A stretch of 32,181 nucleotides of DNA, taken from positions 1-32,181 of the forward strand of contig JAGCZA010000016.1 in assembly GCA_017960525.1 (NCBI GenBank), read 5' to 3'. The notes below the pieces were generated by a model, which ran no database searches, was not told where the DNA came from, and saw nothing but the letters and a program-made list of their open reading frames with translations. A program made the translations under genes and the position numbers. This stretch comes from Prevotella sp. Lineage in GTDB: Bacteria > Bacteroidota > Bacteroidia > Bacteroidales > Bacteroidaceae. Every line of letters begins with the position of its first letter. The first letter of the stretch is position 1. Positions 1-32,181 of this stretch are shown piece after piece.

Positions 1-1231
1 AGCGGTTGCCGAGGTCGACGATGGTGGCCTTGATCCCACGGCCAGTCTGCGAGGTGAAGACGAGGCGGGCGGTCTGCTGCTTGCGGATACCGAGACCGAG
101 GAAGTGCACCTCGAGCTTGGGTTTGTCGGGAGCGATGAGCGGGCAGATTTCGAGCATGTGGCTCTGCAGGCACGACGAGCGGTCGCCGGCGAAGTTGAGC
201 GTGTAGTCCTCCAGGAAGGAGCAGCCGATGGGCATGCCCTGCTGGATGACCCACAGCGAGCGGTAGAGGCAGGCGGTCTTCCAGTCGCCCTCGGCGCCGA
301 AGCCGTAGCCTTCCTGCATCAGGCGCTGCGAAGCGAGACCAGGAATCTGGTCGAAGCCGCAGAAGTCGGGAGCGTCGATGTCGGCGTCGCCCAGGTCGTC
401 GAAGTTGGTGGTGAAGGCGGTGGCACCCTCGTCCTTGAGCACGCGGCGTAGGGCAATCTCGGCCTTGGCGGCGTTCTTCACTTTCTCCCAGTAAACGGCC
501 TCGCCGCTCTCGTCGATCTTGATGGTGTAGAGTTTCTTGTACTCTTCCACGAGGTCGTTGGCCTCCTTGTCAGTAACCTTCTTGAAGTACTCCATCAGGC
601 TGGAGACGGGATAGTAGTCCACGTGATAGCCGAGGCGCTGCTCGAACTCCACACGGTCGCCGTCGGTCACGGCCACGTTGTTCATGTTCATACCGAACAT
701 GAGGCAGCGCACGTTGTGAGCGTCCTTCACGCCAGCAGCGACGCGGGCCCATACGGCAATCTGCTTCTGTGCCTTCTCGTCCTTCCAGTAGCCGCAGACC
801 ACCTTGCGGGGAACGCGCATGCGGGTGCAGATGTGTCCGAACTCGATGTCGCCGTGGGCACTCTGGTTCAGGTTCATGAAGTCCATGTCGATTTCGCCCC
901 AGGGAATCTCGGCGTTGTACTGTGTGTGGAAGTGGAGGAGCGGCTTCTGCAACTGCTGCAGGCCCTTGATCCACATCTTGGCGGGCGAGAAGGTGTGCAT
1001 CCAAGTGATGATGCCCACGCACTTTTCGTCGTTGTTGGCGGCGAGCATCACCTGCTCCACCTCCTTTGAACTGTTGGCTGTGCCCTTATACACAATCTTC
1101 ACAGGGATGTTGCCGCTGGCGTTCAGGCCATCGACCATCTCCTTGCTATGTCCGTCAACTGCGACTACTGCGTCGCCTCCGTAGAGGAGTTGTGCACCAG
1201 TCACCCACCAAATCTCTAAGTCTTTAAACAT
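1..1231 (-). CDS. araA: L-arabinose isomerase AraA (3' end outside window)
   Basis: Cytoplasmic Mn2+-dependent isomerase converting L-arabinose to L-ribulose, the first step of arabinose catabolism. Reading from the ATG at 1231 gives 410 residues, still open at the window edge; the family is about 500 aa, so the last fifth is missing. The start MFKDLEIWWVTGAQLLYG is typical of AraA. Seen further on are CGYWKDEKAQ, TAFTTNFDDL, the conserved GFGAEGDWKTA near residue 312 (catalytic/metal Glu region) and SHMLEICP near residue 357 (metal-binding His). The C-terminal metal His lies beyond the window. It has its own promoter and leader, separated from the rest of the ara genes (12631-18502) by two giant surface-protein genes. 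Identity is secure from motif content. Confidence 0.96.
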   Translation of the reverse strand, partial: MFKDLEIWWVTGAQLLYGGDAVVAVDGHSKEMVDGLNASGNIPVKIVYKGTANSSKEVEQVMLAANNDEKCVGIITWMHTFSPAKMWIKGLQQLQKPLLHFHTQYNAEIPWGEIDMDFMNLNQSAHGDIEFGHICTRMRVPRKVVCGYWKDEKAQKQIAVWARVAAGVKDAHNVRCLMFGMNMNNVAVTDGDRVEFEQRLGYHVDYYPVSSLMEYFKKVTDKEANDLVEEYKKLYTIKIDESGEAVYWEKVKNAAKAEIALRRVLKDEGATAFTTNFDDLGDADIDAPDFCGFDQIPGLASQRLMQEGYGFGAEGDWKTACLYRSLWVIQQGMPIGCSFLEDYTLNFAGDRSSCLQSHMLEICPLIAPDKPKLEVHFLGLGIRKQQTARLVFTSQTGRGIKATIVDLGNR

Positions 1232-1239
1232 AATCTTTC

Positions 1240-1281
1240 GGCCCCCCTCTAACTCCCCTGTGGGGGAGGACCGTAACGGGG
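1240..1281. repeat. GC-rich palindromic block in araA leader
   Basis: A C/G-run segment unlike its AT-rich surroundings lies between the araA promoter and start codon. It contains the stem CTCCCC (1253-1258) / GGGGAG (1263-1268) with a 4-base loop, flanked by CCCCCC and CCGTAACGGGG. It resembles the arms of the inverted repeat at 25492-25622 (both have GTTAG next to G runs), so it may be a dispersed intergenic repeat. In the mRNA it would form a hairpin close to the start codon. Confidence 0.45.
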
Positions 1282-1333
1282 CTTGGGTCTTTAGTTATTG
1301 AATAATGGTTAATGCTTCAATTTTTTCGGGATG

Positions 1334-1366
1334 CAAAGATAACAAATAATCTCGGAACTCGAAAAC
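1334..1366 (-). promoter_or_regulatory. Bacteroidetes-type promoter of araA
   Basis: Read on minus, TATCTTTG at 1341-1334 matches the Bacteroidetes -7 consensus TAnnTTTG. A T-rich GTTTTC lies about 20 bases upstream (1366-1361) where the TTTG -33 box is expected; it is imperfect. Transcription would start near 1327, leaving a leader of roughly 95 nt before the ATG at 1231. No AraR operator could be identified with confidence. Confidence 0.6.
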
Positions 1367-1382
1367 TATTTAAGAATCTTTA

Positions 1383-1520
1383 TTAATCCTCGCTCCAGTC
1401 GCTGCGCTCTTGGCGGGATTCGAAAGGGCCATCACCACCACCTGTGGATGCCAAGAGATGTTGGTTTTGCACCTTCACCAATGTGATGGCCGGTTTCTGA
1501 TAATTACTTTTCGTTTTCAT
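1383..1520 (-). CDS. Small peptide, 45 aa, with GG motif (unknown function)
   Basis: Starting at the ATG at 1520 (an alternative ATG is directly upstream at 1523), the peptide is MKTKSNYQKPAITLVKV, then QNQHLLASTGGGDGP and an acidic/arginine tail ending SDWSED. It has no transmembrane segment. The layout, a lysine-rich N-terminus with YxKPxI, a hydrophobic stretch ending in LLAS, a GG and a short polar tail, resembles a large class of small uncharacterised Prevotella/Bacteroides peptides and superficially the double-glycine leader peptides of exported natural products. An AT-rich leader (AAAGCAAAAT) precedes the ATG. A longer reading from 1574 would translate the 22-bp repeats and is unlikely. 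The 22-bp dyad array ends 26 nt upstream. Function unknown. Confidence 0.5.
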   Translation of the reverse strand: MKTKSNYQKPAITLVKVQNQHLLASTGGGDGPFESRQERSDWSED

Positions 1521-1543
1521 CATATTTTGCTTTAAAAATTTAG

Positions 1544-1605
1544 TTCGTCCAAACTCCTGGTTTGGTTCGTCCAAACTGGTAGTTTGGTTCGTCCAAACCG
1601 GGAGT
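1544..1605. repeat. 22-bp dyad repeat array A
   Basis: Three units begin at 1549, 1571 and 1593, an exact 22-bp period. Each unit is CCAAACY, three variable bases (CCT, GGT, GGG), RGTTTGG and the spacer TTCGT; the third unit decays after AGT at 1605. A spacer TTCGT at 1544-1548 precedes the first unit. In RNA each unit could pair as a 7-bp stem with a triloop, or across the spacer with a pentaloop. The array starts 5 nt after the stop codon of the 1929-aa gene and ends 26 nt before the small peptide start at 1520. Read in the direction of that gene the spacer is ACGAA, the same orientation as array C relative to its gene. Confidence 0.9.
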
Positions 1606-1609
1606 ATGA

Positions 1610-4600
1610 TTATTTGACTGTTTTCTTGCCATTCTGGATGTAGACGCCCTTGGCTGGCGGGCCGGGGAGCAGCCGCCCCTGCAGGTCGAAGTAGCGGTGT
1701 GTGCCGTCGCGGTCGATGGTGTGAATGACGGGGTTGATGCCCGTCGTGTCGCCATAGTCGTCGGGCAGGTCGCTGTCAAAGTCTCCTGCGGGGAACTGGG
1801 TCTGGAGGTAGTCGGGTTCATCGCCAGCCTGGGTGTAGATGAACTTGGATTCGTAAACCCAGTTACCCGTGAATTCTAATGGTACATAGTAGGCACGGAA
1901 TGTAGGTATATATCCTTTTCGGTATCTTTCTGTGTCATTTCGCACAATCTTCCATTGTCCATTAGACAGTCCAAATGCATGCATCTGCGACCCTTCTTCA
2001 TTCTCAATGTTCCGGAATGTGCCGCGCCACCATCCCACATGTTTGCCTTCTTCCGAGAGAGCGCCATCGAAGGTATCGTAAACCTTGTTGATGCTGGCGG
2101 TTTCAGAGGGAGTGGCATTGATTTTCACCTTCTCAGCGTCCAGATAGAACGTGCCCTTGTTGATGACGGCGACATAGGGGATACCGGCACTGATGTAGTT
2201 GAAGTCGTTGGTGAAAATGAACTCATAGTCATTGGTGACGCTCATCAGACGATAGAGTTTGGCATCGCCGGCTTGTTCCTCCATTTTGGCGAGATAAATA
2301 TCGTAGGGCAGACAGACGGTGTAAGCCTTCGAGGTCCATGTGCCGTCGCCATTGTTGATAGCACTGAGGGCGCGGTTGTAAGTGACATGGGCCAGGTGGC
2401 CGTCGTACTTGGCGAGGGCTTCGCTGTTGTCGGCCAAGTCAATGAGGCTGATGTGGGGCACGCTCCACAGATAGCCGGGATCCGACTCACCGCAGTCGGG
2501 ATGTGCGTAGGTTTTGTCGGTAACGTTGCTGTCGTAGGTCGTTCCGTTTTCACCCACGAGACTGATGGCGTTCCCGAACATGGAGCCCGATGCGGTCACC
2601 TTGTTCATATTCCAGTCGTCGCCCACGGTGATGGTCTCCAGCGATGTGCACTGATAGAACATCAAGGATGTTGAGGTGACATTGCGGGTGTCGAAGTTGG
2701 TGAGGTCGAGTTCCTTCAGTCTGCCACATTTATAGAAGGTGCTGGTCATATCGGTAACCTTGCTCGTGTTCAAGTAGTCCAGACCATAAATACCATCCAC
2801 CAACACCAGATTGGAGAACCATCCGTGCAGGCTGGTAGGCCTGACATCGGCAAACGACTCGTCTATAACGACTTCGCTAACCTGATTGCTCAATGAAACC
2901 CATCCTGGGTCAGCGCTGCCGCTCTGAGTCACCTGCTTGTCGGACCAGAGGGCGGTAATTTTAAAGCCATTGTACTCGCCGCCAACCTTCAACTCGTCTT
3001 CAGTATTAACGAAATAGAGCCGCTTGATGCTGGGACACCAGAAGGTGTAGGCCATAGGGCCATAGTGGTTGTAGATAATGTCGTAGTGGGAATTGGCAGC
3101 AATGGCGGGGTCAAGGCCTATCGTGTTGTACGTCAGGTAGGCCTTGTAAGGCTCTATCGTCTTGCCCTTCTCTGGATAGAAGCCCACGGTCTGGCCGTCG
3201 GGCGCATAGCCGAGCGTCAAGATGTTGCCCTGTGCCGCATCCCTCTGGTTAATCCAGCGCCCGTTGCGGTCGACAGCCACAAGACGGTTGGCGTAGAGCG
3301 GCCAGGGAGCGAGTTCCTCGCTGTACGGCATCAGGCGGTAGGTGCCTGGTTCGCGGGCGGCCACGATGACTGCCGCTGTTGCCGGTATCTGCTGCTCCGT
3401 GCGCGAGAGGTATGCCTTGTAGGTCATAACCTTCACGGAATCGACGATATACGGCTTCAGCCCTTGTGGCAGTTCGGTGTCGAAGCCTATGCAGAAGGTG
3501 CCGAAGTAGCACGTCTCATCTTCGCCATCGACTCCCTTCACGCTGCCGTCAATCTTCAGCGGATAGTACTGGTGCAACTTGCCAGCCTGGTAGTAATTTG
3601 CCCAGGAAGCGTCGCGCTTGTACTTGGTGAACAGGGCCTGGTCGATGGTGGCATCGCTGACGTAGGCATCTATCATTGAGCCGTTATCGGTTACGATGGA
3701 GTTGGCGACCATACGCGGCACCGTGTTGTAGTCGTTGGTGTCGAAATAGAGGCGGCGCAGATTGGGCACCTTGTAGAAGGCTCCCTCGGAAATGCGCTTG
3801 ACAGTTCCCTCGATGACGGCCTCATCGCTGCGGCGACCGTTGGGCCAGGCCACAAGTTCCTTCTGCGTGGTGAACAGTGCACCGTCGCGGGAAACGAACT
3901 TCGTGTTGAACGGGTCGACGAGGATGGTATCGATCGACGAGCCATAGAAAGCGCCTGGCTGCACTGTCTTCAACTTCGAGGGCATCGTGACCGTCTTCAA
4001 CTTGGAGCAGCCGTTGAACGACTCGGCGCTAAGCGTTTCGAGGGCGTAGGGCAGTTTTATTGTCTCTAAGTTGACGAGGCTGGTAAGTTGCGAGGTGAGC
4101 GTGGTGACGTTCTTGAACAGGCGGAACTCCGGGAACTGGCGAATCTGCTGTGCGCTCCACGTCTTGAAGGCGGTCAGCGTCTGCTCGTTGGTGATGACCT
4201 TCAACTCGGCCAATGAGAGGTAACCGTTATTGTCCTTGTCGAAGGCGTTGAGACAGGTCTGACGGGCATAGTCGTCAACAAAGGTGATGCCTGGTGAGAT
4301 GTTGCTGTCGCTGGAGCGTATAGGGATATAGACAACGGCGTTGCCATATTGGGCCTTCATATAGAAGATTCCAGTGACGAGGCGATTCTTTTGGTTTCCT
4401 GTTTCAGATCCTACGACAAAAGAAGCCATAAGGGGCGAGACGATGCCCATCTCGCTGTCGCTCTCGATATAAGCGCCACCGTCACAAGTCCAGTTGGCAA
4501 GTCCCGGCTCGAAGGTCAACTGATGACTGAAGCCCAGCAGGAAACTGCTCGCGGCATCATAGTCTTCGTCGGTGCGGACGGGAATGGCCAGGAGTTTGCC

Positions 4601-7399
4601 GTAGTCGGTGGTGGCAAACGTCTTGAGCATGGGGAAATAGCCGTCGGTGGTCTGCCAGAAAGTGCGGCGCCCCAGGGCCTGACTGATTTCCTGGAGTGTA
4701 AAACCACTGTTGGCGGCCTCGTAGCCTTTGAGCCAATAGCAGTCGCGGATGAAGTCGTGGCCGGCTGCACTGAAACTTTCGCGGTTCTCGAAGTTGAGGT
4801 CGGCAAAGGCTGTAGGCACCACGGCCAAGCAGTTGCGCACCACACCCTTGCTGGTTTCAGACAGCGAGACGAAGGGCGTGTAGTCGCTGAGGAAAGACGA
4901 ACTGAACACAGCCGCGACACAGTCCTCGATGACAGCATCAGCATTGTTGGGACCTACGGCATAGCAGATGCCGCCTCCACGTCCACATTCATAGCGTCCG
5001 TCATGGGTGGCCACGCCAGGCAATGAGTAGTAGATGCCGTGAACAAGACAGTTGCTGATCTTGCCATCCATATTGTAGGCCAGTCCGGCACAGCCGCCAC
5101 TCAAGTATGCCGATGCCAGTCCCAAATTCTTGACAGACCCCTTTGAGGTGATGCTCCCGAAGAGCGCATAGCGGTCTTGAAGGCAGACAAGTCTCAAACC
5201 ATGAACAAAATGGCCACAGCCGTCGTAAGTGGCGTTCCAATTGCCATTGAATTCCCAAGTCGCTGAACCGCTCAGTGTGGGACGGCCTTCGCTGGGATTG
5301 ACCTTGTTGAGCGTGATGTCGCAGATTTGCTCATAGAACTGTCCCACTTGGTTGTTCCTGACAGCATAGGCCAACTGGGCACCGTTCTTGATGATGAAGG
5401 GGTCTTCTGCCGTTCCTGTACCATCGGCACAGGCTGTGGCGATAGAGCCGTCCCACACCTGGTCGACGGTGACATTGAGCCACATCTGGCGACCGCCCTT
5501 AATGGGCTTCGGGCGCTCGCCCGTGCCGCCGTTACTCTGCACCTCGGCATTGATTGTCAGGAAACAGGTGCCGTTGGCTTTTGCGGTGGCCGTCAACTCA
5601 TCGACATTGATACATTCGGCGTCGGGGAGTTGACTGTCGTTGTAGATGCTGACAGTTCGTCCGTCGGCCTCGGTCCAGGAGTCATCGATGGTGCTCACGG
5701 TGAGGGTCGACACGAAGTCGTCGGCACAGTCGCCATACCTGATGCTAACAGGAACGGAAGCCAGCCAGGCCCCCGTCTTATAGAGGCTGTTGTCGTCACG
5801 CACGGCACTACCCAACAGGCGGTTGGCCGTTTCGGAGCCGATGTTGTTTTTCAGCATCAAGTCATAGCCCTGCGTATGAGTGTTGCAGAACACCGTGGGA
5901 TAGAAGCCATCCCGCAAAGTGAAGCCGTATTCTGCCGAATCGTCAATAGGCAGCATTGACACAGGCCCTATCTCGCCCGACGTCAGTTCGCGGGTGCTCA
6001 AACCCTTGATGGTGAGCACCGTCTGATTGTCTCCCACAGGATTGCCGCTGAACAGTTGGCGGTCGTAATAGCAGCCCACAACCGTATCAATGGGTTTCGG
6101 GTTATAGCCGATGATGGCGCCAGTTCTTGATGCGTCTGTCGTCGGTATCATCGTTCCCAAGAACAGGGAATTAACGATGTGCTGGTCACTGCTCCAATCA
6201 AAATAACCGCAGATGCCACCTGCTTCCGAAACCTTCGACCCGTCGATATGACCAGCAAAAACACAGCCGTCAATAGTGGTCGTGAAATTACCATTGGAAT
6301 GAGACATCAATCCAGAAATACCGCCCACAGTCGTACTGCTGTCAACAGATTTCATAGTGACCGTGCTGATGCTGGCCATAATGTTGGAGTCCTGAATCTG
6401 ATAGCCACAAATGCCACCAAGATGACTGCCTACTTCACCACCAATGGTTCCTGATGAGGCACACCCCTTAACGAAACATTTGGCATTCAGTTCTCCAACG
6501 ATGCCACCCGTATTGTTCGTGCGGTTCTCCTGGCAATTAATGGTGACATCGGCAGCACAGTCCACTAAACAAGTGTTTTCAGGCGTTCCTATTCCCAAAC
6601 GGCCACAGATGCCTCCGACACTCTCGATGTTGCCCGAACAAGTGATATTGACCTTGGCCGTGGAATGGGTGATTTCGCCCTCTTTCATCAGACCGAAGAT
6701 ACCACCTATATAAGAATTCAGTCCCCGATAAATAAGGATTGAACCTTCTACTGACACACCACTGACACCTTTTGGCACATAGATGGTTTTGCCACCTGAC
6801 TTTTCAAGCAGGCTCACATTTCCAATACCTTCACTCGAACCACAGAGCAATCCCGCCTGAATGAAGAAATAGGTGTAATTACCGGTTCTTGTGCTGATTG
6901 AGGCATCGCTCATTTGCAAGTAACCGACAAAACCGTCGCAACGTCCAAACAGACCGTAATAACCGTATTCCGGATTATAGGAATTGCCTGAAGGGGAGTA
7001 ATTGACATCGATATACATACCATTGATGCTGTGACGTTTGGTGTCAGCACCCTGACGAGTATCAATGCCTAAAAACGTTCCTTGAAAACTGCTGTTAAGT
7101 CCGATTGGCATCCACTGCACACGCTTGCCGTCGACCTCTTTCGTCAGGTCGATGTCGGCAGCGAGTACGATGACCTTGTCTTTGAACACGTTGCCGCTTT
7201 CGTTGACAAGCCAAGCCACCTGGGCCAGTTGCTCAGGCGTGCTGACAACGACGGGGTCGAGCAAAGTACCCTTGCCATCGACCACTAACGACTGGTCGCG
7301 GTAGTCGTACCATGTGGGGCCATTGATGGGCACAGCAGCATATCCTTCCAACGACACTACCAGTGCCGCGAGGATGAATATCCATTTGCTGATTCTCAT
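1610..7399 (-). CDS. Giant secreted surface protein with GLUG-like, BspA-type LRR and DUF285-like segments
   Basis: A 1929-aa protein with a Sec signal peptide (MRISKWIFILAALVVSLEGYA). Residues about 70-450 carry at least six GGIxG motifs (GGIFG, GGICG, GGIVG, GGISG) spaced about 27-36 residues, as in GLUG-type beta-helix repeats; a related segment recurs near 640-900. An EF-hand-like loop (DKDNNGYLSLAEL) lies near 1050, BspA-like leucine-rich repeats (FNGCSKLKTVTMPSKLKTV, AFYGSSIDTI) at about 1100-1230, and a DUF285-like stretch (NTSKVTDMTSTFYKC, LTNFDTRNVTS) at about 1500-1610. The C-terminus (YFDLQGRLLPG...GVYIQNGKK) is the short tail common in exported Prevotella proteins. Likely surface adhesin; ligand unknown. 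It follows the 7435-12438 gene by 35 nt, so the two are probably co-transcribed. Confidence 0.85.
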   Translation of the reverse strand: MRISKWIFILAALVVSLEGYAAVPINGPTWYDYRDQSLVVDGKGTLLDPVVVSTPEQLAQVAWLVNESGNVFKDKVIVLAADIDLTKEVDGKRVQWMPIGLNSSFQGTFLGIDTRQGADTKRHSINGMYIDVNYSPSGNSYNPEYGYYGLFGRCDGFVGYLQMSDASISTRTGNYTYFFIQAGLLCGSSEGIGNVSLLEKSGGKTIYVPKGVSGVSVEGSILIYRGLNSYIGGIFGLMKEGEITHSTAKVNITCSGNIESVGGICGRLGIGTPENTCLVDCAADVTINCQENRTNNTGGIVGELNAKCFVKGCASSGTIGGEVGSHLGGICGYQIQDSNIMASISTVTMKSVDSSTTVGGISGLMSHSNGNFTTTIDGCVFAGHIDGSKVSEAGGICGYFDWSSDQHIVNSLFLGTMIPTTDASRTGAIIGYNPKPIDTVVGCYYDRQLFSGNPVGDNQTVLTIKGLSTRELTSGEIGPVSMLPIDDSAEYGFTLRDGFYPTVFCNTHTQGYDLMLKNNIGSETANRLLGSAVRDDNSLYKTGAWLASVPVSIRYGDCADDFVSTLTVSTIDDSWTEADGRTVSIYNDSQLPDAECINVDELTATAKANGTCFLTINAEVQSNGGTGERPKPIKGGRQMWLNVTVDQVWDGSIATACADGTGTAEDPFIIKNGAQLAYAVRNNQVGQFYEQICDITLNKVNPSEGRPTLSGSATWEFNGNWNATYDGCGHFVHGLRLVCLQDRYALFGSITSKGSVKNLGLASAYLSGGCAGLAYNMDGKISNCLVHGIYYSLPGVATHDGRYECGRGGGICYAVGPNNADAVIEDCVAAVFSSSFLSDYTPFVSLSETSKGVVRNCLAVVPTAFADLNFENRESFSAAGHDFIRDCYWLKGYEAANSGFTLQEISQALGRRTFWQTTDGYFPMLKTFATTDYGKLLAIPVRTDEDYDAASSFLLGFSHQLTFEPGLANWTCDGGAYIESDSEMGIVSPLMASFVVGSETGNQKNRLVTGIFYMKAQYGNAVVYIPIRSSDSNISPGITFVDDYARQTCLNAFDKDNNGYLSLAELKVITNEQTLTAFKTWSAQQIRQFPEFRLFKNVTTLTSQLTSLVNLETIKLPYALETLSAESFNGCSKLKTVTMPSKLKTVQPGAFYGSSIDTILVDPFNTKFVSRDGALFTTQKELVAWPNGRRSDEAVIEGTVKRISEGAFYKVPNLRRLYFDTNDYNTVPRMVANSIVTDNGSMIDAYVSDATIDQALFTKYKRDASWANYYQAGKLHQYYPLKIDGSVKGVDGEDETCYFGTFCIGFDTELPQGLKPYIVDSVKVMTYKAYLSRTEQQIPATAAVIVAAREPGTYRLMPYSEELAPWPLYANRLVAVDRNGRWINQRDAAQGNILTLGYAPDGQTVGFYPEKGKTIEPYKAYLTYNTIGLDPAIAANSHYDIIYNHYGPMAYTFWCPSIKRLYFVNTEDELKVGGEYNGFKITALWSDKQVTQSGSADPGWVSLSNQVSEVVIDESFADVRPTSLHGWFSNLVLVDGIYGLDYLNTSKVTDMTSTFYKCGRLKELDLTNFDTRNVTSTSLMFYQCTSLETITVGDDWNMNKVTASGSMFGNAISLVGENGTTYDSNVTDKTYAHPDCGESDPGYLWSVPHISLIDLADNSEALAKYDGHLAHVTYNRALSAINNGDGTWTSKAYTVCLPYDIYLAKMEEQAGDAKLYRLMSVTNDYEFIFTNDFNYISAGIPYVAVINKGTFYLDAEKVKINATPSETASINKVYDTFDGALSEEGKHVGWWRGTFRNIENEEGSQMHAFGLSNGQWKIVRNDTERYRKGYIPTFRAYYVPLEFTGNWVYESKFIYTQAGDEPDYLQTQFPAGDFDSDLPDDYGDTTGINPVIHTIDRDGTHRYFDLQGRLLPGPPAKGVYIQNGKKTVK

Positions 7400-7434
7400 A
7401 TCTATTATGTTTTAACGTTATAACGACCTAATGA

Positions 7435-10400
7435 CTAATATCTGAACTTGAACACCTCGCCACCGGCACTGAGGATATAGACACCGCGACGGTCGAGCGG
7501 AATGAAGAGAGAAGAGGCCGAAGGCTTGCTGATATGGACAGCTATACCCTGGGCATTGAACAGACGCACCTCGTCGTCGAGTTCCAGATTAGTCAGGCGC
7601 ACGCCATTGGTTTCATACTTGACAGCCACACGATGGCCTTCAGGCTCCTTGTCGAGCGACGGGCGCACAATCTTCGTCGGGTCGGCGCTGGGGAAGAGGC
7701 TCACGTATGGCGCGTTACGGATGGCCCGGCAATTGGTGACAGAGGTGATGCCTGAATTGACTGTTAAGTCGACAATCTTAGGTACGATATAGGCAGAAAT
7801 GGGTTCGGCGATTCCGCTGACATAGACCTTGGCGTATGCCTTGCGCACAGCACCCACCTGATGGAAATCGTCGGCCCTAACCAGTGTCTGTGCCTGACCT
7901 GTCAATGTCTCCTCCATGCTGGGATGCAGATGGACACCCAACAAAACGGCAGTACCGGGGATGAGACCACGCGAGGAGCGGTCGGTCAGCTCGACAATGA
8001 AGATGTTGGCTCCGCCTGCCTCAATCTTCCGGTTGACAACGTTGCAGTCGATGTTGCCAATAGTGACACGCTCGGCGTCGTGCTTCTCGCTCTGGCGCAC
8101 AAGATTGCGCATCACGCCTCGACGGGTGCGCTGCTGGCGCGACTTGAAGACATTGGCATACTCCACCTCAACAGAACTCTCCATGTAACCGTCGAAGTGG
8201 GCGGGGATGGGATACTGCACGGTGAAGACTTTCTCTTTCAGGGGCGGCACCAAGGAATTGGGAATGGCAATCTGCTCACCGTTGATGGTAACAGTAGCAG
8301 ACTTGATGGCCGACGTGCCGGTATTGCGGATGGTGACGTTCACCGGCAGTGAACTGCTACCCAAGAGGGCCTCGCGAGTGTACGTGACATCGCTCTCAAA
8401 ACTGTTGGTGAACTCCTTTTCGTTGTGCATAATGACTGCGCCACCGCTCTTCAGGTCGGCCAGCGTGTACACCACACTAATCTGGGAATCGTTGAGGAAG
8501 CCATCGAAGTCGGTCATAAACAGGCTGTCGGTCTCGGCACCCACCGAAATAGGATAGGTTACTGAAGGCGTGCTCGACAGATGGATGCGAGAGGCATTGA
8601 GCACGGTACCCATATTCTCGTTGGCCTTGTTACCCTCCATAGGGTCGAGGATGATGTTATTGGCTTCTGTCCACAACACGGCAAAGTCGTTGGTGTTGTC
8701 ATCGGAACGGTCGCAGATGATTTTCACTCGTTCCGGCGAACTCTGAGACAGGCCCAAGTCACAGCCTGAACGGCCATCGCCATAACCATTCATGGCCAAC
8801 GTCTTCACGAAGACATCGCGGGTGGAGTCTGGACGCTCGTAGAGCATGGCAATGACGGCATTGTGACCCACGCGGTTCATAAAGAAGTTCAAGGGCTTCA
8901 ACGACTCATCAACGTAGGTGACCGTTGGCGAGGCCAAGGGCTTGGAGGCATAGCGGAAGTTGGTGCTGCTGAACTGGCTGTCGGTTATGTTGATACCCAC
9001 CAGCACCGTATCGTTACGCATAAAGAGGTCGTACTGTGTGGGTTGGTGGTCGGCATCGATGTCGCACAACTTCGTGGGTGCACTCCACGTGTTGCCGTCG
9101 AAGGTGCGCAACTGGAGTTCACCTACCAGACGGTAACTCATGTCAGAACTGACCTGGTTGCCAACTTCAATTTTCTGCATCTCGCCATGCTGATAGACAC
9201 AGGCGGCTTTGCCGTCATCCTGAATGGTGACCACAGGAAGTTGGTCGGCATAGCCGTCATCATCTGTCACATCCACCACCTTCCATGTACCGTCGGGCTG
9301 ATGAAGAGACGACCTGATGATAGTGTTTTTCATCATCTCGTGATTCTTATTGACAGAAGTCTCGTCGGTGATGGTGGCATTATCGACTGTCTGGGTCAAT
9401 TGCTGATAGACCACCACTTCAGGCTCACCACGCTTTGAGCGCATGTGCTGCGTGGCTGCCATTCCGTTGGCTGTCAGCGTCGTCGTAGTCTGACTGTCCA
9501 TATCAAACATAGCCACGTGGTCGTCGTTGTAGTCGTATGGGGAACCCAGGTCGTTGAACACCACGTGCCTACTGTCGATGAAGTGAGGGTTGGCGTTGCT
9601 GGCAACTTTCGTCAATAGTGCAGTACCCATACTGCTGGGTTCCGGCGCCTGGAGCACACGATAGCTGTTGGCAATAGTGCGGACTGTTGGCCTTGACTTT
9701 TCCTTCTCTATCCAGTGGGGGAAGTCCTTATGGAAGGGGTTCGTGTTGTTGTCGTTGGGGAACAGCCACTCTTTGCCGGCACGGAAATAGACAGAGCCGT
9801 CGTAATGGAAGAACAGGGCACGGACACTGGCAAAAGCCTCAACGATGCCCAACAGCATAAAGCGGCATCCGACACCATAGTCATCGCACGCCAAGGGCAC
9901 AGCCATACCAGCCTGGAAAGCCGTCTTGGCTCCAGCACGCAAGCCGAACTGGAGGCCGCCCAAACAGCTCTGAGGAGTGCGGACTGTTGCCCATGCTCCG
10001 GCGCGGCCGGAGATAGTAAGGTTAGTGAATAGGCCCATATTTTTCAGCGACATGCTGCTCGTCATACCCTTGTCGAAAGACTTCAGGCCGGCGTCCACTC
10101 TGATATTGGCATCCACAACAGCACCAAAGTCGGGTTTCAGGCCAAAGAAATCAAGCAGGAATGCCACATCGGACATAGCACCCTTCTTATCGTCGATACC
10201 CCAACAGAAACCGGCACCACCCTCAACGAACAGGCTCGCTTCTTGAATCTGGATTTTGCTGAGATCAGGCAACGGTGACTGCATAGCAAACTTGAAACCA
10301 CCGCCGTAGTATAAGCCGACGTGCGCCTTAGAAACATCGAAGATGCTGGCCGACTCCTTCTTTACCCAGTCTTCAAACTTGATTTTGGCTTCTGTGAAAC

Positions 10401-12438
10401 TCACATCGGCCGAGGGGTTTTTCTTGTCGTTGCTATTAGGATCGGCCTTGAAGGTGGAATAGTTCCAGCCTTGCACATTCTTGGCGTTCTCACGGGCCTT
10501 GCTCAGTTTCTCACCTGGTTTGTCTTCCTGGTTTTGGGAGTTGACGCTGCCGCTGACATAAAAGTTCATCGTCTGCTTCAGCACATCGATAGTCAGACCG
10601 GTCTTCATCTTCATGGGACCGATTTCAAACTTGAAGGCCGGGGGGAACGAGATGCCCAAGCCACCCTCGTTGTTGGCTTTTGCCACACCATCGGTACCAC
10701 CGGGAGGGTCGGTGCTCTTCTTGGATTGGTCTTCTGCTTCCTTTTTCTTCTTGTCGGGATCCACGTGAAGGTTCAACAACATCGGGAAGTTGTCGTAGGT
10801 CGACGTGGGAGTGGTCAGGTTGAGGGAGCAAATGCTGTTTTGGGGTATCATATCGACCAACGAGAGGCGCATGAAGAAGTAGTCGCGCTTGAAACGGGTA
10901 AACTCTGAGGCCGAGACAACGGAAACTTCTTGCTCCGTAGCCACATGCTTCTTGCTGTTTGTCAGTTCAGTGGCCGTCAGCTGGCACGTAGGATTCTTGG
11001 AACCCTTTGGACTCGAGAAGACCACCTCTAACTGGGCATAGCGGCTCACGGGATTGTTGTTGAGAATCTTCGGATAGTCGTTGCCGGCATTCTCCATATA
11101 GACCAAGGTGTCAATGGACAACTTCGAGGCCAAGTCAATGTCCTGAACGTCGCAGACACAATAGTCCACACTCTTACGGCTCACTACAACGTGCAGGTCA
11201 TTCAGATAGCGCAGATGCTGTTCACTGATACCAATGTCGTCACTGTTCACGTCACCCTCGCGCAACGAGAGTTTGGCCGAGCAGAGGTCTTCGCTCACAA
11301 TCTTTGAGCCAGCCTCGGCAGCACCCTTGTAACGGTAAAGCGTGGGCAGGCAACCGTCGGCAATGATTTCAATATAGGCGGGATGACCGTAAGTGAGCAC
11401 CATGTGCTGCTCGCGGTCTTCGTCGAATCCCAAGTAGCAGAGTTTGCTGTCGTTCACCTTCTGGCCCTGCTCATTCACGCGGTGCACGTTGATTTCGGCC
11501 TCCGTGATAACAGAACCTTCATAGTCGAAAAGTTTCAGGAACAACGTATCATATTTCTCAAACAGTCCTGTACCGAGCCAGTTGAAATTCATCATCTCAC
11601 GGTTCTCGTGCTTGTCGAGGATGAATGTTGAGGTCAGGCGTGGAATGTTCAACCGCCAATCCATGTCGATACCGGGATGGATATCCTCCAAATTGAGACG
11701 CATCTTCACATCGCCCTCTTCGGAATTACCCGTCAGGAAGAAGATGTCAGTCAAAGAGTGACCCTCAGGCAAATAGAAGCTCTGGAACTTTGTGGCCTGC
11801 AGTTCGAGTCTGGTCGACTGCGACTGCTGTTCGCCATTTTCATCGGTATAGGAGGTGACATACTCCATACGGTAAGTGTCGCCTGTTGCCTGTCGCTTCT
11901 GGTCGAGCTGGAACAGATAGACATTCTCGTCGTCCCAACCATAGACGCTGTAACGGAACTTGAACGGGTGGTCTGCATCGCCAACACGCCATACCTTGAT
12001 GGTGACATCCTTGGCCTCCAAGGGCATATTGGCAAAGAAATAGCTACTGGCGGTCAGCGAATTCTTGATGGGCTGTCCTTCAGCATTCACACCATATTCC
12101 ACCTCTACACTATAGGTGCCGGTAGTACCACTACCATCGTTGATGCGGAAGCAGAGCAGCGTGTGGTCGCGCATCCGCCAGAACTGCTGCTGGTCGGCCA
12201 GACCTTTCATTCGGGTGGAACTGAGCATTTGGATCAACTCATAGACTTCCATCTGGTTGCCGTCTATGGAATTGTTGGCCACTTCCCTCCATTCCAATTG
12301 TTTGGCCAATTCGTCCACATTGTCGCTGAAGGTGGTGACATCGGTCACGTTCTTAGCATAGTATAGTTTAAAGTCCTGTGCTGTTGACGTCATTGCCAAC
12401 ATAGCCAGGAAGAGTAATGTGTTGGTTAGTCGTTTCAT
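7435..12438 (-). CDS. Giant exported protein of unknown function with C-terminal sorting-like domain
   Basis: About 1667 aa. I chose the ATG at 12438 because MKRLTNTLLFLAMLAMTSTAQ is a clean signal peptide; an in-frame ATG at 12468 adds ten charged residues in front. The N-terminal half is beta-rich; a charged linker (DPDKKKKEAEDQSKK) near residue 590 leads to a segment rich in glycine and aromatic residues (LYYGGGFKFAMQSP, GGLQFGLRAGAKTAFQAG) at about 610-920 that could be beta-barrel-like or a beta-sandwich. Later stretches suggest beta-propeller blades, then a CARDB-like segment (VNVTIRNTGTSAIKSATVTI). The end (DEVRLFNAQGIAVHIS...GVYILSAGG) resembles type IX secretion C-terminal domains. 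I do not recognise the family. It sits just downstream of the MITE-like element and 35 nt before the 1610-7399 gene. Confidence 0.8.
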   Translation of the reverse strand: MKRLTNTLLFLAMLAMTSTAQDFKLYYAKNVTDVTTFSDNVDELAKQLEWREVANNSIDGNQMEVYELIQMLSSTRMKGLADQQQFWRMRDHTLLCFRINDGSGTTGTYSVEVEYGVNAEGQPIKNSLTASSYFFANMPLEAKDVTIKVWRVGDADHPFKFRYSVYGWDDENVYLFQLDQKRQATGDTYRMEYVTSYTDENGEQQSQSTRLELQATKFQSFYLPEGHSLTDIFFLTGNSEEGDVKMRLNLEDIHPGIDMDWRLNIPRLTSTFILDKHENREMMNFNWLGTGLFEKYDTLFLKLFDYEGSVITEAEINVHRVNEQGQKVNDSKLCYLGFDEDREQHMVLTYGHPAYIEIIADGCLPTLYRYKGAAEAGSKIVSEDLCSAKLSLREGDVNSDDIGISEQHLRYLNDLHVVVSRKSVDYCVCDVQDIDLASKLSIDTLVYMENAGNDYPKILNNNPVSRYAQLEVVFSSPKGSKNPTCQLTATELTNSKKHVATEQEVSVVSASEFTRFKRDYFFMRLSLVDMIPQNSICSLNLTTPTSTYDNFPMLLNLHVDPDKKKKEAEDQSKKSTDPPGGTDGVAKANNEGGLGISFPPAFKFEIGPMKMKTGLTIDVLKQTMNFYVSGSVNSQNQEDKPGEKLSKARENAKNVQGWNYSTFKADPNSNDKKNPSADVSFTEAKIKFEDWVKKESASIFDVSKAHVGLYYGGGFKFAMQSPLPDLSKIQIQEASLFVEGGAGFCWGIDDKKGAMSDVAFLLDFFGLKPDFGAVVDANIRVDAGLKSFDKGMTSSMSLKNMGLFTNLTISGRAGAWATVRTPQSCLGGLQFGLRAGAKTAFQAGMAVPLACDDYGVGCRFMLLGIVEAFASVRALFFHYDGSVYFRAGKEWLFPNDNNTNPFHKDFPHWIEKEKSRPTVRTIANSYRVLQAPEPSSMGTALLTKVASNANPHFIDSRHVVFNDLGSPYDYNDDHVAMFDMDSQTTTTLTANGMAATQHMRSKRGEPEVVVYQQLTQTVDNATITDETSVNKNHEMMKNTIIRSSLHQPDGTWKVVDVTDDDGYADQLPVVTIQDDGKAACVYQHGEMQKIEVGNQVSSDMSYRLVGELQLRTFDGNTWSAPTKLCDIDADHQPTQYDLFMRNDTVLVGINITDSQFSSTNFRYASKPLASPTVTYVDESLKPLNFFMNRVGHNAVIAMLYERPDSTRDVFVKTLAMNGYGDGRSGCDLGLSQSSPERVKIICDRSDDNTNDFAVLWTEANNIILDPMEGNKANENMGTVLNASRIHLSSTPSVTYPISVGAETDSLFMTDFDGFLNDSQISVVYTLADLKSGGAVIMHNEKEFTNSFESDVTYTREALLGSSSLPVNVTIRNTGTSAIKSATVTINGEQIAIPNSLVPPLKEKVFTVQYPIPAHFDGYMESSVEVEYANVFKSRQQRTRRGVMRNLVRQSEKHDAERVTIGNIDCNVVNRKIEAGGANIFIVELTDRSSRGLIPGTAVLLGVHLHPSMEETLTGQAQTLVRADDFHQVGAVRKAYAKVYVSGIAEPISAYIVPKIVDLTVNSGITSVTNCRAIRNAPYVSLFPSADPTKIVRPSLDKEPEGHRVAVKYETNGVRLTNLELDDEVRLFNAQGIAVHISKPSASSLFIPLDRRGVYILSAGGEVFKFRY

Positions 12439-12477
12439 ATTATTAGATTTGGCTTTTCCTTCTTTCATAGATTATAA

Positions 12478-12615
12478 GGCTGTGTCAAAATTGCCTTAAT
12501 CCAATCGTGGAAATATCATAACTGGGAGTTATAAGGTATATAACTATGAGTTATAAGGTATATAACTGGGGGTTATAAGGTATATAAGTCCACGTAAAGC
12601 GATTTTGACACAGCC
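12478..12615. mobile_element. MITE-like element with 17-bp terminal inverted repeats
   Basis: The 138-bp element is bounded by GGCTGTGTCAAAATTGC (12478-12494) and its near-perfect reverse complement GCGATTTTGACACAGCC (12599-12615), 16 of 17 matching. There is no ORF inside; the interior is AT-rich and holds the 22-bp dyad array B. I see no clear target-site duplication. Ends of this kind are typical of non-autonomous transposon derivatives. It occupies nearly the whole gap between araD and the 7435-12438 gene, 40 nt from the latter's chosen start. Confidence 0.7.
12517..12589. repeat. 22-bp dyad repeat array B (TATAACT family)
   Basis: Units begin at 12517, 12539, 12561 and a partial one at 12583, an exact 22-bp period. 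The unit is TATAACT, three variable bases (GGG, ATG, GGG), RGTTATA and the spacer AGGTA. The second unit is a perfect 7-bp dyad; the first begins with C instead of T; the fourth stops at TATAAGT. The 7-3-7-5 layout and the AACT-NNN-AGTT core equal those of arrays A, C and D although outer arm bases and spacer differ completely. Confidence 0.9.
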
Positions 12616-12625
12616 TCGACACAAT

Positions 12626-12648
12626 AAGGGTCAATGTTTCTGACCCTT
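12626..12648 (-). terminator. Hairpin overlapping the araD stop codon
   Basis: AAGGGTCA (12626-12633) and TGACCCTT (12641-12648) form a perfect 8-bp stem with a 7-base loop, read on minus as the last codons and stop of araD. It lacks a clear U-tract, so it may be a weak or factor-assisted terminator or an mRNA 3'-end stabiliser for the ara operon. Confidence 0.4.
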
Positions 12649-13341
12649 CTGACCGTAGTAGGCGTTGGGACCGTGCTTACGGCTGTAGTGCTTCTCGATG
12701 AGCAGTTGACTCATCGTCAGGTTAGGATTGACGCTGAAAGCCACGAAAGCCATCTTGGCGCACTGCTCCATTACCTTGGCGTTGTAAACCGCATTGTCGG
12801 GCGAGGTGCCCCACGAGAACGGACCGTGGTTCTTGACCAACACAGCAGGCGTGTGGTCGGGATTGATTTTGCGGATGTTCAAGATTTCATCTACAATCAC
12901 ATTACCCGTCTCCAATTCGTACTGGCCTTCCACTTCTTCCTTGGTCATATCGCGGGTGCAAGGAATATCCTTGTAGAAGTAGTCGGCGTGGGTCGTTCCG
13001 ATGTTGGGGATGTCGCGGCCAGCCTGTGCAAAAGCGGTGGCGTAGGTGCTATGGGTGTGCACCACGCCCTGGATGTTGGGGAATGCCTTATATAATATAA
13101 GATGTGTAGGCGTGTCGCTCGAAGGGTTGAGGTCGCCTTCGACAACCTTGCCTGTTTCGAGGTCGACCACGACCATATCCTCGGCTTTCATTTCGTCATA
13201 ACTGACGCCCGACGGCTTGATGACCACAAGGCCCTTTTCACGGTCGATGCCCGACACGTTGCCCCAGGTGAAGATGACCAGCCCCTGCTTCACAAGGTCG
13301 AGGTTGGCCTTGAATACTTTCTGTTTAAGTTCTTCTAGCAT
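12631..13341 (-). CDS. araD: L-ribulose-5-phosphate 4-epimerase AraD
   Basis: Zn2+-dependent class II aldolase-fold epimerase making D-xylulose 5-phosphate from L-ribulose 5-phosphate, the last dedicated step of arabinose use. Its 236 aa match the family length. Visible are TWGNVSG (26-31), KPSG (42-45), SSDTPTHL (74-81, Asp76), the metal pair H95/H97 in [15 protein letters not shown]120 in TTHADYF, H172 in [10 protein letters not shown] and Y229 near the end in GPNAYYGQ. D120 and Y229 correspond to the E. coli acid/base residues. It begins 4 nt after the araR stop, so translation is tightly coupled at the distal end of the operon. Confidence 0.97.
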
Positions 13342-13345
13342 ATTA

Positions 13346-14020
13346 TTAGAGTTTAAAGTTAGGATCTTCGTTATATGCCTTCTTGTTGAAACGGTAGAGG
13401 GCGGCTCCGCGCTTCGATGATTTTTTGTCGATGAGTTCTGTCTTCTCTATGAAGTCCATTTCCTTGATGCGCTTGCGGAAGTTGCGCTTGTCGACTTCCT
13501 CGCCAAGAACTGCTTCGTAGAGACGCTGCAACTGCGTGAGAGTGAAAAGTTGTGGCAACAGACTGAAACTGATGGGGGCAGTCTTTATTTTCTGCCGCAT
13601 CATCTTCAGCGCCATCTTGACCATCTTGTTGTGGTCGGAGTAGAGTTGCGGCATACGGTTGATTTCCACCCACTCCAGGCCGTGCTCGTTCCGCAACTTC
13701 TCGCTGTAGTCACTAACGTTGATAAGCGCATAATAGGCCACCGAGATAACGCGCTCGCCTGGGTCGCGGTCCACACTTCCGAAGGCTCCCACTTGTCGCA
13801 TATAGAGGTTGCGCAAGCCTGTGAGTCCGAAGAGCACGCGACTGGCCGCATCGTCCAGACTCTCGTCGGCACCTACGAATCCTCCGTAGAGGCTCCACTC
13901 ACCGCGTCCGGGATCCATCTGGCGCCGGCCGATGAGTATCTTCAATTTCGATTCGTCGAAACCGAAGATAATCACGTCGACCGATACCCAGACTTTCGAA
14001 TGTTCTTTATAAAAGGTCAT
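13346..14020 (-). CDS. araR: AraR, Nudix-derived arabinose-responsive transcriptional regulator
   Basis: 224 aa, the length of the AraR repressor characterised in Bacteroides thetaiotaomicron (NrtR-related). Residues about 10-150 form a Nudix fold ([37 protein letters not shown]), but the Nudix box has decayed: G47-x5-E53 is kept while the REUxEE glutamates read R61-V-L-F-G-L, so hydrolase activity is not expected; the domain should instead bind L-arabinose. The C-terminal third ([38 protein letters not shown]) is the winged helix for DNA binding. It lies between the SSS transporter gene (9-nt gap) and araD (4-nt gap), implying autoregulation in the operon it controls. Confidence 0.93.
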
Positions 14021-14029
14021 TTCCTGCTT

Positions 14030-15799
14030 TTAGAAGAAGTACCAGTAGAAACAGCCGCAGAGGAAGAGGACACCAAGGCTTCCCACAATGTCCCATACAT
14101 CCCAACTCTGGGCAATCTGCTTGCGATATTCTGCTGTAAAGGTGATGGCATCTTTCTGCACGGCTGTCGGAGCGGGGGTGAAGAAACTCACAACCACCAT
14201 CAGCAGCACGATGAACACGAGCAGCCAGCACTCGAACACGAGCCAGTTGGTCTGCCAGAACCATGCGGTAGCATCCCAGAAAGCACCATCCATCTGGGCT
14301 GAACCCGTATCGGTGATAACATTTGTCACCAGACGCAGCATACCGATGAGGAAGCCACCGATGAGGCCCCATTCACCAGCCTTCGGCGTAATCTTCTTAG
14401 AGAGGATACCCAACGTGAAGACGGCCACCATAGCCGGTGCCAGCAGCGACTGGATGCCCTGCAGATAACTGTAGAGGTTGCCCATACCCATCATAACGGG
14501 GAGCCAGAGCAGACCGAGAACAACGACCACGACAGTTGCGATACGGCCAACGAGCACGTAGTGGTCCTCGCTCATACCCTTCTTCATAGGCTTGTAGAAG
14601 TCCTCGGTGAAGAGCGTGGCACAACTGTTGAAGAATGCAGCCAGCGACGTAACAAGGGCGCAGATGAAGCCGATGGTCACGAAGCCCTTGACACCGGCAG
14701 GCAGAATGCTTTTCACCATCATGGCGAAAGCACCGTCGGTGTCGTGCTGGTTGGCGATATCCATCTGGATGCCGAAGTCACCATAGCCACCATTGGCCAA
14801 AGCCATAGCCACCATACCGGGGATGAGGAACATAAACACGGGGAGGAGTTTGAAGTAGCCGGCGGCGATGGTACCACGACGGGCACGCTTCATCACCTCG
14901 GCATTGCTCTCGCCTTTCTGCTGACCAAGCACACGCTGAACAATGTGCTGGTCGGTACACCAGTACCAGAAACCGATGATGGAGGCGCCAATGAACACCA
15001 CGAAACCAGGATACTCATGGTAGAGGGGGTCGGGAGCACCCGATTCGTTGATGTCAGCCCAGTGGAACATGTGCGTCGTTCCGTAACCGTCGTGAAGGGT
15101 GCTACAGAAGGCCATCATATTTTCCCAGCCCTGAACGATACTGCCGCCGCCCAGCGTAGACAGACCGAGGAAGAGCACGGCAAATGCACCTATAATAAGA
15201 ATAGGTGTCTGGATGCTTGACATGGTCATCACGCCCTTCATGCCACCGATGACGGTAAAGATAGCCGTGACGGCAATGAGGCCGAGGGCTCCCCACCAGA
15301 AGGGCAGGCCGATGAGATACTCAAAGAAGATACCACCCGTGAAGGCCGTCACGCTGACCTTGGTCAGGATATAGGCGATAAGGGTGATAATCGAGAGCCA
15401 CGAACCCGTGCGCTGGGTGTAGCGGAACTTCAGAAAGTCGGGCATGGTGATAATCTTGCCCATCTTGTTGTTGAGCAACTGATAGAAGGGAACGAACAGC
15501 CAGCCGAGGATGAGAATCATCCAGCCCTGCATCTCCCAGTGAGCCATACCCACACCATCCTTGGCACCTGTACCGGCGAGACCCACAAGGTGCTCCGAGC
15601 CGATATTGGCGGCAAAGATAGCCATACCGATTACATACCAGGGTTCGCCTTTTCCGAACAGGTAGTCCTGCGAGTCGGCACCCTTCATTTTCTCCTTATC
15701 CTTCTTGATGGCACGATAAACAAACCAAATGACACCCAAGATGCCAACACAAAGTACGAGCCAGTCAAGCCAAATAAATTCTCTTGCGTTCCAATTCAT
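14030..15799 (-). CDS. Sodium:solute symporter (SSS/SGLT family), probable arabinose transporter
   Basis: 589-aa inner-membrane protein with about 14 hydrophobic segments. The N-terminus (WLVLCVGILGVIWFVYRAIKK) is the first helix; DYLFGKGEPWYVIGMAIFAA and NIGSEHLVGLAGTGAKDGVG match SGLT-like members, as do GLPFWWGALGLIAVTAIFTV, IGGMKGVMTMSSIQTPILI and the later FWYWCTDQHIVQRVLGQQKG. It should couple Na+ influx to sugar uptake. In Bacteroides a homologous transporter sits beside araR and supplies arabinose, and this gene is 9 nt upstream of araR. Substrate is inferred from context. Confidence 0.92.
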   Translation of the reverse strand: MNWNAREFIWLDWLVLCVGILGVIWFVYRAIKKDKEKMKGADSQDYLFGKGEPWYVIGMAIFAANIGSEHLVGLAGTGAKDGVGMAHWEMQGWMILILGWLFVPFYQLLNNKMGKIITMPDFLKFRYTQRTGSWLSIITLIAYILTKVSVTAFTGGIFFEYLIGLPFWWGALGLIAVTAIFTVIGGMKGVMTMSSIQTPILIIGAFAVLFLGLSTLGGGSIVQGWENMMAFCSTLHDGYGTTHMFHWADINESGAPDPLYHEYPGFVVFIGASIIGFWYWCTDQHIVQRVLGQQKGESNAEVMKRARRGTIAAGYFKLLPVFMFLIPGMVAMALANGGYGDFGIQMDIANQHDTDGAFAMMVKSILPAGVKGFVTIGFICALVTSLAAFFNSCATLFTEDFYKPMKKGMSEDHYVLVGRIATVVVVVLGLLWLPVMMGMGNLYSYLQGIQSLLAPAMVAVFTLGILSKKITPKAGEWGLIGGFLIGMLRLVTNVITDTGSAQMDGAFWDATAWFWQTNWLVFECWLLVFIVLLMVVVSFFTPAPTAVQKDAITFTAEYRKQIAQSWDVWDIVGSLGVLFLCGCFYWYFF

Positions 15800-15835
15800 A
15801 ATTTAATTTTTCTATTTAATGATTTGACAATTTTA

Positions 15836-17305
15836 CTATTTCCTGTTTTTCCACATAGCCGTCATATCTTCGAGCGTCTTTCCCTTAGTTTCGGGGACTA
15901 AACGCCAGACGAAGAGGGCGGCAACGACGCAGATAATGCCGTAGAGACCGTAGGTGAACCAGTGGCCGAAGTCATCGCCTTCGGTGAGGTGCATATTGAA
16001 CATCGGCACGAAGGTGGACGATACGATGAAGTTGAAAATCCACTGGAAGGCCACGGCGATAGCCACAGCCCCGCCACGGATGGTGTTGGGGAAGATCTCG
16101 GCAATGAGCACCCAGGTGATGGGGCCCCACGAGAACATAAACGATGCCGAATAAACCAGCAGCGATGCAGCGGTAATCAGGGCAAGACTATCATTACCGA
16201 ATGTGACAGCCACACCGAATGCGCCCAAAGCCATACCCAGCGAACCGGAGATGAGCAGAGGCTTGCGACCCCACTTCTCAACAGTAAATACAGCCACAAG
16301 CGTGAACGAGATGTTGATGATACCCATAAATACCGTCAGCATCATCGGGTCGTCCATACCCATATCGCCAAAGATACGCGGTGCATAGTAGAGCACGGCG
16401 TTGATACCCACGGCCTGCTGGAACACGGAAAGCATAATGCCTACGAAGATACATACAAAGCCGTAGGTCATCAGTTTCTCGGTCTTCACCACCATTGTGT
16501 CCTTGATGTCCTGCAGAATCTGCTGGGCCTTGCGGCTGCCGTTGATCTTTGACAGGATGCCCAGAGCACGCTGATCCTGACCAATCGAGACGAGGTAGCG
16601 CGGTGTTTCGGGCACGAAGCAGATGAGCAGGGCGAAGAGTCCTGCGGGCACAGCCTCACTTCCGAACATATAGCGCCAGCCGGTTTCCACCGTCCATACT
16701 GCTCTCGGGTCAAGAGCAGCGAGACCCTTGCCCATATCTTCCACGAGCGGCTGGATGTGGTCGCCAAGGATGAAGAAGTTGACGAAGTAGACCACCAACT
16801 GGCCGAAGATAATGGCAAACTGGTTCCAACTGACGAGCATACCACGGATGTTTGATGGAGCCACCTCGCCAATGTACATAGGACAGATGGCGGAAGCCAA
16901 GCCCACGCCAATACCACCAATGACGCGGTAGACGTTGAACATCAGAAGCAACGAGTAGGTGGGAGTGCCGTGCTCGAAGAATATGAACTCTGGCTCCATA
17001 GAGCCTAATGCTGAGATAAAGAACAGCAAGCCTGCGATGATGAGCGACTTCTTACGTCCAAGGTTCGTGGCTAAGAAGCCTGAAAGGGCAGAACCGATAA
17101 TACAACCGATAAGGGCAGAAGCCGAGGTGAAGCCGTGCCAGCCGTCGGTATACTGGAAGTCCTTAGCCTCCATAAAGAAGGCCTGCAGGCCCTTCTCTGC
17201 TCCAGAAATAACAGCGGTGTCGTACCCGAAGAGCAATCCTCCGAGTACGGCCACCATCACAATAGATATAAGGTAGGTTTTACTACCGTTTTCTGTCTGA
17301 GCCAT
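15836..17305 (-). CDS. MFS sugar porter (XylE/AraE-like proton symporter)
   Basis: 489 aa, twelve-helix major facilitator of the sugar porter family. Signatures in order: GGLLFGYDTAVISGAEKG in TM1, LGRKKSLI in the TM2-3 loop, GVGLASAICPMYIGEVAPS and RGMLVSWNQ, PETPRYLV before the central loop, QQAVGINAVLYYAPRIF in TM7, GRKPLLISG in the TM8-9 loop and PETKGKTLEDM at the end. It should import a pentose or hexose with H+. It lies between galM (9-nt gap) and the SSS transporter (36-nt gap), so arabinose is the simplest substrate; xylose or galactose cannot be excluded. Confidence 0.92.
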   Translation of the reverse strand: MAQTENGSKTYLISIVMVAVLGGLLFGYDTAVISGAEKGLQAFFMEAKDFQYTDGWHGFTSASALIGCIIGSALSGFLATNLGRKKSLIIAGLLFFISALGSMEPEFIFFEHGTPTYSLLLMFNVYRVIGGIGVGLASAICPMYIGEVAPSNIRGMLVSWNQFAIIFGQLVVYFVNFFILGDHIQPLVEDMGKGLAALDPRAVWTVETGWRYMFGSEAVPAGLFALLICFVPETPRYLVSIGQDQRALGILSKINGSRKAQQILQDIKDTMVVKTEKLMTYGFVCIFVGIMLSVFQQAVGINAVLYYAPRIFGDMGMDDPMMLTVFMGIINISFTLVAVFTVEKWGRKPLLISGSLGMALGAFGVAVTFGNDSLALITAASLLVYSASFMFSWGPITWVLIAEIFPNTIRGGAVAIAVAFQWIFNFIVSSTFVPMFNMHLTEGDDFGHWFTYGLYGIICVVAALFVWRLVPETKGKTLEDMTAMWKNRK

Positions 17306-17314
17306 AATTTCTGC

Positions 17315-18502
17315 TTATTTGATTGAGAACTTGTAGGCAGCGTGGCTGAAATACTTCTCACCGGGGTTCAGCACGGGGCTGGCCCACTCAGGATGGTTGG
17401 GGCTGTCGGGGTACTTCTGGCTCTCCAAGCAGACGCTGACGTGCTGGGGGTACTTCTTGCCCAGTTTGCGGACGATGTTCTCCTCGCCGCCTACACCCTG
17501 GAAGTTGCCGCTATAGACCTGTACGCCCGGCTCGTTGGTGAACATCTCCATAAAGATGCCCGTCTTGGGGCTGTAGAGGCTGGCGCACACCTGCGTGTCG
17601 TCGCCGGCGGTGTTCAGACACCAGTTATGGTCATAGCCGTGGGCGTTCTTCACCTGATAGTATTCCGAGTGGATACTGTCGCCGATGGCGTGCGGGGTGC
17701 GGAAGTCCATCGGGGTGCCCTCGACGGGGAGGATTTTGCCAGTAGGCATATAACTGAAGTCGCTCTCGGTGAAGTTGTCGGCATTGACATAGAGCACCTG
17801 GTCGTAGCCAGGGTTCTCCAGGTCACCAGAGAGGTTGTAGTAGTTGTGGTTCGTCTGGTTGATGATGGTCGGCTTGTCGGTCTCGGCCTCCCAAGTGATG
17901 TCGAGCACGTTGTCGTTGGTCACCTTATAGGTGGTGACTGCGGTCACGGTGCCGGGGAATCCGTTCTCGCCGTCCTCGGCCACGATGGTCAACTTCAGCG
18001 TCTGCGGGTCAACCTGCTCTGCAGCATAAACCTTGTTCATCCAGCCTGTGGCACCACCGCCGTGCAGGCAATGGATGCGTGTGTCTCCCTCGTGCGGGTC
18101 GTTCTGGGCCAACTGGTAAGTTGAATCGTTCAGCGTGAACTTGCCGTCGCAGATGCGGTTGGCATAGCGGCCTACGCTTGAGCCGTAGTCGGTCGGTGTG
18201 TTCTGTGTGTCGGCATACTGCTGGATGTTGTCGAAGCCGAGCACTACATCGGTGGGGTTGCCGTCCTTGTCGGGAACCACCAGCGAGACCACACGTCCAC
18301 CGTAGTTGGTGATGCACACCTCCATACCCTGAGCGTTCTTCAGCGTGTAGAGTTTCACGGGCTGCTCGTTGATGATGGTGTCAAACTTGGCCGGGTTCAG
18401 ACCCGAAACCGTTAATTGCGGCTCCTGCTGGCCGCCGGCACATGCACAAAGCATAAGCGCCATAACGCCCATGCCCAGGAAAGATGCTTTTAATGCTTTC
18501 AT
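17315..18502 (-). CDS. galM: Aldose 1-epimerase (mutarotase), lipoprotein
   Basis: Interconverts alpha and beta anomers of aldoses. 395 aa: the leader MKALKASFLGMGVMALMLCAC ends in a lipobox (L18-C19-A20-C21), placing the enzyme in the periplasm or on a membrane surface, usual for Bacteroidetes mutarotases. Seen are NYGGRVVSLVVPDKDGN, YGSSVGRYANRI, NQTNHNYYNLSG near residue 216 (substrate/catalytic His), NAHGYDHNW, YSGNF and CLESQKYPDSPNHP near residue 360 (catalytic Glu). First gene of the arabinose operon, with a good promoter at 18549-18580. Specificity for arabinose is from context only. Confidence 0.95.
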   Translation of the reverse strand: MKALKASFLGMGVMALMLCACAGGQQEPQLTVSGLNPAKFDTIINEQPVKLYTLKNAQGMEVCITNYGGRVVSLVVPDKDGNPTDVVLGFDNIQQYADTQNTPTDYGSSVGRYANRICDGKFTLNDSTYQLAQNDPHEGDTRIHCLHGGGATGWMNKVYAAEQVDPQTLKLTIVAEDGENGFPGTVTAVTTYKVTNDNVLDITWEAETDKPTIINQTNHNYYNLSGDLENPGYDQVLYVNADNFTESDFSYMPTGKILPVEGTPMDFRTPHAIGDSIHSEYYQVKNAHGYDHNWCLNTAGDDTQVCASLYSPKTGIFMEMFTNEPGVQVYSGNFQGVGGEENIVRKLGKKYPQHVSVCLESQKYPDSPNHPEWASPVLNPGEKYFSHAAYKFSIK

Positions 18503-18548
18503 TTTAGGTTTAAGTTTAAATTATAACATTATTTTGGATTTTTGGCCG

Positions 18549-18580
18549 TAAAGTTAAACATTATTTTCCATTCCACCAAA
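18549..18580 (-). promoter_or_regulatory. Promoter of the arabinose (galM) operon
   Basis: On minus, TTTG (18580-18577) is followed after exactly 20 bases by TAACTTTA (18556-18549), a near match to the Bacteroidetes promoter TTTG-N19-21-TAnnTTTG. The ATG of galM is about 47 nt downstream of the -7 box. The -33 box lies inside the T-tract of the terminator of the upstream penicillin-binding protein gene. Confidence 0.65.
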
Positions 18581-18609
18581 AAAACAGCCATCCTTTTTAA
18601 GATGGCTGT
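18578..18609 (-). terminator. Rho-independent terminator of the class A PBP gene
   Basis: On minus, ACAGCCATC (18609-18601) pairs perfectly over 9 bp with GATGGCTGT (18592-18584) across an 8-base loop and is followed by a run of seven T (18584-18578). It lies 44 nt after the PBP stop codon. Confidence 0.85.
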
Positions 18610-18653
18610 GTGATTTTAACACTCATTATGCCTTTGGAGCAGGATTATGAGGT

Positions 18654-21002
18654 CTATTCTTCCAAATTGTTACCTGTCAGTTCCTCTTCGACGTAGCCTT
18701 CCTCCTCATCGCTCACGGCCAACATATCGTCGTCATTGTGGCAGGGGTCGAAGCCGGCAGGAACATCGAACTGGTCGTTCTGAGTGATGCCCAAAGAGGG
18801 GTCGGCATAGACGCTGGTCATATATTTGGCAAAGATGGGCAGGGCCATCGACGCTCCCTGTCCGTAGGTCATCGTGTCGAAGTGAATATCGCGGTCGTCG
18901 CCGCCCACCCAGCAGCCCGACACCAACTTGGGAGTGAGGCCCATAAACCAGCCGTCGCTATTCGAGTTGGTGGTGCCCGTCTTACCGCCCAACGGTGCCG
19001 TCAAGTTGTAGCGGTGGCGCAATCGGCCAGCCGTTCCGCCGTCGACCACGGCCCTCAGCATATAGAGCATCTTGTCGGCACTCTCGCCGCTGATGACCTC
19101 GTTCATACGCGGCTTGAACTCGGCCACCTTGTTGCCCTCGTTGTCCACGATGCGCGTCACATACATTGGAGCCGAGCGTATGCCGTGATTCACGAAAGCG
19201 GTATAGGCACTCACCATTTCGCCCACGGTAATCTCACAAGGCCCTAAGCAAAGTGCCGGCGAGGGGTGAATTTCCGGATTGCGAATACCATAACGGCGGA
19301 GCACTTCCACAAAAGCCTTCGGGTTCAGACGGTGCATCATCAGGTAGGCCGAAATCCAGTTGTTCGATTGTTGCAAGCCCCACTTCAGCGTCACCATCTC
19401 GCCATAGCGGGCGCGACTACCGTTGCGTGGTGTCCAGGGTTGTCCGGCCACGATGTAGGTCTCCTGCTGGTTGGGCACCTCGTCGCAAGGAGTCATACCG
19501 TTTTCCATCGCCAGCGAGTAGAGGAAGGGCTTGATAGTAGAGCCGACCTGGCGACGGCCCTCAGTAGCCATATCGTAGGCGAAATGGCGGAAGTCCAGTC
19601 CTCCCACGTATGCTTTCACGCTACCCGTGCGAGGCTCCATACTGACGAATCCTGTGCGCAGGAAACGCTTGTAGTAGCGTATGGAGTCCATAGGCGTCAT
19701 CATCGTGTCTACGTCGCCTCGATAGGTGAAGATGGTCATCTTCGTCTTCGTCTGGAACGACTTGTTTATCTCCTCGTCGCTGGCACCAGCATTCTTCATC
19801 GTCACATAGCGTTCCGACTGGCGCACATTCCTCTTCAAGATGCGCTCCACCTCGTCAGCCGACAGGTTGCGCGAATAGGGGGCGTTGGCCTTGTTGCGGT
19901 TGGCCTTGTCGAACTCAGGCTGGAGGTAGTCCACCACGTGGTCGAAGCAAGCCTGTTCGGCATATTTCTGCATACGCGAGTCGATGGTGGTATAGACTTT
20001 CAGGCCGTCGGTGTAGATGTTATAGGGCGAGCCGTCGCGCTTGGTATTCTTTTGGCACCAGCCGCAAAGCGGGTCCTGCTCCCAGTTGAGCGAGTCGATA
20101 ACGTACTTCACGTAACTCCACTCCGGATAGTCGGCCTTGCGGGGCCGCTTGGCCATCATATAGCGGCGCAGGAAGTCGCGGAAATAGGTGGCCATACCGT
20201 CGTTGTGGTCGGCCACGTGGAACTTCAACCCGATGGGCAACACGGTACAACTATCATACTGCTCCTTGTTGATGTAGCCAGCCTTCAGCATCTGCCCCAA
20301 CACCACATTGCGCCGCTCCAACGAGCGTTGCTCGAAGCGAACAGGGTTGTAGAGCGAGGGATTCTTGCACAATCCCACCAGCGTGGCGCTCTCTGTAATC
20401 GAGAGGTCACGAGGCTCTTTCGAGAAATAGGTGTTCGACGCCGTCTTGATGCCTACGGCATTGTGCAGGAAGTCGAAGTAGTTCAGATACATAGCGATGA
20501 TTTCATCTTTCGTGTAGTTGCGCTCCAACTTCACGGCAATGACCCACTCGATGGGCTTTTGCAACATACGCTCCATCGTGTTGTGTGCCACATCGCTATA
20601 GAGTTGCTTGGCCAATTGCTGGGTGATGGTCGAGCCGCCGCCCGCATTCTTCTGGCCCATAAAACCGCGCTTGATGATGGCACGCGCAAGGGCATAGAAA
20701 TCAATACCCGAATGTTCATAGAAACGAGCGTCCTCGGTGGCCACCAAGGCCTGTACGAGTGTTGGCGACAATTCGCTATAGTCGACCATCACGCGGTTTT
20801 CGCGGTCGCGGTTCCACGTGCCCATCAACTTACCGTCGCTGGAAAACACTTGCGAGGCATATTTATTGATGGGATTCTGAAGGTCGGCAATGGGCGGCAT
20901 ATAGCCGATACGCCCATCAGCAATGGCCCAAAAACAGACCACCGCCGCTATGACAATCACCAGGAGCAGCGTCCACAGGAAACCAAAAAACCATTTTCTC
21001 AT
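18654..21002 (-). CDS. mrcA: Class A penicillin-binding protein (PBP1A-like transglycosylase/transpeptidase)
   Basis: Bifunctional peptidoglycan synthase anchored in the inner membrane. 782 aa; one N-terminal helix (about 4-28: WFFGFLWTLLLVIVIAAVV). GT51 domain: ATEDARFYEHSGIDFYALAR with catalytic E90, GGGSTITQQLAKQLY (121-135) and RMLQKPIEWVIAVKLE. Transpeptidase domain: SxxK at S488-T-I-K491 (nucleophile S488), SNN at 546-548, KTG at 674-676 in GGKTGTTNSNSDGW. All catalytic motifs are present. The C-terminus is acidic (SDEEEGYVEEELTG). It is monocistronic, with a promoter at 21028-21059 and its own terminator at 18578-18609. Confidence 0.96.
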   Translation of the reverse strand: MRKWFFGFLWTLLLVIVIAAVVCFWAIADGRIGYMPPIADLQNPINKYASQVFSSDGKLMGTWNRDRENRVMVDYSELSPTLVQALVATEDARFYEHSGIDFYALARAIIKRGFMGQKNAGGGSTITQQLAKQLYSDVAHNTMERMLQKPIEWVIAVKLERNYTKDEIIAMYLNYFDFLHNAVGIKTASNTYFSKEPRDLSITESATLVGLCKNPSLYNPVRFEQRSLERRNVVLGQMLKAGYINKEQYDSCTVLPIGLKFHVADHNDGMATYFRDFLRRYMMAKRPRKADYPEWSYVKYVIDSLNWEQDPLCGWCQKNTKRDGSPYNIYTDGLKVYTTIDSRMQKYAEQACFDHVVDYLQPEFDKANRNKANAPYSRNLSADEVERILKRNVRQSERYVTMKNAGASDEEINKSFQTKTKMTIFTYRGDVDTMMTPMDSIRYYKRFLRTGFVSMEPRTGSVKAYVGGLDFRHFAYDMATEGRRQVGSTIKPFLYSLAMENGMTPCDEVPNQQETYIVAGQPWTPRNGSRARYGEMVTLKWGLQQSNNWISAYLMMHRLNPKAFVEVLRRYGIRNPEIHPSPALCLGPCEITVGEMVSAYTAFVNHGIRSAPMYVTRIVDNEGNKVAEFKPRMNEVISGESADKMLYMLRAVVDGGTAGRLRHRYNLTAPLGGKTGTTNSNSDGWFMGLTPKLVSGCWVGGDDRDIHFDTMTYGQGASMALPIFAKYMTSVYADPSLGITQNDQFDVPAGFDPCHNDDDMLAVSDEEEGYVEEELTGNNLEE

Positions 21003-21027
21003 TGCTCAATTGTTCTGTTTGACGGTG

Positions 21028-21059
21028 CAAAGATAAGCATTAATGCTGAGATAAAAAAA
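21028..21059 (-). promoter_or_regulatory. Promoter of the PBP gene with embedded 12-bp palindrome
   Basis: On minus, TATCTTTG at 21035-21028 fits the -7 consensus; a T run (21059-21053) lies where the -33 box should be. Between them AGCATTAATGCT (21036-21047) is a perfect 12-bp palindrome abutting the -7 box, a possible operator. The start codon at 21002 is 26 nt downstream of the -7 box. Confidence 0.55.
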
Positions 21060-21106
21060 CGATTTTGGAAGATTAGCAGCCTAAAAGTGTTAATATATCA
21101 TAAGAC

Positions 21107-21140
21107 TTTCTCCCCGTTAGGCAGAAAAGCCCTACCTTTG
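21107..21140 (+). promoter_or_regulatory. Putative promoter of the C10 protease operon
   Basis: TACCTTTG at 21133-21140 matches TAnnTTTG exactly. Upstream TTTC (21107-21110) is a poor -33 box with 22-bp spacing. Initiation near 21147 would put the whole repeat array C (21152-21236) in the 5' leader of the mRNA. Confidence 0.5.
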
Positions 21141-21151
21141 TAGGGGAAAAA

Positions 21152-21236
21152 AGTTTGGACGAACCAAACTCATAGTTAGGACGAACCAAACTGGTAGTTA
21201 GGACGAACCAAACTCCCACTTTGGACGAACCAAACT
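21152..21236. repeat. 22-bp dyad repeat array C
   Basis: CCAAACT occurs at 21164, 21186, 21208 and 21230, an exact 22-bp period, each preceded by the spacer ACGAA. The right arms are AGTTTGG, AGTTAGG, AGTTAGG and ACTTTGG, and the three-base centres are CAT, GGT and CCC. It is the same family as arrays A and D. It ends 39 nt before the ATG of the C10 protease and lies just downstream of its predicted promoter, so it should be transcribed. Confidence 0.92.
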
Positions 21237-21274
21237 CAAACCATACTTTTAGCAACGGAAAAACAAGTACCGCT

Positions 21275-24007
21275 ATGAAGAAATATTTCGTTTTGGCAAC
21301 AGCCCTATTAGCATTTGCGACCAATGTGCTATCGGCTCCTATCGACCGTGAGAAGGCCCTGAAGAGTGCCCAAGAGTTTCTAACCAAGTCGCGCAAAGGC
21401 GGCCCAAGGCTGGCTCCTGCTCAGACCCATTTGCAAGAGGCCACAACAACGCAGGGCGATGCCTACTACGCCTTCAACATCGGGCAGGAGCAGGGCTTCG
21501 TCATCGTGAGCGGCGACGACCGCACTCCCCCCATCCTCGGCTATGTCGAAGAGGGAAGTTTCGACGCCAGCCAAATACCCGACAATATGAAGGTGTGGCT
21601 CCAGGGCTACGAGCGGCAGATTGCCTGGTTGCAAGCCCATCAGGACCATACGCCGGAGACACAAACTGGAGAAGAGCGCGAGGCCGTCTCACCTTTGGTG
21701 AATTGCCATTGGGACCAAGGAGAGCCCTTCAACAATATGTGCCCATTCTACACCTCCACCGACAGGTGCGTCACAGGATGCACGGCAACCGCTATGGCAC
21801 AGGTCATCTACTACCACCGCCGGCCAAAGGCCACAACTGACCCCATACCAGCCTACTACACCACCTCATACAATTTTTATAGGGAGGAGATGCCCGTCAC
21901 GACCATCGACTGGGACAACCTGCTGCCCAGTTACGAAGGCGACGAGCCGGAAGATGCCATTAACGCCGTCTCTACGCTGATGGCACTCTGCGGACAATCC
22001 ATCAAGGTAGACTACGGCCCAAGAAGTAGCGGAGCCGTTTCGTCGTTAATGGCAATTGCCCTGCGCAAGTATTTCAACTTTGCACCGTCGACACACTTCA
22101 TAGAACGCGACAACTACCGCCTCGAAGAGTGGGAAAACATCATCTACCAAGAACTGGCCGAGGGCCGCCCCGTGCTCTACGGCGGAATGTCGTCGGGCGG
22201 TGGCCACGAGTTTGTGGTCGACGGCTACGACCGTGACGGCCTGTTCCACATCAATTGGGGATGGGGCGGAATGAGCGACGGCTACTTCCTGCTCTCCGTG
22301 CTCAACTCGGACAACACCCAAGGTGCAGGCGCCAGTTCCAGCAACGACGGCTATAGTTACGACCAAGATGCCATAGTAGGCATCACCCCCTACGACGAAC
22401 TGCCCGTGCCAAGCAATGTATTGACCATCCAAAAGATAGACCTGAGAACCAGCCAGACGACTTATACCCGCCAGACAGACGGCGGTTTCCATCCAATGGT
22501 AAGAGCCGACTTCTTTAATATGACAGGGGAGACAGGAACGTTCAGCGTGGGTCTGCTCATCCTTGATGCCGAAGGCAACATCTGCGAAAGTTATCCCGTC
22601 AAAGAGGTCACGTTAGGCCCCAACCAAGGCTATAGAAGCAGTAATATGGGCGACCAACGCCTCGCTTTCCAGGGCCTGCCCAACGGCCGCTATAGCATTG
22701 CCTTGGGAAGTTGCCTGAAAGACTCTGAAGAGGGGCTGATGCCTTGTGATGGAAGCCTTACCTTCTCCATACAGGCCGACCTGTCCGGCAATGTGCTCAC
22801 ATTGCAATTGCCACAAGTGAACCTGACTGGCACGCTGGCACCAGAAGGCGACGTGGAGGAAGGTATGCCCTTCAAGTTGAACATCGAAATGACAAACAAC
22901 GGCACCGACTTCAGCCGCGATGTCTACGTGCTGGTTGACGGCGAGGAGAAAGGCGGATTCCGTATGGAGATTGCCGGGGGCACAAGCGCCACCTTCACCT
23001 TCGAGATGGGCGGCCTGACGCAAGGCGACAAAACGGTGGAACTGGCCTACAAGGACGAAAATGGCAACAACATTATCATTGCCAGCGGAAACATCACCGT
23101 CACCGCTACCGAGCAGGGAGAACCGCATCTAGTCTTCAATGTATCCATCGAAGAACTGACCGACAATAACATCCTGCCAAGCGGCAAGGCCACGGTAAAA
23201 ATGGAATTGACCAACGACGGCAACGGGAACTTTAACAACCGTGTAGGGGCTATGCTGCTACTGAGAAACGGCAACAAATACTCGACATACGGCGACACGC
23301 CTACTACAAACCTGTTCTTGCGCAAAGGCGAAAGCACCACGCTCACATTCGTCTTCCGCAATCTTCCCAACAATTCAGACTTTATGGTCTATAGAATCCA
23401 GGGAAACACGGCCCAAAGTGCCAACATAAGATTCAGCACCAACTTCTCCCAGCAGGGAATTGGAAACAACGACTTGGATGTTGACATCAACATAGCCGGA
23501 CTTGACGACCGGCAACGCCTGCAAGGCCAGATGGCCAAGGGAATGGTGGCGCTGACCAACATCAACGCCGAAATCTTTGTAGGCAAAGTCTGGATGAAGT
23601 TGCTGAAGTGGGATTCAGAATCTTCGGAATGGGTATTGCAGGATAGCGACGCGCCCAATATGGAGATTTCCGCTGGCGAAACACAGAAGGTGGCCTTTGC
23701 CTTCAACGGCTTGGAAGACAAGACCAAGTACACCCTCGAAGTGTCTTACCAGAAGAATGCTGAAGAGATTGCACAAACCAGCCAGACTTTCCGCACCAAC
23801 TTTGACGGCACGGAAGACGAACCGGAGGAAAAGACGGCCGACGTGAACGGCGACGGCACCATCGACACGCTGGACATTGCCGCCGTGATGAGCGCCATCT
23901 ATGGCGAATACAACGAAGCCGCCGACTTAAACGACGACGGCCGCATCGACATTGCCGACATCTGGAAGGTCATTGAGGCTATGACCACGCAAACAACAAA
24001 TGAATAA
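21275..24007 (+). CDS. Secreted C10 (streptopain-family) cysteine protease with dockerin-like C-terminus
   Basis: 910 aa from the ATG at 21275; this start gives the signal peptide MKKYFVLATALLAFATNVLSA, whereas the in-frame ATG at 21221 would translate a repeat unit. Residues about 25-130 are the I69-type inhibitory propeptide (REKALKSAQEFL, GFVIVSGDDRTPPILGY). The catalytic domain has Cys169 in GCTATAMAQVIYYH and His311 in GGGHEFVVDGYD, followed by FHINWGWGGMSDGYF (Asn/Trp of the active site). Beta-sandwich-like segments follow (about 400-850), then two dockerin-like Ca2+ loops from about residue 853 (DVNGDGTIDTLD and DLNDDGRIDIAD). Likely exported and self-processed, degrading host or competitor proteins. 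The GH25 gene follows after 9 nt. Confidence 0.93.
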   Translation: MKKYFVLATALLAFATNVLSAPIDREKALKSAQEFLTKSRKGGPRLAPAQTHLQEATTTQGDAYYAFNIGQEQGFVIVSGDDRTPPILGYVEEGSFDASQIPDNMKVWLQGYERQIAWLQAHQDHTPETQTGEEREAVSPLVNCHWDQGEPFNNMCPFYTSTDRCVTGCTATAMAQVIYYHRRPKATTDPIPAYYTTSYNFYREEMPVTTIDWDNLLPSYEGDEPEDAINAVSTLMALCGQSIKVDYGPRSSGAVSSLMAIALRKYFNFAPSTHFIERDNYRLEEWENIIYQELAEGRPVLYGGMSSGGGHEFVVDGYDRDGLFHINWGWGGMSDGYFLLSVLNSDNTQGAGASSSNDGYSYDQDAIVGITPYDELPVPSNVLTIQKIDLRTSQTTYTRQTDGGFHPMVRADFFNMTGETGTFSVGLLILDAEGNICESYPVKEVTLGPNQGYRSSNMGDQRLAFQGLPNGRYSIALGSCLKDSEEGLMPCDGSLTFSIQADLSGNVLTLQLPQVNLTGTLAPEGDVEEGMPFKLNIEMTNNGTDFSRDVYVLVDGEEKGGFRMEIAGGTSATFTFEMGGLTQGDKTVELAYKDENGNNIIIASGNITVTATEQGEPHLVFNVSIEELTDNNILPSGKATVKMELTNDGNGNFNNRVGAMLLLRNGNKYSTYGDTPTTNLFLRKGESTTLTFVFRNLPNNSDFMVYRIQGNTAQSANIRFSTNFSQQGIGNNDLDVDINIAGLDDRQRLQGQMAKGMVALTNINAEIFVGKVWMKLLKWDSESSEWVLQDSDAPNMEISAGETQKVAFAFNGLEDKTKYTLEVSYQKNAEEIAQTSQTFRTNFDGTEDEPEEKTADVNGDGTIDTLDIAAVMSAIYGEYNEAADLNDDGRIDIADIWKVIEAMTTQTTNE

Positions 24008-24016
24008 GGATAACAA

Positions 24017-24712
24017 ATGATGAGAAAACTATTGATTTTTGTTTTCACCTGGGCCTGCGCAACGGCACACGCCCAGGTGAACCCTTTTCTGTGTTGCGAA
24101 GACACTTGCGCACACACTCACGGAATCGATATGAGCCACTACCAGGGTGAAGTGTTCTGGGAAACCATTGGCGAGCACACCAATATGGCTTATGTCTATC
24201 TGAAGGCTACGGAAGGTGGCGACCGCATTGACCCCCGCTACGAGCGAAACATCGACCTGGCCCATCGTTACGGGCTGAAAGTGGGGTCGTACCACTTCTT
24301 CCGGCCAAAGACCAACCTTCAACTACAACTGAAAAACTTCAAGGCGCAATGCCTGCCAGGCGAACAAGACCTCATTCCTATGCTCGACGTGGAGACAACG
24401 GGGAAACTCTCGACGGAGGCCTTTTGCGACTCGCTCTTCAAGTTCCTGAATCTTATGGAAGAGGCTTACCACCAGAAGCCGCTCATCTACACCTTCCGCA
24501 ACTTCTACAACAAGCACTTGCAGGGCAAACTCGACGACTACCAACTAATGATAGCGATGTATAGCGAGGAGCAGCCCATACTGGAAGACGGGCGCGACTA
24601 TAGCATCTGGCAATACACCAGCAAGGGGCGCATTATGGGTGTGAGTAGCGAGGTGGACAAGAGCCGTTTTATGGGCAAGCACTCGCTCCGGGAAATCCGC
24701 TTCGTCCGCTAA
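24017..24712 (+). CDS. Secreted GH25 lysozyme (N-acetylmuramidase)
   Basis: 231 aa. The signal peptide MMRKLLIFVFTWACATAHAQ points to export. The GH25 fold is clear: HGIDMSHYQG with D38, AYVYLKATEGGDRIDPRY, GLKVGSYHFF, the catalytic pair D124-x-E126 in PMLDVETTG, PLIYTFRNFYNK and SIWQYTSKGRIMGV. It should cleave the MurNAc-GlcNAc bond of peptidoglycan, either its own wall or that of other bacteria. It starts 9 nt after the C10 protease stop, so the two are probably one operon. Its stop codon overlaps that of the convergent LpxA-like gene by 3 to 4 nt. Confidence 0.94.
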   Translation: MMRKLLIFVFTWACATAHAQVNPFLCCEDTCAHTHGIDMSHYQGEVFWETIGEHTNMAYVYLKATEGGDRIDPRYERNIDLAHRYGLKVGSYHFFRPKTNLQLQLKNFKAQCLPGEQDLIPMLDVETTGKLSTEAFCDSLFKFLNLMEEAYHQKPLIYTFRNFYNKHLQGKLDDYQLMIAMYSEEQPILEDGRDYSIWQYTSKGRIMGVSSEVDKSRFMGKHSLREIRFVR

Positions 24713-25485
24713 AGTTTGGTGATGATGCCCAACTGGGTGGAGCGCAGGAACTCGATGATGTGGCGGATTTCGCTACCGTCGGGCACCTGTTGCTCAATCT
24801 GGTTCACGGCATCGAAGAGTGAGGTCTGGCCGTGGAATACCAGACGGTAGGCGTTGGCAATGTGCTTCAACACCTTCTCGTCGACTCCGTAGGCACGACC
24901 CATCGTGAAGTTCACGCCACCATATTCCGACTTCTTCGTGCAAATGATGTAAGGGGGCACATCCTTCGAGAAGGTGGTGCCTGCCTGAATCATTGCGCCC
25001 TGACCCACACGGGTCTTGGCATTCTCGATGACGGAACTGGAGAAGATGACGCCATCCTCTATCTGGCAATCACCCGCAATCTTCGTGCCATAGCCGAAAA
25101 CGCAACGGTTGCCCACCTTCGTGTCGTGACTGATGTGGGCACCCTCCATCAGCACATTGTCGTTGCCGAGAATGGTCTGCCCGCCAGTATGGGTGGCACG
25201 ATTGATGACCACGTTCTCGCGGATGATGTTATTGTCGCCGATGACGCACTCCGACTTTTCACCACGGAAGTCGAAATCCTGCGGCAGAGCACCAATGACG
25301 CTACCCTGGTGAATTTTGTTGTGTCCGCCCATACGTGTGCCATCAAGGATGGAGACAAAGGGGAAGATGATACAATTATCGCCTATCACCACATCGTCCT
25401 CGATATACACGAACGGGAATATCTTACAATTGTTGCCGATTTTCGCCTTGGGACTGATCTCGGCCTTGGGACTTATTTCGCTCAT
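24709..25485 (-). CDS. lpxA: LpxA-like left-handed beta-helix acyltransferase, non-canonical active site
   Basis: 258 aa, the length of UDP-GlcNAc acyltransferase. Hexapeptide repeats run through about residue 180; IHQGSVIGALPQDFDFRGE and NNIIRENVVINRAT are LpxA-like, and the C-terminal helical part follows DVPPYI (175-180). Aligning by constant offset with E. coli LpxA, H117 and H120 match His122 and the catalytic base His125, but D139 replaces His144, N155 replaces His160 and A156 replaces Gln161 (the HQF motif is gone). It may acylate a different substrate or be a divergent paralogue rather than the housekeeping LpxA. No other lipid A genes are near. It lies downstream of the efflux operon but is separated by a large inverted repeat. 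Confidence 0.82.
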   Translation of the reverse strand: MSEISPKAEISPKAKIGNNCKIFPFVYIEDDVVIGDNCIIFPFVSILDGTRMGGHNKIHQGSVIGALPQDFDFRGEKSECVIGDNNIIRENVVINRATHTGGQTILGNDNVLMEGAHISHDTKVGNRCVFGYGTKIAGDCQIEDGVIFSSSVIENAKTRVGQGAMIQAGTTFSKDVPPYIICTKKSEYGGVNFTMGRAYGVDEKVLKHIANAYRLVFHGQTSLFDAVNQIEQQVPDGSEIRHIIEFLRSTQLGIITKL

Positions 25486-25491
25486 TGTTTA

Positions 25492-25622
25492 AGCCCCCTA
25501 AGTTAGGGGGTTGGGGGTCTGAACAAGCGTTTATCAGAACCCATTTAGGAAATTATAACTAATAGGAGGGAGATTGAGCGCCTGCGCTTGTTCAGACCCC
25601 CACCCCCCTAACTTAGGGGGCT
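25492..25622. repeat. 131-bp element with 38-bp inverted-repeat arms
   Basis: Arms 25492-25529 and 25585-25622 are reverse complements with a single mismatch, around a 55-bp AT-richer centre. Each arm contains its own small dyad CCCCCTAA-G-TTAGGGGG. The element fills the gap exactly: one end overlaps the stop of the outer-membrane factor gene, the other is 6 nt before the ATG of the LpxA-like gene. No ORF inside. It may be a non-autonomous mobile repeat, and as RNA it would form a very strong hairpin acting as terminator or blocking translation of the next gene. Confidence 0.88.
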
Positions 25623-27009
25623 AACGCGAGCCGCCTCCCAATGCCTGATAGAGGTTCACTACGGCCTGCATCTTCGAGAAGTCGTCGCTGACCTTCGAGA
25701 TACGGGCGTTGAGCAATGACGACTGGGCCTGGATTACCTCCAGATAACTGGCGCCTTTGCTCTTGTAGAGCATTTGCGTGTCGCTCACGTTCTGTTCCAA
25801 AACGGCCACCTGCTTGGCCTCCAACTGGCTCCTCTCTTCGCTGGCATTGTAGAGCACCAGAGCGTTGCTCACCTCATTGCCTGCCTTGAGCACGGTGTTT
25901 TGCCACGTGTTGAAAGCCTGCTCCTGCTGGGCCTTGGCCACCTTCAAGCCGGCCACGATGGCTCCGTGCTGGAAGATGGGTTGAGTGAGCGAGCCAACGG
26001 CTGAGAGCAACCACTTGCCGGGATTGACAACGGCTCCCAGGTTGTTGGTGAACATAGCGGTGCCGCTCACGGTGATGTTGGGATAGAACTTCGAGCGGGC
26101 CGTCTCAACGTCGTAGAAGCATTGTGCAAGTGCCATTTCGGCGGCGTGCACGTCGGCACGGTTCGACAACAATTGAATGCCCACACCAGCAGAGAACTTC
26201 TGGGGCAACGACTGGTTGTAGAACTTGCCGCGCTGAATCTGGTGGCCCGGCTCGTTGAGCAACAGAGACAACGAGTTCTCGACCTCGCGCACCTGACGGC
26301 GCAAACTCACGGCTTGTGCCTGGACTCCGTAGTAACTGGACTCGGCACTCTGCACGCCCGTACTACGCACACGACCCAAATCCATCTGGAGTTTCATCAT
26401 ATCCCAGGTTTCCTTGGTCAGTTGCTCCATATCGGTCATAATGGCAAGTTCTTCGTCGAGCATCATCAGGGTGTAGTAAAGGTTGGCAACGCCACAAATG
26501 ATATTCGTCTGAACGGCCACCTGATAGTCTTTCGTGGCCAGCAACTTCGCCTGGGTGGAGCGCTTTTGCGACAAGATATTGCCGAAGAGGTCAACGTTCC
26601 ACGAAGCGGAGATGGGCAACTGGTAGGTCTTCGACGTGGTGGCACCGTCCGTCTGCACGCGGCTGATGGTGCCCTGCGGGGCGAGGGCAACGCTGGGCAA
26701 GAAGGCTAACTTGGCCACCTTCAGCATATCCTCCATCATCTTCACGTTGAGGGCGGCATTGCGCAAGTCGGTGTTGTTCTCCAACGCCTTCTCGATGAGC
26801 ACCTGTAGTTGCGGGTCGGTGAAGACTTCGCGCCAAGGCAACTGACCGAAGTTCGGGTCGGTGTTCAACGCCAGCGTGTCGGCGTCGCTCACCGCATCGC
26901 GAATGAGTCCCGTGGTGTTGACGTCGGGTCGCTCGTATTTATTGTACAATCCGCAACTCACCATCATAAGTGAACCTACGGCTAAAATCAGAATCTTATT
27001 CATAGTCAT
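25621..27009 (-). CDS. TolC/OprM-like outer-membrane efflux lipoprotein
   Basis: 462 aa outer-membrane channel of a tripartite RND pump. The leader MTMNKILILAVGSLMMVSC ends in a lipobox with Cys19, as in OprM/NodT-type factors. Two repeats of alpha-helical outer-membrane-factor sequence are seen: GQLPWREVFTDPQLQVLIEK, ALENNTDLRNAALNVKMMED and, in the second half, LLSNRADVHAAEMALAQCFY and QPIFQHGAIVAGLKVAKAQQ. The start is 5 nt after the pump gene stop, so it is translationally coupled as the third gene of the operon. A slightly shorter start at the third residue is possible. Confidence 0.93.
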   Translation of the reverse strand: MTMNKILILAVGSLMMVSCGLYNKYERPDVNTTGLIRDAVSDADTLALNTDPNFGQLPWREVFTDPQLQVLIEKALENNTDLRNAALNVKMMEDMLKVAKLAFLPSVALAPQGTISRVQTDGATTSKTYQLPISASWNVDLFGNILSQKRSTQAKLLATKDYQVAVQTNIICGVANLYYTLMMLDEELAIMTDMEQLTKETWDMMKLQMDLGRVRSTGVQSAESSYYGVQAQAVSLRRQVREVENSLSLLLNEPGHQIQRGKFYNQSLPQKFSAGVGIQLLSNRADVHAAEMALAQCFYDVETARSKFYPNITVSGTAMFTNNLGAVVNPGKWLLSAVGSLTQPIFQHGAIVAGLKVAKAQQEQAFNTWQNTVLKAGNEVSNALVLYNASEERSQLEAKQVAVLEQNVSDTQMLYKSKGASYLEVIQAQSSLLNARISKVSDDFSKMQAVVNLYQALGGGSR

Positions 27010-27014
27010 ACTAA

Positions 27015-30000
27015 TTACTTCTGCAATTCATATTCCTTTGGTCGCTTCGCATATTGTTGCAACTCTGTGGTCACATCGGGGTTCTCCTCGTCGCCCTCGA
27101 ACTTGATGGGCGAGAATTTCTCCTGAATGGTCTGGAAGATGGTGAACAGGGTGGGAACCACGAAAATCTGGCAGAGCGTACCGATGAGCATACCACCTAC
27201 GGCGGCGGCACCAAGTGTCTGGTTACCGTTCTTGCCCACACCCGAAGCGAACATCAAGGGGAGCAGACCGATAATCATAGCCAGCGAGGTCATCAGGATA
27301 GGACGCAGACGAGCGGCGGCACCAAGCACGGCCGACCACGAGATGGCCATACCCGTATGGCGGCGCTCCAGGGCGAACTGGACAATCAAGATGGCGTTCT
27401 TGGCCAGAAGTCCTATGAGCATAATGAGCGAAATCTGCATATAGATGTCGTTGGCGTGTCCGAAGATGTTTGTGAACAGGAAGCAGCCTGCCAGTCCGAA
27501 GGGCACGGAGAGCAGCACGGCCAACGGCAGGATGTAACTCTCGTACTGGGCCGAGAGGATGAGGTAGATGAAGATGAAGCAGAGCAGGAAGATGATGCCT
27601 GTGGTGTTCGACGCCTTTGCCTCCTCACGAGTCAGACCCTGATAGTCGTAGGTGTAACCTGTGGGTAGCGTCTCGGCGGCCACCTCCTGTGCGGCCTTGA
27701 TGGCCTCACCCGTGGAATAGCCGCTGGCCACCGTTGCCGTCACGTTGATGCTGGTGAAGAGGTTGAAGCGGTTGATGTTCGAGGGGCCGTAGACGCGCTC
27801 CAACTGGCAGAACTCCTGAATGGGAGCCATATTGCCGGCATTGGTGCGCACATAAATGTTGTTCAACGACTCGGTTGTCATTCGCGTTTCGGGCGAAGCC
27901 TGAATCATCACACGGTAGAGTTTGCCGTAAGCGTTGAAGTTAGAGGCATACATACCGCCGTAGTAGCCCTGCAACGTGGACAGGATGGTGGAGGGCGAAA
28001 TGCCGCTCTGCTTACACTTGGCCACGTCTACGTGCACCATATATTGCGGGTAGTTCGGGTTGTACGATGTCTGTGCCATCTGGAACTCCGGCCGCTTGTT
28101 CAACTCGGCGATGTAGTTGGTCACAACCCCGAAGAACTTGTCGAGCGAGCCGCCCGTGCGGTCTTGCATCACGATTGACACACCACTATTGGCCGAGAAG
28201 CCGGGAATCATCGGCGGGGCAAAGGCCAGGATTTGCGCATCCTTGATGTGGGCCGTCTTGATGAAGATTTGGGCGATGACTCCTGTCGACTCCATCGGGT
28301 TGAGGAAGAAGCGGTAGATGAAATCGCCTTCCCACAGGCCGCTGAGTTTCCACCAGAAGCCCTTCTGGCGCTCCTTGAACGGCTTCAATTTCATAATGAA
28401 CGTTGCCTGGTCGCTTCCCGAACCGGCGATGAAGTTGTAGCCCTGAATCTGCTCACGGCTCTGTATGGCGGGGTCGGCGGCGAGGATTGAGTCCACCTCG
28501 TTGATAATCTGCCTGGTGCGGGCCACCGACGTGGCGGGCGGCATAGAGATGGTGCAGAAGATGGTGCCGGTGTCCTCGTCGGGCACCAGGCCGGTCTTTG
28601 TCGTCACCAGCGAGGCCACAAGGGCGGCAATGCCGATGAGCACCAAAATGATGATAAATACGGGTCGGCGCACATACTTCTCGATGCTCCTCTTGTACTT
28701 GCCCAGAATCTTGTCGTAAGCCGTGTTGAACGAGGCGTGGAAGCGGTCTATCGCCGACATCTTCACCTCGTGTCCGTCCTTGTCGTGTGGCTTCAGGAAA
28801 ATAGCGCAAAGGGCGGGTGAAAGCGTCAGGGCGTTCAGGGCCGAGATGAAGATGCTGACGGCCATTGTCACGCCGAACTCACGGTAGAACGTTCCGCTGG
28901 TGCCGCCGATGAACGACACGGGGATGAACACCGAGGCCATCACGAGCGTAATCGAAATGATGGCTCCCGAAATCTCGTTCATAGCGTCGATACTGGCCGT
29001 GAGCGACGACTTGTAGCCCTGGTCGAGTTTCGCGTGCACGGCCTCGACCACCACGATGGCATCGTCCACCACGATGGCGATGGCCAAGAGCAAGGCCGAG
29101 AGCGTGAGCAAGTTGATGGAGAAGCCGAAGACGTTCAGGAAGAAGAATGTGCCGATGAGCGACACGGGCACGGCGATGAGCGGGATGAGCGTCGAGCGCC
29201 AGTCCTGCAAGAAGAAGTAGATGACGATGAACACCAGCACGAGGGTGAACAGGAGCGTGAATATCACCTCTTCGATAGAGGCGTAAAGGAACTCCGTCAC
29301 GTCGTAGTTGATTTTGTACTTCATTCCCGGCGGGAACAGCTTGGCCTGCTCTTCCAGCTCGGCCTTCACCTGCTTGGCAATCTCGTTGGCGTTTGAACCG
29401 GCAATCTGTTGCACCATACCCAGCACCGACGGAAGGTTGTTGTTCTTCATCGACACGGTGTACTGCTGGCCGCCCAACTCTATGCGGGCCACGTCCTTCA
29501 GCTTCAGCGTCGTTCCGTCGGCCTTGCTCTGGATGATGATGTTGCCAAACTCCTCGGCGCTCTTCAGGCGGCCCGTGTAGCGCATGGCGTACTCGTAGGC
29601 CACATTGCTCATTTCGCCGAAGGTACCGGGAGCGGCCTCGATGTTCTGCTCGGCCAGCACGTTGCTGATGTCCGAGGGTATGAGGCCGTACTGCTTCATC
29701 ACGTCGGGCTTCAGCCAGATGCGCATGGAGTAGGTCTTCAAGCCGGGGCTTTGCACGTCGCCCACGCCCTGGATTCGCTTGATGGCAGGGATGATGTTGA
29801 TGTTCGAGTAGTTCGTCAGGAACTCATCGTCGTAGCGTCCGTCGGAGGTCAGGGTGAACATCAGCACTTGCGAGGTCTGGCGCTTCATCACGGTCACGCC
29901 GATGCGCGTCACCTCGGCTGGCAGCAATGCCTGCGCCTGCTGGACGCGGTTTTGCACGTTCACGGCACACATGTCGGGGTTCATTCCCTGGCGGAAGAGC

Positions 30001-30275
30001 ACGCTGATTTGTGCGCTTCCCGACGAGGAGGTCGACGAGATGTAGTCCATGCCTTCCACACCGTTGATGCTCTCTTCGAGCGGCGTGACGACCGAGTTCT
30101 TCACCGTCTCGGCGTCGGCACCAGGATAACTGGTCCACACCACTACCGTTGGCGGCGCAATGTCGGGGTACTGCTCAATGGGCAGCGAGACCAGTCCGAT
30201 GCCGCCCAGCAGCACAAGCACGACGGAAATCACCGTCGAAAGAACAGGCCTCTTTATAAAGTTTGTGAATGTCAT
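27015..30275 (-). CDS. AcrB-like RND (HAE1) multidrug efflux pump
   Basis: 1086 aa, the expected size for the family. The first helix (FIKRPVLSTVISVVLVLLGG) leads to the porter domain (LPIEQYPDIAPPTVVVWTSY, PGADAETVKNSVVTPLEE). The proton relay is intact: VDDAIVVVE near residue 405 in TM4 and the TM10 lysine in GLLAKNAILI near 958. Twelve transmembrane helices in two halves are evident. It expels hydrophobic drugs, bile acids or detergents with H+ influx, partnered by the lipoproteins encoded on either side (gaps of 20 and 5 nt). No adjacent regulator gene is in the window. Confidence 0.96.
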   Translation of the reverse strand: MTFTNFIKRPVLSTVISVVLVLLGGIGLVSLPIEQYPDIAPPTVVVWTSYPGADAETVKNSVVTPLEESINGVEGMDYISSTSSSGSAQISVLFRQGMNPDMCAVNVQNRVQQAQALLPAEVTRIGVTVMKRQTSQVLMFTLTSDGRYDDEFLTNYSNINIIPAIKRIQGVGDVQSPGLKTYSMRIWLKPDVMKQYGLIPSDISNVLAEQNIEAAPGTFGEMSNVAYEYAMRYTGRLKSAEEFGNIIIQSKADGTTLKLKDVARIELGGQQYTVSMKNNNLPSVLGMVQQIAGSNANEIAKQVKAELEEQAKLFPPGMKYKINYDVTEFLYASIEEVIFTLLFTLVLVFIVIYFFLQDWRSTLIPLIAVPVSLIGTFFFLNVFGFSINLLTLSALLLAIAIVVDDAIVVVEAVHAKLDQGYKSSLTASIDAMNEISGAIISITLVMASVFIPVSFIGGTSGTFYREFGVTMAVSIFISALNALTLSPALCAIFLKPHDKDGHEVKMSAIDRFHASFNTAYDKILGKYKRSIEKYVRRPVFIIILVLIGIAALVASLVTTKTGLVPDEDTGTIFCTISMPPATSVARTRQIINEVDSILAADPAIQSREQIQGYNFIAGSGSDQATFIMKLKPFKERQKGFWWKLSGLWEGDFIYRFFLNPMESTGVIAQIFIKTAHIKDAQILAFAPPMIPGFSANSGVSIVMQDRTGGSLDKFFGVVTNYIAELNKRPEFQMAQTSYNPNYPQYMVHVDVAKCKQSGISPSTILSTLQGYYGGMYASNFNAYGKLYRVMIQASPETRMTTESLNNIYVRTNAGNMAPIQEFCQLERVYGPSNINRFNLFTSINVTATVASGYSTGEAIKAAQEVAAETLPTGYTYDYQGLTREEAKASNTTGIIFLLCFIFIYLILSAQYESYILPLAVLLSVPFGLAGCFLFTNIFGHANDIYMQISLIMLIGLLAKNAILIVQFALERRHTGMAISWSAVLGAAARLRPILMTSLAMIIGLLPLMFASGVGKNGNQTLGAAAVGGMLIGTLCQIFVVPTLFTIFQTIQEKFSPIKFEGDEENPDVTTELQQYAKRPKEYELQK

Positions 30276-30295
30276 CTTGTTATTGTACTATTTGA

Positions 30296-31474
30296 CTATT
30301 TCTTCATTGCCTCCACTATCTCTCCTGCGGTCATGGCCTTGTTCTGCTCCTGTATCTTTTGCTGATACCTTTCGGGCGTGATGGGCACGATTTCCATCTT
30401 GTCGGAGAGTTTGGTGATGCCGTTGGTGACATACTTGTCGCCCACCTTCAGGCCCTCGGTCACAATGTAGTTGTTGCCGTCGTTCTGCGGGTCAACCTTG
30501 ATTTCGGTGTAGGCCACACGGTTCGAGTCGCCCAGCAGATAGACAAACTTCTTGTTCTGCACCTCCATCACCACGCTTTGCGGGATGACGATGGCGCCGT
30601 CAGCCGTGCGGGGGATGACGATGGTGCCGCTACCGCCGCTCTTCAGCAGATGGTTGGGGTTGGGGAAGCGGGCCTTCAACTGGACAGAGCCGGTGGCCTG
30701 GTCGATGACGCCGCTGGCGGTCACCACCTTGCCCTCGTGCTCGTAGATGGTGCCGTCGGCCAGCTGGAGCTTCACGCCGGGCAACGCATCAACGGCCCCG
30801 CGCAAGCCACCCTCGGCCTTCGACAACGTGAGCATGTCCTTCTCGGTCATTGAGAAATAGACATCCATCTGGCTGATGTCGGCGATATGGGTGAGCACGT
30901 TTGACGAACTCACCAGCGCGCCCTTCTTGAACGGCAATGTGCCCACAACACCCTTGGCCGGACTCTTCACGTAGCAGAAGTTCAGGTTCTCCTTGGCCGA
31001 AGCCAGGGCGGCCTCTGCCTGTGCCAGGCTGGCCAGCGCACTCTTGTAGGTGTTCTCGGCGGTCTTCAGCTCATATTCGCCCACCACTTTGTTGTCAAAC
31101 AACTGCTGGGAGTTCTCGTAGGTCAGCTTCTGGGTGTTCACGGCGGCCTGGGCGGTGTTCACGGCAGCCTGGGCCTGGCGCACGGCGGCCTGGAAGGTCT
31201 CGTTGTCGACCACAAACAACAGCTGGCCGGCACTCACCGCCTGACCCTCCACCACATTAATTTGGGTGAGGAAGCCTGATGTCTTAGGGCGGATTTCAAC
31301 ATCCTGAATACCGTTGATAGTAGCCGGATAAGTGCTCTGCATAGCCGCCGAACTGGTTTCCACGGCCGTCACAGGATACTCATTGTCGCCAAAAGTGGGG
31401 CGACCCCCGCCGCCACCACACGCCACAAGGAGCGCACTGGCAGACAGGGCCAAAATCATCATTTTCTGTTTCAT
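30296..31474 (-). CDS. RND efflux periplasmic adaptor (membrane-fusion) lipoprotein, AcrA-like
   Basis: 392 aa. The leader MKQKMMILALSASALLVACG ends in a lipobox at Cys19, followed by a glycine linker. Domains in order: biotinyl-lipoyl half (DVEIRPKTSGFLTQINVVEG, VSAGQLLFVVD), an alpha-helical hairpin rich in Ala/Gln with an internal near-duplication (QAAVNTAQAAVNTQ), the second lipoyl half (FCYVKSPAKGVVGTLPFKKG), then beta-barrel and membrane-proximal domains (VPITPERYQQ near the end). It links pump and outer-membrane channel. First gene of the operon; promoter about 64 nt upstream. Confidence 0.95.
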   Translation of the reverse strand: MKQKMMILALSASALLVACGGGGGRPTFGDNEYPVTAVETSSAAMQSTYPATINGIQDVEIRPKTSGFLTQINVVEGQAVSAGQLLFVVDNETFQAAVRQAQAAVNTAQAAVNTQKLTYENSQQLFDNKVVGEYELKTAENTYKSALASLAQAEAALASAKENLNFCYVKSPAKGVVGTLPFKKGALVSSSNVLTHIADISQMDVYFSMTEKDMLTLSKAEGGLRGAVDALPGVKLQLADGTIYEHEGKVVTASGVIDQATGSVQLKARFPNPNHLLKSGGSGTIVIPRTADGAIVIPQSVVMEVQNKKFVYLLGDSNRVAYTEIKVDPQNDGNNYIVTEGLKVGDKYVTNGITKLSDKMEIVPITPERYQQKIQEQNKAMTAGEIVEAMKK

Positions 31475-31537
31475 ATCTTAAATAATTGTTATACCTTATA
31501 ATACCTAAGTTTACCCTTTCATCGGGTTTTGAGCTTG

Positions 31538-31545
31538 CAAAGATA
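31538..31545 (-). promoter_or_regulatory. -7 promoter box of the RND efflux operon
   Basis: Read on minus, TATCTTTG matches TAnnTTTG; no convincing TTTG is found 19-21 bases upstream, where the sequence is simply A/T-rich. The leader to the ATG at 31474 would be about 57 nt. Confidence 0.5.
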
Positions 31546-31637
31546 CTAATATTTTTGTATGTTGTAGTGTTTTGTTATGAAATATTAAGCGCTCAAACAT
31601 CTTTTTTTATACATAATTAGCAGAAACTTGTTATTAT
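31546..31637. other. AT-rich intergenic stretch upstream of the efflux promoter
   Basis: No gene or recognised motif was found here; it is markedly AT-rich with runs of T and contains no reading frame of note. It is the start of a roughly 650-bp region (31475-32124) lacking a well supported gene; the other contents of that region are listed separately. Confidence 0.6.
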
Positions 31638-31949
31638 TTGCCAAGTTTCAGCGCTCTTTTAAAAACCAACAACCGCAACAGGCGAAAATGGGGCAGACTG
31701 GGGGATGACACACTATTCCACGGCCGCAACCGCACAGGCATTGAAGTGAAAGGCTGCTATATGAAAGCCGGCAGCAAAGGCCGCACCGTGACAGCTTGCG
31801 CCCGTTTGCAGCACAAAGGCTCCACAAAAGCACGTTTTTGTGAAATATACACACACGACACAGCAGGCAACCTGATTTCAACCGCCCGCATCACCAAACT
31901 ATATCATCAAGCAGAATGTTCCGAAGATAACGCCTGCCCCCCCCTTTAA
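31638..31949 (+). pseudogene. Possible remnant of a hotdog-fold (PaaI-like) thioesterase
   Basis: A 103-codon frame beginning at a TTG. The part from about 31743 reads GIEVKGCYMKAGSKG, RTVTACARLQHKGSTKAR and FCEIYTHDTAGNLISTAR, which resembles the C-terminal half of PaaI-like hotdog thioesterases (strand, a basic 'GRxxTAxARLxHKG' turn, then 'D..GxLIS'). The N-terminal half of such a domain (substrate Asp/Asn-containing helix) is not seen in this frame, and the first 30 residues (LLKTNNRNRRKWGRLG) look unlike protein, so I favour a truncated or frameshifted gene. A run of eight C (31937-31944) sits just before the stop. No promoter or good start is visible. Could also be a chance frame. Confidence 0.3.
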
Positions 31950-31959
31950 CCCAACTTGA

Positions 31960-32022
31960 AATTTGGTTCGTCCAAACCAGGAGTTTGGTTCGTCCAAACC
32001 AGGAGTTTGGTTCGTCCAAAGT
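31960..32022. repeat. 22-bp dyad repeat array D
   Basis: CCAAAC arms at 31972, 31994 and 32016 with a 22-bp period, spacer TTCGT before each, centres AGG and AGG, and AGTTTGG right arms. A decayed unit (AATTTGG with centre GAA) begins the array at the left. It is the same family and, on the plus strand, the same orientation as array A. Between it and the efflux promoter there is no well supported gene. Confidence 0.9.
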
Positions 32023-32124
32023 TGGGGTGTGTTTTAAAGCCTCCTGACTTTGTGAATGAGGCACCCTATAGAGCACTTCTCCAAACCGCAATAAGCCCCG
32101 GCCTTGTAATCTGTCCGGAAAAAG

Positions 32125-32181
32125 TCATAGCAAGGTAATGACCCCATCCGTCTTGGGGTAGTCGGTCAGATGGAAGAGAGG
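32125..32181 (-). CDS. Possible C-terminal end of a gene entering from the right (unknown)
   Basis: The minus frame is open from the window edge to a TGA at 32127-32125 and reads PLFHLTDYPKTDGVITLL, a protein-like sequence. Only 18 codons are present, so neither family nor reality can be judged. If real, it is co-oriented with the efflux operon and ends about 100 nt before repeat array D. Confidence 0.35.
   Translation of the reverse strand, partial: PLFHLTDYPKTDGVITLL

Follow-up and report, generated by a model that had tools for sequence, protein, structure and literature searches.

RAYT transposases act on REPs and Rep proteins act on iterons, such as the 22-bp iterons of R6K among plasmid Rep/iteron systems, and an integron gene cassette consists of a gene with an attC on its 3′ side. 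REP/RAYT systems join repetitive extragenic palindromes with Y1 transposases (PMC3733652). In Porphyromonas gingivalis and P. gulae, BrickBuilt/MITEPgRS are MITE-like elements with 23-nt or 41-nt repeats and IS5-like ends, in which the repeats are predicted to form long stem-loops and dyad symmetry is noted (PMC4596501). The window analysed here, which is the whole stretch of 32,181 nucleotides from a Prevotella sp. contig (JAGCZA010000016.1), contains four arrays of evenly spaced short dyads, and arrays of this kind often lie beside genes of the protein family DUF6078 in other genomes. The best reading by analogy is that DUF6078 and its array could form a module working like REP/RAYT or Rep/iteron while being a member of neither.

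The likeness to REP/RAYT lies in the many short palindromes per genome, their lineage-specific sequence, the cognate gene beside the repeats and the presence of some copies in coding regions, whereas the partner here is DUF6078, with no HUH motif seen in its alignment, and the dyads have a fixed 22-bp tandem geometry. By inspection, no GTAG/CGTC end tag is common to the units, CGTC lying inside the TTCGT loop of one family. A Y1 transposase (RAYT) was rejected as the array partner, since none of the seven Y1_Tnp loci found in five of seven array-rich genomes had an array within ~500 bp of the gene; two of them, L349 and L352, had array matches of 19.5 and 21 at ~600-700 bp, and no Y1_Tnp gene was found in the other two genomes. 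The window shares with BrickBuilt a MITE-like element holding a tandem minisatellite in Bacteroidales in several intergenic copies, but here three elements with MITE ends stand among many arrays and the period is 22. As in Rep/iteron systems, a gene lies beside ~22-bp tandem sites of system-specific sequence, with a helicase gene near about a quarter of the loci; unlike them, the arrays are dispersed without a known replicon and the dyad arms are kept while the loops are free, the likeness being one of gene order. As in integron cassettes, one gene with a palindromic site directly 3′ makes a compact unit, but the block contains promoter-like sequence, a tandem array replaces the one attC, dispersed single sites occur and arrays are also found without genes. 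Finally, linkers of 3 bp and loops of 7 bp do not give the combination of unique ~30-bp spacers and cas genes that marks CRISPR. In the one locus scanned for cas genes among the 80 array loci introduced below (L097, from a Prevotellaceae genome), a Cas9-like gene (RuvC_III, HNH_4) at 1430-5287 lies ~0.9 kb from an array at 6163-6217 and a VapE-like gene.

Dyad arrays in the window and across its genome

The arrays, and the element that carries one of them, lie in the window as follows.

1539..1598, no strand: array A, dyads of AGTTTGG-TTCGT-CCAAACT type, period 22
12478..12615, no strand: MITE-like element carrying array B, 138 bp, 3 copies in the genome
12478..12494, plus strand: left end of the element, GGCTGTGTCAAAATTGC, 17 bp, agreeing with the other end at 16/17 positions
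12518..12589, no strand: array B, three 19-bp dyads AGTTAT-AAGGTAT-ATAACT, TRF score 119
12527-12545, 12549-12567 and 12571-12589: the dyads of array B, the third with two changes
12599..12615, minus strand: right end of the element, inverted, 17 bp
21152..21238, no strand: array C, four dyads, linkers CAT, GGT and CCC, period 22
31962..32020, no strand: array D, three dyads, linkers AGG and AGG, period 22

Array starts and stops, together with the positions where units differ, show that each natural unit combines a 19-bp dyad (two complementary 6-bp arms around a 7-bp loop) with a 3-bp linker, which replaces the 7-3-7-5 layout proposed in the initial annotation. The dyad is AGTTTG-GTTCGTC-CAAACT in arrays A, C and D and AGTTAT-AAGGTAT-ATAACT in array B, and all four arrays have the tandem 6-7-6 dyads, 3-bp linkers and period of 22 that define the proposed DUF6078-associated class. 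TRF delimits array B at 12518-12587 (period 22, 3.2 copies); its linkers are ATG and GGG, and ahead of its first dyad stand a partial unit with AACT as its last bases and then a linker GGG. Array C holds A-type dyads in opposite orientation, two units having one unpaired arm position. The core TATAACT-NNN-AGTTATA annotated for array B recurs at period 22 as described but is exact in two cores only, the third being AACTGGGGGTT; of two sequences said to occur in both families, ACTATGAGT is found in B and C, while ACTGGGAGT is found in B and absent from A, C and D, and both are common across the window's genome. Likewise, the two arms change together across the families, but not always within them: array C has CCAAACT with AGTTAGG, and many genomic units have AGTTTGG with CCTAACT. 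Array C (21003-21270 region) lies between divergent genes at 18654-21002 (minus strand) and 21221-24007 (plus strand, start uncertain), whose products, by reading alone, resemble a penicillin-binding protein and a C10-type peptidase.

Array B is indeed enclosed by 17-bp terminal inverted repeats, and two further copies of the element lie on contigs C112 and C116, all three holding three units with a middle linker that varies among copies. The suggestion that such a mobile element carries or generates the arrays did not hold, because no such end lies within the 1.3-kb stretches of eight fetched arrays that also have the AAGGTAT loop, three elements having been found with this pair of ends, and because the core of arrays A, C and D, TTTGGTTCGTCC, occurs in 440 copies on both strands of the genome (reversed control 0). 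The 138-bp MITE, rejected as array generator, carries one array and does not account for arrays in general; it would be a mere captor. In 3-kb loci around 15 near-matches (at most 2 mismatches) to the GGCTGTGTCAAAA-type ends, no further pairs of ends were found and no parent IS was seen, the ORFs there not having been scanned for transposases; TIRs shared with an IS, as in BrickBuilt-type MITEs, were thus not found around the array. Several of these near-matches (L394, L396, L398, L400) are short hairpins that look terminator-like by inspection, for example GAGGCTGTGTCA..TGACGCAGCCTC, and are perhaps terminators. No consistent target-site duplication was found, one of the three copies having a possible 4-bp ATTT and the others none.

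The window's genome (G000; 3.97 Mb, 146 contigs, 94% complete) contains 69 exact matches to AACT-N3-AGTT-N11-AACT-N3-AGTT against 0 in the reversed control, which places the AACT-NNN-AGTT repeat far beyond chance. The 440 core copies correspond to an estimated ~150 arrays. Among 66 arrays counted in 59 fetched stretches and the window, 31 have three units and 27 have four, and their linkers are 66% G+C, most commonly CCC, ATG, ACC and AGG (strand-folded). Called genes flank 42 of these arrays, with 41 gene 3′ ends and 43 gene 5′ ends; 17 others lie inside crude ORFs, and the remaining 7 are at the edges of their stretches. The inspected stretches have no flanks in common except at the MITE copies. 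In several arrays (L040, L041, L045, L046, L050, L053, L060, L062, L068-L070 and L072), a unit with a deviating loop of CTCCGTC or TACGG type is internal, flanked by units with TTCGT loops; one flank is inverted in L072, and in L042 the deviating unit stands at the array end. Slippage would not predict such inner deviating units. The genome also has TGGGAA/TTCCCA arrays (C83 104236-104316, C94 857-893, C117 537-564 and C112 9606-9633; L412-L414 and L003), one of them 11 bp from a MITE copy.

DUF6078 genes beside arrays in other genomes

The exact two-core pattern matches 12 of 301 genomes of the same family, the window's genome included, and the three-core pattern matches at least 113 stretches in named genomes; the 80 that are listed of these at least 113, on which the array-locus counts are based, come mostly from Prevotella, Bacteroides and close genera. 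AGTT-type arms elsewhere include AGTTTA/TAAACT, AGTTTC/GAAACT, AGTTCC/GGAACT and AGTTTT/AAAACT, with loops that differ too, and a search for period-22 dyad arrays with many other arms, expected from the initial annotation, found them in Bacteroidales with quite different arms and the same geometry. Half-unit caps extend 10-11 bp beyond the last unit in many arrays from named genomes. The arrays apparently form a large and undescribed class of evenly spaced dyad arrays in Bacteroidales. The annotation had also suspected one mechanism behind both families of the window, and with period-22 dyads and arms that change together across families, one system probably underlies both. Three-core arrays also occur in records named Actinomycetes (L114 4519-4573, Bifidobacterium sp.; L078, a Micrococcales MAG), where they may reflect convergence, transfer or misbinning.

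The first lead to a protein partner came from clustering the genes that flank the 80 listed array loci, in which DUF6078 appeared at 7 loci and BT4734/VapE at 5, no other cluster spanning more than 6. A family of binding proteins had been named as one option for the common mechanism, and DUF6078 is a concrete candidate for it. The protein has ~145 residues, with three invariant cysteines and one nearly invariant, and its AF2 model has a mean pLDDT of 93 and a pTM of 0.78. It had no match in a sequence search of the PDB, no convincing match in NCBIfam, PHROGs or PADLOC, with no other family above its curated cut-off, and no mention in the open-access literature searched.

Dyad arrays are associated with DUF6078 genes. 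In an arm-blind scan (threshold 19; 99th percentile of shuffled maxima 18.5), 60 of 90 genes had a dyad array no more than 400 bp away, namely 19 of the 30 best-scoring genes from the family draw and 41 of the 60 taken from array-bearing genomes; 30 genes had no array above threshold. In these 90 loci, 62 of 69 array matches lie within 500 bp of the gene, 51 on its 3′ side and 11 on its 5′ side; 20 further loci comprise 8 with an array and 12 without one above threshold. A scan for periodicity only, after removal of identical genes (110 to 108), found a strong tandem repeat within 420 bp in 65 of 108 distinct loci, against 1 in the same loci at 1.2-1.6 kb from the gene (control segments flanked 93 loci on both sides and 15 on one). 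The controls for the association are shuffles, permutations and the same loci farther from the gene. The period is 22 in 50 of the 65 periodic loci, and the dyad fraction in these 50 segments is 77% versus 55% with permuted columns; a period of 23, which is the BrickBuilt repeat length in P. gingivalis, occurs in 5.

Plain minisatellites, made by a MITE or by slippage, could be thought to leave the link with DUF6078 as a by-product of common intergenic hot spots. P. gingivalis does have MITEs that contain tandem repeats of 23 nt and 41 nt (PMC4596501), and all linkers are equal in 9 of the 63 arrays of the window's genome that have at least two. Nevertheless, this account is hardly credible, given a periodicity confined to the vicinity of the gene, loops that vary among units while arms stay constant, which slippage alone does not explain, and the agreement of adjacent and dispersed arms within a genome described below.

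At the genome level, DUF6078 is encoded by 39 of 42 other array-bearing genomes and absent from 3, versus 127 of 301 family genomes; these 42, with one locus each, are drawn from 45 array-bearing assemblies, leaving out L078 (Micrococcales), L079 (a Christensenella-like MAG) and L114 (Bifidobacterium). Of the 247 genomes in a phylum-wide draw, 2 had the gene, and both belong to the family of the window; it was also found in Parabacteroides and Treponema records. No DUF6078 gene, and hence none accompanied by the same arms, was found in the 94%-complete assembly of the window's genome, so that its arrays would be either relics or served by a gene that the assembly lacks, and the class membership of the window arrays rests on geometry and relatives.

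Among 64 loci whose adjacent array scores at least 20, the array lies 3′ of the gene in 49 (median distance 99 bp) and 5′ in 15. The arms of these 64 arrays vary widely, with 37 distinct hexamers (TGGGAA, CTGGTC, GTATTC, ACTGCG, CGGACC, ATAACC, TTCACA and others). In independent named records, nine of which matched, a repeat lies directly 3′ of all six DUF6078 genes read, two of the six being weak; they come from two Parabacteroides distasonis, one Bacteroides finegoldii, one Treponema saccharophilum plasmid and two unannotated faecal phage-labelled contigs. Five have dyad scores of 23.5 (Treponema), 19 (weak), 22, 21 and 27.5, and the sixth is recognised by period 22 alone (44/66); the Treponema record is weak by periodicity and has two noise-level matches upstream. 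In this record (L415 1892-2440, plasmid pTS1), a TGTTTC-type array begins 9 bp downstream of the gene, and the presence of gene and array in a spirochaete is an apparent transfer between phyla.

Conservation of arms and their match with the protein

In arrays next to DUF6078, 86% of arm bases are identical from one unit to the next, compared with 50% of bases in loops and 47% in linkers, so that the earlier suggestion of selection on pairing rather than on sequence could not be upheld, pairing alone not being what is kept. The loop centre GCC/GGC is enriched (25 observed versus 5.1 expected among 192). The arrays could conceivably act as RNA, as tandem 3′ UTR hairpins (a terminator, an RNA antitoxin or a guide-like array) partnering the DUF6078 protein, and it suits this view that arrays often begin shortly past the stop codon and that 1195 of 1470 arm pairs are Watson-Crick, in arrays chosen partly for pairing. 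Wobble-type mismatches, however, are balanced between the sense and antisense strands (72 each) and so give no hint that the DUF6078 transcript folds into a hairpin. Seven sources including the window yielded no Rfam match, arm sequence is kept within an array beyond pairing, and 15 of the 64 adjacent arrays lie 5′ of the gene. An RNA role is therefore most unlikely, and an RNA hairpin or terminator was set aside on the absent Rfam matches and the wobble balance. Kept arms and balanced wobble would suit the sequence-specific binding of double-stranded dyads.

Arm sequence correlates with protein sequence among DUF6078 genes and their adjacent arrays (Mantel r 0.24, p 0.0005; best of 2000 permutations 0.10). 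Pairs of proteins more than 50% identical have 74-82% of arm bases in common, and pairs below 35% have 38-39%. Dispersed arrays also match the adjacent array of their own genome: 26 of 47 free arrays in 28 genomes have the hexamer of a DUF6078-adjacent array in the same genome (permutation mean 5.8, maximum 20, p 0.0002), the free arrays being of AGTT type only because the three-core search pattern selects them, and some adjacent loci having been fetched twice (L307/L139, L266/L121 and L305/L089). At least one match occurs in 14 of the 28 testable genomes, where a cognate gene adjoins repeats of the dispersed type as in REP/RAYT, with DUF6078 replacing the RAYT; in the other 14, the listed free arrays all differed from the fetched adjacent arrays, some paralogues being unfetched. 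In G317, the loops agree as well as the arms (TCGGTAG/CTACCGA).

The TGGGAA arms, read beside DUF6078 in G305, G308 and G309, gave 21, 31 and 6 matches in those genomes when 1 mismatch was allowed, a count in which one array may give several matches and the adjacent array is included. There were no matches in the reversed control or in 14 of 27 genomes, but 1-22 matches in 10 of the 24 genomes where they were unpredicted, and G304 has 19 matches, yet the array beside its only DUF6078 gene has other arms. This distribution is support with leakage and no one-to-one specificity. Both the association of gene and array and the co-variation of arms with protein point to binding of the array by DUF6078.

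Gene-and-array blocks and their possible mobility

The DUF6078 gene and its array occur as bounded blocks at different sites. L245 is 93% identical to L249 and L246 over ~680 bp, a stretch that begins shortly before the start codon and runs to the end of the array, with no other common stretch of at least 350 bp in the 6.4-kb loci. A second group (L224, L226, L228 and L236) has ~650-790 bp in common, 1021 bp in one pair, and some of its loci have other flanks in common as well, for example L226 with L234 and L237. In addition, L286 and L289 are 96% identical over 501 bp around the DUF6078 gene, where an array was undetected.

Arrays also lie inside a coding sequence. In a CobB/CobQ-like protein, the poorly conserved linker between the CbiA and GATase_3 domains is encoded with period-22 arrays of several different arms in 8 of 23 orthologue sequences (which include L335 and L343, the same gene), and the other 15 score at most 17 of 30. 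Repeated insertion fits these arrays best, and they may also reflect vertical descent with turnover of arms. In L335, one of these 15, a Y1-transposase-like ORF, with a HUH-type motif by reading, is inserted in the linker that bears arrays in other species, so that the linker looks like an insertion hot spot.

VapE-like genes of family PF05272, some with PF08800 (8 of 29 clustered proteins scanned), lie in 30 of 110 DUF6078 loci versus 1 of 72 array loci without DUF6078. Among 29 clustered cases, the array is between the two genes in 15, elsewhere in 2 and not found in 12; nine of the neighbours lie 5′ of DUF6078 in divergent orientation, seven of them separated from it by the array. By analogy, a VapE-like neighbour recalls replication modules. 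These divergent pairs would also suit DUF6078 as a transcription regulator, with the adjacent array as autoregulatory operator and the dispersed arrays as regulon operators spread by ordinary duplication and recombination, as would the symmetric dyads, two-helical-turn spacing and kept arms, which are apt for cooperative operator binding. Furthermore, the blocks contain TAnnTTTG, the Bacteroidales-type promoter motif, the second group having promoter-like TATATTTG (TACATTTG in L224). Such a regulator is nonetheless rather unlikely, since 49 of 64 adjacent arrays are 3′ of the gene, the 42 gene-flanked arrays of the window's genome have no bias to gene starts, and arrays lie within coding sequence in the 8 orthologue sequences above.

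Since arrays often lie beside DUF6078 and the same types often occur elsewhere in the genome, they look like one spreading gene-and-site system. We favour, at a probability of roughly 0.6, the reading that DUF6078 binds its own array type, that gene and array form a mobile module and that the window arrays are dispersed copies. The module would consist of the ~145-residue protein and its own tandem dyad array, of period 22 bp (about two helical turns) and mostly within ~150 bp downstream of the gene. As a symmetric dimer, DUF6078 would bind the arms in double-stranded DNA, with cooperativity along the array, and the distribution of copies suggests mobilisation, in which arrays could spread through the action of DUF6078, perhaps with the adjoining VapE-type helicase, on the model of RAYT transposases acting on REPs or Rep proteins on iterons. 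Only tentatively might one go further and regard DUF6078, a very small protein rich in cysteine, as the core of a novel kind of minimal selfish element, in which it recognises its own iteron-like dyad array and copies or moves gene and arrays, partly with a VapE-type helicase. If that were true, dozens of arm specificities would coexist in Bacteroidales, and large expansions, such as that in the window's genome, would be orphan arrays outliving or outnumbering their gene.

An unstudied protein family and a set of regular DNA arrays seem to account for one another. The module, if confirmed, would represent a new system of gene and site that spreads itself in common bacteria of the gut, rumen and mouth, and would explain repeat arrays that now look like unrelated minisatellites. 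The 37 hexamers in 64 arrays, together with proteins of ~145 residues, would then provide material for a recognition code and possible tools for site-specific DNA binding.
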